64,000 bases of DNA. It comes from Tetramitus jugosus. Its lineage: Eukaryota > Heterolobosea > Eutetramitea > Acrasida > Vahlkampfiidae. Within the stretch, counting starts at the first letter, position 1. Each line of letters opens with the position of its first letter. The notes beneath the pieces are model-generated. The model ran no database searches and was not told where the DNA came from. It was given only the letters and a program-made list of their open reading frames with translations. This document shows positions 1 to 64,000 of the stretch, piece by piece. Both the position numbers and the translations under genes were made by a program. Where the stretch lies: contig OW569370.1 in assembly GCA_937625935.1 (NCBI GenBank), forward strand, positions 248,001 to 312,000, read 5' to 3'.

Positions 1-2233
1 TACTTGTTAGTGTATCTTTACAATACTCCATTTGAATATACAGCGTGTGTGACTTGCCGCCCTTCTCTGGCATATGGGTCGCATTTGTATAATTTGTTTG
101 ACGAGACATTGACATGTCTTCAGAATCATCGAATGGAGAATCTCCTAACTCATCATGGTTACTACTCGCACTACCCTCTTCTAACCAAGAATTGTAATAG
201 CGAACAATATTGTGATGATGCATACGAGAGAGCAGGTTAACCTCCCGCAAAATACTTTCCTCCTCACTTCTATTACCAGATCGCATAGGTATCGTTTTTA
301 TCGCATATATTCTCTGATCAATCTTGTTCTTAGCTTTCACTACGCTACCAAAACCTCCTACTCCAAGCTGCTCAATAAAAGTAAAATCGTTTCGGTATCG
401 AGACTTTGATTTGAGTTGCTTTTCTCCCATTTTAAGAGTTGGTGGTGTCCACAAGCTAGAAAACGCTTTGCCTTTTGTTGATGCAGAAGCAATTTGTGAT
501 TTGAAGCTCTTCCTGAACTTGTGCTTTAACGTTCGCAAGTCAGACCAGTTCGTTTTATCCAAAAATCCAATCTTTTGCAGTTGATCCACTAAATCACCAT
601 ACGCATTTGAATCCTCGGGAAGACTCGATGTGGCAAAATGATACAATAGATGCGCCAATAGAACTTGATGGTCAGAAGGTACTCTAGCACTGCTGGATGT
701 AGTACTCCTTCTGGAAGGTGTGGGAATCTGACCCAATCTTTGAATAGGACTTGATCCAAATTCAATCTCGGTGTCTGATGAATCTTCTCCGGATGATTCA
801 ATATCATCAGTAAACTGCACATCAAACTTAAAATTATTTTCGTCTTGATCCATGAATTCTGCATGTGACAGTTCCTCTCCTTCACTACTCTCCTCGTCTT
901 CCGACTCAGATCCAGACGAATCATCAGCATATTTGAACATGCCTTTTTGTCTCTCGTATTTTTTATTCGTCTCTTCTTCGCTTGACGACTCTGTTTCGTC
1001 ACTTTCCTCATCCTCGCTTTCACTTTCTTCCTCAGTCTCGTCTGATTCATCTGTATCCTCGTCTTCTTCCTCCTCCTCATTAATTAGTGATGCGCCATAA
1101 TCCCAATCATCAGAATCAAGATGCTTCTTCTCGTGACTATGCAGCATATCGTCTATATCTGAATCAAGGGATTGATCACTGTCTACATTGGAACTGCGAC
1201 CGCTCCTGTCCCAACTTATATCAGCGGAGGATGCACTGAACTGTATCAATCGCTTCTTCTTTTCGTTTCTGAGCATGGCTGTCTTCAATTTCCGCTGTCG
1301 ACGCATCTCCATAATCTCCTTCTCAATCGCATCGTTGTGTTGTTTCCGCTGGTCTGCTGCCTTTTGAGTCTCGCAAGCTTGATTCATCTCTTGTATTCTC
1401 TTTCGATCTTCTCGATCCTTGATAAAGGTATCATACAACGAAGGCGTAATCTCTCTTCTGTAAAAGTGCGTATCCAAGTACTCTTGACACAGAGTGCACA
1501 AGTTATAAATCATTACCGTTCCAGCCAAGCTCGCTACATTAGTCTGGAGCAAATCGTTCAATTCCTTGGTTTGTTCACTCGATAGACCTCTTACTCTCTC
1601 AATAGACACCTTTGGAGACAAGAGTGGATAACCTTTTGAGAATTGAACAATGAGAACAACTCTTCCGGATGATGGAATCGGATCCAACTCTGCCTCATAC
1701 TCATCAAAATCCATGGCTGACGATACCATGGATGGAGAATCATCGTGTCTCAAGAGTGTAATCTTTACGCAAACCCATTCAAAATTGGCAATCTTTGAAA
1801 TGTTCGTTATCGGAACAAAACTAAACTTTGGTTTCTCCGTTCGTTTTCTCCGCTCTCCATGATTCGAATTGTGAAAAGTATCGTCGTCATTGTCTTCGTC
1901 TTCTTCATTGTCATACTCGTCGTCTTCACCTTCAAGATGACTCTCGATCGGTACCATTCGATACACTTTGCAAACATACGGTTCATATATACACTGCACT
2001 GACTCAATTTCCTCTCTAATTTCTTGAGTCAAGTTTCGAGATGATGTTCTCACTAATTCATGATACTGGGCTTCTCTTTTGCGCTCTTCTGGATCGTCAT
2101 CAGAGTCATTATCACTGCTGAGTTGTTGTCGATATGCTGCATTTGCCATGGCCATAGACGAGCCAGTGGGAGGTGTTGAACCAGGTGTTGTTGATGCTCT
2201 GGAATTTCTTCTCTTGTTGTGTTTTTTTGTCAT
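1..2233 (-). CDS. GCN2: GCN2-type eIF2alpha kinase, 3' part cut off by window edge
   Basis: One uninterrupted frame reads leftwards from an ATG at 2233-2231 and leaves the window after 744 codons, so the C-terminus is missing. Residues about 70-235 form an RWD domain (start REEIESVQCIYEP) with an acidic insertion; this domain binds GCN1 in the family. A basic helical stretch and a strongly acidic region (about 385-480) follow. The protein kinase domain starts near residue 613 with the glycine loop LGVGGFGSVVKAKN and the lysine strand YAIKTI. HHNIVRYYNSWLE and YIQMEYCKDTL, separated by a hydrophilic insert, are signature motifs of GCN2/PERK-class kinases. These enzymes phosphorylate eIF2alpha on amino-acid starvation. 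No pseudokinase precedes the kinase domain, unlike animal and fungal GCN2; the HisRS-like part would lie outside the window. Family assignment is secure; GCN2 versus a paralogous RWD-bearing eIF2alpha kinase is less so. Confidence 0.88.
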   Translation of the reverse strand, partial: MTKKHNKRRNSRASTTPGSTPPTGSSMAMANAAYRQQLSSDNDSDDDPEERKREAQYHELVRTSSRNLTQEIREEIESVQCIYEPYVCKVYRMVPIESHLEGEDDEYDNEEDEDNDDDTFHNSNHGERRKRTEKPKFSFVPITNISKIANFEWVCVKITLLRHDDSPSMVSSAMDFDEYEAELDPIPSSGRVVLIVQFSKGYPLLSPKVSIERVRGLSSEQTKELNDLLQTNVASLAGTVMIYNLCTLCQEYLDTHFYRREITPSLYDTFIKDREDRKRIQEMNQACETQKAADQRKQHNDAIEKEIMEMRRQRKLKTAMLRNEKKKRLIQFSASSADISWDRSGRSSNVDSDQSLDSDIDDMLHSHEKKHLDSDDWDYGASLINEEEEEDEDTDESDETEEESESEDEESDETESSSEEETNKKYERQKGMFKYADDSSGSESEDEESSEGEELSHAEFMDQDENNFKFDVQFTDDIESSGEDSSDTEIEFGSSPIQRLGQIPTPSRRSTTSSSARVPSDHQVLLAHLLYHFATSSLPEDSNAYGDLVDQLQKIGFLDKTNWSDLRTLKHKFRKSFKSQIASASTKGKAFSSLWTPPTLKMGEKQLKSKSRYRNDFTFIEQLGVGGFGSVVKAKNKIDQRIYAIKTIPMRSGNRSEEESILREVNLLSRMHHHNIVRYYNSWLEEGSASSNHDELGDSPFDDSEDMSMSRQTNYTNATHMPEKGGKSHTLYIQMEYCKDTLTS

Positions 2234-2818
2234 TTTAGTTGTTGTTGTTGTTGTTATTATTTGTTTTGTTGTGTTGTTGCTGCTGGTGATGATGATAAAA
2301 AATTTTGTTTTGTCTTGTTGATAATGATGATTGAGTTTGGTTGATGAATCTTTGTACAGGTGGATATACTAGTATCGGATCTATAAAGTGTTTATAATTA
2401 AATGGATGGATTATGATTGTGATCTTATTATTATTATTGTTTGTCAATGATGACTGACGAAAAAAATAGTTGCAGTTTGTTGTTGTTGTTGTTCGAGTTG
2501 AAGAGAATTAGAATAGTAGTGTACAATGTTATTGCAATTCGTTCACATGCACGTTCAATCGACCCATTCACTTGGAAGGTATGTAGCTGGCTGTTTGCAC
2601 ACTTGGAGTACTTGAAATTTCCGAAGTGCTTTCTTTGTCGTTTGCGCCTCTCTCGCCAGCAAAATGGAAAGAAACACGAGTGAATTTCGGGCGCCAACGC
2701 CAATGGAATCTTTTTCTCCGAACATGACGTCTACAATGCTCATCATCTTGTTTTGCCCGACCAAAGCAAAAAAGAAGCAGCAATTCATAGAATTGGATAA
2801 ATCATCATATCATCATCA
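2234..2818. other. Divergent intergenic region between the eIF2alpha kinase and F-box/LRR genes
   Basis: No convincing coding exon is seen on either strand. Immediately upstream of the kinase ATG there is a (GTT)5 tract at 2238-2252 followed by more GTT/GAT triplets, so the kinase mRNA leader is CAA/AAC-rich. GGCGCCAA at 2690-2697 is a weak E2F-like core. Short open frames here have no recognisable composition and are probably chance. Confidence 0.5.
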
Positions 2819-4951
2819 ATGGGTAACACTTTTGAGAGTGAAGCTGTGGACAACCACAACAGTGCACACATGTGGAGGACTCTGTTGACTGAACACACGC
2901 GAATCGCTTGCCACATCTTGCAGTTTCTGCCCTTTCATGAATCCTTTCGCCTCCGATCAGTCAATAACTCTCTGTTCAATCAACAGTTGCTCTCCCCTGT
3001 CAATAATGCAGTCTTTACGCACTTTGAGCTTTACAGTAACACTCTGTATTGCGATAACTTTCATGGGGAGATTATGCGGGATCTGTGCAACTATGCTCGT
3101 GACTCACTCGTGTCCTTTCGTGTTGAAACACTGGATTGGTTTCAAAAGAGTTATCAATTGATGACAGTGCCTGTTTTTAATACGATTTGTGAAGTATTTA
3201 CCAATTTGAGGACTCTTGCTCTGCCCATGTGCTCTAGAATAGGTTATCATCCGGATCATCCATCAACATCGACCTATTCATGCATTGTCAATCTTAGAAG
3301 ACTGCCAAATTTACAAATATTGGATCTGTCTGGATGCAATATTACAGATTACATGATGGGTATGATTGCACAGTGCAGGAATCTGACTGAACTCAATCTC
3401 CGAGTCAACAAATTTATCACAGACGCAGGTATTAAGGCACTGTTTCAGAACGATCAGCACAGTAACATGTTGCTCAAACAATTGAAGACACTAGACTTGA
3501 GCTATACTTCTGTGACTGATGAAATGTTCCAGTACACGTTAGATTTGCAAGTTGGAGCTTTACATAATTTAGAGCAACTCCATGTGATGAACACAAAAAT
3601 AACGAGCAGGGGCATTGAAAAGTTTTTTAGCAACCAAAGACAGTTTTTGGGTGACAAGGATGATATTGAGCTGAAATTGCAACGATTGAATCTATTTAAC
3701 TGCCCACTGCCAGATCTAGCTTTCTTAACAGGCACGAGCGTCGATCTCGAAAGTAACAAGACCAAAAAGAAGAAAGGGAGAGGATTGCGTAGAACATGGA
3801 ACCTGAAATCACTCAAAGGATTTTGCATGCATTGGAATATTTGCATTATGATGGATAATCTATCTTACATCAATCAACTCCAAAACCTTCGAGAACTCGT
3901 GATATGTGACTTGAAGAAATGGAATGCTCAACACATGGAAATGATATCCAATCTCTCAAATCTAGAAACGCTCAGTATTCGGTGCGAACGAATAGATAGA
4001 TCTCAAGTGACTCCTAAATCAAACGCAACACGGAATGCAGTTGTACAATCGACGATCAAAAACTTTCCACGACTAAAGAAGATTGATATTCACGTTTCAC
4101 AGGATGATATCATTCAACAAAAGTACCTACAGCAGTTATGCGAGATCAAAACCCTTGAATATATTCACCTACAGTCGGCAAAGAGAAGTGGTCAACTCGG
4201 CGAACTTACGAATGCAATCGAAGAAGAGCTCAGGCATCTAAGCTCGAAGGATCACTCTTGTCAAACCCTAAAATACTTGGCACTGATCGTACCGAACTAC
4301 TCTGTGTCATCTAAAGGGCTGTGCTACTTGACAAAGCTCTCATCTCTGGTCGAATTAAATGTTCGCTTCAGCAATTCTGTTCTAAGACCTGTTGATGGTG
4401 ATCATCAAGAAAACCCTGTGTGTTTACCATCCACCATTCAATCACTTTCATTGGAACAAGCATGTGAAGAAGCACATGAACAGTTATCAGCAGAAGCTAT
4501 TAGTGCACTCATATCTCCACTGAATAATCTTCAGAAGCTTGTTATTCAAAACCAGAACTGCCAATCGTCCTGTGTCACACATAGCACCAACGAACACAAC
4601 ATTGGCACAGATCGAAACTTCCTCAAAGAACTACCCAATACGTGTCCAAACTTGGTCGAACTACGGTTAGACTTGAACTGTTGTCTGTGCATGTTGGGTG
4701 ACAAAGAGATCAACTTAGATCGATCATTGCAGCACATCAAGCACTTGACCAAACTAGAAGTATTAGGGCTGAGTGGTGCTGAAGGGAAATGGACCAAAAA
4801 CACAACCATATTGCCACTGAGCAAGACACTCAAGAACTTGATTCACTTGCATTTGCCGCAATTCATCATTGACCAAATATCACAATCAACATTCCAGCGA
4901 CTGTTCCCAAACACGGTGATATTTGGTCCAAATGGACCCACTATTGAATAG
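2819..4951 (+). CDS. F-box-like / leucine-rich-repeat protein (710 aa)
   Basis: Single-exon frame starting at an ATG in an AT-rich context. Residues about 20-55 (IACHILQFLPFHESFRLRSV) look like an F-box-type helical motif, which in this family binds SKP1 of SCF ubiquitin ligases. From about residue 125 there are irregular leucine-rich repeats: LRTLALPMCSRI, LQILDLSGCNITDYMMGMI, LTELNLRVNKFITDAGIKAL, LKTLDLSYTSVTDEMF. The 'LDLSGC.ITD' form is typical of cysteine-containing LRRs of FBXL proteins. A second LRR block occupies the C-terminal half. It is probably a substrate receptor, but the substrate cannot be predicted. The F-box is divergent and the call rests mainly on the LRRs. Confidence 0.75.
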   Translation: MGNTFESEAVDNHNSAHMWRTLLTEHTRIACHILQFLPFHESFRLRSVNNSLFNQQLLSPVNNAVFTHFELYSNTLYCDNFHGEIMRDLCNYARDSLVSFRVETLDWFQKSYQLMTVPVFNTICEVFTNLRTLALPMCSRIGYHPDHPSTSTYSCIVNLRRLPNLQILDLSGCNITDYMMGMIAQCRNLTELNLRVNKFITDAGIKALFQNDQHSNMLLKQLKTLDLSYTSVTDEMFQYTLDLQVGALHNLEQLHVMNTKITSRGIEKFFSNQRQFLGDKDDIELKLQRLNLFNCPLPDLAFLTGTSVDLESNKTKKKKGRGLRRTWNLKSLKGFCMHWNICIMMDNLSYINQLQNLRELVICDLKKWNAQHMEMISNLSNLETLSIRCERIDRSQVTPKSNATRNAVVQSTIKNFPRLKKIDIHVSQDDIIQQKYLQQLCEIKTLEYIHLQSAKRSGQLGELTNAIEEELRHLSSKDHSCQTLKYLALIVPNYSVSSKGLCYLTKLSSLVELNVRFSNSVLRPVDGDHQENPVCLPSTIQSLSLEQACEEAHEQLSAEAISALISPLNNLQKLVIQNQNCQSSCVTHSTNEHNIGTDRNFLKELPNTCPNLVELRLDLNCCLCMLGDKEINLDRSLQHIKHLTKLEVLGLSGAEGKWTKNTTILPLSKTLKNLIHLHLPQFIIDQISQSTFQRLFPNTVIFGPNGPTIE

Positions 4952-5166
4952 CCATCAACACAGTATCTACTAATAAAGGAAGACACGAATGGATCGTCTC
5001 TTGTTTATTCATGCACGCCAATGTCATGATTGCATGGCGCACATTGAACTTGAAATTGAAAGTTCATTGGAGGTCAACCAAATTCGTTGAAGCCAACCAA
5101 ACATTGGAAAAAAAAGACAAAAGTAAAACAAAACAACTCCCCATATTGCCAAAACATACATCAAAC

Positions 5167-5583
5167 ATGTCCTCACCATACAACAAGGAAAAGACTAGCG
5201 AACTTGCTTGCGTTTATGCTGCTTTGTTGCTCCACGACGAAAAGATCCCTATTGAAGTACGTTAAATCTCACAAAATTTTATCACAAACACATCACAAAA
5301 TCATGTACTGACAAACCGCATTTTTTAGGCTGACAAGCTTAAGTCTGTTATCAGCGCTGCTGGTATCGAAGTTGAGCCATACTGGCCACCTGTCTTTGCT
5401 AAGTTCTTGAACGGAAAGAACGTTTCCGAATTGTTGGTCAACATCGGTGGATCTGCTCCAGCTGCTGCCTCAAGCGGTGCTGCTCCAGCTGCTTCTGAAG
5501 AAAGCAAGGGTGACGACAAGAAGAAGAAGGAAGAATCCGAATCTGAAGAAGAAGACGACGATGCATTCGGTGGATTGTTCTAA
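5167..5583 (+). CDS. RPLP1: 60S acidic ribosomal protein P1 (two exons, 114 aa)
   Basis: Exon 1 is 5167-5256 and exon 2 is 5329-5583, joined across a 72-nt GTACGT...TTTTTTAG intron in phase 0. The spliced product begins MSSPYNKEKTSELACVYAAL and continues as the P1 dimerisation domain (ADKLKSVISAAGIEVEPYW), an Ala-rich hinge, and the universal stalk tail EEEDDDAFGGLF. The tail contacts translation GTPases such as eEF2. Length matches the family (about 105-115 aa). The glutamate-lysine-rich linker and tail are diagnostic. Longer readings starting at 5011 ignore the intron and are not needed. This is a highly reliable call and a good calibration of splice signals in this genome. Confidence 0.96.
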
Positions 5584-5645
5584 ATTGTTAAAAACCGATT
5601 TTTTCATATTATCCTATTTGTTCTTCTTTTCCTCGGAATGAGATT

Positions 5646-8193
5646 TTATGATCCATTTTGTTTATTGATCTCTTGTGCGCTCATATTCTCATAGGGTATG
5701 AGTGACATGATCCATTTGCTTTCCTTGTCCACTACTGGTAACATTCTTTGATTCCACTCGTTGGTAATTGCATTGAATACGTCTCTCAACTGCTTCACAA
5801 TTAAATTAGAGCTGAGGATTGTTGGGGTGAGAGCGTTGAGTGTAGTATTGTCCATGACACCGACTGTTGAGGTTTGGTTGCATTTGGCACAAGAATAATG
5901 ATCCTCTCGCCTGATCATTCTCACACAGACAGCACAGTGATTGTGTCCACAGTTCCACAGTACTCGAGCAGTACTCATAATCTGATTGCAATGGGAACAT
6001 CTGAGCTTGTCTTTCATGTGATGTGACCCTCCTAGTAACTCCATGATGGGTTTTCTGAGGGATATGAGCTGGTCGAACAGTACCTTGAGTTGATCCTGTT
6101 CCGCATTAGTTGCCTTTTGAGTTTGTTTCAATGGACTCCTTGCTTCTACTTCCACTACTCTCGGTTGAGGTAGTTGACTGGTGGATGTCCATCGCCTCTC
6201 CCCAAACCTGCGAACAGAACTATGGTTCAATGGAGCTTGAATTATTGGAACAGAAGGCTCTGGTGTCGATAGGTCAAGCTCTTGTTCTTCAACTTCTGTA
6301 CTCTGTGCGGGATGCTTTTCTATTTCTACCTCCCGCAATGAATGATTAAGTTTGGACAACTCAGCTTCTAACTGCACCACTCTGTCTCGTAGCTAATTGC
6401 AATATGTAAGAATGACTAGAAACAATATCTGATTTTCGAAAGATACAAGCAACTACATACATAGTCTCCAACTTCTCTTGATTTCTTTAGTTGATCATTT
6501 AGTTCCCGGTTCATGGTCATAGTTCGAATAACAGCTCCATTCTTAAGATTTCCTTGCTCATCAAACAATTGATAGGCCTAAGTCAAAGTTAGCAATTGAA
6601 TTGCTTGAAAAGCGAGTAGTTGAGAAATGAAGTCAGGTACATACAAAGGGAATATCGGGCATCGCCTCTTTCCACTGCTCTATCATTTGTTTGACTTGTT
6701 CTTGCTTGGTATTTTGCTCTTCTTTGTATGACTGAATCGTTTGCTCATCTCGGGTACACTTTTCCAACTCTTCACTTATCTGGGTAATTTGTTTCTTGAG
6801 TTTCGAGTTTTCTAGGCGATAGGACTGCAACCCTTGTTAGTTATACGATGATTGAAAAGAACCGTAATAACTACTTACTCTATAAAACCGCTTCTCTTTG
6901 CGATACAGTTCGTAATTGGCCAGCATTTCATTCACCTTTTGATCGTAGAGTTGGTGTGCCACTGAGAATTTGGCAGAGTACATCTTTCTAAGGGAGTCTA
7001 TTTCGCTCCGATGAATCGAATATTGTTCCTTCAACTTTCCTTGAAAAATTACGGTCAACTCTCTTACTTTACTGTTCATCATGTCCACATGCTGCTTATA
7101 TGTTGGCTGAAGATTGAGATAAGATAGAATAGATCTTAGGAATAGCTCACTAACGGCAACTACTTACACCCATTATGTTATCTGAAAAATCAGAAACTGG
7201 AATAATGAAATCCATATTGTTCATCTCGGCTAGAAAGTTCGTAGAATCTATTAAATAAGCATCTGTATTCGACTCTTCATTGCTTGTAAACTCGTTGTAT
7301 TGAAAGAATCTCTCGTTCTCTACGCTATCTTCAGGCGAATCCACATCGTTTTGAGGGGATCCTGATATTTCCGGTGATGAGATATCGTCTTCATTCTTCT
7401 CAAATGTGGGCGAGGTGTATCTATGGATAGAAGCATTTGAATAGGGCACCGGACTGTCTGACATTGAAAAGCGTAGTGACTTATGAATGTGTCTCGCTCC
7501 ATTGCTAGTAGATGGTCTATCTTTTCCTCGAGATAGTATTGATCGAGGAGAAGAAACTCTATCCAAACTGTCATTATTTTTCTGTTCTGTTTGAGGAGCT
7601 AATGTTGGTACTATTGCCGATATCGAAGAATTAACTCCTTTGTGAGGAGCAAGTACAACCTGAGAATGTTCTGACTTCATCTGCGCATTCCCCGTGGCTA
7701 CAATGGGATCGTTAGTCTTAATATGAGTGATACTACCCTGAGAACGACTTAACATCCCAGGTGTACTCGACCTTGTTAATGCAGGAAACTTTGGATCGGC
7801 CGATGGAGTACCAGAAAATGCTCCTGGTTGAGCACTATTCATCGATGATCTGGAGGACACGCCAATCCTTTGAATAAATGAACCATGACGAGATAAAGTT
7901 CTTGGAGTCGATATCCTTGAATCCACATTTTGGTTTTGTTGATCTTTTCTTAAACTTAATGTGCTCTGAGGAGAGTCAACAGAGGAATCGCGATTGACTT
8001 CTGGTAGACGATTCAGAGGAAATGCAACATTAATGTCATCATTCATGGACGATGAAGTGTTAAAGGATGGAGCATATCTCTCAAATAGTTGCATTTGATC
8101 CTTGAGAAGCCACGTTTGATTCATCTTTCGATATCCTCTGTTGCGTCCATTGTTGATCCTTTGAGCACTGGAACGTGATTCATTTGAATCCAT
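5646..8193 (-). CDS. Coiled-coil protein with C-terminal RING finger (five exons, about 765 aa)
   Basis: Exons: 8193-7168, 7106-6879, 6824-6645, 6577-6461 and 6392-5646. Introns are 54-68 nt with GTAAGT or GTATGT donors and CAG/TAG acceptors, all in phase 0. The first in-frame ATG is at 8193; a slightly longer frame upstream would need a TTG start. Residues 1-340 are Ser-rich and disordered. Exons 2-5 encode heptad-rich coiled coil (KVRELTVIFQGKLKEQ; LENSKLKKQITQISEELEK). A C3HC4 RING lies at about residues 649-688: CSHCNQ, then CGHNHCAVC, then CAKC. A helical tail of about 75 residues follows. Coiled coil plus C-terminal RING suggests an E3 ubiquitin ligase that oligomerises, broadly like BRE1-type proteins, but I see no specific orthology. 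Substrate unknown. Confidence 0.82.
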
Positions 8194-8475
8194 TGAGCTA
8201 CTTTGTTCCAAAACTCCTTTGATATTTCTGTTTGTTAAAATGTAGCTTCATTGTGTGGCTCCAACACGAACGAGCAATCTCAGGCTGTAAATGAGCGTTT
8301 TTTCTCCGATAGTTTTCACAAGAAGAACGACGATCAGTGCTGATGGTGTGAAATTGGCCTACGGACGTCATGTTTTACTGAAAATGTATTTACATTGCTG
8401 TGCATCGATCTCTCAAACTGCTTTTTGTCGTATCCTTTCCAGGCAATTCATCCGTGCATTACTCCACACAACAAT

Positions 8476-9735
8476 TTAATCGCTATCAGAAGATTCGGAC
8501 TCGTCTTCAGATCCAGATTGTTCATCCTGTGATTGCTCATCTGCCGATTCATCATCAGACTCCTCCTCGGATGAATCAATCACATTTTGTTTTCCTTGTA
8601 TCTTTCTAGGTGTAGAAGAAGTACCAGCAGAGGAAGACGCCTTGGTGGGCTTTCCATTCTTCTCCTTATCCTGCTCAGCAGTATAGATTTGCTTCTTCTT
8701 CAAAAATTCGCTCCTCAGGCTGTTGGCCTCCTTGATAAACACTTCCTTTTCTTCCTTGTTCAAGTCTTGCCACATTTGGCCAACAATTCTATTGATTTGC
8801 TTGTGATTCAACGTTGGATTCTTCTCCTTGATTCCATCTCTGACGGATGCAGAGTAGAGATTGTAAGAGTTTGGTGGAGCCTTTGGTGCATTCGGATCCT
8901 TCTTGCTCTTTGCTCCTCTCTTCTTCTTCTTGCTGTCTTCTTCCTCCTCGGATGAGCTGCTGCTGGATGGATGATCTTCCTTGTACTGTTTCATTGCAAG
9001 CACATGTTGCTTCTTTGCGTCCTTGTATACTAGATTGTATTTGGCTCTTTCTTCTTCGGTTAATCTCTTCCACATTTTTCCAAGTTCTTGATTGATCATT
9101 GTGTTCTTCAAGTCAGGATGCTTTGCGACAACAGCTGCTCTATTCTCCTTTGCAAACTGCATGTAACCAGTGAGAGGTGTCTTTGGTGCGTTTGGATCCT
9201 TCTTCTTCTTCTTCTTCTTCTTTCCGTCGGCAGCATCGGAATCGTCTGATGAGGAAGACTCAAAATCAGGCAACGGATGACTCACTCGATATTCCTTCAT
9301 CCTCTCACGATAAGCATCATTATCATTCTTGAATTCTTCATTGTACTTTGCCTTTTCTACGGGATCTAGATCCTTCCACATTTGACCCAGCACAACACTC
9401 ACTTCCTTTACATATGTAGAGTTCAACTTTTGTTGAATTTCTTGTCTGTGTTGATCACAGAATCGAAGATAACCAGTCTTTGGTCTCTTTGGTGCATTTG
9501 GATCCTTTTTCCTTCTCTTTCTTCTCTTTTTTTCACCCTTGACAGCTCTTTTTCTCTTGGTGGGAGTTACAGCTGTCATTTCACCTGGTGGTGCCACCTT
9601 TTTGATGCTGCTGCTGCTGGTAGTGGTAATTTCATCGTCTGAAGAGCTATGAGAGTCATCGTCCTCATCGTCTTCTTCTTCAGAATCATCAGAGGTCAAT
9701 GGTTTCTGCTCCAACTTTGTTAATTTGCTACTCAT
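8476..9735 (-). CDS. Triple HMG-box chromatin protein (419 aa)
   Basis: Single exon with ATG at 9735-9733. Three HMG boxes each begin with the hallmark DPNAPK: DPNAPKRPKTGYLRFCDQHR, DPNAPKTPLTGYMQFAKENR and DPNAPKAPPNSYNLYSASVR, with the conserved tryptophan in GQMWKDL, GKMWKRL and GQMWQDL. The boxes are separated by Lys-rich and Ser/Glu-rich linkers and flanked by acidic tails at both ends. HMGB-type boxes bend DNA with little sequence preference and the acidic tails modulate this, so a nuclear architectural or transcription/replication role is likely. Most HMGB proteins have one or two boxes; three in tandem is less common outside UBF-like proteins and some protists. Basic KKRKRR-type stretches serve as nuclear localisation signals. 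Confidence 0.93.
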   Translation of the reverse strand: MSSKLTKLEQKPLTSDDSEEEDDEDDDSHSSSDDEITTTSSSSIKKVAPPGEMTAVTPTKRKRAVKGEKKRRKRRKKDPNAPKRPKTGYLRFCDQHRQEIQQKLNSTYVKEVSVVLGQMWKDLDPVEKAKYNEEFKNDNDAYRERMKEYRVSHPLPDFESSSSDDSDAADGKKKKKKKKDPNAPKTPLTGYMQFAKENRAAVVAKHPDLKNTMINQELGKMWKRLTEEERAKYNLVYKDAKKQHVLAMKQYKEDHPSSSSSSEEEEDSKKKKRGAKSKKDPNAPKAPPNSYNLYSASVRDGIKEKNPTLNHKQINRIVGQMWQDLNKEEKEVFIKEANSLRSEFLKKKQIYTAEQDKEKNGKPTKASSSAGTSSTPRKIQGKQNVIDSSEEESDDESADEQSQDEQSGSEDESESSDSD

Positions 9736-10451
9736 GATTTTGTTGTATATAGGTTGTTGATGGTGTTTTTAGGTAGGAAGGTAGGAGATGAGATTGATTG
9801 TTATTCTTTTTTTTCTTGGAAAAGAGGATTGATTGTTGATGTACGTGTGTTGGTGGTACCGTTTTTTTTGATGGTTTATGCGAAGGAATATTAACCAACA
9901 CACATCGTGCATATTGTTGTTGAAAGAGATGCAGTGGTTGGGAACTGAAAGCTGAGAGAGTCATTGGTGTGAAACTTCTACGACTCTCAATCATCAGATC
10001 GTTCACTAGAGATGTGGTGTGAAGAGAGATAGGTCATTGTGTGAGTCATTGGACAGAATGACCTTGTTGCTATATGTCCAGTCAACATGTACATGGGGTC
10101 AAACTCTTATGCGCAAGCTATTGTAATGCTACTATGCTTCCTATTAATATCGGCTAAAGTGATGCGCTGTTGGTCGTGAGGGGTATGGACCCTGCATCGC
10201 CAACCAGTATCGCATCACATGCGGCAACAACGAATTAGACACAAAAAACCACCACGAAAAATCACCCTCAGGCACTATGGACTACGCGAGTTCATTTTTT
10301 GAGTCGGTTTAGGTTTTGCTTACAATTTCATTCAACCAAGTTTTGCATCTGTGCATTCTCCGATCATTCCAAAAAGAAAGAAGAAATTTTGATCTGAAGC
10401 TCAGACGCCACAGCACTGCCCATACCGAGTAATATATTATTTGATTTGAGA
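9736..10451. other. Divergent intergenic region (716 nt) with a predicted hairpin
   Basis: This is the longest gene-free stretch in the window. No convincing exon was found. It separates the HMG-box gene (leftward) from WDR70 (rightward) and so holds both promoters. The HMG leader is T-rich on the plus strand (A-rich in mRNA). Around 10161-10216 there is a compact nested stem described separately. I recognise no tRNA, 5S, U-snRNA or SRP RNA signature. Confidence 0.5.
10161..10216. other. Nested imperfect stem-loop, possible structured RNA or cruciform
   Basis: Outer arms GATGCG (10161-10166) and CGCATC (10211-10216) are perfectly complementary. Inside, CTG+TTGG (10167-10173) pairs with CCAA+CAG (10200-10207) with a single bulged C, and GGGT/ACCC closes a four-base loop in the centre. 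Three consecutive helices in 56 nt of non-coding DNA is more than expected casually. Function is unknown; strand cannot be decided. Confidence 0.35.
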
Positions 10452-12299
10452 ATGAGAGGCATGTTTCCCTCCGGTTTCGGAGCTAAGAAGAACACAAAGT
10501 CAAAATCGAGCGCTGTGTCTGCCGCCAAAACTTCCCCCGCTGTTCCTCCTAGTTCCTCCTCTGGCATTCACATGTTTACGAGTGCGCTTCAAAGAGGCAA
10601 CACCGATGCTTCCAAGAAGAGGAAAAAGTGGGATGATGTTGATCAACAAGAGGAAGTACAGGAAACAGAGGTGCCGCAAGCACAACAAAACGAACAACAG
10701 CAGACAGCACTGGCTGCACACGAACAAGAACATGCACAAACTTTTGATAGTAGATCAGTTGGTGTAAGTAATGTTGCACTGTATAATCGGATACCGATTT
10801 CGCAATGTTCTGCTTTCAAGGGACATTCTGGTGTTGTTTCTGCGTTTGCAATTGATCATTATGGAAATCGGTTTGTCACTGGATCGCACGACTATAGTAT
10901 CAAGTTTTGGGATTTTGCCGGTATGAACCAATCACTACAATCGTTTAGAGAAAAGGAGGAGGTGTGCGGTAGTTATCCAATCAATCATATTTCGTTCAGT
11001 CCGACAAGCAACTTTTTTGTGATTGCGCCTGATGCACCACAGCCAAAAATATTGGATAGAGATGGATTTGATCAAGCAACGTTCAAGAAGGGTGATCAAT
11101 ATTTGTGTGATAAAACATATACGAAGGGTCACACGGCTGCAGTTACTGGATTAAAGTGGCATCCGACCGATGAAGGCTCGATTTTAACTGGATCGACGGA
11201 CAGCACACTGAGATTGTGGAATGTGGAGACATGCGAACAAAAGCAAGAAAATGTTTTGCGAACACGAACGAGCAAGGGAACGACGACAGCAGTCACAACA
11301 TGTACATATAATGCTGATGGGTCACTGATTGTTGCTGGATGTATTGATGGATCAATTCAAATATGGCAGGTGAATGCTAGCGCCCAATATTCGCAAAAAC
11401 CGAACATAGTTATACGAACGGCCCATGAATCGCAAAGAGAAATCACGAGTATCACATTTTCGAGGGATGGCAATTGGATGGCAAGTAGGAGTATTGATGA
11501 AACTGTGAAATTGTGGGATATGCGTAATACACAAACTCCATTATTCTCCCATGGTAGTCTACCGAATGCATACAATCAAACAGATGTTATCTTCTCTCCA
11601 GATGATCGGTATTTGGTTACAGGAACTAGTATTGAGAGACGAGAGGACAAGACTTCTCGATTGCTGTTTTTCGACACAAGCACTCACGAAATTGCAAGAG
11701 AGACACAAGTACCTGGATCCACGATACGTGTCGCATGGCACGCAGCTATTAATCAAGTATTTGCTACATCCAGTAGCTCTGAGACTTTTGTATTTTATGA
11801 TAGAGAGTTGAGCAGGAAGGGAGTGTTACAGAGCTTGTCAGTGGCAGCCAAAAAGAAAAATATAGAGGACTTGTCCGTTACTGGTCCTGTGATCATTGCT
11901 CCTAGTGCTTTGCCCATGTTCAAACCAGAGCCATCCAAAAAGAAGCAAAAGGAGAAAGCCCAAAAGGATCGCAACAGATCTCACAAACCTGACGCTGCAC
12001 CTATCGGAAAAGGAAAGGGAGGCATGGTTGCAGAGAACTTGACTCATCTGATGCTCAAGAATGTTGGTTATGCTGGACGGAGCGAAGATCTGAACCAAGA
12101 TCCAAGAGAAGCTCTCTTGAAGTATGCCAATGACACCAGTGGTCCATCCTTTGCTCAAAAAGCCTATGAAAAAACACAACCTGTTCCCATCTTTGACTAC
12201 TCCGAGTATGAACAAGAGCGAAAGACCTTGGAGCAACAACAGAAGCGAGATCATGAAAAGAGTGCAGAACAAAAGTTCAAGAAACCACGGTTCGAGTAA
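10452..12299 (+). CDS. WDR70: WD40-repeat protein WDR70 homologue (615 aa)
   Basis: ATG at 10452; an upstream TTG in frame is not needed. After a low-complexity head, a WD40 propeller runs from about residue 115: FKGHSGVVSAFAIDHYGNRF, GSHDYSIKFWDF, GHTAAVTGLKWHP, GSTDSTLRLWNVE, AGCIDGSIQIWQV, DETVKLWDMR. The segment with ILDRDGFDQATFKKGDQYL and YTKGHTAAVTGLKWHP is characteristic of WDR70 (gastrulation-defective 1 family). A Lys-rich tail follows, including KKKQKEKAQKDRNRSHK. WDR70 is nuclear and has been linked to CUL4-DDB1-dependent H2B ubiquitination and splicing-associated complexes in other organisms. Length is close to human WDR70 (654 aa). Single exon here. Confidence 0.9.
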   Translation: MRGMFPSGFGAKKNTKSKSSAVSAAKTSPAVPPSSSSGIHMFTSALQRGNTDASKKRKKWDDVDQQEEVQETEVPQAQQNEQQQTALAAHEQEHAQTFDSRSVGVSNVALYNRIPISQCSAFKGHSGVVSAFAIDHYGNRFVTGSHDYSIKFWDFAGMNQSLQSFREKEEVCGSYPINHISFSPTSNFFVIAPDAPQPKILDRDGFDQATFKKGDQYLCDKTYTKGHTAAVTGLKWHPTDEGSILTGSTDSTLRLWNVETCEQKQENVLRTRTSKGTTTAVTTCTYNADGSLIVAGCIDGSIQIWQVNASAQYSQKPNIVIRTAHESQREITSITFSRDGNWMASRSIDETVKLWDMRNTQTPLFSHGSLPNAYNQTDVIFSPDDRYLVTGTSIERREDKTSRLLFFDTSTHEIARETQVPGSTIRVAWHAAINQVFATSSSSETFVFYDRELSRKGVLQSLSVAAKKKNIEDLSVTGPVIIAPSALPMFKPEPSKKKQKEKAQKDRNRSHKPDAAPIGKGKGGMVAENLTHLMLKNVGYAGRSEDLNQDPREALLKYANDTSGPSFAQKAYEKTQPVPIFDYSEYEQERKTLEQQQKRDHEKSAEQKFKKPRFE

Positions 12300-12370
12300 A
12301 CACTCGCACTTTCTATTTTACCGCCAAAAATAAAAAACACAATACAAAAAAAAAGTACCACACAACAACA

Positions 12371-13748
12371 ATGAAGCAAAAAGCATCGACATCACAAAAA
12401 CGCAAACGTCCACCCACGACAACACCATCATCCTCCAAGAAGAAAGGACGTACGAGTGCATCTGATCTCGTCGCCCAAGCCATCGATCATTGCAATACAG
12501 AGGATTATCTCAAAGCAAAAGCATGCTATCAGAGTGCTCTAGCCATGGACAAGAATTGTTTGGAAGCCATAAGTGGTACGTACATTTTCTCATACCTCAT
12601 CATCATAGATCACTCATGCATACCAAAAAAACATGAAACACAAAAAATTGACTCGCTCTCTCACACACACACACACACACACATGCTGTATGTCTACAGG
12701 ACTAGGATACGTTTTCATGAGAATGAACTCGTTCAAAGAATCTCTACGGTACCTGAAAAAAGCTTCTGCAGAAAAACCAGATGACACCAGTGTTTGGATC
12801 AATTTGGCCGAAGTGTACGTTTCGACAATGGAACCCGATCGTGCCATCGAGTGCTGTCAACGTGTCGAACAACTCGACAAGGACGATTCTCTTACTCCGT
12901 ACAATATTTTGTCCGACGCCTATTTTTTGAAGCGTGATTATGGCAAGACACGAGAATACTGCATGAAATCGTTGAAGAGAAATGATGGAAATGATTATAT
13001 TGCGTTGGGTAAGATGGGTGAGTGTTATCATGCACTCAAAATGTATGACACTGCACTAAAGTACTACGAATATGCGTTGAAGATTGTGCCGGATGACTAT
13101 ATTGAGAATTATAATATTGCGTTGCTGTATATTGATTTGAAGAATTATGAGGATGCGATTCATCATTTGCAAATTGTGATTCGAGAGCAGCCAGATTATG
13201 CTGATGCTGTGAATAATTTGGGTTCCGTGTATGAAGCAATAGATGATAATAAGCAGGCGATTAGCACGTATACAGCGTATTTGAGACGACATCCGAGATC
13301 GGCGAGTACTCTTTGTGCATTGGCCGCAGTGTATCTCAAGCTGAAGAATTACAAGGAAGGGGCAAAGCATGCCAAGAAGGCAACAGAGATTGATTTTAAG
13401 GTTGTGGAGGCGTGGAACATTTGTGGCGAGTGCTATTATCATTTGGAAGATTATGCCAAGGCGCACAAGAATTTCGAAGCCGTAAAGAAGCTCAAATCGG
13501 ATTTTGTGTTCAAGACGATTAGTGAAGAAGAAGCAGCTAGATTGCTGGGCAATGATCACCCATTGATTCAAGCATTCAGAGGCAAGATAACAATGGAGAG
13601 TGTGTTGGCCGCTTCTGGCAATGTTTCTGCTGCTGCTACAGTTGCAGTGCCATCGTCATCGTCATCATTGATTTCCGAGTTTTCTGTGGAGGCTAGCTCA
13701 CAGGTTCCTGCTGTTCCACCTCCAGATGATGTCTCCACTTTCAATTGA
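12371..13748 (+). CDS. Tetratricopeptide-repeat protein (two exons, 417 aa)
   Basis: Exon 1 12371-12575, exon 2 12700-13748; the 124-nt intron (GTACGT...CTACAG) is in phase 1 and rejoins a TPR helix as LEAISGLGYVFMRM. A basic Ser/Thr-rich head (about 35 aa) is followed by eight or so TPRs from residue 38 to 340, e.g. YLKAKACYQSALAMDKNC, YDTALKYYEYALKIVPDDY, YEDAIHHLQIVIREQPDYA, YKEGAKHAKKATEIDF. The tail is Ala/Ser/Pro-rich. TPR superhelices are protein-binding scaffolds; repeat style resembles OGT/BBS4/APC-type TPRs but no diagnostic motif picks one. The intron contains a CA microsatellite. Partner unknown. Confidence 0.85.
12662..12683 (+). repeat. (CA)11 microsatellite inside the TPR-gene intron
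   Basis: Eleven uninterrupted CA units lie just upstream of the acceptor of the intron at 12576-12699, preceded by CTCTC. It probably varies in length between strains and sits close to the polypyrimidine/acceptor region. Confidence 0.9.
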
Positions 13749-13800
13749 ATGTTTGTGAAGACTACGACATGTTTCTAATGCTTCCGCTCAAAATAGTATA

Positions 13801-15750
13801 TTACTTTAATGTATTGATTTCACCAAAGATATGAACAGGTCGGTTCAAGATTTCAGAGAGACGCTTTTGGAGAAATTCTTGGATTTGGATTGCGTCTGAT
13901 ATTAAGTTGTCAATTTCGGGTTGAGTTGCTTCAATGACGAGTTTCTGATCGTCTCTCTTCTTGTCTACTCCCTTCAAGTTATATTGAAGTTTATCGATGG
14001 CTTCCACTCGCTGCTTCAAGGATCTCGCTAACCTCTCACAATACTTTTTGGATGTTTTGATGAGTAGCAATTGTTTCAATCGAGGATCATTCAACAGACA
14101 AAGTGCATCTTTCACTGTTTTCTGGTACCTTCTCAGTTGGTCCATTGATTCATTCTGAAGGATAGTTGGGGCGGTTTTGAATATTTCACTGTCGATACTA
14201 TTGAGTGCACTCTCCGAGTCAATCTTGTCTTGAATACGACTGTCAATAAATGATGCTAGTTCCATTACATTGTCCAAATAAATATTTCTCGTTCCATCGT
14301 TCGCAAACACACTTTCATTCATCATCTGCAGTATTCGCTCAAGGTGGGCATCTTCGGTTGGTTTCACGTCATCATTGCCCAACGAAAGCTCTGCTTCTCC
14401 GAATTCATCAATCTCAATCGTTTTACTCGATTCAACTTCAATGTCGTCCCAAATAATCTCTGCTTGCTCAGTATCGCTTGTAGCAATCTCATCCTGATCT
14501 CCAATAACACTCCAATCAATTTCCAGTGGCGCATCAGATGCGTCTTCTGTTTCATTATTGCCAGTCTCACTGATTTCGTTATGAGCACTGTTCTTTTTCA
14601 TTTCATATTCTCGCAGCTCGATCGGATCATATTGTAGAGAAGCATCACTACTGTCTCTTGCTTTTCTATAATCATACACTGTTGCTCTCAATGCATCATT
14701 CTTATTCATGTGTGCCACGTATTTTAGCATTGGCATAAAGTTCGGATCATTTGTCATATCTCTACCACTGATAAATGAAGTAAATACACAGTAAAAGTTC
14801 AGCGCTTGACACATGGACTCATTCCGAGAAACTCTTTCCATTTTCTCATAGAACGATGGCAATTCTCGACGCATCAAATCAGCCATTTCATTCTCAATGT
14901 TTCTCTGAGAGTGAATATCAGTTCCAATACCTAACTGTTCACACTCTTGCGTAAATTTCCGTTCATAGAGCGCCACATTCTTTTGCCACTCTCTTTCTTT
15001 TCTGTCCCATTCATCCACCAACTTTTGACACTTGCTCACTTGTTTCCGAAGTGCAGGTATCTCATACTTTACATTCTGTACCATTTGAGAAGACAATTCC
15101 GCCATGTAAATCAACTTGCTTTCATACATGGTCACGACTTGGTTCCACAGCTTTAATCGCTTAGAGAGCTTGCTGTTTGAAGTGATGGCACTCAGTCCAA
15201 TCGCATCAACAAAGCTACGAAAGTAACCACCACCACCACCACTATGAGATTCCTTGTGTCCTTCAGTACTACTCTGTCCTGATGAAGAGTCACCTGACTC
15301 TTCTTGATCCACTTTTTCAATCAAGCTTACAAATTGCTTGGCCACGAGATAGTTTACCTGAGATGGAGAGATTTCAGTGTCCTTGGAGAGAAGAAATTTT
15401 TCTTCATTTTCTTCTGTCGCTTTGTTGTCTGTGCCAGAGGAAATGGAGATGACACCACTTGCTTGTTTCTGCAGCTTTTGAATCAGCTCGATAAGCTTTC
15501 GTTTGTTTTCGCTCATGTCGGAAGTCGGAGTTGTAGTGGCGACGGTTTCCCGCCAAGCTTCCTGAACAATGACACGAATTTGCTTCAACATCTGGATGTG
15601 TTGCTGAGGGATCATGTGCCGATCGAGGAGCCATTGCTTGAACTTTTCATACTGAATATCAACTGGTTCTAATTCTGCTGCAGTGGCAACTGTCGAAGCT
15701 GAACCTTGTTGATTTTGTTTGGCTTGGGTATTGCTTACAAAACTGTACAT
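13801..15750 (-). CDS. CDK5RAP3: CDK5RAP3 (C53/LZAP) homologue, UFMylation and ER-phagy factor (649 aa)
   Basis: Single exon, ATG at 15750-15748. The N-terminus PVDIQYEKFKQWLLDRHMIP matches the family opening 'DIQ..KL..WL.DR'. Other family blocks are LWNQVVTMYESKLIYMAELS, YEIPALRKQVSKCQKLVDEW, the C-terminal helical domain and the ending RPVHIFGEINTLK (family: RPVNLMG). In the variable middle, EIDWSVIGDQDE (about residue 408) and EIIWDDIE (about 432) resemble the shuffled ATG8-interacting motifs (IDWG-like) that bind UFM1 and ATG8. The protein partners with UFL1-DDRGK1 in the UFM1 E3 complex at the ER and acts in ribosome-stall-triggered ER-phagy. Presence implies a working UFM1 pathway in this organism. 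Longer than human (506 aa) because of acidic insertions. Confidence 0.88.
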   Translation of the reverse strand: MYSFVSNTQAKQNQQGSASTVATAAELEPVDIQYEKFKQWLLDRHMIPQQHIQMLKQIRVIVQEAWRETVATTTPTSDMSENKRKLIELIQKLQKQASGVISISSGTDNKATEENEEKFLLSKDTEISPSQVNYLVAKQFVSLIEKVDQEESGDSSSGQSSTEGHKESHSGGGGGYFRSFVDAIGLSAITSNSKLSKRLKLWNQVVTMYESKLIYMAELSSQMVQNVKYEIPALRKQVSKCQKLVDEWDRKEREWQKNVALYERKFTQECEQLGIGTDIHSQRNIENEMADLMRRELPSFYEKMERVSRNESMCQALNFYCVFTSFISGRDMTNDPNFMPMLKYVAHMNKNDALRATVYDYRKARDSSDASLQYDPIELREYEMKKNSAHNEISETGNNETEDASDAPLEIDWSVIGDQDEIATSDTEQAEIIWDDIEVESSKTIEIDEFGEAELSLGNDDVKPTEDAHLERILQMMNESVFANDGTRNIYLDNVMELASFIDSRIQDKIDSESALNSIDSEIFKTAPTILQNESMDQLRRYQKTVKDALCLLNDPRLKQLLLIKTSKKYCERLARSLKQRVEAIDKLQYNLKGVDKKRDDQKLVIEATQPEIDNLISDAIQIQEFLQKRLSEILNRPVHIFGEINTLK

Positions 15751-15889
15751 GAATGAGGCAACAACTGTTGATTGATTGTTTGTTTTGTTGATCTGATGCT
15801 ATTTTTTTGATCAAATTGAAAATTGAAAGAATGAAATGAAGGCAGATAAATTAACGATGTTTAATGAGAGAGGATGAGATGTGTGACAC

Positions 15890-17500
15890 TTATTCCTCTT
15901 CTTTTGTGATGTCCACCTCTTGTGGTGTGAGCTTGTCATGTGGAGGATGAACAAAAATCTGGCACAGAGAGGTAGGAATTGTGGAGAAGCCTGTTGTTTC
16001 ATCCACGAGCAAGATGCCAGGTCCTACATTGTGCACTCCCGTTTGCATGGCAAAGAGTGAAATCTCCACTTGTTTCATTGCGAATGGCTCGAATGTTCCA
16101 ATTGATTGCACTGACTTTCCATCAACCAAGACTGGGAACATCCTTGCTGGGTCGAATCGAATCATCAGATTGACCTTTCTAGATGATCTATTGTACACGG
16201 TGCATGTGAGCTTGAATGGTTTCTCTGCCTGGATGGCTCCCGATTCTTCACTCTTCTTCAACACGAGCTCAATTTCTTGTTTGACGACTGCTCTGTGTTG
16301 AATTGGACTCGTAATCAAGATACCACCCTCACCACTGGGTCCCTTCCATTGAAACTCAATCTTTCCCAGCGATGTCAATGGACTGTTGGCAGAGTTGCGT
16401 ACCTTGTTGTCCACAGCAATGTTCTTCGGTATGAGTTCATAGAGAAACTTTCGAATTTCGCCCTTGATCATTGGGTGTTCATACGGTTTTCCAGCACTGT
16501 TATGAGTGCAATGAGAGATCAAATCATAGGTAAATCCAGGGTCAAGCTTGACAACATCGACATACAATGGTCCATGAGTCAAATTCTGTAACTCCAAGTG
16601 AACAAACACGTGCTCCTGCAGTGTAAACACCTTGACTGCGTTCATTCCCAACGGATTCAACACTGTAAACGGAAACATTTTTGTAAAATTCTTCATCTGT
16701 CTCGGTATGTTATTGTACGCACTTCCACTCATACTACTCGTCATACTGCCGCTCATCATTGTTGTACTGCTTGTTTGACCAGCGTAGGACACGTGACAAA
16801 CAAGCACATGTTTTTGTTCTTGACTCAACGGCTGCTCCACAATAAAATTCTTGTTTGATTTTGCGGCAAATAGCTTAATGGGACTTGCGCTCAAATCCAA
16901 CAGCACAGCTGGTTTCTGGTCTCCACCAGTGTGAAGCTCAATTTTGACAACCACGTCCTGCACAGGATTATACGAATGATTGTGTAAGCTAATGAAACAA
17001 CTAAATGTTTCTCCGACATAGATTCTGCCCATGGAGTTTGGAAGGGCCCATTCATCAGAGAAGCCCATTGTGTCCAAACCATTGTGAATGGCTCCTTGAT
17101 CATTGTGAACACGTTTATTGAGAGAGTCTAGTGATTTCTCAGACACTGTGAACCCAGAGCTATTGATATTCGCAGCATTCATCACATCAATACCGCCATC
17201 CATTAAAAAGTCCGATTTTTCTGTTACGACGGGGAATTTGACGGTGAAATCTGGCCGTCGGAGACGCATGACACGGAGAGAGATGGGATGAGGTGATTCA
17301 CCCGTAGTAGCTGCATTCTGTTGCTGTGATTGTGGAGATTGTGCGTAGGGTGATGGAGTAGAGCCACCAACATAGGGTGACGATGAGGAAGAGGAAGGAG
17401 TGGGTGATGGAGAAGAGAAGAAATCATCGGCTGGTGTTGTCATCTTGTTGATGTTGATATAGGTTGATGATGATGAATCATTGTTATTGTTGTTGTACAT
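15890..17500 (-). CDS. TRAPPC13: TRAPPC13 homologue, TRAPP complex subunit (about 536 aa)
   Basis: Family blocks: SLRVMRLRRPDFTVKFPV near the start, GRIYVGETFSCFISLHNHS, KHVLVCHVSYAG, FPFTVLNPLGMNAVKVFTLQ, EHVFVHLELQNLTHGPLYVD and GKIEFQWKGPSGEGG; these beta-rich segments match TRAPPC13 (C5orf44/Trs65-like) of TRAPPII/III, a tethering complex and Rab GEF for ER-Golgi and autophagy traffic. The start is uncertain. ATG at 17500 opens with an Asn/Ser run; ATG at 17443 (MTTPADDFFS) is the next option; the frame stays open upstream to a non-ATG codon at 17623, which would leave almost no promoter before the divergent BTB gene at 17651. Single exon. A Ser/Pro-rich, probably disordered head precedes the conserved region. 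Confidence 0.85.
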   Translation of the reverse strand: MYNNNNNDSSSSTYININKMTTPADDFFSSPSPTPSSSSSSPYVGGSTPSPYAQSPQSQQQNAATTGESPHPISLRVMRLRRPDFTVKFPVVTEKSDFLMDGGIDVMNAANINSSGFTVSEKSLDSLNKRVHNDQGAIHNGLDTMGFSDEWALPNSMGRIYVGETFSCFISLHNHSYNPVQDVVVKIELHTGGDQKPAVLLDLSASPIKLFAAKSNKNFIVEQPLSQEQKHVLVCHVSYAGQTSSTTMMSGSMTSSMSGSAYNNIPRQMKNFTKMFPFTVLNPLGMNAVKVFTLQEHVFVHLELQNLTHGPLYVDVVKLDPGFTYDLISHCTHNSAGKPYEHPMIKGEIRKFLYELIPKNIAVDNKVRNSANSPLTSLGKIEFQWKGPSGEGGILITSPIQHRAVVKQEIELVLKKSEESGAIQAEKPFKLTCTVYNRSSRKVNLMIRFDPARMFPVLVDGKSVQSIGTFEPFAMKQVEISLFAMQTGVHNVGPGILLVDETTGFSTIPTSLCQIFVHPPHDKLTPQEVDITKEEE

Positions 17501-17650
17501 TTTTTTTCTTTGTGCTTTTTTGTTTTCTGAGGTGATTGCATTCTCCCGCCTTTTATCGGACAAAATTTTACCAAAGCAGAGCTCAGGCCTCATCATCGCA
17601 ACAAAAGAAGAAGAATAGATCAAAGTTCACCACCTTGCTTCCTGTTTATT

Positions 17651-19897
17651 ATGAATGCGAGGCAACAATCAACCACGCCCCCAACAAGCATAACACAACA
17701 AGGATCTCAACCACCACCCCCACCTCCATCACAACAACCACAACAACCACCACCAGGCAGTGTCATCAGACTTCGCATTCATCATGATCAAGTTTCCTTG
17801 CTTCGTTCCTCTTCTCCCACACCTTCACCTCCAACAACAACAGTCACCACAACCACCACAGCCACCACAACTACAACATCCTCATCATCAACAGTAGTAG
17901 CTCCAACCATACCAACAACACCAATTGTTCATCAATCAGCAACTCCAATTACTTCAATCACTGCGAATACATCTACAATTGCAAATAGCTTGAGAAGCAA
18001 CACAATGATGAGTGGGACAATGTACAAGCAAACGGCTAGAAAATCAATTACGACTCCACCTAGGAAACAATTGTGTCCCATACCTCTGTCCTATTCATCA
18101 TCATCCTCTGCATCATCATCTTCAATCATAGGAGCAGCACAAAGTTCAGTTCACAATGATGAAATTTCATCGACTAGTAGTAGTAGTAGTAGTGACACAG
18201 CAACAACAACGAGTCTCAATAGCGGAGAAATACACTCTTCACAGCGAAGAAAGCGACGGAGGACGTTATCAACGAGTGGCAATGACAGTGAAACTGAAGA
18301 GTCTGATCATGAACGCAATGATACGATAATGAGTGATGAAAGTGCAAAGAGCAAGAGGAGTAATGAAGCGATTGTTGCTGATCAATCATCATTTGATTCA
18401 TCATCATCATCGTCAGCAACAACAGCAACGAAATATGTGACCGCTCCTAGAAACATTGTTCTCAGTAGTTACAATGCTCGGTCATCATCTGCTTCTTCTG
18501 CCGCAGCTGCTGCTGCATTTGCAGGTTCTGTGACAGAGGCAACTGCTACAGCGGTGTTGAGCAGTAGTAGTAGTAGTGGTGGTGGTGAAGCTTCATTGGT
18601 GTCTGGTGGAAGAGGAGGATTACGAAAGAATCCGAGGCGAAGAGAAGTGTATGATCCATTGACTGGAGAAAGTGCTCCTGCTGCGATTCTTGTTTCTGAT
18701 TCAGAGTCGGAAGAAGTCGTGACAAGTCAGAGAAGAGCAAGGAGAAGCTACAGAAGTAATACCAGTACGAATAGTACTGGTAGCACTGGTAGTGGTAGTA
18801 GTAGTAGTCAGGATAGTATGAATCTTACAATACAGGAAAGCTCAAGTAGTAGTCAAGATATGAGTCCAGGTGTGGATCAAGTAGTGTCCTCTCAGGACAA
18901 TCAAAGATTGTCGAGTGAATCCGAATCTGAGCGCGCCAATTCAGGTAAGAGGACAATAGAAGAGAGAACGAGCCCTGGTGGTGACAGTGGGAGAACGATG
19001 GGGCCGAAAAGAATCACCAATTCTGACGATATACGTCGCAAAATTACCTTTGTGTCCAAGGCACCAAAGTTTCATCATGAATCAGCAGTTGCTTCGGCAC
19101 CAATCACTTTGGTCCCAATGACGTCTTCTGCTGCAGCAGCTCCTGCAACGGTGCCCTTGGCTTCTGTTGCTACAATTGCAACACCACCAACACCAACAGT
19201 AGGCACAGCAGACGCACCACCTGTCGAAAAGGTGAGGATTCAACTATTTCAAAATGATCGTGATTTCCTCGATGTTTTTGGCTCTTCATTCCGTATCAAC
19301 GGTAGCTTCACTGACTATACCATTGTGTTCAAACATAGTGGAAATCGATTCAGGACACATAGGATTGTACTGGCCGGTCACAGTTCACTGTTGCGCTCCA
19401 TGCTCACAAACGAAGCACAAGAAGTATTAGAGGTTGATGACTCGGTGTTTAATGAGAATGTGTTTTTCACGATTATTGGATTACTATATCCAGGCTCATC
19501 TGTACGAGTTCGATACAATCAAATACCTCACATGCTCATGATTGCGAATCATTTTGGTTTGCACAAGCTCATCCAAGTTCTCGTGACAATCTTTTCTCAT
19601 CATTTGAATGATAACATTGTGTTGAGTTGTTGGAATTTAAAGTATACGGATGAAACGAGACCGTTGATTGCAATCGCAGAGAGCTATATTCAAAAGCAGA
19701 ACTTTAAATTGATTCTCAAAGAGCACAAACATGTCATGTTATCATTCGATGGATGGTATCGCCTGTTACAGTCAATACCAGTCAACACGGACAATGCACT
19801 CGATCTTATCGACTCTATATCAGCATGGGTGAAGCATGATCGACCCAATCGCGCACAACACCTGACAAAGCTCATGCAACTGATACAAGGAACGTGA
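17651..19897 (+). CDS. BTB/POZ-domain protein with long disordered head (748 aa)
   Basis: Residues 1-530 are low complexity: Pro/Gln, Thr, Ser and Ala runs, with a basic patch QRRKRRRTLST near 200. The C-terminal 210 residues hold a BTB domain: FRINGSFTDYTIVFKHSG, FRTHRIVLAGHSSLLRSML, followed by a BACK-like helical region (HHLNDNIVLSCWNLKYTDET; YRLLQSIPVNTDNALDLIDS). BTB domains dimerise and often bring substrates to CUL3 ubiquitin ligases; the BACK helices support that. No Kelch or zinc-finger partner domain is present, so substrate binding would depend on the disordered head. Divergent from TRAPPC13 with a shared short promoter (about 150 nt). Confidence 0.85.
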   Translation: MNARQQSTTPPTSITQQGSQPPPPPPSQQPQQPPPGSVIRLRIHHDQVSLLRSSSPTPSPPTTTVTTTTTATTTTTSSSSTVVAPTIPTTPIVHQSATPITSITANTSTIANSLRSNTMMSGTMYKQTARKSITTPPRKQLCPIPLSYSSSSSASSSSIIGAAQSSVHNDEISSTSSSSSSDTATTTSLNSGEIHSSQRRKRRRTLSTSGNDSETEESDHERNDTIMSDESAKSKRSNEAIVADQSSFDSSSSSSATTATKYVTAPRNIVLSSYNARSSSASSAAAAAAFAGSVTEATATAVLSSSSSSGGGEASLVSGGRGGLRKNPRRREVYDPLTGESAPAAILVSDSESEEVVTSQRRARRSYRSNTSTNSTGSTGSGSSSSQDSMNLTIQESSSSSQDMSPGVDQVVSSQDNQRLSSESESERANSGKRTIEERTSPGGDSGRTMGPKRITNSDDIRRKITFVSKAPKFHHESAVASAPITLVPMTSSAAAAPATVPLASVATIATPPTPTVGTADAPPVEKVRIQLFQNDRDFLDVFGSSFRINGSFTDYTIVFKHSGNRFRTHRIVLAGHSSLLRSMLTNEAQEVLEVDDSVFNENVFFTIIGLLYPGSSVRVRYNQIPHMLMIANHFGLHKLIQVLVTIFSHHLNDNIVLSCWNLKYTDETRPLIAIAESYIQKQNFKLILKEHKHVMLSFDGWYRLLQSIPVNTDNALDLIDSISAWVKHDRPNRAQHLTKLMQLIQGT

Positions 19898-19970
19898 CCA
19901 AAAGTGAATTGAAATTTTTGGTTTATTAAGTTTTTTTGTGTGAAAGCATCTATCTCCCTGTATGGAAATG

Positions 19971-20798
19971 CTAGCGCTGCTGCTGCGATGCTGGCAACTT
20001 TTGGTTGCCGTGCTGCTCTTGTTGCTTCTGAATCCACTTGGTTGCAACAACCGATATGACCATCAACAACAAGAGGACATCTCCCGTTAGGAACATGTAA
20101 GCCTTCTTTTTCACATCTGAGACATCGTCCTTTGCAAATTCACTCTCAGAATCATTTGCACTGTCAGCGTGCTGAGAATAAGAGGAGGAAGAATTGCCAA
20201 ATGCAAATGGCCCTGCTTGTTGCTGCCGAGACTGGGACTGATGCTGCTGGTGCGAACGATACTCGGTTTGAACACGTTCATTGTATCGCATTTGAATCTT
20301 GCGTCGATGTTGCTTGATAGGATCAGAGTACCATTCTTCATAAAATCTTCGATACGCATTGGATTGGTTGACATCTTTTTCTGCTGCTCTCTTTTTGATC
20401 ATTGGGTCTGAGAACATGGTTTTTCGAATCTTAATGTAATCCTCACTACTTGTTTGGGCATTGAAGTCAAAGTCCTCTGCGTTTTTAGAGTTGGCTCTTG
20501 CAGTCCAATAGGAATTCTGTTGATAGAAGGAACTACTCGAGCTAGATGCCGTTGAGGAACCACTTGATTGCTGTGAGAAACTCAGGTCATAGGACCGTCT
20601 CTTCGAATCATCATGCAATGTTTCATATGCGTGATTCAACTGCTTGAACTTTTCAACGTCACCTCCACTTGGACTGTCTGGATGGTGCTTTTTAGCCAGT
20701 TTGAGATAGGCGACTCTGATGGATTGCTTAGTAGCTGACGAGGTCAGACCCAAAACGTGATAGAGAGTTTGGGATGTGCTAAAAACTGTTTGATTCAT
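19971..20798 (-). CDS. J-domain (DnaJ/HSP40) protein with C-terminal membrane segment (275 aa)
   Basis: J domain at residues about 11-72: TLYHVLGLTSSATKQSIRVA, the HPD catalytic tripeptide in AKKHHPDSPSGG, and FKQLNHAYETLHDDSKRRSY. HPD stimulates HSP70 ATPase. The middle is Ser/Gln-rich. A single hydrophobic segment (GDVLLLLMVISVVATKWI, about residues 240-258) lies near the C-terminus, so the protein is probably tail-anchored-like in the ER or mitochondrial membrane with the J domain on the cytosolic or matrix face. The arrangement resembles DNAJC4, but that is inference from layout. Single exon. Confidence 0.85.
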   Translation of the reverse strand: MNQTVFSTSQTLYHVLGLTSSATKQSIRVAYLKLAKKHHPDSPSGGDVEKFKQLNHAYETLHDDSKRRSYDLSFSQQSSGSSTASSSSSSFYQQNSYWTARANSKNAEDFDFNAQTSSEDYIKIRKTMFSDPMIKKRAAEKDVNQSNAYRRFYEEWYSDPIKQHRRKIQMRYNERVQTEYRSHQQHQSQSRQQQAGPFAFGNSSSSYSQHADSANDSESEFAKDDVSDVKKKAYMFLTGDVLLLLMVISVVATKWIQKQQEQHGNQKLPASQQQR

Positions 20799-20948
20799 TT
20801 GTTGCTTTGATTATTGAAATGCAATTCTTCATAGATTCGTTTGATAGTTTCAATAAGTGTCTAAATCAGGTTTACTGACAGTTACGCATGCAAGTTGACA
20901 AAGAGATTCTCCGATTCGGATCGCGAAGCTGATTTTATGAAGGAGTTT

Positions 20949-23088
20949 TCACGAGTCTCTGAAAGACACTTTCTTCAGTTTTCTTTTTTCCTTGAGGCCT
21001 GCCATTGAAGAGCTTCTTTTCACAGAATTTGATTGATAGTTGCTATCAGACAAACAGGCATCACACGTGAAGGAATTCGACATGTCATCCGAAACACACG
21101 TCCCATGTACCTTACTCTCACAACTTGAACAAGTTATCATCAGTCCAAGAGCTGGTTGGTCGCAGATCACACAGGGTTTGTTCATACTGAGTGGTGAAGT
21201 ATGGCTCGTCGTATTCAGGGATTGAACATCCATCAGAAAGGACGACTGATCACTGGAGGAGTCATCTGCATTGCTGGTAAGAGTTGTCGTGGTAATGGGA
21301 GAAGGCAGTTCCTTTGAAAATCTCGCTTTTTGAACCTCTTCCAGCTGTGATTGCAAATGGAGAATCTCTGTTAAGGTTTAGGTTAGTTTGAGAATTCGTC
21401 TCCGTTCGTTGATTTGTAAAGGATGAATACCTTCGAGTTGCTGATTCTTAGTCGAGAGTAGGGTTTTGTTCTCTTGCTGGACGGTTTGATACTTGTGTTG
21501 TAACTCTGCCAAACTATCAGACAACTCCTTGTTTCTAGCTTCACCTTTCTTGATTTGATTCTGTTGCAGGTCAACCTTCGAGTAATACTCATTGCTTAAA
21601 TCCGATTTTTCCTGGTTGCTGTTTCATTGTGTGAGTGTATTCATGCTAAAGGATACTGAATGTTGGGTTTTGGTACATACTCTTTGAACAACTCGTCAAT
21701 CTGTATTTTTTGAACTCTGATAGTCTCCTCCAGTTCCTTCTTTTCTTTCACCACCTGCTCAAAAACCATACTTCACGCGAGATTGTTAGGATGAGTGGAA
21801 AAGGAAGTAATTTATGAGTTCTACTTACCTCTCTCTAGCGTTTTGTTCATTGAGTGCTATTATTTGATTCTCATACTCCATCTCCTTCTTATTTCGTTCC
21901 ACTTCTTCGCTCTTTGTATTCAATTTCTCTTCATGTTCCATCTAATTGTCTGCTTGTTTAGCGAACGATCATTCCGTGAATAGAATAAAGATTGACCTAC
22001 CTTGTTCAATAGAGATAATGATTCTTGGTACATGGTTGTCATGTTTCTCAGCTCCTTGTCCTTCCTCTCCATTTTCTTCAAAGCTTCATCGAGAAGAACT
22101 TGGACCTCATTCAATGCAATCTCAGTTCCTTCTCGACCATCCAATCTCTGTTCCATCACGATTAATTTCTGGAGATGATCGTTCTGGATTCGTTTTAACT
22201 GCTTCTCCTTCTCAATCAGAGTTCCCTCATACTTTTCCATTTGGCAATTTCTCTCCATCAACAAAGATTTGAGGTTCATATTATCCTTGTGGAGCTCTTG
22301 ATTTTCAACAAGCTTGTGCTCCAAGGCATGTTGTAAATTCTTGTTCAATCTAACAATGTCTTCTTGAAGTTTATGAACTCTTTTCACTGTGAGTAAACAA
22401 ATGGTGGTCAGGGGTCATCGATCCAATACTAAGTTCTGGTCACACGAAGACATACATACCATTTTCAGAGAATCGGTCTGCTTGGTCTTTGACCAGTACT
22501 ACTTGTTCTTTCAATTCAATGAAGTCTTTCTTGAACTGATCTTCTTTTTGACAATGCATTGTCACAGTTTCACCCATTTCTTCCTTTCCCTTTTGCAAGC
22601 AATTGACCAATTGTTCCAACTCGATGTTTTTCACCTGCAGAAAAATGAGTCAAAATACAACAAGGGAAAGACGAAAGAACTGAGTATGATAAATATTGGG
22701 ATACCAACGTACATACCTTAAACTGTTCAATCAATAGTTTTTGGTTCTCCAATTTAAATTTTGATTCCAGGACGTCTCTCATGAATTGATCCCTCTCATT
22801 TGATATATCCTTGAGCCTGTCTTCGTAATGTTGCTTCAATCTCTTGGTTTCTTGCTCATTTTTCATCAAAATGGAATGGACCATCTCATACTGTTGCTCT
22901 GAAGAAGCGACGAGAGAAGGAGAGCTTGAATCAGTTGATTCTTCCTTGCCAATGCTAATGTTCTTGGGGTTGCAATTGAGCAGTGTGTAAGTCTCTAACT
23001 GAGACATCATGTCAATCAGCAGAATTCTGCTTTGTTGTATGGTGCCGATCAGTTGATCATAGCTTAGAGGTATCTGAGATATTGTCAT
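20949..23088 (-). CDS. Long coiled-coil protein with C-terminal PHD-type zinc finger (seven exons, 580 aa)
   Basis: Exons: 23088-22717, 22634-22460, 22386-22001, 21941-21829, 21770-21681, 21618-21431, 21367-20949; introns 58-82 nt, donors GTATGT, GTATGT, GTAGGT, GTAAGT, GTATGT, GTATTC, phases 0,1,0,2,2,1. The joined frame is continuous (1743 nt). Residues about 75-455 are almost entirely heptad coiled coil (QETKRLKQHYEDRLKDISNE; VHKLQEDIVRLNKNLQHALE). A C4HC3 finger lies at about 507-546: CVIC, CSSC, HGTC, CDAC, as in PHD fingers. The basic tail ends RKLKKVSFRDS. It may be a chromatin or centrosome/spindle adaptor, but I recognise no specific family. The acceptor of intron 4 (GAAG) is unusual. 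The upstream region has an E2F-like palindrome. Alternative upstream ATG at 23165 falls inside an inverted repeat and is less likely. Confidence 0.8.
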
Positions 23089-23132
23089 ACTTGTTGCTTT
23101 TGTGTATTTATTTTTTCTTTTTTGTAAAACTG

Positions 23133-23148
23133 GATTTGGCGCCAAATC
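23133..23148. promoter_or_regulatory. E2F-like palindrome GATTTGGCGCCAAATC
   Basis: A perfect 16-bp palindrome containing TTTGGCGCCAAA, the symmetrical form of the E2F/DP site (TTTSSCGC). It lies 45-60 nt upstream of the ATG of the coiled-coil/PHD gene. E2F/DP factors occur in many protists. This suggests S-phase or cell-cycle expression, but only the motif is seen. Confidence 0.5.
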
Positions 23149-23165
23149 AACGCTATGAACGACCA

Positions 23166-23203
23166 TTGCGAAGATGTATCTAACAAGAAATACATCTTCG
23201 CAA
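23166..23203. repeat. Perfect 14-bp inverted repeat with 10-nt loop
   Basis: TTGCGAAGATGTAT (23166-23179) is exactly repeated in inverse complement as ATACATCTTCGCAA (23190-23203). It lies between the stop of the RCC1-PH gene (23277) and the ATG of the coiled-coil/PHD gene (23088), both leftward. It could be an RNA hairpin in the 3' end of one mRNA or the leader of the other, or a protein-binding site. Confidence 0.85.
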
Positions 23204-23276
23204 AAACTGTTTATCGTGTTGCTTATTGTTGTAAAAATTATACACGTAATGGTGTAAGTCTCCTGTATCTTCCGAC

Positions 23277-25245
23277 TTACTTTTCCAATACGACCTTGAT
23301 TGCCTTTGTCCACTTTGTAAACTCGTCTTGAGAGGTGGCTTGAAGTTCATAAATTCTTCCGTTTCTTGTCATGAGATTAAATCCGTACTTGATCTGTCCA
23401 GGCAGCAAATCCATGATATCCTCAATGACAATACTTCCCTTCTTTGACCCATTTTCCTTCGTGTAGTATACAAACTGTGTGGAGTCCATCACGAACCATC
23501 TCTTCTTCCACAGCTTCACAAGACCCTTGTCTCCCTTCTTGTTCAAGAAGCCAGTCACTGGTTGGACGGTTTGCTTGGCTGAGGAGGTAGAAGCAGGTGT
23601 TGCCTTTGCAGGAGTGGAAGTACTTGCTGTTGCGGTAGGTGATGCAGTAGCAGTTGTTGGTGTGGCTGGTTCGAGAGAAGGTTCCTTTCCACTGGAGTTC
23701 TTGAGCGGTGTCGGCTCAAGTTCAGTGATAATCATTGGAGTTGAGTCATCGTCTTCATCTTCATCTTCATCATTGGAATCGTATCCACTTGAATCATCAT
23801 CTTTATCCACTGTTTGCTTTGACACTGAGACTGGAGCTCCTGTTTGGATAGTTACAATACCTTCTTCCTCATCAACATTGGTCTCGATGAAGAATTCTAT
23901 CGATGGATCTGGATTGACATCACTCTCCAATGCTTGCATCACAGCAGCACAATGAGTCTCTCCGCATGAAATATAGTGACAGTCTCTAGCAGGTTGCAAA
24001 TCTAACAATGTTGGATGCATCAATGCCTTTGAATTACCGCTGCCCAATTTACCATCATCTCCACTACCCCAAACATATGGACGCACACCAGATTCGTCCT
24101 CTACCATTGCTGCAACATGGCAGCTGCTTGCAGGGAAAATACTGTGCACAGTCTTGTCGGCCAACTGCTCCACAACACAAAAGAGCGTGTGAGGCTCTGT
24201 GCCATGTCCACTGCCATCGGATCCTCCCTTACCGCACGTAAACACATGTCCTTCACTCGTCAGTGCGACAGTGTTATATCTCAGGCATTCGACTTGAACA
24301 AACTCAACTTCATCACTCTGCTTCAAATTTTCTTCTGTGACGAGCGCACCAATCTGAACAAGCTCGACCAATCCAGGCAAAAAGTCACAATCAGCCTGAT
24401 TGTCCAATATTCTGCCCAATGGACCCAAAAAGTTGTTTCCCCACGTGTAAATCTCCTTGTTCTCGCTGATGCATGCCATGTGAGTAACACCGCACTTGAT
24501 TTGAACAATGAGCTCGTTATCTAATGATGCGACTTGCTTGGGAATGAACTGATTGCTCTCGTTTCCTTGTCCCAGCGCTCCACTGGCACCCTTTCCCCAT
24601 GTAAACACCTTTCCAGTGTCATTAATAGCAGCCACAATCTCCTCTCCACAACTAATTTCACTCACATCAATCAATGATTCGATCATGGTTGGTTTTGACA
24701 CCTTTTTCGTCAATTGTTCACCCAAACCCAACTGTCCAAACGTTCCCGTTCCCCAACTGTACAATAGTCCGACTGAAGTCAGTGCGACAACAAAGTTGGA
24801 TCCACAGGCGAGTTCACAAACCATCTTGTTCGACAGTTCCTTCCAATGCACAATCGTGTTTGCATCGTCTTGGTCATCGCCATGATCATCGGGCATGTAC
24901 CAACTCCTGCTACCCATCGTAAACACCTCATTTTCCTCTGTCATGTTTTCAATACACATAGTAATACATAACACACATAACACACGTAACACACATAACA
25001 CACGTGATACACATCATTTTACAACATAGAGTGTCAATATTATTATTATTTTCATCATCATCATTTTCACACATAAAAGGTGAACGTTGCATACCAGTCA
25101 AAATTGCAGTGAATCCGTGACCAGTGGCAACTTGCTTCACTGGTACGTTGAAAAAGAAGGGAACAGGCGTAGGTTGCATGAGTGGCTCTTCAGCTTCATT
25201 CTTTGTTACTTTGCCCCATACGAATAATCTTCCACCTTCTGACAT
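23277..25245 (-). CDS. RCC1-repeat protein with C-terminal PH domain (two exons, 603 aa)
   Basis: Exon 1 25245-25095 and exon 2 24937-23277, joined in phase 1 over a 157-nt intron (GTATGC...GACAG). The junction restores GHGFTAILTEENEVFTMG, a normal RCC1 blade. RCC1 repeats run from MSEGGRLFVWGKV to about residue 365, e.g. LYSWGTGTFGQLGLGEQL, VFTWGKGASGALGQG, IYTWGNNFLGPLGRI, PYVWGSGDDGKLGSGN. An acidic and Thr/Ala-rich linker follows. The last 100 residues are a PH domain: TGFLNKKGDKGLVKLWKKRW, FVYYTKENGSKKGSI, and the closing tryptophan in DEFTKWTKAIKVV. RCC1 propellers act as GEFs or protein scaffolds; PH domains bind phosphoinositides. The RCC1-PH combination suggests recruitment to membranes rather than chromatin. 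Confidence 0.88.
24968..25012 (+). repeat. Five 9-bp tandem units ([AG]TAACACAC) in the RCC1-PH intron
   Basis: ATAACACAC, ATAACACAC, GTAACACAC, ATAACACAC and a degenerate GTGATACAC follow each other without gaps, within the intron 24938-25094. On the mRNA strand it is a GTGTTAY repeat. The period of nine keeps an open frame, which makes the unspliced reading look longer than it is. Confidence 0.85.
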
Positions 25246-25494
25246 TTTTGAGTGTCTTTATTGTTGTTGAAATATGTGCGGTGTTATTTTTCGTGTTTGT
25301 TGTTTGTTGCTTTTTGTGTCGTTGTGTGACGTTTTTGAGTTGTTTTCGGCCTCTCTCACGCATGAGAGGAATGAAATTTGCTCCAACATTGAATGACACC
25401 CCAACTGACAGGTGACAAGTAATATTTCGGAGCTGATCGAATTTGTCCGTTATCGCTCACAATCTTTTGAGTGTGAACCGATAATGAGAAAATA

Positions 25495-27213
25495 ATGAGT
25501 GTTCCCATGTATGATGCATTGGGTGATGTGGAGCGAGGACATCAGGAGAGCTTACTGAGTAGTTTATTTCAGGTCAAAGTTACGATGAACACGGACAACA
25601 TTTCCAATTTATTGAGATCCATGCTCGAGAAGATTAATTACAACTTTGCAATCGTAAAGGTACTTCAGAAAACGTGTGTATCTCAGAAGGACCTTAAATC
25701 TGAGCTCGATCTAATGAGTGAGAACATGAGAGGAGAGCTGAAAGGTGTTGTAGAAGATAGAGAGACTTCTTTTGATGCATTGAAGAGAGATATGGTTGAA
25801 GCGACGAGAAAGATCATTAAGGAAGAAATCGAAACCTCCGAGAAGGAATGGCTGAATGACAGAGAGAAATTTCATGAGGCGGTGAAGAACGAGACTCAGA
25901 GGATAGAGTTAGAAATGAAAAAGCAGGGCGAAGAAACCACTCAGAAGATATGGAGATTGATTGACGAAGTAGAGGAATTGAAAAACTATCAATTAGGCAT
26001 AGAAGGGCGCATGAAGAATGATAAACATCACAATAGTTATATTAATAATCGAATTAATAGAATAGACGAAATGTTGAATCATATGGTAATCGAAGGAAGG
26101 TCCTCGAGTGCTCCACTTGAACGAACAGAATCCTCAAAGAACGAAGCAGTTGTACCACTATCACCGACAAAGGTGCACTTTGAAGAGAAAGAGCAAGTTG
26201 GAGATGAGGTGATAATTCCACCATTAAATCTCAAAAATTTTAATCTCGATATTCCTAGGCTTTCCAATTCTGACCTTCTTCCAAAGAGACCTACCATGTC
26301 GAAATCTCTATCTGAAACAACAATGAATTTGGATTTGAAGCACAAATTACCACATGTAAAATACTACCAACAGGACAATGTTGAAAAATTACAGGAGGAG
26401 ATAAATACCATTTATGAGTCCCTGAAGAAAATGAAGGAACAAATCAATTCTTCTCTCCAACAAAACACAATTGTAGAGGGAGTGGGGAAAAAAGTGATTC
26501 CTATCTTGGATTTGTTAAGGAAAGAGCTAGAGGACAAGATAAGTCTGAAGGTGGATAAAAGAGATCTAGTGTATTACTTAGAGAAGAAAGCTGATGGATT
26601 CGAAGTAATCAAGATGAGAACGAACTATGATAGTGCTCTGGCTCTCTTTGGTCGAGTAGAAAACGAGATTAGGGAACAGTCTGTAAATTATGAAAAACTC
26701 GCCTATGCTCTTCGGAGGCAATTGAGGGGAGAGCTGACACTCAAGGAGATGGACCGGATAGTGTCTCAATTCCAGCAAAGGGATCATCGAAGGAATGATT
26801 CGGATAGTCCATCCCCAGTATCGCATCAAATTGATGAGGATCAATTCACACCCAATGAACAGGAGATGTCTACTCCTCCTACCTATCTATCTGTCCGTCG
26901 ATCTACCAAATTGGTTCAAGGAGCCTTGAGACCAAAATCAGCCATGTCTCTTCGATCCATCTCACCACCAGTTAATCTCGTGGGTGTCGATGGTGTAATT
27001 TACAAGGGTGTGTTGCCCGGTGACAATGATCTTTACAAGGGACAAATTTTGTATGGGGGAACCAAGAGTATTCTAGAGAACAATTACAGTATGAGAACTG
27101 ATTCTCGTACATCGAGTCCTGTGCCCCCATTCTTTGATCACGATATCGGGAAGCCCAGTCGTTTGGAGGACAGAAGCATGTCTCCCTATCTCCACGAATC
27201 CCATGCCCATTGA
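25495..27213 (+). CDS. Coiled-coil protein of unknown function (572 aa)
   Basis: Single exon, ATG at 25495. Residues about 60-215 form charged coiled coil (SELDLMSENMRGELKGVVED; ETQRIELEMKKQGEETTQKI). A second helical region at about 295-430 includes VEKLQEEINTIYESLKKMKE, LLRKELEDKISLKVDKRDLV and LRRQLRGELTLKEMDRI. The C-terminal 140 residues are Ser/Pro-rich with RSTKLVQGALRPKSAMSLRS and repeated short 'S-x-S-P' sites, possible kinase targets. The repeated 'K-V-D-K-x-x-L' style helices recall DUF4795/QRICH2-like axonemal proteins, a weak resemblance only. No catalytic motif is visible. Confidence 0.7.
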   Translation: MSVPMYDALGDVERGHQESLLSSLFQVKVTMNTDNISNLLRSMLEKINYNFAIVKVLQKTCVSQKDLKSELDLMSENMRGELKGVVEDRETSFDALKRDMVEATRKIIKEEIETSEKEWLNDREKFHEAVKNETQRIELEMKKQGEETTQKIWRLIDEVEELKNYQLGIEGRMKNDKHHNSYINNRINRIDEMLNHMVIEGRSSSAPLERTESSKNEAVVPLSPTKVHFEEKEQVGDEVIIPPLNLKNFNLDIPRLSNSDLLPKRPTMSKSLSETTMNLDLKHKLPHVKYYQQDNVEKLQEEINTIYESLKKMKEQINSSLQQNTIVEGVGKKVIPILDLLRKELEDKISLKVDKRDLVYYLEKKADGFEVIKMRTNYDSALALFGRVENEIREQSVNYEKLAYALRRQLRGELTLKEMDRIVSQFQQRDHRRNDSDSPSPVSHQIDEDQFTPNEQEMSTPPTYLSVRRSTKLVQGALRPKSAMSLRSISPPVNLVGVDGVIYKGVLPGDNDLYKGQILYGGTKSILENNYSMRTDSRTSSPVPPFFDHDIGKPSRLEDRSMSPYLHESHAH

Positions 27214-27378
27214 CTCTGGCACAGCGTCAGAATGAGCATCAGTAATTTTCCGCTATGTGATTCTATTTTCTGGCCAGGTTTGACCTGATGATGGTTCGGA
27301 ATCAGTTCGGGCACTGTTCACCAACCATCACAAACAAAAACCATCTCAATCTCTATCAGTGCTTCTCATTCTAACTCT

Positions 27379-28545
27379 ATGCCCAGAAAATTTCTCGAGC
27401 AACACCATCTTCCTCCCTTACAAACATTAACGCGGAGGAACAAATTGCCCGCTCGTTGTAATCGTATTCTGTATCAATCTCCAGGGTTGACCGAAGATGA
27501 TGAAAACTTCCAACAACAAATCATTCAAGTTGAGGAGAACAAAAATCAAGAACTGTCCTGGGACGAGCACTTGAATTATCATTCTGACGAAGAAGTGGAA
27601 GAAGAGGAAGAAGTAGAGATGGACTTGAACGATCCTGCTCTCTTCGTGAGCGATTACAGTGTTCTTCTCTATTTTAGCTCTCGTCAACAGTCTCAAGAGG
27701 CCAATTTCGACCAGGACAACGATGAGTCTGACATTCGGGACGACAATTCAGACACTCAGATAACTATTACTCCGATTCCTGAAAAACGGTTGAGTCGTCA
27801 CTTTTCAAACCTCAAGTTATCCACAAAGAACCGAAACAAAACAAGTGAGCTATCGAGAGGAGGAGTAGGAAGCAACATGAGTTGTACGACATCCTATCTC
27901 CAACACAGCCTAATTCATTGTAACTCTGAGTGTTGCCGCTACGACAAAAGTAATACCACCCAAACTTCGTTAACGATAACGACCTCCACAGACAATGATG
28001 GGACTATGGCAGAAGAGTCTGTAGCTTCAGCAACGGATGGTTGGTGGGAAGTCGAAGCAGACATCTCCAAGATTGAAACTAACATTTACTTGGGAACTTA
28101 CAAGGGATCACTCGATAGGGACTTGCTCCAATCGAATGGTATCACTCACATTATTCAAGTGGTCGAAGTGGACCATAATCCCCATACGTCTGATTTTGAT
28201 TATTGGAATGTATGTGTGTCGGATCGTGTCGAAGAAGATCTTTCACTTCACTTTGACACCTGTTCCGACTACATGCACCGAGTATTGAATCAGAATGAGG
28301 AACATAGAGTGTTTGTGCACTGTGGGGCAGGTATATCTCGCAGTGCTGCCATGGTGATTGCATACATGATGAAGTATGACGATCGGTTTGAATGCCAGTT
28401 CCGCACTGCTTACGAATACTTGAAAACAAGAAGAGTCCAAGTGAAACCGAATCGAGGCTTCAAGAAACAGCTCGAACTGTATCAACAGCTATTGTTAATG
28501 GAAAAGACAACGAGATTGATGCTAAAGAAAGAGAAATCAAGTTAG
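27379..28545 (+). CDS. Dual-specificity protein phosphatase (388 aa)
   Basis: The C-terminal 170 residues are a DUSP catalytic domain: SKIETNIYLGTYKGSLDRDL, ITHIIQVVEVDHNP, the general-acid region SDRVEEDLSLHFD, and the signature HCGAGISRS with nucleophilic Cys near residue 315 and Arg near 321. RVQVKPNRGFKKQLELYQ closes the domain as in MAPK-phosphatase-like enzymes. The first 220 residues are acidic and disordered with an EEEEEVEMDLND run and no rhodanese domain, so this is an atypical DUSP. It probably dephosphorylates phospho-Tyr/Thr on MAP-kinase-type substrates. Single exon. Confidence 0.9.
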   Translation: MPRKFLEQHHLPPLQTLTRRNKLPARCNRILYQSPGLTEDDENFQQQIIQVEENKNQELSWDEHLNYHSDEEVEEEEEVEMDLNDPALFVSDYSVLLYFSSRQQSQEANFDQDNDESDIRDDNSDTQITITPIPEKRLSRHFSNLKLSTKNRNKTSELSRGGVGSNMSCTTSYLQHSLIHCNSECCRYDKSNTTQTSLTITTSTDNDGTMAEESVASATDGWWEVEADISKIETNIYLGTYKGSLDRDLLQSNGITHIIQVVEVDHNPHTSDFDYWNVCVSDRVEEDLSLHFDTCSDYMHRVLNQNEEHRVFVHCGAGISRSAAMVIAYMMKYDDRFECQFRTAYEYLKTRRVQVKPNRGFKKQLELYQQLLLMEKTTRLMLKKEKSS

Positions 28546-28601
28546 CCAGTGCGATTGGATCGTGTAATGGTATAAATTATTTCTTGTGCAAGCATATTGA
28601 T

Positions 28602-30650
28602 TTAGAAGCCATAATAGAACGCTTCATCAAACTGCTCGTGAATCTTGTTGAAGAAGTTTGTTGTTTCTTCTGGTGTGAGCTCCAGCACCTCTCCAGTCTT
28701 TCTATTCTTCACTTCATACTTGCCAGTCTTTAAGAAGTTGTTTCCAATGAGGATAGCATAAGGAATTCCGACGGATTCAGCATAGCGCAACTTCTCGGAC
28801 ATTCTAGCTCTCATATCATCATAGTATAATACTTCACCTCGGAATGATGGAATCTTGTTCAATGATTCATAGACCTTGACAGAATGATCATAAACCTCTT
28901 GTACAACAGTTTGCATTTCTTCTACACTTCTATTTTCCTTGCTTGGGAATGAATTGATAACAATTGCTCTGTATGGCGCGACTGCAAATGGCCAGATTGG
29001 TCCAAACTTGTCGTGAGATGCTTCAACAACTGCTTGCATGACTCTAGACACACCAATACCGTAGCAACCCATTTCAGCTAGCTTGTTCTTTCCAGAGTTA
29101 TCTGTGCATCGAACATTGAAAACAGAGGAATATGTAGTTCCAAGATAGAACACATGTCCAATCTCGATACCATTGGTGGAGTAGAGTTGAGAGTGGCAAC
29201 AATTTGGATTCTTTGAATTGCAACATAACTCTCCTTGTTTTGCAGTTCTGGAATCACCGACATGGAGCACGACTTCCTTATTCTCGCCCGTTTTTGGCTC
29301 AATTGTTTCACACAACGAAATCAAGGATCTGTCAATCAAGATTGATTCATATGGGGAATGAGTATCCTCGGACACTTCTGCAATAGGGAATACTGCAATG
29401 CAACTGGCTCCCAACAATTTCTTTGCTTTCACTTCATTCATGTCGGATCCCGCAGGCAAGACAGCAAGTACCAAGGCATGCTCAGGCTCAGATCCCTTGA
29501 CTGCTCTCTCAATCGCTACTTTAAACAATGAAAACTCGCCAGAATGTAACAATCCATTCAAGTCACTGCGTGAAATGGTGGTTGAAACAACAGATGAAGC
29601 AGAATCCTTGACTAATCGACTCATTGTACTGTTCAATGCCTTCAGGTGCTTCTCGTCAATAATAGAGCGAGCCATTTCCACATTTGCGGCATATCTATTT
29701 CCAGTATCATTGCTGTCGTTTGAAGATGAGCACTTGCAGTGCAACAGCTTATCTTCACCAATTTGAGAGATGGCATGGAATTCGTGAGACATGCTACCTC
29801 CAATCTGACCAGTATCTCCCTCAACAACCAAATAATCCAATTCCAACTTGTCAAAAATTGACTTGTACGCCTTCACTAATACATTATAAGAAACAGTAGC
29901 CGATTCAACATCTCGATCAAAGCTATACATGTCTTTCATCATAAACTCCTTTGCTCTCAATAAACCGTGCTTTGGCCATGATTCATCTCTAAACTTTCTA
30001 CCAATCTGATAGATACGAGCAGGGAAAGAAGACGAATCAAACAAATCAGTCACGACTTCCTCATGCGTCGGAGCGAGACAATAGTCAGAACCTTTGCGAT
30101 CCATGAGACGATACATTTCAGATCCAAAGTTCTCCCAACGGCCAGTCATCTCCCATCCCTTCTTATGAGACATACAAGGCATCGCTACCTTAACACCGTT
30201 TGCACACTGATCCATGGGACCTGGTTGTTGCATGACGCCATCAATCAAACGAATGAGCTTCTCCATGACTCTCTCACCATAGGGCAACACCGTGTTCAAT
30301 CCACTGCTGCTTGCCTTGATAAATGAATTGCCTGCCAAGATCTTGTGAGACTCCACTTGCATGCTATCTTTGACGAGTAGCTTTGGAATGACCTTGCCTG
30401 TTTTTTCGTCCAATTCCATGGCTTGTTGATGAGACTTGATGTTGCTTGTTCTGGATTGGAGCAACATGTACTCGTGTCTTGGGTGAAGCTTTGGTTGCAC
30501 AACAATTACATTTTTGTTGTTGTTGGATGATTGGAATCGAATCAAATGGGGTTGTTGTTGTCGTCGTTGCGAACAACTTTGATTGAGGAGGATCGTGGTG
30601 GTTCCTCTGGCTCCAGCTCTCTTGCTTGCAATGACGTGCTTGGAAATCAT
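28602..30650 (-). CDS. PARS2: Prolyl-tRNA synthetase, bacterial type, probably mitochondrial (682 aa)
   Basis: Class II synthetase of the bacterial ProRS type: motif 1 region LPYGERVMEKLIRLID, LAPTHEEVVTDLF, motif 2 YQIGRKFRDESWPKHGLLRA followed by KEFMMKDMYSFD, motif 3 GCYGIGVSRVMQAVVEA, then an anticodon-binding domain (APYRAIVINSFPSKENRS to VKNRKTGEVLELT). Between motifs 2 and 3 is an insertion of about 180 aa (HALVLAVLPAGSDMNEVK, VVLHVGDSRTAKQGELC) like the editing/INS domain of bacterial ProRS; human PARS2 lacks it. The basic, Ser/Gln-rich N-terminus MISKHVIASKRAGARGTTTI looks like a mitochondrial presequence. It charges tRNA-Pro with proline. Confidence 0.92.
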   Translation of the reverse strand: MISKHVIASKRAGARGTTTILLNQSCSQRRQQQPHLIRFQSSNNNKNVIVVQPKLHPRHEYMLLQSRTSNIKSHQQAMELDEKTGKVIPKLLVKDSMQVESHKILAGNSFIKASSSGLNTVLPYGERVMEKLIRLIDGVMQQPGPMDQCANGVKVAMPCMSHKKGWEMTGRWENFGSEMYRLMDRKGSDYCLAPTHEEVVTDLFDSSSFPARIYQIGRKFRDESWPKHGLLRAKEFMMKDMYSFDRDVESATVSYNVLVKAYKSIFDKLELDYLVVEGDTGQIGGSMSHEFHAISQIGEDKLLHCKCSSSNDSNDTGNRYAANVEMARSIIDEKHLKALNSTMSRLVKDSASSVVSTTISRSDLNGLLHSGEFSLFKVAIERAVKGSEPEHALVLAVLPAGSDMNEVKAKKLLGASCIAVFPIAEVSEDTHSPYESILIDRSLISLCETIEPKTGENKEVVLHVGDSRTAKQGELCCNSKNPNCCHSQLYSTNGIEIGHVFYLGTTYSSVFNVRCTDNSGKNKLAEMGCYGIGVSRVMQAVVEASHDKFGPIWPFAVAPYRAIVINSFPSKENRSVEEMQTVVQEVYDHSVKVYESLNKIPSFRGEVLYYDDMRARMSEKLRYAESVGIPYAILIGNNFLKTGKYEVKNRKTGEVLELTPEETTNFFNKIHEQFDEAFYYGF

Positions 30651-30854
30651 TTTTGTTGTTTGGTGAAGAAGATGCAGAATGATTTTGTTTTAGCGGTCTT
30701 CGCGGCGGTAATACAATTGAACAAGTCTGGTGCTGTGACGTTTACTGGTGTGTACACGAAACAACAGTTTTTGATTGGACGATTCACATGATGCGGATAT
30801 CATCAGGTGCATACCAATCTGGATTCTGATGTACAGTGCAATTTTGGTACAAGC

Positions 30855-32426
30855 TCAAGCAGCCGCTTCGATATTCTCTGATTGTGGCTCTTCTTCTGTG
30901 TTGTTCTCTTCGACAATCTCGGTACTCGAACTATTTTCTTCTTCTTCAACCTGCATGAGTTGCCTCTCTAGCTCTTCCTCTTTCTCCATTTGCTTCTGTC
31001 GAAGTTCTCTCATCTTTTGTCTTCTGTCATCCATGTCTTTAATCTCTTGATTAACGACACGCAGCCACTTTGTGCGCAAGTCGTCGATCGTTTTCCTCTT
31101 GAGACTGTAGAAACTCCAACCTGTCTTGACCAGTTGTGTATAATTATATTGTTGTTGAGGAGCCGTATTCAGATAGTGAAGTATTTCACCCATGTGTTTT
31201 AAACGCAACAGTTCCTTCTCATGCAACTTGAGGAATGAAAGAGCTGCCCGGAATAATATCTTGCTTCCCTCGCTAAACATGAGATCCCACAGCCTCAAAG
31301 TTGTTTTCAATGGAAAGATATCAATGAACAACCGCATAAACCATCCGGTGACAAAAGATGTCGTATCTACATCACACTCTCGGAAATGATGGCCTAGCTT
31401 TGGCAACCGCTCCTGTATTAGCTCGTCCAATACCTTACCATCAACTCGCAATCCAGTTAGCGTAGGATTATAGAAATTAGCAGGTAACAAGTTCTCTAAT
31501 ATTGCAACAAGCATCCAGAATGCCTCTTGTTCTTGATAATGCAACAACAGCATACCAGTGACATAGTTAATAGATTGACAGTAGCTTACAAATGGATTTC
31601 TCCATGAACTGGCGTGCACCGAAACAAGAATTTGTAAATGAGTAAAGCTCTCGATACCACAACAACAAACACACAACCGAACAAATACTTACAATGCCGT
31701 GAGGACTCTCTTCATCTGTTGACGACCAGGAGAATCCTCAGTGTTAAAATATGGATGATGTGGAAACGTTCGGTGCAAGTCCAGCTCAATCTGAGCCATG
31801 GATTGACACTCTTGATCCTTGTGCACCTCCAAAATCTTCTCATAATATCCTTCATTCTCCAACACTAGCTTATCAACACGCATACACTCCATCCAAACTT
31901 TCCTCCTCAGCACCGATGGCACCTCAAACTTCCGAATGAGCGACTGCAGTGCCTTATTGTGAGGGTCAAGCGGTTTCGTTACCCCGCCATTGTTCATAAA
32001 AAAATCGCGCCAAACTTTTTTGGCCTCTGCGTGTTTTTCGCGCCATTTGTGGTCCCACTCCTGATTGAGCTGAGCTATGATTCTATCTTCTTCACTGAGA
32101 GAACTATTACTATCATTTAAATTCTGATCGAGATGAGGAACATCAAATCCAAGATATTCATGATGAAGATAGGGCAGTGTCGATTGAATATCAAAACTAG
32201 TGCTACTCCCCAACTCATCTAGAGCATCACTGCTCGTAGCTGAGGATAACGGTGTGGCCGGTGTGATGGTACTGCTTGTCAGTGGTGAAGTCACATCACT
32301 ACCAGCATTCGCAAGACTCATATGACTAGTGTTATTGTTGTTGTTATTACCTCCGAATAACAGGTTATCCACAGTGGAAGTCGATTCGGATCTGGATCGA
32401 CCAAATCGAAAAATGTTCATGTTCAT
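30855..32426 (-). CDS. TBC-domain Rab GTPase-activating protein (two exons, 495 aa)
   Basis: Exon 1 32426-31693, exon 2 31608-30855; 84-nt intron (GTAAGT...GCCAG), phase 2, inside the TBC domain, giving RVLTAFSWRNPFVSYCQSIN. Catalytic dual fingers are present: Arg in IELDLHRTFPHHPYF and Gln in SYCQSINYVTG, so the GAP should be active. LPANFYNPTLTGLRVDGKVL and LRLWDLMFSEGSKILFRAAL match the GRTP1/TBC1D2 subgroup. The N-terminal 110 residues are disordered; the C-terminal 80 form an acidic coiled coil (QEIKDMDDRRQKMRELRQKQ). The first ATG is at 32426; a TTG nine bases upstream is not needed. It is expected to inactivate an endosomal or secretory Rab. Confidence 0.9.
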
Positions 32427-32701
32427 GTCACTCAAAAATTATATATTATAAATAGGGCAACAATTGGGGTCGTTGTTGAATAGTGTTATTGATTGAATGT
32501 TGGAATAGTTGTTGTTGTTGGATGGTGGTGTCAAAAGGATTTGTTGGAGTTTCTTCCCAACCTGATTTTCGGGGGTAATGTAGCAAAACTCCGTGTGATA
32601 GGTGCCATGATATATTTTTCCGTCACGAAGTTCAATCAAATCGAGAAACATTTCAGTTGAAAGAAAACAAAAACGAGCTTGATCAAAAAAAAGTACTGTG
32701 A

Positions 32702-33058
32702 ATGAGCAACTATCGAAAACCACAAAGATTACCACCACAGGTCAATCGTATTCTCTTTGTCCGTAACTTGCCCTACAAGATTACATCGGAGGAAATGTAT
32801 GATATTTTTGGAAAATTTGGCGCCATTCGTCAAATACGGTTAGGTGTCGAAGATCAGACCAAGGGAACAGCTTTTGTCGTGTACGAAGATATTTACAGTG
32901 CTAAGAATGCAGTCGATGGTTTGTCTGGATTCAATGTCGCAGGACGATACCTCGTCGTACTGTACTACAACCAGGAAAGAGCTCAAAAAAAGACTGATCT
33001 GAAGAAGAAGCAAGAGGAAGTGGAACGCTTGAGACAAATGAATGAAGAGGAGGAGTAA
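32702..33058 (+). CDS. SF3B6: Splicing factor SF3B6 (p14), RRM protein (118 aa)
   Basis: Single exon; ATG at 32702. The RRM has RNP2 [11 protein letters not shown] and RNP1-like [10 protein letters not shown], and the C-terminal helix [20 protein letters not shown] is diagnostic of SF3B14/p14, the SF3b subunit that contacts the branch-point adenosine and SF3B1 in U2 snRNP. Length agrees with human (125 aa). Fits a genome that still splices many short introns. Confidence 0.95.
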
Positions 33059-33065
33059 TGAATAT

Positions 33066-33085
33066 GGATGGATGGATGGATGGAT
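33066..33085 (+). repeat. (GGAT)5 microsatellite after SF3B6
   Basis: Five GGAT units begin eight bases after the SF3B6 stop codon, in its probable 3' UTR. The remainder of the 285-nt gap to the EF-hand gene shows no clear exon. Confidence 0.85.
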
Positions 33086-33343
33086 ACATGAGGTCAATTT
33101 GACATTTGCAGGCTTCATCTTTTGTGTCTTCGTCCAAAGTGGTAGTTGTGCAAACAGCTCATATGAGCTCGGTATTGTTGAGTTTGTTTGACGAGATTTT
33201 CTTTGAGGAGAAAAGTTCTCGCTTAGCTGTACGAGAAGAGAACGCGTTAGTTGGCAGGTACAAACCTATCGAACACGTTTACAGAAAAAATAAAGCATTC
33301 ACATTTCAAAGCAAGCAACTGACAGTATCGAACAAGCTAACTC

Positions 33344-33940
33344 ATGGGACTAAAGAAGAAACAAATTCAAATGCTTTTGGAGCAGCATCCGGATCTCTCT
33401 ATTCGACAGATCCGAGAATACTGGAGTGCTTTTGAGATGTTCTTACACGAGGATGACAAGTTAGATGCTCTGGGAAATGATCGAGAAGAGGAAGAAGAAG
33501 CTATCACGATCGACATCTTGGGTGGTATCATGAGACGAATGTTTCAAAATCCAACCGAGCGAGAATTACTAGACATGGTCCGAGAAGTAGATGAAGACGG
33601 GAGTGGCAACATTGAGTTTAACGAGTTTGTGGCACTCATGGCATCAAGTAACAAGAAATTGGATTCAAAGTTTGAGATGAATGAAGCGTTTCGGGTGTTT
33701 GATCAGGATAATGATGGTGCCATTACTCGAGATGAACTTCGCCGAGTGTTTAAGAACATTGGTTGTTCATTAACAGAGGAAGAATGTGAAATGATGATTA
33801 GAGAGGTTGATAAGACTGGAACTGGTGCCATTAATCAGGAAGACTTTGTCAGACTAATGTCCATGTCACAGAGAGATGTAATGAAGATGAACGAGAAGAA
33901 GACCCACATTAGAGCACTCATGCTGAAACAAACCTTGTAA
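33344..33940 (+). CDS. Calmodulin-like EF-hand protein (198 aa)
   Basis: ATG at 33344. Three good EF-hand loops: DEDGSGNIEFNE (83-94), DQDNDGAITRDE (120-131) and DKTGTGAINQED (156-167). The first EF-hand is degenerate: an acidic EEEEEA insertion replaces its loop. FKNIGCSLTEEECEMMIREV and the DFVRLM ending follow calmodulin/troponin C spacing. The N-terminal 45 residues and a basic tail (MKMNEKKTHIRALMLKQTL) extend beyond calmodulin, so this is a calcium sensor of its own. Loop 2 and 3 have full ligand sets; loop 4 has Thr at position 3 and is weaker. Flagellar/cytoskeletal roles are common for such proteins but not shown here. Confidence 0.9.
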   Translation: MGLKKKQIQMLLEQHPDLSIRQIREYWSAFEMFLHEDDKLDALGNDREEEEEAITIDILGGIMRRMFQNPTERELLDMVREVDEDGSGNIEFNEFVALMASSNKKLDSKFEMNEAFRVFDQDNDGAITRDELRRVFKNIGCSLTEEECEMMIREVDKTGTGAINQEDFVRLMSMSQRDVMKMNEKKTHIRALMLKQTL

Positions 33941-34032
33941 AATAGACATCCATATCACACAACCAACTTCAAACATGCACAAAACTCTCAAGATCACCAA
34001 CTCAAAGTCAAAAACCAAAAAACAATGCAACA

Positions 34033-34794
34033 ATGAAACATGTACGAAAAGTGGGACAACGTGTACTGCGGGATTACTACTTGATCCAGAGACAAAAGCT
34101 CGTTGAATTGATCTCCCATACGACTCAAATCCAAAAAACATTTCTTCAATCCATCCAAAAACGAGAAGAAAACGCGACTGTGAGACAACCAGAAACAGAA
34201 CAAGAGCATTCTGCTCATGATGATCAGAGCAATGATATGAGTAGTCTTGAAAACGACAAGGAACGCTGCCAGCAGTACATTCTTGAATTCTCTTTGCTTG
34301 TGCAATATTTTCGTGAGTGCCTGTGGTCAGAAGAGCAGGATCAACATGAGAGGTCTGCGACAACAAAGAAAGGAGAAGCAAGGAAAACGGAAGGCACCCT
34401 AACAACCAATATTTTGCACTTGGCCATGCAAAAGCTCAGCACTTGGATCAATCGATTCCTTCAATTGTTTCCTCGGTATATCAAGATGAAAATGATTCTG
34501 TTCCATCACAGGTCAACAAATAACTCTGAACAAGGAGGGTCAATCACAACGAGTGAGCCATTGTCTGCGTGGATGCTCATGGGGAGTGTAGCGAGTGCTG
34601 AGCTGGGCAGAGAACTCAAGCAGTTCTTGATTCACTTTTCAGAACAATTTAACATTTTGGTTCTGGATGAGTTCTTTCGAGCATTGAACTGTCAAGAAGA
34701 AGCAATCCATTTCAAAGATCTCTTGAGCCTGCGCAAACAATTCATTCGATGCTACTTTGTTACCCTCTTGTGCGTGGTGTGGTCTACGTGCTAA
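34033..34794 (+). CDS. Hypothetical helical protein (253 aa), orphan
   Basis: Open frame from ATG at 34033 with no homology I recognise. Predicted mostly helical: YYLIQRQKLVELISHTTQIQ, a charged polar middle (70-125), LHLAMQKLSTWINRFLQLFP and a C-terminal helical block ending RCYFVTLLCVVWSTC, which is hydrophobic but too short for a confident membrane span. A tiny ATG CAA CAA TGA frame overlaps the start. Codon use looks like its neighbours. Coding status is probable from length and composition; function unknown. Confidence 0.55.
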   Translation: MKHVRKVGQRVLRDYYLIQRQKLVELISHTTQIQKTFLQSIQKREENATVRQPETEQEHSAHDDQSNDMSSLENDKERCQQYILEFSLLVQYFRECLWSEEQDQHERSATTKKGEARKTEGTLTTNILHLAMQKLSTWINRFLQLFPRYIKMKMILFHHRSTNNSEQGGSITTSEPLSAWMLMGSVASAELGRELKQFLIHFSEQFNILVLDEFFRALNCQEEAIHFKDLLSLRKQFIRCYFVTLLCVVWSTC

Positions 34795-34968
34795 GCAAAG
34801 TTAAACATGCACATTTATGAACTCAATGACTGGTTCATCCTGTAACCACCTTTAAGGACAACGACAATGCATCATGAATACGACCTGTCTTAGCCAATGT
34901 ATTTTTTCGAAACAGAGAAGCCAAAATGTCACTCCTTGACAATTGTTCTGCTGATTGAGAGAAGGAAA

Positions 34969-35619
34969 ATGGTTGATACTTGTTCTGCACTTTGCAAGGA
35001 CACATGGTCGATCATCATTGACTTTTGTGACACCCGAGAATGGTTGCAATTGAGTTACACTTGCAAAGGAATCAACCAATTCAAATTCAATCGATTGCTC
35101 ATGTTCAACAAGAGTAAAACACTAAAACGGCCTTTCGATTGTCAAGAGATTACACACTGGTTCTAATTGGGGGAGGAACGCTGTTCAATGGTCGGTTTTG
35201 AGCGCACTCACACGTGATGGATGAGCATTTCCAATTTTTTGGAAGGCATTCACACATTCGATATAAGTCGTTGTAAGAAAATTACGGACAATGCATTGGT
35301 TCATTTAGATGGCATCCACACACTCAATATTAGTGGTTGTGAGAGAATCACTGGTCAAATCTTTTCATATTTGACTCGTATCTACACACTCGACATGGCG
35401 GGTTGCGAGAACATCACAGACAATGCATTCTCTCATTTGACTGGCATTCATACACTCCATATGAGGTTTTGCCATCAAATCACAGACAATGCATTTCCTC
35501 ACTTGACTGGTGTCAACACACTTGACATGAGCAGTTGCAATCAAGAATCGATCCCAGAGAAGGCATTATGGAATGACGAAACACCAGTCACCAACAGTGA
35601 CACAAATCGGTCATTTTAG
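34969..35619 (+). pseudogene. Broken F-box / cysteine-type LRR gene (or gene with unusual intron)
   Basis: An ATG at 34969 (another at 34897) opens an F-box-like segment, WSIIIDFCDTREWLQLSYTC. In the same frame, TAA at 35164 and TGA at 35215 interrupt the reading, after which five tandem LRRs of about 24 aa continue: GIHTFDISRCKKITDNALVH, GIHTLNISGCERITGQIFSY, YTLDMAGCENITDNAFSH, GIHTLHMRFCHQITDNAFPH, VNTLDMSSC. Both halves are in one frame, so two point mutations or a spliced segment separate them. Candidate introns (35114-35245 GTAAAA..GAAG, or 35160-35225 GTTCTA..GATGAG) have poor signals; the first would also remove NFLEG, which looks like part of a repeat. I favour a decayed SCF-type F-box/LRR gene. 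Its 3' end overlaps the opposite-strand frame at 35611 by nine bases. Confidence 0.6.
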
Positions 35620-35847
35620 ATTCATAAACTTATTCAATTGATAGTGAGTGGTGGCCTCACCCATGTTGATCAACTCCTTATTAACTTGCAGACTTTTGAT
35701 TGCTGGTAGAGTGTGGGTAACGATGCAGCGACTCTTTACCCAAATAACAAAACTTCGTGCCTTGCGATGGGCTACTTCTAACTTCATTCCGTTCTTCACC
35801 AGTGCATCCATAACTTCGTCAAGAGCTTCACTCCCAATGCCCATCAT
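35611..35847 (-). CDS. Small hypothetical protein (78 aa or longer)
   Basis: The frame is open from about 36009 to the stop at 35611, but no in-frame ATG exists before 35847 and a stop lies just upstream of 36009. From ATG 35847 the product begins MMGIGSEALDEVMDALVKNG and has a helix-turn-helix look, with RKARSFVIWVK as a beta hairpin; the pattern weakly recalls the winged helix of VPS25, not enough to name it. An E2F-like site lies at 36049-36063. A missed first exon is possible. Could also be a relic, given the decayed gene next to it. Confidence 0.35.
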   Translation of the reverse strand: MMGIGSEALDEVMDALVKNGMKLEVAHRKARSFVIWVKSRCIVTHTLPAIKSLQVNKELINMGEATTHYQLNKFMNLK

Positions 35848-36048
35848 TCCCGTGAGGTACTTCAGACTGGTCTTTCTTCCGCGATCTCGGGAAAAGTAAC
35901 CCGTTTCTGAACACCACCTTGACAAACCACAATGTTTACGGTCGATCCTCGATGCAGCGGGAGTCTGAGCAGTTAAACACAAGTTTTCGACGAAGCATCT
36001 ATTGCACACTGAAGCAAGAACATTTCTTTAAGGTTCCCAAAGCCGGCG

Positions 36049-36063
36049 TTTTTCGCGCCAAAA
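36049..36063. promoter_or_regulatory. E2F-like site TTTTTCGCGCCAAAA
   Basis: Contains TTTCGCGCCAAA, a textbook E2F/DP element, 26 nt upstream of tRNA-Glu and about 200 nt upstream of the first ATG of the leftward small gene. Motif only; function not shown. Confidence 0.45.
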
Positions 36064-36088
36064 TTGTCGAAATAAATAAACTTCGTAG

Positions 36089-36193
36089 TCCCATATAGTC
36101 TAGCTGGTTAGGATATCCGGCTTTCACTTCCAAGCTGAAAAGCTGAAATGCAAAAGTTCCCGGAAGACCCGGGTTCGAGTCCCGGTATGGGAG
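36089..36193 (+). tRNA. tRNA-Glu (anticodon UUC) with a 32-nt intron
   Basis: Acceptor arms TCCCATA (36089-36095) and TATGGGA (36186-36192) pair fully, discriminator G36193. The D region TAGTCTAGCTGGTTAGGA holds box A; the T arm CCGGG-TTCGAGT-CCCGG holds a perfect box B (GGTTCGAGTCC). Anticodon stem TCCGG (36116-36120) pairs with CCGGA (36160-36164). The loop is CTTTCA plus C159 with anticodon TTC at 36123-36125. The intron, 36127-36158, sits one base 3' of the anticodon, the canonical position for tRNA endonuclease. It holds TGAAA twice, each complementary to loop bases TTTCA, which could form the anticodon-intron pairing. Sequence matches eukaryotic tRNA-Glu (TCCC...GTCTAG.GGTTAGGAT). Confidence 0.95.
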
Positions 36194-36197
36194 ACAC

Positions 36198-36201
36198 TTT
36201 T
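36198..36201 (+). terminator. Pol III T-run terminator of tRNA-Glu
   Basis: TTTT begins five bases after the tRNA discriminator base, the usual RNA polymerase III stop signal. Confidence 0.7.
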
Positions 36202-36321
36202 AACCCAAGGCAACAATTACTTGAGATCAGAACTACAACAATCAACAACATCCACAAATCTCCAATAGCTATTGATCCACAGTCGTGAACCATCATCACC
36301 ACCACCACCATACACTGACCC

Positions 36322-37731
36322 ATGAACGACACACCCACCAAAATTTGTTTCTACATGATTGATGGCCTAGGTGACATCTCCTATGCCTCTCTCAACCACC
36401 AAACCACACTCCAAGCGGCTCACACACCTCACATGGATCGTTTGTCTCACTTGGGTATCAATGGACTGATGGATCCAGTAGAACCTGGTCTTGCGTGTGG
36501 AAGTGACACTGCTCACATGTCCATTTTTGGATATGAACCAAGGAAGCACTACAAGGGACGTGGTAGCTTTGAAACCATGGGTGCAGGACTCGATATGCAA
36601 CCAGGTGACATTGCATTCAAGTGTAATTTTGCCACGTGTGAACCACCACCACCATCACCACCAAAGAATGACAATGATGACAATGATAATTCTCGACAAC
36701 AACCGATTGTGACCTTTCGGAGAGCAGATCGAAACTTTGAAGAGTTGGGACCCATCTTGTGCGATTATTTGGAAGAGTCACTCAATCCTTTCCAGTTTGA
36801 GTTTCAGGGCAAACCAATGACAGTTCAAGTCGCAGTCAAGTATGCAACCGAGCATCGATGTGGTATTCGTGTGAGAGGTGAGAATTTGAGTGGTGATATT
36901 ACGGGAACGGATCCGTTGCGTGATGATTTGCCACTTAGAGTTTGTCAACCAGAGTCATTTGCCGCAAATGACGTGAATGCACAAATGACATCTCACATGT
37001 TGAATCAATTGTCGGATCGTGTGAGACAATTGCTGGAGAATCATCCAGTGAATTTGGAGAGAAAACGACAGGGTAAGAATGTGGCCAATTTGGTGTTGTT
37101 CCGTGGTTGTGGCGTCCGGATTCAAGTCAATACGTTCCGCGAGGAACATGGATGGAAGCCGTTTTTGGTGGCACCGACTGCCATTATTGCAGGATTGGGA
37201 TTGAGTCTTGGAATGGACTTGGTGAAGATTCCAGGCGACACGGGTGACTATCACACAGATGTCATGGCACAAGCAAGAGGATTTGTGGAAACGATGATAA
37301 ATGGAAGAACAAATGACACAAACGAAGAATATGACTTTGGCTTCTGTCATTGTAAAGTAATTGATGATGCGGGACATGATGGCAACATTGAATTGAAGAT
37401 TGACTTTTTGCAGCAAGTGGATGCTGCTATAGGCTACATGTGGGACACGTTTACCAATGTGCACAAGCAACGAGTAATCTTTGTGATCACTGGTGATCAT
37501 AGTACTCCATGCTACTACAAGGATCATAGTTTTGAGCCAGTTCCAATGCTCGTTTGTGGCAACTACCCTGGAGCTCACAAAGTCGCAGATCAAGCGTCAC
37601 GGTTCGAAGAGATCAACAACAATGGTTTCTTGGGTCGATTCCCTGGAATTGAAACCATGAAAATCATCAAGAGCTACCAACAGGTGACCACAAAGCTCGA
37701 TCACGAGCTCGCAACTTCGACTAGTCAATAA
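36322..37731 (+). CDS. apgM: Archaeal-type cofactor-independent phosphoglycerate mutase (469 aa)
   Basis: Alkaline-phosphatase superfamily enzyme interconverting 3- and 2-phosphoglycerate in glycolysis. Visible signature: metal-binding Asp in CFYMIDGLGD, TPHMDRLSHLGINGLMDPVE, catalytic Ser in GLACGSDTAHMSIFGY, GRGSFETMGAG, metal ligands in KVIDDAGHDGN and VITGDHSTP. KIPGDTGDYHTD and DFLQQVDAAIGYMWD are typical of the apgM family rather than of the bacterial/plant gpmI type. A Pro/His/Asp-rich insertion near residue 110-130 lengthens it over archaeal enzymes (about 410 aa). No targeting peptide, so probably cytosolic. Occurrence of this type in eukaryotes is patchy and suggests old transfer from archaea or bacteria. 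ATG at 36322, 128 nt after the tRNA. Confidence 0.93.
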   Translation: MNDTPTKICFYMIDGLGDISYASLNHQTTLQAAHTPHMDRLSHLGINGLMDPVEPGLACGSDTAHMSIFGYEPRKHYKGRGSFETMGAGLDMQPGDIAFKCNFATCEPPPPSPPKNDNDDNDNSRQQPIVTFRRADRNFEELGPILCDYLEESLNPFQFEFQGKPMTVQVAVKYATEHRCGIRVRGENLSGDITGTDPLRDDLPLRVCQPESFAANDVNAQMTSHMLNQLSDRVRQLLENHPVNLERKRQGKNVANLVLFRGCGVRIQVNTFREEHGWKPFLVAPTAIIAGLGLSLGMDLVKIPGDTGDYHTDVMAQARGFVETMINGRTNDTNEEYDFGFCHCKVIDDAGHDGNIELKIDFLQQVDAAIGYMWDTFTNVHKQRVIFVITGDHSTPCYYKDHSFEPVPMLVCGNYPGAHKVADQASRFEEINNNGFLGRFPGIETMKIIKSYQQVTTKLDHELATSTSQ

Positions 37732-37801
37732 TAATAATTAATAACAACAACTAACAATCACGAACAATAATAAAAACTACTACCAGCACACTGCTGTTTA
37801 T

Positions 37802-38494
37802 TTAGTGGACACGAACCTTGTTCAATCCCTCGGTCAACACAGCATTGGAGAACTTCCAGTTGACAGCACCCCAGAACTTATCCATGTACTCTGCACGTCT
37901 GTTCTGATAATCCAAATAGTACGCATGTTCCCACACATCAACAGTCAACAATGGCACCAAAGACTCTGACAATGGTGTTTGTGCGTTACCACCGGACCAA
38001 ATCTTCAAACTGGCACCATCAGTCACCAACCAGACCCATCCACTGCCAAACAAGGTAACAGCCTTCTCAGTAAACTCCTTCTTGAACGCATCTACAGAGT
38101 TCCACTGTCTCTCAATCGCACTCTTCAACTCCAATGGCATCTCAACAGGTCCATTAGGTGTCAAACACTTCCAATAAAAGGCATGATTAAAGTGTTGAGC
38201 AGCATTGTTGAACAATTTGACGTTGCTTGGTTCGAATGCAGTCTTCTTGATGATGACTTCCAATGGTTCATTCTCAAATGGAGTGCCCTTGATCAAATTA
38301 TTCAAATTGTCGACATAAGTCTTGTGATGCTTATTGTAGTGAAAGTCGAGTTGAGTTGGACTAATGACACCAGGGATCGCAGTCTTGATGTCAAAGTCAA
38401 GTGGTGGAAGTTGATGAGTGATACTTCTGATTTGTTGTTGTTGTTGTTGGAACAAGATTCTCTTGTTTGATTTTTGGGCAAGTGCTCTGAGCAT
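37802..38494 (-). CDS. Iron superoxide dismutase, probably mitochondrial (230 aa)
   Basis: First ATG is at 38494; the frame runs further upstream only with a TTG. The presequence MLRALAQKSNKRILFQQQQQ is basic with a Q6 run and an SIT cleavage-like end. The mature enzyme has all metal ligands and landmarks: LDFHYNKHHKTYVDNLN, AAQHFNHAFYWKCLTPNG, LFGSGWVWLVTD, LLTVDVWEHAYYLDYQNR. QHFNHAFYW and the WVWLV/DVWEHAYYLDY pattern point to Fe- rather than Mn-type. It converts superoxide to peroxide and oxygen in the mitochondrion. Single exon; tail-to-tail with apgM. Confidence 0.93.
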   Translation of the reverse strand: MLRALAQKSNKRILFQQQQQQIRSITHQLPPLDFDIKTAIPGVISPTQLDFHYNKHHKTYVDNLNNLIKGTPFENEPLEVIIKKTAFEPSNVKLFNNAAQHFNHAFYWKCLTPNGPVEMPLELKSAIERQWNSVDAFKKEFTEKAVTLFGSGWVWLVTDGASLKIWSGGNAQTPLSESLVPLLTVDVWEHAYYLDYQNRRAEYMDKFWGAVNWKFSNAVLTEGLNKVRVH

Positions 38495-38671
38495 CGTTTT
38501 GTTGTATGTATGATTTTTGTGATGTTGTTTTGTTTTGTTGGAGATGTCGTGGTGTTTTTTTTTCAATCAACCGGGGCGGAGAGTGGGATGTAAAAATACA
38601 AATTTATTTCTGCGCAATCGCAAGAAATTTTAACCCAGCAAGAAACCACAGCTGGCACTTGGAACACATGC

Positions 38672-39571
38672 ATGACAATGAAGGACAATAACCTGGAGTT
38701 ACAATCGGATGAAATGCAAGTTCTGCAGTCCATTTACGGTGAAGAAATGGTGTACCTTGAATCTGAGCTATGTCACCAATTGGAACTGACTGTTCATGAA
38801 GAGTCAAATTTAAGTTTGGTGTTCCAGTTCTGGTATTCCGAGTCATATCCCTCACATGATCCACCGTATTATGCGATACGGTGTCCATGGATCACCAAGC
38901 AACAAAAATCGCAGTTTGATCAAGTGTTGATCGACATGTTTGAACCGGGCAATGTCATTGTTTATCAGTGGATTGAATGGATCAAGAATGGAGCATTTTA
39001 TGACTTGTCTCTGGATGCAAACATGTCGAGTAATGATGCTAATAATGATGCTGGTGAATATGAGAATGGCGAGGGTGTTGCTGTGAGGCGTGATGCTGGT
39101 GAACATGGCTCGTCATTGCTCTTGTCAGAGCAAGAGCAAGCAGCGATGTTGGAAGCGATTGAAAGGCTGAATATCAAGCACGGAGAGACTTTTACTGAGA
39201 AAAAGAGTGTATTTGTTGCTCATGTCGCTTCGGTGCACTCACTGGACGATGTTCATCTGTTTCTCAGTGAGTTGAAAAAGGACAGGAAAGTAGCTGCTGC
39301 TACTCACAATATTGTAGCATACCGTTTCACCAAGCGCAGCAAGGTGACAGGCGAGGATTTGATTGAGGAAAATAGGGATGATGACGGTGAAACAGGTGCA
39401 AGCACTCCCATGCTTTTCCTATTACAACGAGCCAAGGCTGTGAATGTCTGCGTAGTCGTCACTCGGTGGTTTGGAGGTGTGTTGTTAGGACCTGATCGAT
39501 TCAGAGTGATCACAAATGTTGCAAAGGAACTATTGCAGCGAGAAGGTTGGCTAAAATCAAAGCAGCTATAG
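38672..39571 (+). CDS. IMPACT: IMPACT homologue, RWD + UPF0029 (YIH1) domains (299 aa)
   Basis: The N-terminal RWD domain (residues about 5-110) has LQSDEMQVLQSIYGEEMVYL and the YP-type turn SYPSHDPPYY. The C-terminal domain (about 170-299) is the ancient IMPACT/YigZ fold: EKKSVFVAHVASVHSLDDVH, THNIVAYRF, and VVTRWFGGVLLGPDRF. In yeast and mammals Yih1/IMPACT binds GCN1 through its RWD domain and keeps GCN2 inactive. The kinase GCN2 is the first gene of this window, so both antagonists are on one contig. Length and domain order match the family (human 320 aa). Single exon with ATG ACA ATG start; either ATG would do. Confidence 0.92.
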   Translation: MTMKDNNLELQSDEMQVLQSIYGEEMVYLESELCHQLELTVHEESNLSLVFQFWYSESYPSHDPPYYAIRCPWITKQQKSQFDQVLIDMFEPGNVIVYQWIEWIKNGAFYDLSLDANMSSNDANNDAGEYENGEGVAVRRDAGEHGSSLLLSEQEQAAMLEAIERLNIKHGETFTEKKSVFVAHVASVHSLDDVHLFLSELKKDRKVAAATHNIVAYRFTKRSKVTGEDLIEENRDDDGETGASTPMLFLLQRAKAVNVCVVVTRWFGGVLLGPDRFRVITNVAKELLQREGWLKSKQL

Positions 39572-39638
39572 TGGTTCGCTAATTTGTTGAGTCCTTCTCT
39601 TGTAACTTTTGTTTAAAGGTGAATAATGTTTACAGATT

Positions 39639-40934
39639 TTAGTTTTCTTGTGGCTCTTCCTCATCAGGCTCGTCTTCTTCTTGTGTAACGTCTTCATTGG
39701 ACGCTTCAACAGGATCCACAGTCGTGTCAGTCTCTTGTTGTTGCTTTGTGCTGTCTTCAGTGTGTGGTTGAGGTGAAACAATATCTCCTTCCTCTGATGG
39801 CTTGCTTGTTGTTGCAGCCAACTCTTCTTCCTTCTTCAATCGCTCCTCTTCCAATTGTTTTGCTTCATCGATAAAGTTTTGCAGATACTTGTACCACACT
39901 TGCACGGTAAACAGCTCATAGCCACCACGAGAATTGATATGGGTTGTATCCACAGAGAACACCTCAATTCGGTCAGCTACATGACTATTCATCCATTCAT
40001 TGGCCATTGCTTCCACCTTGAGCTTCGTATTTCTCAAAATCATCAAATCGTTCGAATCCCTGACCATCTTCTCAAAACACTTGACAAATGTTTGACTAGG
40101 TTTCACCTTTTGTTGAACAATAAAGTTTCTCATTTCATAAATCTCAGTCTTCATGCCAGGTATCACAACAGACAGATCCATCTTGCACACAACATGATTA
40201 TGAGACATGATTGCAACCGTAATATTGTGATAAATATCTCTCTGGTTCATCAATTGTCTCAAATCAACAAATCCAACACCTTGTAACTCACTGGACATTG
40301 TTCCTACAATCTCATTCTTCACAGCAGCAAACAAGGAAGTAATGTAACCACTTCCAGCTACACCACCACTACCACCACTACTACTGCTTGACTGTTGAGG
40401 AGAGTTTGGTGTGTTGCCCTTTGATGGAGATGGAGAAACAGATGCTTGTTGTTGTTGAACAGGCGTAGAAGCACTCTCTGTTTTCGATTGTTGCACCAGT
40501 GTGTGATGCTGTGCAGCAGCATTCTGATCATAGTTTAATGACAATGAGATCAAGAATCCAGAGAGAACCTCCAACTTTGGAATGTGAAAGTGACAATTTT
40601 GGAAATTGTAGCTCGTGGAAGTGATGGGAAACGAAGGAAGTGAGGGATCACTCTGTGGAATATTTTCCATGTTCTTGTCCTTGAGAACAGACTTGATCTT
40701 GAGTGAGGTTCGAAGACTTGGATGATTGTTCAACAGCAATGGATGATTAAAGTCATACAGGCCCTGTAAATATTAATGATCACATGTGGTTAGCTTTTTG
40801 TAAAGAAAAAGCTTTTGGCAAAAAAAAAACATGTTTTTGAAAAAATGAAAGCATACTTTGGCGATCACGAGGATTCTGTTGGATGGCAGTGGTGTTGTTG
40901 GCTGAACACTGTATTTGGATGTTTGTTGGCCCAT
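39639..40934 (-). CDS. Hypothetical protein with N-myristoylation motif (two exons, 400 aa)
   Basis: Exon 1 40934-40857 encodes MGQQTSKYSVQPTTPLPSNR and continues to ILVIAK; exon 2 40763-39639 joins in phase 0 (93-nt intron, GTATGC...TTTACAG) to give VIAKGLYDFNHPLLLNNHPS. MGxxxS at the very start is the N-myristoyltransferase consensus. A beta-rich conserved-looking region (residues 30-110) is followed by a Ser/Gln/Gly-rich linker, a second folded part (ELQGVGFVDLRQLMNQRDIY; VADRIEVFSVDTTHINSRGG), a short coiled coil and a Glu/Thr-rich acidic tail. I recognise no family. If myristoylated it should sit on a membrane. Exon 1 would be missed by simple open-frame searches. Confidence 0.7.
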
Positions 40935-41076
40935 GGGAAAGCAATGATAGCACTATGATGTTTTTGTTTTGGTTTGTTGTTGTTGTGCCCACAAGATTCG
41001 TATTTTTCGTTGGAAAGCCTTTTTTTGACCTGGACAGATATCAAAAACTCCGCCTGGTTCGTGTCGCAACTTGGAA

Positions 41077-42834
41077 CTACAGCAATTGTGAAGCAGGTTC
41101 TGTTGTTCGAATTCGGTGTTGTTTCCGTGTTTTGTTCCTCATGACGTTCTGCAATTCTCCCAGCAGAAGGTTTCTTTTGTTCTTTTCAGTCGGTTTCTCT
41201 TGGGTGCTTGTGGAGTCAACGAGCGGTTGACTCGCGACCATTACGGACTCCTTTACCACCTTCCCGAATTTGTTCAGCATGGCAGGAGTTAGGGAAGGCA
41301 GACCAAATTGAACTTTGGGAAGAAATGGAGTTTCTGGTTGCTCTTTCTGAACATCCATCTCATAAACATTGAGAACATCACCTTCTATCTCATTCTGAGG
41401 CAATGGGTGATCACTTTTCAGTAGTTCGTAGGTTTCTACTGGGACAAGGTCAACCAGATTTCGATCATCAGAAGGGATGGTTGACAGGACTTGTTCTGTG
41501 TGATCAAAATGGGTGTTAGATTCTTCTCGATTTGTTGGGAAATGAGCAGATAGCAACCCTTTCCCAATCACTCTGATATAGTGTGTCACTTCTTCCACTT
41601 GCTCGACCATGTCTGTTTGTTTCTCATACAAATCTGAAACATCATCCAAATCGTGTTCTTTCTTATCGCATAACTCCTTGAATAGAACTGCCTGGCATGA
41701 TAACTCAGTGATAAGATCTGTCATCTTGGTGCAGAAAACGTTAGCTTCTATTTGGAATTGTTGATACGGAACAGTTTTTCTTCCTGTAATATACTTCGAT
41801 AGCTTCTGATTCTGGTGTTCTAACTGCAAACATAGTACATCGAGTATTCCATTTGATAACTCCCCAAAAAACTGAAATCTCTCACTCTCTCGACAAATTT
41901 GTTTTAACGAATCTTTAAAATCTTCTTTCATACTTAACGCAATGGAGAGCAAGTACTTCAGAAGCTCTATGCTGTTTTCGATGCCTATTTTCTCTTCTTC
42001 ATAATTTCTGATATTACTGGGTGATATTGCTTCGAATAATGTCTCTATTGTTCGAATCACAGAACGGAGAGATTTGGCCACGAGTTTTCGAAGCTTCATA
42101 CTGTGGAATGATACGTTATTTTGTTGAACCTCTATTCGTGATATTGGTGCTCTTGGGAGAGATAATCTATATCCTTTGGCCACTGCTTCGATATCTCTAA
42201 TTTGATTCAATGCCTTTCGAATTAACCGATGAAATATGCAAAATTCTTCGTCTAGTTCGATTATCGTGCGTAGGTTGCGTTTGTGGATAACTTCAGCCTT
42301 CTTCAACGTAATTCCCTTAGCCACTTGCCTTAGCAACAAACTTCCAAGAAATATCAATCCAAGACATAAGATGTACTCAGAAGTTAACAATCCGAAGACA
42401 ATAACTATTCCTGTCAGGATTGAAAACACTTGATAGGTGGAGTAAAATATCTCAGACTGGTATTGTCCTAATGAATCAATTAGATCTTCCTTTCTCCACG
42501 GTAATAGGGATGTATGATCATAATCACCAGAGAGAATGCGTGAGTACAACATCAACCATTGTTTCACCCTTAATGTGATAGTTTGATCCTGTACGAACCA
42601 CAATTGACATAATGAGTGTCCAAAGTGATCCTGATCGAATTTCGTCTCTGTCGCTGTTGTTTCTTCCATATCTTCACTCTCTCTAGAATCATCCTTCGAA
42701 GAAGCTTCATCCCTACTCATGAATTTCAAATCGTTCTTGATGATTGACTGAACAAATTCATTATTAGGAAACTCTCTAGCTAGCTTTCGATAATAATCAG
42801 CTTCCGCAGACTCTTCCAAAATAATTTCAGGCAT
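41077..42834 (-). CDS. Vezatin-like transmembrane protein (585 aa)
   Basis: ATG at 42834. Two adjacent hydrophobic segments at about residues 137-180 (VFSILTGIVIVFGLLTSEYI; LCLGLIFLGSLLLRQVA) form a hairpin, as in vezatin. They are followed by the vezatin/INP2-type helical region: ELDEEFCIFHRLIRKALNQI, EAVAKGYRLSLPRAPISRIE, MKLRKLVAKSLRSVIRTIET. The rest is helical with coiled coil near 450 and a polar tail. Vezatin binds myosin VIIA at adherens junctions in animals; yeast Inp2 is a peroxisomal myosin V receptor. A myosin-receptor role on an organelle is therefore a reasonable guess. The similarity is by pattern, not confirmed. Confidence 0.6.
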   Translation of the reverse strand: MPEIILEESAEADYYRKLAREFPNNEFVQSIIKNDLKFMSRDEASSKDDSRESEDMEETTATETKFDQDHFGHSLCQLWFVQDQTITLRVKQWLMLYSRILSGDYDHTSLLPWRKEDLIDSLGQYQSEIFYSTYQVFSILTGIVIVFGLLTSEYILCLGLIFLGSLLLRQVAKGITLKKAEVIHKRNLRTIIELDEEFCIFHRLIRKALNQIRDIEAVAKGYRLSLPRAPISRIEVQQNNVSFHSMKLRKLVAKSLRSVIRTIETLFEAISPSNIRNYEEEKIGIENSIELLKYLLSIALSMKEDFKDSLKQICRESERFQFFGELSNGILDVLCLQLEHQNQKLSKYITGRKTVPYQQFQIEANVFCTKMTDLITELSCQAVLFKELCDKKEHDLDDVSDLYEKQTDMVEQVEEVTHYIRVIGKGLLSAHFPTNREESNTHFDHTEQVLSTIPSDDRNLVDLVPVETYELLKSDHPLPQNEIEGDVLNVYEMDVQKEQPETPFLPKVQFGLPSLTPAMLNKFGKVVKESVMVASQPLVDSTSTQEKPTEKNKRNLLLGELQNVMRNKTRKQHRIRTTEPASQLL

Positions 42835-42878
42835 AGTGATGCTTTTCCGTAGTTTGATGGTGAGCGGGCGAAAGTGAT

Positions 42879-45255
42879 TTATTGGTATTGTCTGGGTATT
42901 ATTTGAGATTTGATGAATTCTCTTTGCACTTTGCCATTCTCCTTAATAACACGAGTCACAGTAATATTGAAGTTGGAGGCATCAGAAAGCAGAGTGATCT
43001 GTGTCCGCATGTCCACTGTTCTCTTGTCAGTTAGATCAACATCTGAGGGCATCCATTCCCAATCATATGAGTGCGCTTTACAATCACCAGTATAGACGTT
43101 GGGAGCACCAGACATGTCTTCAGGAGTTCCCAGAGCGAATATAAATAAGGTTCTGGCTTCAGCAACCCAGGAAGAAAGAGCAGGATTTTCAATGCTAGCG
43201 GTAAAATGTTCAGCTACGAAATTTGCAATGAGGTTGGACTTGATATTGCTGTACGTGTCCGATGTCCAAATGAGAGATCTGGTCGTGTTACTTTCACAAA
43301 CGGCATAGTTTCGTGGGCTTCTGCCGAAATCATAATCAAAGCCATCCTTACGTTGAAGTGACTTTGTGACAAAAGGATAGAAAGTCTGAGGAGGAACCTT
43401 GGTGAATGCAGGAGTATCTATCTTGAAAGAGGAACTCAATACTGGAAGAACAACTAAGGATTCCTTGTCGTTGGTCATCAGATATGTAGTCATCTTACCA
43501 GGGGTTGGCCAATATGTAGGCCATAGAGAGTTTGAAATAGCAATTCGAATCTTATTACCCACACCAAATTTCCAAGTAGTAAAGTGCAAGTCGAATTTTA
43601 GGGTCACATATTCATTAACTGGTAAAGACTCAGGGTTCGTTCTTCCTTCTCTAAATGCACCATTCATAGTACCCATGGTAACAAGAGAAACTTGCCCACT
43701 AGGGAAGACTTCCTCTAAACGAACGTTCCAACGAGCAAGCGCGAAATTCGCAGCTACTTTCAATGAAACAGAAGGATATCCAACGATTGAGATTGGCGCT
43801 GTAAGAGTTTCAGAATCGTACGTCAAAGACTTTTCGTCAAATACTTGCATATTCGGAGTGTAATCGCCCCACCATGATCCTGATCGAGCGCCAATGGTCG
43901 GATTGTAGACTAAAGAATCATTTTGTGCTGCAAGCGGTTCCAATTGAGCTGATAACTTGTGATGGGAGGATAGATAAAACTGCTTCTGGCTCGACGTAGA
44001 TGATTCCAAAGGCCATTGCATAAATGTCCATGTCCCAGGTATATTGTCATCTGTATCTGGCTCGTGAGAATCCCTCAAAAATATAGAGACATCTGGTTCG
44101 GATGTGATCTCAGAATCGCGATCTTTGAGCCATTTGTTAAACCATTTCACACCTTCTTCTCTACCATCAAAATTAGGACCTGGCTTGGCATACGAAGGCC
44201 ATTCGCGATTAAAAGGTCCCATCACCACCTTGACTTCAGGAACATAGTTCTTCAAGTGCTCATAGATGTGAAGAGCAGAATCAACATAAGAATCATATAG
44301 ACCACCAACCAAATAAACTGGAACTTGAATATTCTTCAAGTTTTCCTCGACTGAATTCGTGCTCCAGAAGGCGCCATCTAACTGATTTTCAAGATATTTA
44401 ATGAGCCATGGTTCTTGGGTGAATCGATTTGTGTAATATTCTTCGTCCAACAAGTAATTGGGCGACTGAGGCAATCCATGTTGATGAGCCATGTTCAATA
44501 CAGATGCTGTCGCATGGAAGGTGCCATCTGCATGATGTAAACTGTCCGAATAGATATCATACGGTGTGTGCAACACGAAAACGGCTTTCAAAGACGGTGG
44601 TCTCTTAGCGGCCAACAAGAGTGTGTTTTGTGACATGCCAATCAACACGATTTTTCCTGTAGACCAGTGTTTGCGGGCCAACAAGTGCATCACTTCCAAT
44701 CCATCTTCCAACTCTTGAGCAGATGAAATGCGATCTTGAAGTTTTCCTCCAGAACCTCCGGTACCTAGTTAACCGTCAACAACAGCAACAAAATATCATG
44801 ATTGATTATGAATGAATCAGTCTGATGATGTCAAGCACAACAAACAAATAAAAAACCATCTTACCTCTCACATCAACTTTTGCAACAGCATAACCACTCG
44901 ATGCCATCGCAGCAAAGTACCTATAATCCGATATATACGTAAAATCATCTTTTCTACCAATTGAGTAATCCAACAAGATTGAAAATTTTTCATTGACTCT
45001 TCTCTGAACAGGGATGGCAAGAGAAACAGACAATTGTGCACCATCCTTCATGATCAACGTGTCCTGCGACAGATTAAACTCATAAATATGAGTTCTCCAA
45101 CGAACAATGGCCAAGTTGACAAAGATGGCAGCTCCAATGAGACCCAAAGTGAAAAAAACAACAATGAGCAAATGTTTGGTTGGTTTTAGCTTTTCTAATG
45201 ATTCTTTGAAAGTGGTTTGATTGTCGTCATTGGTAGTAGACTCAGCGAACATCAT
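42879..45255 (-). CDS. Membrane-anchored CocE/X-Pro dipeptidyl-peptidase-like protein, catalytic His lost (two exons, 758 aa)
   Basis: Exon 1 45255-44865, exon 2 44764-42879; 100-nt intron (GTAAGA...ACTAG), phase 1, restoring the family motif KVDVRGTGGSGGKLQ. One N-terminal transmembrane segment (about 29-50, LLIVVFFTLGLIGAAIFVNL) makes it a type II or signal-anchored protein. The alpha/beta-hydrolase part has IGMSQNTLL (Ser about 175; GxSxG degenerate to GMSQN) and GGLYDSYVD (Asp about 288). Where active members have the histidine in GPWTHG, this protein reads GPFNRE (Arg about 317). A C-terminal jelly-roll domain (FALARWNVRLEEVFPSGQVS; IRIAISNSLWPTYWPTPG) is normal for the family. I infer a secreted/lumenal pseudoenzyme or one with a displaced histidine. 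Confidence 0.85.
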
Positions 45256-45642
45256 CCTTGGCTACTACAGATTGGTGAGCTTTTGGTGTGATTCAAAAGC
45301 TTTTCCTTGTTAAAGTTTCGTTGGTTTTTGTTTTTTGTTGTTTGTGTGTTCTGCACGTGTTTTCTCCTTGTTGGTGTGAAGTGTTGATTCGGCGACAGAT
45401 ATCAAAAGACGCGACAAATTAGATTCTCCTCATAACAGATTTATGTGGTGTCTCTCTGCTCAGCAAGCACTTGATGTCTTCCGATGTCATGTCCGTGCTG
45501 CCAAACATTGCGTCTCGAGGATAGATAGTGAAGCTCTCACTGGAATCTCAACACATGAGTTCAAACGAGACCTCAACATGTTCTGATCATCGCGACTATC
45601 GACAAACAGTGAAAAACTTTCACAACAAAAAGGAGGAATAAG
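45256..45642. other. Intergenic region (387 nt) upstream of the alpha/beta hydrolase gene
   Basis: Contains the divergent promoter of the CocE-like gene (leftward) and the hydrolase gene (rightward). The first 130 bases are T/G-rich. A 47-codon open frame occupies 45443-45586 and is annotated separately. No RNA gene is apparent. Confidence 0.5.
45443..45586 (+). CDS. Possible small protein (47 aa), SAM-domain-like fragment
   Basis: ATG at 45443, stop at 45586, 57 nt before the ATG of the alpha/beta hydrolase. The product MWCLSAQQALDVFRCHVRAA and the ending IDSEALTGISTHEFKRDLNM resemble the C-terminal half of a SAM domain ('I-D-G-x-A-L-L-x-L-T-x-x-x-L-K-x-x-L-x-I'). It may be an upstream frame in the hydrolase mRNA, a gene relic or chance. 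Low confidence. Confidence 0.25.
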   Translation: MWCLSAQQALDVFRCHVRAAKHCVSRIDSEALTGISTHEFKRDLNMF

Positions 45643-46530
45643 ATGAATCAAGAACGAGTGGAGATCCTGAACAAGAACAACGAAAAGTTGGTTGGATATC
45701 TAGAATTCTCTTGTACTCCACCATCCAACTCCAACCATAATCAATCAGAGAGGAATCCTCTTGAGCTCGTCATTCTGTGTCATGGCCTATTAGGAAGCAT
45801 GAACAACTTGTGTTATCCCACGATGGCCAAAGAACTGTGTGAAATGCCATCGTGTCATGTTTTTAGATTTGACTTTTCTGGTGAAGGTCCATTGAGTCAA
45901 GGTGCGTTCGAGTATGGAAATTATGTGAAACAGGTGCATGATTTACATTCGGTCATTTCGTACTGGAAACAACATGAAAACAAGTATCGTATAAGGGCTA
46001 TTGTGGGACATTCAAAGGGTTCAAACGTAGTGCTCATGTATCATGACTTGTACTCTGATCCAGTGGATGCTGTGCCTCTTGTTGTGGCGGTCAGTGGTCG
46101 CTTCGATCTTTCAAAGTCTCCAGCGACTCGTTTCACGAAACGAGAACAACAACTTTTGAAAGAAGAGGGCAAATTTCTGTGGAAAAAGAAGTCGTGGTTC
46201 TTTGAGAATCGAACTGTTGTTAGAGCATGCTGGGTCACACAGCATGACATGGAACTGAGATCGCGCATACACATGGAAACGATTCTGAAGCACCAGGCAA
46301 CCAATGCGTCCAACAAAACAAAGTATATCGTGGTTCATGGCACGAACGACTCTGTGATACCTGTTGAGGATGCAAGTGAGATTCAGAATTGTTTTACAAA
46401 GGACAAATGTCAACTTATCGTCGTGCCAGAAGCTGATCATAGCTACACGCAACACACGAGCGAACTGAAGCACATTTTGAAAAGTGTTTTGCTCCACCAC
46501 CAATACGATGGTATGCAAAGCAAGCTCTAA
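45643..46530 (+). CDS. Alpha/beta hydrolase, serine aminopeptidase-like (295 aa)
   Basis: Single-exon protein with a complete triad: oxyanion-hole strand LVILCHGLLGSMNN, nucleophile elbow IVGHSKGSNV (Ser about residue 126), acid in VVHGTNDSVIPVED, and His in VPEADHSYTQH. FRFDFSGEGPLSQG is the usual second strand of hydrolase_4/S33-type enzymes. These esterases or lipases act on small acyl substrates; a cytosolic location is likely as no signal peptide is seen. An A-rich AAAAAGGAGGAATAAG leader precedes the ATG. Confidence 0.88.
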   Translation: MNQERVEILNKNNEKLVGYLEFSCTPPSNSNHNQSERNPLELVILCHGLLGSMNNLCYPTMAKELCEMPSCHVFRFDFSGEGPLSQGAFEYGNYVKQVHDLHSVISYWKQHENKYRIRAIVGHSKGSNVVLMYHDLYSDPVDAVPLVVAVSGRFDLSKSPATRFTKREQQLLKEEGKFLWKKKSWFFENRTVVRACWVTQHDMELRSRIHMETILKHQATNASNKTKYIVVHGTNDSVIPVEDASEIQNCFTKDKCQLIVVPEADHSYTQHTSELKHILKSVLLHHQYDGMQSKL

Positions 46531-46661
46531 CATCATCATCACTCATTATAATTCTACCATAAAGCCAAATCTATTCCCCATACGGACAATCTCTGTCCGC
46601 ATCATTTACTTCAACTTCCGGCTTTGCAAAATCTTCGTAAAACAGAACACAGAAAAACGAA

Positions 46662-47600
46662 ATGACTGCCGCAACAACAAAGCAACAACAATTGACCATT
46701 AACAATATGAATCCATGTGAAATTGCAGCAACTGACATGAGATGCTGGGTCACTTGCTCCTTTGCCAACCAAGAAAACGAAAAGGATCAAAATCGCTTCA
46801 AAACCCAATGGTTTGAATCGTCCAATGAACAAGTGTTGCCACTCATGGTTATTCGATCGAATCAAGTGCAGAATCCGTGGGTCAACTATATGTTGGTTCA
46901 TCCTTGTCAATCATATGAGAATGAGGACACTGTTGCCATGTTGTTGACTGAGATTGATCGACTTGTGGCAGATTTCTTCAATGGTTGTAGTTTCAGTGTG
47001 ATCGTGACGAGATCGATTGATGATGGTGCTGCGAATGCAAATGGAAAGAATCAATTTATTGTTGAAGCGATGAAGCGATATAAATTGAGCCAGTGGGACA
47101 GTGTGACAATGGTGCTACCAGCTGACAGGATAAAGAACATGGACTTGGAAAGAGATCTTGAGACATTGCCACAGGACGTGGCAAAAATTGTTCAAGTCAA
47201 AGATTTGGAGACTCTCAAGGCATATACGACTTGTTTCATGAGTTGTTGGGGTTCTACCGTGAATGAAGAAGTGATGAACTTTTACTCTTCTTCGGATACC
47301 TCGAATCCCAACCTTTACCGTATTGCTGCTATGAGTCAAAACAATGAAGTCATGGGTACAGGTGCTCTCATTGTCAATCCTGAAACTGGCTCGTCCTTCT
47401 TTAATGATATTACAGTGCCAGCCATTCATAGAAATAAGGGCATTGGCTCATATATCACTAAAATGCTGATTAGAGAATCTCTGAGAAGAAATGCTCAACG
47501 CTGCACACTCAATGCCTCTGATATGGGAGCACTCATTTACGAGAGAATGGGATTTGAGAGAGTGGGAACATTACTTTATCTCCACAAGGATGAACATTAA
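46662..47600 (+). CDS. GNAT-family N-acetyltransferase (312 aa)
   Basis: The C-terminal third carries GNAT motifs: EVMGTGALIVNPETGSSFFN, the acetyl-CoA loop VPAIHRNKGIGSYITKMLI (R/Q-x-x-G-x-G/A type), and LNASDMGALIYERMGFERVG with the closing LYLHKD. The N-terminal 190 residues are a partner domain (WVNYMLVHPCQSYENEDTVA), possibly a degenerate GNAT repeat. Substrate unknown; protein or small-amine acetylation are both possible. No membrane or targeting signal. Single exon, A-rich leader before the ATG. Confidence 0.85.
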   Translation: MTAATTKQQQLTINNMNPCEIAATDMRCWVTCSFANQENEKDQNRFKTQWFESSNEQVLPLMVIRSNQVQNPWVNYMLVHPCQSYENEDTVAMLLTEIDRLVADFFNGCSFSVIVTRSIDDGAANANGKNQFIVEAMKRYKLSQWDSVTMVLPADRIKNMDLERDLETLPQDVAKIVQVKDLETLKAYTTCFMSCWGSTVNEEVMNFYSSSDTSNPNLYRIAAMSQNNEVMGTGALIVNPETGSSFFNDITVPAIHRNKGIGSYITKMLIRESLRRNAQRCTLNASDMGALIYERMGFERVGTLLYLHKDEH

Positions 47601-47875
47601 TATATTTCATTCCCATGGTTTAAACCCTTGATTATTCTGAACCTTTTTGGTTTTGGTAAAGGTATGGATCAATGATATCCGGAGTTTAGGGAAATGCCTT
47701 CGCGGTCGTCCGCATGCAATCATCAAGGCTACAGTCAATATTACCCTTGTTGGCTGCCAAATCAAACCTAAATTTTGCTCTTCAAACAAAAAAGGTCCGC
47801 AACAAGGGTAAAACTTCAATTTGTCCTCAGAAAGAAAGAAAACACCTTGGAAAAACCAGAAAATCAACAAGCAGC

Positions 47876-49826
47876 ATGAACACAAACAACAATGGTCTGC
47901 AGAGTGTACTTCAAAGATATTTGAGGGCCCTATTACTTGACTCTAATCGATCTGACGAAGACGATGATCAAGATGATTTCATGGAAGACGATGCTGACGA
48001 TGCTAATGATGATAGTGACGAAGTGAGTGATACCGAACAAGTTGCAGCAAACAGAAGACCAAAAACCTTCAATGACTACATTAATGAAAGAAAACAAAAT
48101 TTGAATCAGAGTGATCTGGCAAGTGAAATACGAAAATCGTGTCTGATGAACGGCGTGGATCAACACTCTCCGGAACAAGCTCGTTTTCATCCTGTGGCCA
48201 ACATGAATCACAAATCGTTCAACATGTTGGCTCAATTAAACGAACGTAGATATAGACATCATTGTTTACTACCGACGGAGAAGACTGCAATTACTTCGGT
48301 GCTAGTGCCGAATGAGATTGAAGGTATTGTGTATCGTGCGCAGAGTCAAATGTTTTGTGGTCAATTCAGTGCTAGTGGAGATATTTTCATGTCAGCATGT
48401 CAAGGTATGAAAAATAAGCTTGAGATCAGGTTGTTGTAATGGTTATGTTAAGGAAAAGTAACACTAAACATGTGTTTCATTTTTGTTATTTGATTGTGTT
48501 ATTTGATTATGATTGTGATTGTTTCTGGTAGATCATACAATCCGGTTATTTGACTTTGATCACATTCAGCACTGTAGTTCGATAGGGAAACAAGCAAAGC
48601 CATTTAAAACGATACACGCTCGAGACATTGGTTGGAGCGTCCTCGATGTAGATTACTCCCCAGATTCGAAATTTATCATTTATAGTTCTTGGTCACAATT
48701 TGTGCATCTGGCTGCAGTGGATACAGTGTCTGATTATCATGAAGGATTGGACTTGGATCCTCCAGAGGGCAGATTCTGTGCCTTCTCAGTCAAGTTTTCT
48801 CCCGACAGTCGCGAGATTGTTGCTGGTGCCAACGATTGTTGTCTGTATTTGTATGATTTAGAAACAAAGAGACGAACAATATCTGTTTCTGCACACGACA
48901 ATGATATCAATACAGTGTGCTTTGGTGATGAGTCTGGCAATTTAATCTTTTCTGGTAGTGATGATGGATATTGTAAGGCTTGGGATAGAAGATTAATGTC
49001 AAATGGTGGACATGTGGACCCAGTTGGTGTGTTCGTGGGTCACTCGGCTGGTATCACGTGTGTCTCTCCCAAAGGCGACGGTCGCTATATGATTTCAAAT
49101 TCCAAGGATCAGTCATTGAAGTTGTGGGACATGAGAATGCTTCGAGATTATGGTGGAAATGTACCACACATCTCCAATCGATCTGATAGCTGGGACTATC
49201 GATTCGATCTCATGGCCAGAGTGAAACACAGAGCATCGCCTCACGATACATCGCTCATGACATACACCGGACATCAAGTTGTACAGACCTTGATCCGATG
49301 TTATTTCAGCCCGAGAGAAACAACAGGACAGAGATACATTTATACTGGATCGTACGACCAAAAGGTTTACATTTATGATCTGTTAACAGGAGAAATTGTA
49401 CAGACGTTGAAGGGTCATAGGAGTATTGTACGAGATGTTTCTTGGCACCCAAGATCATCCGATATTATATCTAGTTCCTGGGATGGCCTTGCACTTCATT
49501 GGAACTATTCGACCTCGGACTTGTCGCAGGAGAGTGATGAAACGAGGAGCGAAATACACCGCATTGATGACGGATCAAGTGATGAAGATTATGAAGAAGA
49601 CGAAGATGATAATGAAGATTTAGACGATGGTCTAAATGTGATGCGCTTTGTGGGCTCGAATGGAGAATCATACACATTCCAGATTGGAATATCAGATCTT
49701 GAAGACGCAGAGTACGAAGAGGTCGAAGAAGACGACGATGACGATGATGACGACATGGATCCCCGTGATGTATTTATTTTCGATGACGATGACGATGACG
49801 ATGAAGACTTCGACAATGAAGACTAA
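47876..49826 (+). CDS. DCAF11: DCAF11 (WDR23) homologue, CUL4-DDB1 substrate receptor (two exons, 607 aa)
   Basis: Exon 1 47876-48404, exon 2 48532-49826; 127-nt intron (GTATGA...TGGTAG), phase 1, inside FMSACQGDHTIRLFD... with the codon GAT split. Diagnostic DCAF11 blocks: FCGQFSASGDIFMSACQ, RDIGWSVLDVDYSPDS, FIIYSSWSQFVHLA, ISNSKDQSLKLWDMR, SLMTYTGHQVVQTLIRC, RDVSWHPRSSDIISSSWDG. LQSVLQRYLRALL at the start matches the family's N-terminal helix and favours ATG 47876; ATG 47714 in the same frame would add 54 residues. The tail is a long Asp/Glu run. In animals DCAF11 brings the Nrf2 orthologue SKN-1 and other clients to CUL4-DDB1 for ubiquitination. Confidence 0.92.
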
Positions 49827-49919
49827 CTCATTTCAATAAATGATCGAATTTCGTAGTTCACTTGACGGAGTTGACAACTGGCGGTGTTTTTTTCATGATC
49901 GATCAAACAAAAAATAAAG

Positions 49920-50266
49920 ATGGTGTATGTTCCTCACGTTCATCTCTATTCAGATAATTTGACACCGAGCTCAATAGACAAGAAAGCAAAAGCAAATGGA
50001 TCAGAGTATTGGGCCCCTCAATTTGTAAGTTTTATTGAATGAACAATTGTTTATTGTGATTTTTGAAAGCTAATTGAACAACATAACAATAGCTTTATCC
50101 AAATGGTTGGACCATGACATCAAACAAGCGTGCCTTGTTGATCAAAGGAAACAGAAAGAGTCGATTTCCAATTGTAGTCCTTTGGGAACGCAATCCAAAC
50201 CGTTTCTTCTTCTACTTGGCTTTAGTTGTCTTATTGGCTTGGGCATTGATTTACATACGGGTATAG
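49920..50266 (+). CDS. Small tail-anchored membrane protein (two exons, 92 aa)
   Basis: Exon 1 49920-50024, exon 2 50093-50266, joined in phase 0 over a 68-nt intron (GTAAGT...AATAG, with GCTAATT as likely branch site). The product starts MVYVPHVHLYSDNLTPSSID, has a conserved-looking middle (GSEYWAPQFLYPNGWTMTSN) and ends with a single hydrophobic segment FFFYLALVVLLAWALIYIRV followed at once by the stop. That is the design of a tail-anchored or single-span protein in ER, Golgi or mitochondrial outer membrane. It may be a small subunit of a membrane complex. I do not recognise the family. Only splicing reveals it. Confidence 0.7.
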
Positions 50267-50694
50267 GAAGAATTAAGAAATGACATAAGTGAGAGAGGTC
50301 TCTTGTTTATCAAGGCTGAACGATCATCACTCCCTTATTCAAGGAGATTATTGCAGCACTTCAAGAGCTTTCATGAAATTGAACAATTCAATTTTGCACA
50401 GGAAATGCGAAAAAAAGGCGGCAAGCCATTTTCCATGTCACAATCATTTTCTCGCGTTTTGGCGATCAAAAAACAAAAAAAATCAACCACACCCACACAC
50501 AAAAAGACCACCTTCTGGAGATCAAATTTCCCCATCATCGCGATCGTTGTGCGTGCCAAATACAATAAACACATTTTTTAAAGCTTGCACAAGTACTTTG
50601 TCGCCCCAACCCAACAACAACAATATAGCTTTAAAAAACTACCACAACAATCAACAAACAACCAACAACATACATATACATAAAAAAAAGAAAA
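50267..50694 (+). other. Gene-free stretch (428 nt) before exportin-T
   Basis: I see no convincing exon. The last 150 bases are rich in CAA/AAC and A tracts, as in other leaders here. TTTTCTCGCGTTTTGGCG near 50450 is a weak E2F-like sequence. Longer open frames here are Lys/Thr/Asn-rich and reflect base composition. Confidence 0.5.
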
Positions 50695-53600
50695 ATGGAT
50701 GACTTTGAAAAGGCAATCCTGTGCCTCATCAACCCAACACTTGTCGATGAAAACACTAAACAATCCGCTCAAAACTACCTCCAAATGGTCACACAAGACA
50801 CAAATCGCACATGGAGACTGTGTCTGGAAAGAATTGTCAAGAACACTTCGAGAACAGAAGTGCTCTTTTGGTGCTTTCAAACATTGACCAACATTTTTTC
50901 CAATGCACAATTATTTGAACAGTTGGATGCTCAGAGTGTAGTGACACTCCAGCAGACATTGATGCTCTATATTCGTGAAGTGATTGCCAAGGATGCCAAT
51001 TTGGCCAACTATGTCAAAAACAAGTTTTGTGAGTGCTTGGTCGCACTGTTCAGAGTAACTTATTTGACTCAATGGAACGATTTTTGGCCTTCGTTGTTTC
51101 AATTGTTGGCCACTTCTGGTAGTGGACAAGACGGTGAGAGAGTCGTGGACATTTATTTGAGAATTTTGGATGAGATTGATGAGAAGATTGTGTCGAGATT
51201 GGTTGAGAGAAGTGCGTCCTATCATTTGCACAATGTTGCCATTGTATGTTGTTCTTACTTTTGCTTGTTTGTTTTAAGACAGCACATGCTTAACCAGTCG
51301 ATATCATACTTGTGTGTGTCTATTGTTGTTTGATCGATTTGATCTTGTAGAAGGACAAAATGAGAGAGGATTGCATGACCAATGTTGTCAATACGTGGTA
51401 CACGATTTTGGCATCACGTCACCGAACACTCACAAAGGCTTGTTTGAGCACGATGAAGAATTATATCGATTGGATTGATATTAATCTTATTATTGGTGAG
51501 AATTTTATGAAAATGATTTTTAGTTATGTGACTACTGCTGATTTTAGGGAAGAAGCATGCGATTGCTTGAGCGTGGTATGTGTACACATGCATTGATTGA
51601 GATGATGACTATTGTTTTTATTCTTTATTCACACACCATTAATGTTTGTGTATGTTCGTGCACTTTAGATTGTGAACAAGGGTATGCAACCGTTGGACAA
51701 GTTGAATATATTGGTGGGACTACAGTTGCCTTCAATTCAAAATATGACCATCAACAGTGAGCTGGAAGAGACATTTGCCGCCAAAATCTCTCAATTGAGC
51801 AACGCAATCGGAATGCAATTGTTGGACTGTTGGGATCAATTGGCAACTTCTCATCAGGAAGCCGCAATGAAAGCATACAACACTCTACAAGGATTCCTAC
51901 CATTTATCTTCAAACTATTTGCCGACCAAGATGATCAAACATCATCCAATGTTGTCGAATTTATGAATGCATATATTGCCCAGTTGAAGAAGAAGCAAAG
52001 AACAGCACCATTGACCGATCCTGAACTGGCAGAGATTCAAACCATGATCCAAGTGATCAGACAAAAGGCGAGATACACGGAAGATTATATTTTTGAGCCG
52101 CTGAGACAAGACGAATACGAAGCAAGTTTCCTAGAGTACAGGCGGGTAAGTAATAGTTTGATTGTAGTATTATTTTTTCGTTTTGCGGTTCAAATTGAAT
52201 AACACGAATACTCGATTGTGTAGGAATTGTTTGTTGTGGCCAAAAACGCAACTAGGATCGCACCAATGGTTGTGAAACGTGTGATTGAAGGAGACTTGCT
52301 CCAAGTACTGAACGCCTACCGAACAAACAGTGGCTCAGTTGCATTCTCTGATTTGGAAATTATTCTCACTCTATTTTATCAGTTGGGAGAGATTTTCCCA
52401 AAGGAGGCGACTGATCCTGCTCTCGACAATGGATATTTCCAAAAATTGCTTGCCGAGATTGTTTCTAGTGGTGTTTCATTCTATCCGCATGAAAGTGTAC
52501 AGATTTCTTATTTCGAACTTGTTGGAAGATATGCTAATTTATTGACAGTGCAACAACAATTGATCATTCCTGTGCTCGAATCATTTATTGATCAACGTGG
52601 TATGAGAAACCCTAATGGAACAGTGCACAGTAGAGCAACCTTTTTATTTTCTCGATTGGTGCAAACGTTGCAACCACATTTGCATGGATACGTGGAGAAA
52701 TTGTTTGGATTTTTGAGAGATTTCCTAAAGGTTGGCATCAATGAACCAGATTCCCTGGGTGACAATAAGCTCTTTTTGTATGAAGCACTGGGATCGATTC
52801 TGTCTCACGAAAAAGTTGCACCTCAAACGAGAGCCGCAATTCTAGAACAACTTTTGCAACCAATTATTCCTCAGATGGAAGAAATTATTAGTAAGCAACT
52901 ATTCAGAAACGACACGGCAGAAAAACCAATCTTCTCTAAATTATTAGCCGAACAAATCGAAGTTATTGGCAACTTGTGCAAGGGATTGTCTTCTCATAAG
53001 ACTCCCTTCCAAGAAACAAAAGATATATTTAAGCGAGTGTTGATTATTGTGTTGAATGCTTCGAAGAGTATGCCAGACAATCCAATTGTCTCCAAGAAGA
53101 TTATTTTCTATCTCCATGTTATGATTGGAGTGCTTGGAGATGATGTCAACGAAGTATTCCCTGCAATTCTTTCTCATTTATTCTCTGCTGCTCATGACAT
53201 TAGTGGCATGAAAGATATTTTAGTGCTTTTCAATCAGCTTGTAACGAAAAAGCAAGGAGCAGTGTTCAATCTTGCAAATGAAATGTTCCTGCCAATAATT
53301 GGCAAAATATTCTCAATGATCGACAATGCTGCCTACGATCAAGCATCTGTTAGTGAGGATGTCCGTATGAAGATTGACTTGCACAAAATGTATTTCACAA
53401 CAATCTATACCTTGCTGACGAACAATCTGGGCAATGTGTTGACTAGTCCTCAAAACAATTCTCAGTTTGAACAAGTTCTTGAAACAATTGTCAAGGGATG
53501 TGAACACACCAACCCTCACATTATTCGTGTTTGTTTTAACTCTCTGCAACAAGCGATCAAAATTTGGGGAGGAAATCTGCACGGTTTTGAGAACTTTGTT

Positions 53601-53930
53601 TTCAATCGAATCACTCCAGTTTGTTTTAGTGTTCCGTTGGCTCAGCACTTTGAATTGTCTGATGGAAACTTCTCCAACTTGTTGGGTGAGGTGATTTCTG
53701 TCTTGAGACTTGCAATGATCGCCTACAAGGCAGAATATGCTGCCTATCTTGTCACTAGATTCTTGCCTGGTGCGTTCAACATTAGCCCTCAAGAGGCCAA
53801 CGAAATAGTGACTCAACTACAATCTGGCAATGCTGCTGCACACATCAACTCAAGCGATAACAAGGAAGTGAAGAAGTTCTTCAGACTATTCTTTGCGGGC
53901 AAGAAGGCAATTATGAATGCAAACAAGTAA
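50695..53930 (+). CDS. XPOT: Exportin-T, tRNA export karyopherin (four exons, 985 aa)
   Basis: Exons 50695-51243, 51351-51575, 51669-52145, 52224-53930; introns 107, 93 and 78 nt, donors GTATGT, GTATGT, GTAAGT, all phase 0. Family blocks: FWCFQTLTNIFSN, YLTQWNDFWPSLFQLL, RVVDIYLRILDEIDEKIVSR, KMREDCMTNVVNTWYTILAS, IDWIDINLIIGENFMKMIF, FREEACDCLSVIVNKGMQPL, all matching exportin-T/Los1. A HEAT-repeat solenoid binds Ran-GTP and mature tRNA and carries tRNA from nucleus to cytoplasm. Length fits (human 962 aa). Without splicing, four fragments would be annotated separately. Introns cluster in the first half; exon 4 is 1.7 kb. Confidence 0.93.
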
Positions 53931-53972
53931 TAAACGCAATCCGGATAACATTGTTAGGCACAAATCATTCAT

Positions 53973-55457
53973 TTATTCGAGAGGAGTCGCTTTCGCAATT
54001 ATCACATACTCTTCTTCTTCCTCAATGATAGGTGATGAAGGAGTTCTTTGCTTCTTATTGTTGTCATTCTTTTCCTTTATGGTCAAAGCTGTTCTCTTTG
54101 CCGAGTTCGTCGCAACCTTTCGGGCAAGGGCTGTGAACTTCAATCCCGCTGTATTATTTACAGTTTCTACACAGTTGTTCACTGTGAGAATGGCGTCCTT
54201 CGATATCTGGGCGGCATCAGGACCATACGAGTAATCCATGGTATCATGAGCTGCATCTGCCAAATCAGTCAGCACCTTGTTTCTCGATTCGGATAGTGCG
54301 TTCAGCACGCAACCTACACCACTAACAGTTGCAGTGGCCACCTCCTTTGTAGCATCGAACCAGCTCTGTTCTTCAACACCATCACTGTTCACATTGCTAC
54401 TGTCACTACCACTCACCACACCAGATACTACATTTACAGTTGTTGTGACCACGGGCACAACGGCATTTGACACGAGATAGGATGCTCCATTGACCAATCC
54501 TCCAACAATTGCGCCAGTCACCATAGCTGTGGCCCCAGTTGTGACTCTACCAGCCCAGAACGTTCCTCTGACAATAGCAGGAACTGCAACATCGGATCGA
54601 GCTTCTTCCGATACCCAATTCTCACGTACGTATGCACCTCCATAGTGAAATCCATCTCCGAGCATCGAAGCACCATACAGTACATTTGTTGCGATACATG
54701 TCGATGCGTAATCGATTCCATTGGCAACAACATTACTGTCACTGTATGTTGTTGTTTCCATTGTTTCTTGTGATTGTGTTTGATTCATCATCACTTCATC
54801 ATTGTTATCATTGTTGCCCACAACAAAAGTTTGTTCCTCTTTGCTCTCTTCTGCTTCTACCGGCGTTTCTTCTTGTTGTTTTTCTTGCTCCTTTGTTTGT
54901 TCTGTCAGCTGTGCTTCCTCCTTCTTTTCAGAGGGACTTTCCTGAGCAATATTCTTACTTGTATTTACACTGGACTTCTCTCCTGTCGAGGTAGTTTTAT
55001 CCGTTAGTACATGACTCGTTGCCGTATAGTTTACAACTCTTAATTTAACCGAGTGTTGCGCACAGAGTGATTCAAATTGGTACATGAGTTGTTTGGAGTC
55101 AAAGAATGCATGATTCCAAATGGTGTCCATGAACCGAATATCCACAAACTGGTTCGGTAACACGAGTGTGTACTCTACAGTGTTATCATTGTTGCTATTC
55201 TTGTTGTTGTTTCTCTTGATGACAATCAATGAATGATTGAACTGGAAGGTCCGAACGACAGATGAGGATGATTCATCAGTGAGAGTCAATTCCAACTGAT
55301 GATCTTGTTCAGGATGGGAAGATGACGGAGCGGAGATTTCAAGGCGGCAATTTGGATAGTTTACAATGGGCGGACTCTTGTCGGAATTATTGTTGTTCTT
55401 GGCAGTCAAATTCTTGATGGTGCAGTGAACACCTGGGAATTGAATAGTTGTTATCAT
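53973..55457 (-). CDS. Senescence/spartin-domain protein (494 aa)
   Basis: ATG at 55457. The C-terminal half (about 250-450) is the Senescence domain found in spartin (SPG20) and plant ERD7: NVLYGASMLGDGFHYGGAYV, small-residue-rich TTGATAMVTGAIVGGLVNGA, ATKEVATATVSGVGCVLNAL, DAAHDTMDYSYGPDAAQISK and a closing helix NNTAGLKFTALARKVATN. The alternating Gly/Ala/Val stretches bind lipid. The N-terminal 150 residues form a beta-rich domain like the spartin PH-like part (FVDIRFMDTIWNHAFFDSKQ). A Gln/Glu-rich linker lies between. Spartin-like proteins move lipids and act on lipid droplets. EEEEEYVIIAKA near the end could serve as an LC3-interacting motif. Single exon. Confidence 0.82.
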   Translation of the reverse strand: MITTIQFPGVHCTIKNLTAKNNNNSDKSPPIVNYPNCRLEISAPSSSHPEQDHQLELTLTDESSSSVVRTFQFNHSLIVIKRNNNKNSNNDNTVEYTLVLPNQFVDIRFMDTIWNHAFFDSKQLMYQFESLCAQHSVKLRVVNYTATSHVLTDKTTSTGEKSSVNTSKNIAQESPSEKKEEAQLTEQTKEQEKQQEETPVEAEESKEEQTFVVGNNDNNDEVMMNQTQSQETMETTTYSDSNVVANGIDYASTCIATNVLYGASMLGDGFHYGGAYVRENWVSEEARSDVAVPAIVRGTFWAGRVTTGATAMVTGAIVGGLVNGASYLVSNAVVPVVTTTVNVVSGVVSGSDSSNVNSDGVEEQSWFDATKEVATATVSGVGCVLNALSESRNKVLTDLADAAHDTMDYSYGPDAAQISKDAILTVNNCVETVNNTAGLKFTALARKVATNSAKRTALTIKEKNDNNKKQRTPSSPIIEEEEEYVIIAKATPLE

Positions 55458-55641
55458 TGGTACTTTGGTGCTTTGCGATCTTTTGTTTGGTTTTTTTGTT
55501 CTTTTGATAATATCGGTGTTCCTTTGTTTGAACTTTCTCTTTTATTTCAGGCAAAAATAACGGAGATTCGAAAAGGAAGAAGAAAATAGTTCGGAAGAAG
55601 AGACGTTGCCTGGCGCATGAATCTGCTGGATGTTCGCTCAT

Positions 55642-57630
55642 TCAGTGCTCAAACAGATGTGGCCTGGTGGTGCTAGATTCATATGGACTGACCGGTACTT
55701 GAAATGGAAGCTTACGTTGGTTGGTTTGTGCGCTATCTGTCAGCAGGATGACTCCAACTTCGTAACTGCTCACCGATAGCTGATTGTTTTTCTTTTGTAA
55801 GCGACCAAGTGCCGCACCTGAAAAATTATGACTTCCTGCATACATCCACAGTGCGGAACCATTTGAATCACAGTATACAAAAATCTTGGAGTGAGCTAGA
55901 TATCCCTCTTGAGAAGCCTGACAACTCTTGTAATCACAAAGCAAGTGCTTTGGAAAATTGGGCGAGAAATAGGCATCTTTCCTCAAAATAATCATGCCAG
56001 CACCAAGAGTACCGAGCTTGGATCTTGCAACAGTTGTTTCAGATGGAAACACGATCTTCAATCCACTTTGAGTTTTGTTCGAAGGTACATGAATGAAGCA
56101 GGAAGTACCAATCTCACCGAGCCACTTCATATCTAAAGCTCCAATTGATGATGCCTGGAAGAAACAGGATGCTTGTGGAGATCTCTCGACCGTAGAAAAT
56201 ACACCCTGTTGTAAAACATCTCGAATTCGCATATGCCCATACTTTTTAAGATTTTCTCCCGAGTGATATCCAGGGACAGAGCATACCAATTGTGCTTTAG
56301 CACTTCTAAAATCATACTGGTCTAGCCATTTTGCAGGCAGACCAAGTGTTGCTATATTCCAAAAGTTCACCAACTCCTCACGAAAGTCACAATTCACTTG
56401 AGAATTCGATTTTCTCTTTGGAAAGTCTTGAACCCATATCACTTGTGTATAGGAGTGCCAGTCCACATGGCACATGTTTGCAGATGAGACAACCACACGT
56501 AAACAATTCGGAAAGGAGAGCAACCACAATTTTGAGTGCATGTTTGAATACTTTTGCGGTAGAGGTGGGTGGATTACCACCATTGGAGACTCACCGACCT
56601 GGAACATTGATCTGCCCTCTTCCTCGCTCTTTGAATTCTTATCCCAGTGCTTCACGAGAGTGACTGGTATCATTCGATTGGCCAAGCCAAACACCTCAGC
56701 AAAATAATCTAGGTCGAAAGAAAATGTGGAAATGAAGGCTGCTTCTAATCGATCTCGCTCAATGAGATCCCCTATTGATAATGTATCATTTTCTCCAGCT
56801 CGCTTCGACCCCACCAACCGATTCAAGAATATCTTCTCTCCATTGAATTTCATGCTAGAAGATTGGTTTTGATTGCTTGTGTCTGGTTCTTTCCCTTTGT
56901 TGATCACATTCTTTGATTCCGCTGTTGTTTCATGAGAGCTTGCTGATGACTGCAGGCTCAACTCAATCGCCTTCTTAATCTGTTGTTCCTCAGTCATCTC
57001 CAAATCATCGTCATCATCGTCTTGCATTTTCTTGTTGTTGCCCACAACGGCATCATCCATCATGCTACTTTTGCAATCTATATCCTCTTCATAGGACACT
57101 TTATCATTCCACAGCAGATACATCTTGCAACAATTCTCATCATTGACTCCCAAATCCAAATCACTCAACTTTTGATCATTGTCCAACAAAAAATTTCCTC
57201 GACTGACCAATCGCACTCTCTTGGTGACATATTGATCAGAAATTGTTCTTGAAGCTCTCATCTTCTGTCCAAAATGACTCAACACCAATTTTTTCAACTC
57301 AAGCTGAGTACAATTTGCCTGAGACACCAAAAACACCTTTGATCTGCGAGTGCTGCGCTCCTCTATTGTGATGCGCAAAGGACGATCATCACCATGATCA
57401 ACAAATGCATTGATCACGTGTTGATCAGCTTCATTGGAAAGCTTTTGTTCCTGCTGAGGAGCTTCTTCTTCGTCATCCGAGATCAGAATCACTTCTGACT
57501 GAGAAATAGAAGCTTTTTGCCTCTTGTTTCCACTTTCAGTATTGCGTGTGAAAAATGCATCCCTCTCTCTCTTCATATCTGATTCCTTTTTTTTGTTTGA
57601 ATGGAACGGAGTAACTGAGCGTTCCACCAT
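55642..57630 (-). CDS. TDP1: Tyrosyl-DNA phosphodiesterase 1 with SIM, ubiquitin-like and UIM segments (662 aa)
   Basis: Two HKD half-sites: MHSKLWLLSF with SSANMCHVDW (His about 365, Lys 367) and YLAHSKIFVY with AGSHNFSGAALG (His about 580, Lys 582), the TDP1 variant that lacks Asp. It removes topoisomerase-I peptides from DNA 3' ends. Ahead of the enzyme there is, in order, a SUMO-interaction-like motif EVILISDDEEE (about 46-56), a ubiquitin-like domain at about 85-175 (LRITIE...; ELKKLVLSHFG; RLVSRGNFLLDNDQKLSDLD), and a UIM-like helix EEQQIKKAIELSLQSS (about 214-229). The first ATG is at 57630; the frame continues 19 codons upstream to a TTG, so a missed exon cannot be excluded. Catalytic call is secure; head domains are by eye. 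Confidence 0.9.
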   Translation of the reverse strand: MVERSVTPFHSNKKKESDMKRERDAFFTRNTESGNKRQKASISQSEVILISDDEEEAPQQEQKLSNEADQHVINAFVDHGDDRPLRITIEERSTRRSKVFLVSQANCTQLELKKLVLSHFGQKMRASRTISDQYVTKRVRLVSRGNFLLDNDQKLSDLDLGVNDENCCKMYLLWNDKVSYEEDIDCKSSMMDDAVVGNNKKMQDDDDDDLEMTEEQQIKKAIELSLQSSASSHETTAESKNVINKGKEPDTSNQNQSSSMKFNGEKIFLNRLVGSKRAGENDTLSIGDLIERDRLEAAFISTFSFDLDYFAEVFGLANRMIPVTLVKHWDKNSKSEEEGRSMFQVGESPMVVIHPPLPQKYSNMHSKLWLLSFPNCLRVVVSSANMCHVDWHSYTQVIWVQDFPKRKSNSQVNCDFREELVNFWNIATLGLPAKWLDQYDFRSAKAQLVCSVPGYHSGENLKKYGHMRIRDVLQQGVFSTVERSPQASCFFQASSIGALDMKWLGEIGTSCFIHVPSNKTQSGLKIVFPSETTVARSKLGTLGAGMIILRKDAYFSPNFPKHLLCDYKSCQASQEGYLAHSKIFVYCDSNGSALWMYAGSHNFSGAALGRLQKKNNQLSVSSYEVGVILLTDSAQTNQRKLPFQVPVSPYESSTTRPHLFEH

Positions 57631-57973
57631 CTGAAGTAAAAGCTTCTCTTTGGTCTGTCCCGTTGACCTTCTTTTAGATGATGCCAAGGAAAAGGTCTAA
57701 CGTCGAATTGTCACCTCGCTTTTCTGTCGAAAGATAACAGGTGACGTTTACGAGTTCGAAACGGCCATGTCCAATTATAGTAATGTTGTAGTGAAGTTTG
57801 AGGTTTGACAAAGAAAAAATAGGGGTGCAATCAGCCTGAGACTTGGATATCGTTGGCAAGTGCACAAACACCAGACAAACGAACCAACACGACACACCAT
57901 CAATAGCAAGCTCTCTGTCTGTGCTATTACAACAATTTTTTTTTAAACAACAGAGATCCAAGATCAAGCAACA
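57631..57973. other. Divergent promoter region between TDP1 and ankyrin genes
   Basis: 343 nt without convincing coding. The right end is CAA/A-rich before the ankyrin-gene ATG. No RNA gene or strong motif is seen. Confidence 0.5.
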
Positions 57974-60900
57974 ATGTTAGCCCATCTCATAAACAGAACA
58001 AGGTCGCCTCCAGCAAGGGCTCCAGATGATAATCACGTGTCAGAAAAAGAGCGCCAACCCAGAGCAAATCCGCCCAGCAAACCCTCCTCCGCCACATCAA
58101 AGGCACCTCCCCCACCGCTTAAAAATCGAGAACAACCTGACACCCGCAGCAGCACCCAAAACACTAACCGCAGCAACACCCACAACCACACAACAGTCAT
58201 CTTAAACAACAACTATTTCTCTCATCCTTCCTTTACATACAGCAACACTCATCATCAACAACAACCAAAACAGCACCAACAACCACAAAACAATAATAGT
58301 AAGCTCAACGGTCGCAACCAACAACAACAACAAAATAACAACAACAACTACAGCAGCAACCACAACTACTCTAGCTCTGATACCATGAACATATTTTTAT
58401 TTGATGATATCGATCATATTCAAGTCATTGAAGAAACTGGTGACGAGAGCGAAACTGTAGAGACCTTTCCCCTGTCACCAACTGCCACTGCAACCAAAAC
58501 AAGCACAAGCACCACATCCTTCTTTTGCTCACCCAGCAGCAGTAGCACCACCACCACAACTTCCGAAACAACCACTACTCTGACAAGAGGAGGCAATAAC
58601 AACAATAGCAATAGTAGCATGGGCAGTAGCACCGATGATGACCTATTGTTACTACCACCAGCGGCTCACGTACATTTGATGAACACGGCTTCTCCATTGA
58701 TCTCATCGACATCCAATCAACATCAACATCATCATCATCATCAGCATGGCAATAGAGGCAGCGGAAACAACAGTAGCAACGTGACACCAATGACTCCCAC
58801 CATGGCCAGTATCATCAACAGTCTGAGCTGTTCACCTGAATCATCTTCTTCCTCTACTACGCTACACAATAACAACAACAATAACAACAATAATAACAAC
58901 AATAACCATGATGGTCGTGGTTTTTTAGTCAAGGAAAGTGGTGATACAACAACAACAACGTTGTTGGATTCGAATACGGCACCCTTGTATTCACAACATC
59001 CTTATTATAATCAGAAGGGAATTCATATTCCATCGATACAGCCAATTCATGACAGTCGTCCATTGGATGACAATAGCTCATCTTCCACTTCCAAGCTACT
59101 GAAAAAAGCAAAGCTCGGAGGTGTATTACGCTTGATTACCAAAAGTCAAAAAGCTGCGGCTAATCAGCGCGCAAACGGAACCTCAAATGGCGCGAAAAAC
59201 AATGGTACTTTACAAAGGGACGAGTTCATCTCTGCGGCTACGGAACAAAGCAACAACCGTTTTTATATTCCTCTGTTTCCAACTGCTTCTGCTCCTTCAA
59301 TTTCGAGGGCGAGCCTAAAACCCCTCAGCGCTCGTCATCGGAGACAAGAGTCAATGGACTGGAATCAACAGCAGGGGAAGGAGGACAGGCCATCGACCAT
59401 CAAGAGAAAGGCATCTTTGCCAACACCTAGGAAAATTGAAGAAGGAGAATCTTTCTTTGAGAACCTGCTTGATATTGAGGAAGACAATGACGAAAATGGT
59501 GTCTCGACGACCACCACAGAGAATACAACATTGAGCTCAGCCCCCGTAACTGCTACAACGGCAACAACAACCAATCTCACCACAAGTGATGAAAAGCTAG
59601 AAGATTGTGAAAGCTTAAGCGCTTCACAAACTGCTGCTTCATCAAAGAACAAGGATAATACCAGTAGTAACTCCAAGACGAGCCCTCACAAGGATTCTCA
59701 GCTACCAAACAACCGTAGTCCACCTCGTAGCAACATTGTTGATCCTCCCGTTTCAAGCCCCACTGTCGGCATAAGCATCAGTATCCCTAATCACACTTAT
59801 TCATCCACTACGTCTGCTTCCTCAGACACCGGATCCTCCTCTAGTCATCATCATGCTGCACCTATTCCAATTAAGCAACGATCCACCAAAGCGAAGATCC
59901 TAGGTCAATTCTTAAAGAAGAGGGTCGAAACAGCTACTGTTTGTCTCACATCAGAGAATCATCCTCATTCATTGGATGTCGATGCATATTATCAACCAAA
60001 TGGACTCATGCTTTCGATTCCAGGTGGTGATCCATTGACATCCAACACAGTGACTCCTCGTACGCCAGACACTCACAGTCTTGCAAGCCTTTCGACTTCT
60101 CCAAGCAGTCGATATGTCTCTCCATCGCGCAGATCAAACTCTGTTGTCAGAATTCAAGCAGTCAATGACTTTTTGCAGAGTGGAAGAGGCAGAAAAGCTT
60201 CTAATGCCAATGCATTGCTACTGAGCAATGCTGCCGCGCAGAGAGTGTACAGTCTAGAGGATAATGACTTGTCTAGTCGCCCTGCTCGAGTTTACACTCG
60301 CATGAGAAGACCATCTTCGATGAAAATTATGACACCTCGGGGAGCTCCAGACTTGTTGACTTCTTCTCAAAAGTCCATGAGTCCATGGGAGGCTGCATGG
60401 AAGACGGAAATTGAAGAATCATGTGCTACGAGCGCTGCACTGAATGAAAAGCTTTACGAGTATTGTGTGATGGGTGACTTTGACCGAGTGAAGTTTATGT
60501 TGGATGTGAGAACATTCAGCAGTCAGAGAAAGGGAATTGCTCCTCCTAGGTTGTTCACGGTCGACATTCATTACAAGTATGGAGAAGATAAGGAAACGTT
60601 GCTTCATGTGGCCGCTAGAACCAACAATGACAAGTTAACTGATTTATTGTTGACTCATGGTATGCGTCCATTGACAGCTGACTCCAAGGGCAGCACGCCA
60701 CTACATATTGCATGCGTTAGAGGATGTGCTGATTCAGCCATTATTTTGGCAGCCAGAGCTGAAACAGATTTGAGTGTGATAGATAACGCTGGATACACTC
60801 CTCTCCATTTGAGTATTATGAATCATCATTTTGAGTTGGCGGGCGATTTGTTACTGTTTCCTGTGGATATTAATTTCAAAGGCTCTAAGGGTGCATCAAT

Positions 60901-61528
60901 TTTGCATGATGCCATGACGAGAGGTGATCTGGAAGTTTTAGATTTCATTCTTGGTCTGCCTCCCCAGTTCAGAGTGTTGTATAATTGCAAGGATACTCAG
61001 GGTAATACACCCTTGATGAAGGCTGTGTTGAGTAACGAATTAGGTCTCGTACAAAGAATATTGCAGAGACGGAGTGACATCACAGTCAACTCAGTTAATG
61101 TCAAGGGTCAGAACATTTTCCACATGTTGGCTCAGTCTAGTAGTATGAAAGATGAGAAATCTTTGCACCTCTTAATTAAGCTGCTGATGACAGGTAAAGC
61201 AGTTGATATGAATAAGATTCGAAGTTGGGTTAATGAGAAGGACAAAGTTAGAGAGTATACACCACTTCATTTGGCCGTCGTGCATGACAATGAAACATTC
61301 TTCAACGCTGTTTGCAACAATCACGAGAGATATGGCATCGATCTCAATGCAGTCGATGAAGAGGGAAATAATGTTGGACACTTGACAATGCAAAGATATG
61401 GAAGATACAAGCAGGATGTTTACCTACGAATGGCGCGCACAATCATGACCACGCCAGGTTTCAAAGCATCAGCTAAGAACAAGAATGGCATAAGTGCGAA
61501 GAATTTGTACAAAACACTGGAGAAGTAA
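57974..61528 (+). CDS. Ankyrin-repeat protein with very long low-complexity head (1184 aa)
   Basis: ATG at 57974. Residues 1-820 are disordered: Pro/Ser, Gln/His, Thr and Asn runs (twelve Asn near residue 300), with scattered basic Ser clusters (RRQESMDWN, RRPSSMK) that look like kinase sites. From about 825 to the end are ankyrin repeats: LYEYCVMGDFDRVKFMLDVR, ETLLHVAARTNNDKLTDLLL, GSTPLHIACVRGCADSAIIL, GYTPLHLSIMNHHFELAGDL, GASILHDAMTRGDLEVLDFI, GNTPLMKAVLSNELGLVQRI, YTPLHLAVVHDNETFFNAVC. Ankyrin stacks bind proteins; no enzyme domain is attached. Single exon of 3.5 kb. Homopolymer stretches are likely to vary in length between strains. Confidence 0.88.
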   Translation: MLAHLINRTRSPPARAPDDNHVSEKERQPRANPPSKPSSATSKAPPPPLKNREQPDTRSSTQNTNRSNTHNHTTVILNNNYFSHPSFTYSNTHHQQQPKQHQQPQNNNSKLNGRNQQQQQNNNNNYSSNHNYSSSDTMNIFLFDDIDHIQVIEETGDESETVETFPLSPTATATKTSTSTTSFFCSPSSSSTTTTTSETTTTLTRGGNNNNSNSSMGSSTDDDLLLLPPAAHVHLMNTASPLISSTSNQHQHHHHHQHGNRGSGNNSSNVTPMTPTMASIINSLSCSPESSSSSTTLHNNNNNNNNNNNNNHDGRGFLVKESGDTTTTTLLDSNTAPLYSQHPYYNQKGIHIPSIQPIHDSRPLDDNSSSSTSKLLKKAKLGGVLRLITKSQKAAANQRANGTSNGAKNNGTLQRDEFISAATEQSNNRFYIPLFPTASAPSISRASLKPLSARHRRQESMDWNQQQGKEDRPSTIKRKASLPTPRKIEEGESFFENLLDIEEDNDENGVSTTTTENTTLSSAPVTATTATTTNLTTSDEKLEDCESLSASQTAASSKNKDNTSSNSKTSPHKDSQLPNNRSPPRSNIVDPPVSSPTVGISISIPNHTYSSTTSASSDTGSSSSHHHAAPIPIKQRSTKAKILGQFLKKRVETATVCLTSENHPHSLDVDAYYQPNGLMLSIPGGDPLTSNTVTPRTPDTHSLASLSTSPSSRYVSPSRRSNSVVRIQAVNDFLQSGRGRKASNANALLLSNAAAQRVYSLEDNDLSSRPARVYTRMRRPSSMKIMTPRGAPDLLTSSQKSMSPWEAAWKTEIEESCATSAALNEKLYEYCVMGDFDRVKFMLDVRTFSSQRKGIAPPRLFTVDIHYKYGEDKETLLHVAARTNNDKLTDLLLTHGMRPLTADSKGSTPLHIACVRGCADSAIILAARAETDLSVIDNAGYTPLHLSIMNHHFELAGDLLLFPVDINFKGSKGASILHDAMTRGDLEVLDFILGLPPQFRVLYNCKDTQGNTPLMKAVLSNELGLVQRILQRRSDITVNSVNVKGQNIFHMLAQSSSMKDEKSLHLLIKLLMTGKAVDMNKIRSWVNEKDKVREYTPLHLAVVHDNETFFNAVCNNHERYGIDLNAVDEEGNNVGHLTMQRYGRYKQDVYLRMARTIMTTPGFKASAKNKNGISAKNLYKTLEK

Positions 61529-61690
61529 ATATGAACTTTTATTTTTTAGTTGTAGACAGTTTCTTCTTTTTCTGATACAATTTATGGCGGTGAAATTTAA
61601 TTTCTACGAACCGTTGGAAGTGACAAAAAAATTACAGCTCTGGATATTTTCACTCGAAAGGATTTGATTCCGATTAACGATTGGTTTGCG

Positions 61691-63205
61691 ATGGACGAGG
61701 TGGGAAGAGCTAACATCACGATAAATCTTGACACAACGACGACCCATTCGAAAAGAGAAAGAGTGCTATTGGCTGACGATTATTTTGATACGGGCAGTGA
61801 TCCAATCGATGAGAGTACTGAAGAAATTGGAAGCACGGATGGAGCTCTTGTTCAGATGTCAGAGCCGATTCTCTTTTCAAATATTGAGGCATTGTGTCAA
61901 ACGAGGTATCGGCTTGAATCGGACGAAGATTTGTTAACAGTGATGGATCAAATGGAGATGTTCTGTCATCGATTGAATATACTATGCGATGATTTATCTT
62001 CAGATTTGACAAAGCTGAAGCTACTAGCTTACACACATGACATAACTCTACCAGAGATCATTGATGACAGAGAAGAGAGTTCCACTATATCCATTCTAGA
62101 CTATCACTCTGATTCAGACAACAGTATAATAGAACACGAGTATGATTTTTCTGAATCTGAAGAAAGTTCTGAAGAAATTGAGATGAACGAGAATATTGAA
62201 CAAGTAGAAGAGGAAATTGTTCCCGAGGAGAGCAAAGAAGAAGACAAAAACTGTTCAGAAAGGGGAGATTGTGAATCACCAAATTCTTCATTTCAACTGA
62301 ATCATATAGAAGTTGGAGAAGAGAAACACGTTAAATTTGAGGAGATGAGTGGCTCCCTCTTCATGCAAGTTGAAGGCAAAGCTGATTTGAAAAACGAGCT
62401 AGCAACTCCAATAATAGTAGAGGGTCCTGTAGAGCAGCCGGTTATGGCTACCAAAGAGCAATTCATCAGTTTTTATGACGATGGATTCATGGAATGTGAA
62501 AACATCGTGGACGACACGGATTTTGGCACGTTTGGCAGCTTTGATGAGAGTAAGTTTGGAAAGGAAGATGATGAAAATGTTACTGAGGTTCATGATGCCG
62601 AATCGTACTTGAATAATTTTAAGAACAAGAATGAAAACGAGGAAACTCATTGCACCCCAAAAGTTGTCAAAAAACGAAAACTTAGCACCATGATATCGAG
62701 CTTAATAGGAGACAGATCTAATTTATTACCAAGAACCCAAGCGATACCGAGTCATACAGAAGATTTCAGTTTAACAGAAGGATCAACAGTCGATTCTGTA
62801 CTATCTCCTGTGACATTATCGTCCCACATCTCGAAGTGTGAGTTCGAAAGTATGGAGAGATGTCTAATAAGTTTGTTCACTGGCGATATAATGTGTATAA
62901 CAAAGAGGGGAGCAAGTAAACCAAGTCGACGGTATGTTTGGGTGGACACTCAAAGGATGCATATCTGTTGGAGTAAAGGATCTTCCAAGAATGTGAAAAA
63001 CATGAAGGAGTTCCCCATCACAGAAATAAGAATGGGAACGTTCCTAGCAAGTGTTTCCATCACTGAAGAACAGAACAACAGATCGTTCACAGTTTGGTCA
63101 ATACAAGGATCGCAACTTCTTTTCTCAGCGAGCTCAGAATCATTAAGAAATGATTGGGTGAATTATATCACTGCTGTACTAGAGATCAAGCATCGAAAGC
63201 ATTAA
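61691..63205 (+). CDS. Acidic PH-domain protein (504 aa)
   Basis: First ATG at 61691; a TTG 27 bases upstream is not needed. Residues 1-330 are Glu/Ser/Asp-rich (EYDFSESEESSEEIEMNENI), with a short helical part (LLTVMDQMEMFCHRLNILCD) at about 85-110. The C-terminal 115 residues are a PH domain: RCLISLFTGDIMCITKRGAS, KPSRRYVWVDTQRMHICWSK and the closing helix SESLRNDWVNYITAVLEIKH with its conserved Trp. RYVWVDTQRMHICWS resembles the Mcp5/Num1-type PH domain of cortical anchors. Expected to bind phosphoinositides at the plasma membrane. No GEF, GAP or kinase domain is visible. Confidence 0.82.
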   Translation: MDEVGRANITINLDTTTTHSKRERVLLADDYFDTGSDPIDESTEEIGSTDGALVQMSEPILFSNIEALCQTRYRLESDEDLLTVMDQMEMFCHRLNILCDDLSSDLTKLKLLAYTHDITLPEIIDDREESSTISILDYHSDSDNSIIEHEYDFSESEESSEEIEMNENIEQVEEEIVPEESKEEDKNCSERGDCESPNSSFQLNHIEVGEEKHVKFEEMSGSLFMQVEGKADLKNELATPIIVEGPVEQPVMATKEQFISFYDDGFMECENIVDDTDFGTFGSFDESKFGKEDDENVTEVHDAESYLNNFKNKNENEETHCTPKVVKKRKLSTMISSLIGDRSNLLPRTQAIPSHTEDFSLTEGSTVDSVLSPVTLSSHISKCEFESMERCLISLFTGDIMCITKRGASKPSRRYVWVDTQRMHICWSKGSSKNVKNMKEFPITEIRMGTFLASVSITEEQNNRSFTVWSIQGSQLLFSASSESLRNDWVNYITAVLEIKHRKH

Positions 63206-63688
63206 AATGTTGCGTCCGTTTCACGAACCGTTCCCCATCTTTTGCAAGTATCCAGTCATCATGAGATGATAAGGATATTCAGTCATGAAGTAAGAATCTG
63301 AGAAACATCGACGATCACATACTGGTCCGAATCCTTCACATAGGGACCCCCTGGTTGACAAGGAGCCGAATCCTTTCGATTGGATATCGGAAGAACGATC
63401 TATTCAAGCGAAAAAAGTCACTAGTTGCCCATGTCACCCAACAAAAGCTAATTTGATATGGAGTTTGAGATAGTCCGCGTTTTATTTCAAGCGTTTTCAC
63501 AGAATTTTTAACTATTTGTCACTGAGATCCAGCTCACGGCGAGCCCCATACCTCAGATCTCAGGCCTATAAGAACTCGAAGCCTTCGGTTTGGGCCTTCA
63601 AGCTTCCAAGACAACCAAAAACAAACATACACACGTTATAAAACATCCATCTATCTGTACATATTCATCAGCATTATCGTAAAATAAC
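63206..63688 (+). promoter_or_regulatory. Gene-free region (483 nt) with repeats and stems before the GGQ-repeat gene
   Basis: No exon found. CCGAATCCTT occurs at 63327-63336 and 63366-63375. CTGAGATC (63522-63529) and GATCTCAG (63556-63563) are perfect inverse complements enclosing a smaller GCTC/GAGC stem. CCGAATCC (63366-63373) pairs with GGAT-A-TCGG (63382-63390). CCTATAAGAAC at about 63565 could be a TATA-like element, with an A/CA-rich leader from 63615 to the ATG. Probably an elaborate promoter of a strongly regulated gene. Confidence 0.4.
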
Positions 63689-64000
63689 ATGGTTGAAGCA
63701 ACTCAAACTCAATTCAATCCAGCGTATGACACTACCACTACAGCCAACACTGGACTCAAAGGAAAATTGGCTAGCTTGAAGAGCAAGTTGGGAGGACATC
63801 CTGCCACTACCGACAGTACTCTGGGAACATCTGGTGTTCAACCAACCTCCTATGGCACCACCCAACAATCAATGCTCGGTGGTCAAAACATCGGCGGACA
63901 GAACCTCGGCGGACAAACCTATGGTGGTCAACCACTCGCCGGTCAAACAATTGGCGGTCAACCACTCGCAGGCCAGCAACTTGGTACTCAACAAGGTTAT
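63689..64000 (+). CDS. GGQ-pentapeptide-repeat protein, 3' part cut off by window edge
   Basis: ATG at 63689 in an AATAAC context; the frame is open to the end (104 codons). The head MVEATQTQFNPAYDTTTTAN is followed by a short basic helix LKGKLASLKSKLGGH and a Thr/Ser/Gln-rich part. From about residue 64 a pentapeptide repeats: GGQNI, GGQNL, GGQTY, GGQPL, AGQTI, GGQPL, AGQQL. Gly/Gln-rich repeats of this kind are disordered, hydrophilic and prone to condensate or gel formation, as in some stress, cyst-wall or lipid-droplet-associated proteins. I do not recognise the family. The elaborate upstream region and favourable codons hint at high expression. Confidence 0.75.
   Translation, partial: MVEATQTQFNPAYDTTTTANTGLKGKLASLKSKLGGHPATTDSTLGTSGVQPTSYGTTQQSMLGGQNIGGQNLGGQTYGGQPLAGQTIGGQPLAGQQLGTQQGY
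63878..63982 (+). repeat. 15-bp coding minisatellite (GGQx[LIY])7
   Basis: At least seven in-frame 15-bp units of the form GGN-GGN-CAA-NNN-NTN encode the pentapeptides of the edge gene. Units differ at third positions, so they are not a very recent expansion. Confidence 0.8.

Follow-up and report, generated by a model that had tools for sequence, protein, structure and literature searches.

A TDP1-like protein of Tetramitus jugosus with a SIM-like motif, a ubiquitin-like domain and a UIM in front of its catalytic domain

What could a tyrosyl-DNA phosphodiesterase gain from SUMO- and ubiquitin-type modules placed in front of its catalytic domain? The question is raised by a gene on the minus strand of the window, by which we mean the whole 64,000-nucleotide stretch of Tetramitus jugosus DNA that was analyzed. 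The gene encodes a TDP1-like protein, P0001, in which a SIM-like motif, a ubiquitin-like domain (Ubl) and a UIM precede the TDP1 catalytic domain. The features are as follows.

55642..57630, minus strand: open frame of P0001, a single exon of 662 amino acids plus stop
57559..57576, minus strand: likely true start M19 (MKRERD), from the alignment of MKR in the six closest homologues
57463..57495, minus strand: SIM-like motif EVILISDDEEE, residues 46-56, recurring in 7/7 proteins
57103..57381, minus strand: Ubl (beta-grasp), residues 84-176, from Pfam, PDB profile, AlphaFold and fold comparison, with the segment ending DNDQKLSDLDLG inside it
56947..56994, minus strand: UIM, residues 213-228 (TEEQQIKKAIELSLQS), from Pfam UIM (PF02809)
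55645..56844, minus strand: TDP1 catalytic domain, residues 263-662
56530..56538, minus strand: first catalytic HxK (H365 and K367, partner N385), invariant in a 17-row alignment
55885..55893, minus strand: second catalytic HxK (H580 and K582, partners N602 and E624), from the same 17-row alignment

The earlier note had listed EVILISDDEEE, a Ubl-like segment ending DNDQKLSDLDLG, and TEEQQIKKAIELSLQS, and all three are present on this strand, with the HxK sites (365/367 and 580/582) intact behind them. The frame of P0001 is open from the upstream stop to its end without need for an intron, and the protein matched its own genome at 100% (contig C27). In an alignment of P0001 with its six closest homologues (P0002 to P0007), M19, K20 and R21 were invariant in 7/7 rows, and the first residues of P0005, P0006 and P0007 are this conserved MKR. 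Because the conserved start corresponds to M19 of the P0001 frame, residues 1-18 are probably a leader and M19 is probably the true start. The SIM-like motif, Ubl and UIM all lie downstream of M19, and the head is therefore unaffected by the shift in start. The nearest named homologue is that of Willaertia magna (P0007). Elsewhere in the window, a tRNA was detected at 36089-36193 on the plus strand (Rfam, 55.2 bits); it covers 105 bases versus a 71-position model, perhaps with an intron, and ARAGORN did not find it.

The catalytic part of P0001 was assigned to the TDP1 family by profile and by motif. The protein scored 247.5 bits against PF06087 (Tyr-DNA_phospho; curated cut-off, 22; Pfam, 3.2e-73) and carries two HxK(x)nN motifs, HSK at 365-367 with N385 and HSK at 580-582 with N602, together with E624. 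In the 17-row alignment, N602 was invariant, and K582 and E624 were nearly so. The PLD aspartate is absent, the fifth residue after each lysine being S372 or C587. The available text of PMC6895789 defines the TDP1 family by two HxK(x)nN motifs without this aspartate. An NCBIfam search returned no match in the study of P0001, and the matches listed by a fold search with the full P0001 model were TDP1 and other PLD-type chains. Most likely, the intact PLD-type active site would hydrolyze 3'-phosphotyrosyl (or related 3') DNA adducts.

The SIM-like motif was evaluated mainly by its recurrence. The pattern, an aliphatic core and behind it seven positions of which four or more are acidic, was written after the P0001 sequence had been seen; it matched 6% of P0001 heads after shuffling and, within the window, 4 of the 32 ATG frames of at least 220 amino acids. 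Because shuffled heads and other window frames match too, a single match is cheap, and the support comes from the heads of P0001 to P0007, all of which matched, first at 20-37 residues downstream of MKR. Among P0001 to P0004, the proteins with a Ubl, the match falls in the same alignment column. In P0005 to P0007, which have no Ubl, the aligner put it after the Ubl gap and beside the UIM position, so that it could equal either of two SIM-like stretches. A second hydrophobic-acidic stretch was seen by eye before the UIM position in P0002, P0003 and P0004, of which the pattern confirmed only that of P0002; in P0001 this stretch is weak or lost. When 19 proteins were scanned, with head limits set by hand and with P0013 and P0015 to P0019 scanned whole, SIM matches were found in 11 and UIM-core matches in 10, the UIM-core match of P0012 looking false by eye. 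With an aliphatic core beside an acidic run and its recurrence in relatives, EVILISDDEEE is a probable SIM, and it may bind SUMO.

The UIM of P0001, which may bind ubiquitin chains, scored 23.1 bits (cut-off, 21) when all six frames of the 26.3-Mb genome were searched, and it ranked second of eight matches. On whole proteins, the Pfam UIM scores were all under the cut-off of 21 (17.2 bits for P0001, 17.1 for P0003, 14.3 for P0005 and 19.0 for P0006), and P0002, P0004 and P0007 gave no match. The UIM core was found by pattern in all of the seven except P0004 and P0007. Three other UIM loci of the genome carry open reading frames that resemble ubiquitin-system proteins by eye. These are a UAS-UIM-UBX-like protein (L019), an RBR ligase (L021) and a single frame on contig C37 (L020) in which thioredoxin and UIM parts are combined with others of UBA-like and UBX-like type.

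Several modest lines of evidence, namely Pfam Ubiquitin_4, a PDB profile search and an AlphaFold model, identify the segment between the SIM and the UIM as a Ubl. Against Ubiquitin_4 (PF18036; cut-off, 22.8), the isolated Ubl scored 25.0 bits and the genome search gave it 24.4 bits, the better of two matches; whole P0001 scored 20.8 bits, under the cut-off, and one of the four Ubls of P0001 to P0004 matched this family. The PDB profile search with the P0001 Ubl matched Ubl proteins only (1v2y, E 0.021; 8r7n_B, E 0.11), and Foldseek matched 1v2y (E 0.024; rmsd, 13.7). Because TDP1 and PLD chains filled the fold search of the full model, the head was folded alone. In the AlphaFold model, the pLDDT of the Ubl block was 82-93, except for one loop at 67, and the predicted structure has the beta-beta-alpha-beta-beta order and the ubiquitin fold. 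The beta-grasp that had been proposed for residues 85-175 was predicted at about 85-176 in the structure models. By both profile and Foldseek, the nearest solved Ubl is that of the U11/U12 snRNP 25 kDa protein (SNRNP25; PDB 8r7n_B, and mouse 1v2y by similarity), which is a spliceosome part, unlike P0001; we know of no link between SNRNP25 and TDP1. An hhalign comparison with ubiquitin, SUMO and the Ubl of DDI1 from this genome was weak (probability, 7.5), although its score of 20.0 exceeded 30/30 column shuffles (best shuffle, 13.9). The four Ubls were homologous to one another in pairwise one-against-one BLASTP (E 3e-22 to 7e-7). Because Gly-Gly is absent throughout P0001, the Ubl cannot be conjugated and is, judged by this sequence, not a conjugatable modifier. 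The SIM, Ubl and UIM anatomy of the earlier note was therefore recovered, with the Ubl and the UIM passing their cut-offs in the genome search and not on the whole protein, and with the SIM recurring near the start.

These head motifs might instead be chance matches in an acidic, low-complexity N terminus, since shuffling the P0001 head still yields each pattern (SIM or UIM core) in about 5-6% of cases, and another frame of the window (1184 amino acids) loosely matches both. The recurrence of the SIM (7/7) and of the UIM (5/7), the rank of the UIM in the genome and the column-shuffle test of the Ubl, a domain also found by Pfam, PDB profile and model, mostly reject a chance origin, which we consider highly improbable.

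The Ubl and the UIM are separated by about 37 residues, a spacing that is consistent with action in cis. The Ubl would then occupy the protein's own UIM (or SIM) and keep the head closed until the ubiquitin or SUMO chain of a target opens it, serving as an autoinhibitory clamp and not as a dock. In an alignment of the four Ubls with ubiquitin from this genome, the residues opposite ubiquitin I44, a position that we take to be part of the usual UIM-binding patch, were V, V, V and I; part of that patch is thus kept. The UIM residues were also helical in both models. However, the pLDDT block means of the UIM were low in both (41-61), and P0004 has a Ubl without a UIM match. We regard such a clamp as unlikely.

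The head is present in homologues of P0001 and is conserved in part of the lineage. Among P0001 and its six closest homologues, the SIM was found in 7/7, the UIM core in 5/7 and the Ubl in 4/7, P0001 included. The Ubl-bearing P0001 to P0004 form one clade (support, 99/98; 100/99 in a larger tree), in which P0002 to P0004 are 41-49% identical to P0001; P0005, P0006 and Willaertia P0007, which have no Ubl, form a weaker clade (85/86). The simplest reading of these sequences is that the SIM/UIM head would be older and that the Ubl was gained once. A head-only search with residues 91-275 of P0003 recovered nothing but P0003 from 2449 candidates; because it missed the homologous Ubls of P0001, P0002 and P0004, it says little about the rarity of the head. 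An alignment search found at least five further, more distant TDP1-like proteins (P0015 to P0019) among 7995 candidates scored. The N terminus of one of them, Aureococcus P0018, resembles by eye a zinc finger of the ubiquitin-binding RanBP2/NZF type; Pfam gave none up to E 1.

Beyond these relatives, a Pfam scan that left out P0009 showed a UIM before the catalytic domain in Polysphondylium P0008 (21.5 bits) and Gonapodya P0010 and P0011 (31.3 and 31.8 bits), as in P0001. Polysphondylium P0008 has SIM matches too, whereas the UIM is doubled in the two Gonapodya proteins, which gave no SIM match; unlike P0001, none of the three has a Ubl match in Pfam. The three-part head had been thought new as a whole. 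The novelty lies in the Ubl and in the combination of Ubl, SIM and UIM before a TDP1 domain, since the SIM and the UIM are seen in other TDP1-like proteins.

The picture of a single TDP1 gene was incomplete. PF06087 matched two loci in the genome search, the window gene and a second TDP1 gene at C38:23143-24483 (locus L002:1276-3093), which encodes P0014 (605 amino acids). P0014 had no UIM or Ubl match in Pfam and no SIM match at the pattern threshold, with one stretch that is SIM-like by eye. In the tree, the C38 protein groups with human TDP1, P0012, P0015 and Blastomyces (95/95; 97/99), and this split separates human TDP1 (PF06087; PDB 1mu7, 1nop and 1jy1) from the window clade, which lies on the opposite side with P0009, Polysphondylium and Gonapodya. 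P0015, although on the human side, has a UIM match. A grouping of the C38 protein with the window clade, which was named after the tree had been seen, was rejected (p-AU, 0.0028). Because the C38 protein lies on the human TDP1 side, the window gene is provisionally placed as a TDP1 paralogue and not an orthologue of human TDP1, in trees that hold few taxa and several long branches and whose sequences were gathered with P0001 and its relatives as queries. Its substrate need not be TOP1.

A second gene bears on the substrate of P0001. For the set of PMC10547559, the available text describes TDP1 as always a single orthologue. In plants, two TDP1 genes differ in their domains; TDP1alpha is called canonical, and plant TDP1beta resembles P0001 as a second, architecture-modified paralogue; unlike in P0001, its extra domain is a HIRAN domain between the two HKD motifs (PMC7762302, available text). 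The words ubiquitin and UIM are absent from the main text of that paper as available. The two PF06087 loci, the position of the C38 protein on the human side (97/99), the rejection of its joining the window clade and the plant precedent would all fit a TDP1-like P0001 that acts on a different substrate (e.g., RNA or further kinds of 3' adduct, or a task outside the nucleus), with the head targeting it there and the C38 gene doing the TOP1 work. We consider this division of labor doubtful. The second gene nevertheless makes TOP1 less secure as the substrate of P0001, and the proposal that P0001 reads SUMO and ubiquitin marks on trapped TOP1 was overstated.

Candidate partners of such a head are also encoded in the genome. 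It contains a SUMO gene (L008:1450-1734, ending QTGGF), a polyubiquitin gene, one TOP1 match, a DDI1 with Ubl and protease domain (L025) and a SprT-like protein; the six-frame search, which is blind to introns, gave no match for a WLM (Wss1-type) protease. The SprT-like metalloprotease, at C50 locus L026, has an acidic N terminus with a SIM-like VQIVSDDEEEEEE and resembles GCNA/ACRC by eye. A complete ubiquitin (ending LRLRGG) also stands in frame with a RAD51-type recombinase in a 417-amino-acid frame (C14:228368, L009:1501-2754), a fusion that is unusual to our knowledge. Its RAD51 part is the best PF08423 match in the genome (409.6 bits), and a second strong match lies on C34 (407.9 bits).

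TOP1 crosslinks are SUMOylated, then ubiquitylated by STUbL and then degraded by the proteasome, and TDPs often require prior proteolysis of the crosslink (PMC9019546, available text). What we infer for P0001 concerns its binding, recruitment, docking and substrate. The extra front end suggests that the repair enzyme itself may be tied to the protein-tagging system of the cell. Most likely, the head would recruit the enzyme to crosslinks that already bear marks from the SUMO-then-ubiquitin pathway. A Ubl does not in itself read marks, and this one would more likely provide a dock to parts of the ubiquitin system, for example the proteasome or a Cdc48 adaptor; alternatively, it may fold over the UIM and stay there until ubiquitin takes its place. 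Our main reading, at about even odds (roughly 0.5), is therefore that P0001 is a divergent TDP1 paralogue that SUMO and ubiquitin marks bring to crosslinks, with a Ubl that docks or self-regulates.

The head could also serve the modification and turnover of P0001 itself, with the SIM promoting SUMOylation of the protein, the Ubl and UIM tuning its stability and no reading of marks on the substrate. The N-terminal domain of human TDP1 is described as structurally unresolved; its SUMOylation at K111 stimulates recruitment, and deubiquitylation by UCHL3 sets the TDP1 level (PMC6895789, available text). In P0001, however, a loose SUMO consensus (hydrophobic-K-x-D/E) is matched only once, by the MKRE of residue 19 where the protein probably starts, and separate binding motifs suit binding in trans at least as well. 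We judge this self-directed role to be decidedly unlikely.

Among known enzymes, TDP2 offers a functional parallel to the proposed P0001, although its catalytic fold, of the EEP family, is unrelated and its binding modules differ. It is a DNA-protein crosslink phosphodiesterase with ubiquitin- and SUMO-binding parts of its own, binding ubiquitin through a UBA and SUMO through a split-SIM (PMC8656403, available text). DDI1/Ddi1 likewise combines a Ubl with ubiquitin binding in a crosslink-repair protein, and human DDI1/2 bind the proteasome through the UBL (PMC7782752, available text). DDI1/Ddi1 is a protease that removes the protein, whereas P0001 would cut the tyrosyl-DNA bond that remains. 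A stronger form of our main reading is that P0001 would be a self-contained hub of crosslink repair. Its SIM and UIM would recognize the marks on the trapped protein and its Ubl would tie the phosphodiesterase to the debulking proteasome or Cdc48, joining proteolysis and bond hydrolysis in one handover, as a TDP1 counterpart of the TDP2 head that was reached independently. We offer this extension only tentatively, as somewhat improbable.

In the open-licence literature, as far as its text was available, no report was found of a tyrosyl-DNA phosphodiesterase with a UIM or of a Ubl/SIM/UIM head on TDP1. The words SIM and UIM are absent from the available text of the review of the TDP1 N-terminal domain, which calls the involvement of SUMO or ubiquitin on the TOP1 complex unclear (PMC6895789). 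With SUMO- and ubiquitin-type modules built into the single chain of a TDP1-like enzyme, the question of how TDP1 meets a tagged crosslink would become directly testable. If our main reading is true, both families of tyrosyl-DNA phosphodiesterases, TDP1 with SIM, Ubl and UIM and TDP2 with UBA and split-SIM, would have gained access to the same code.
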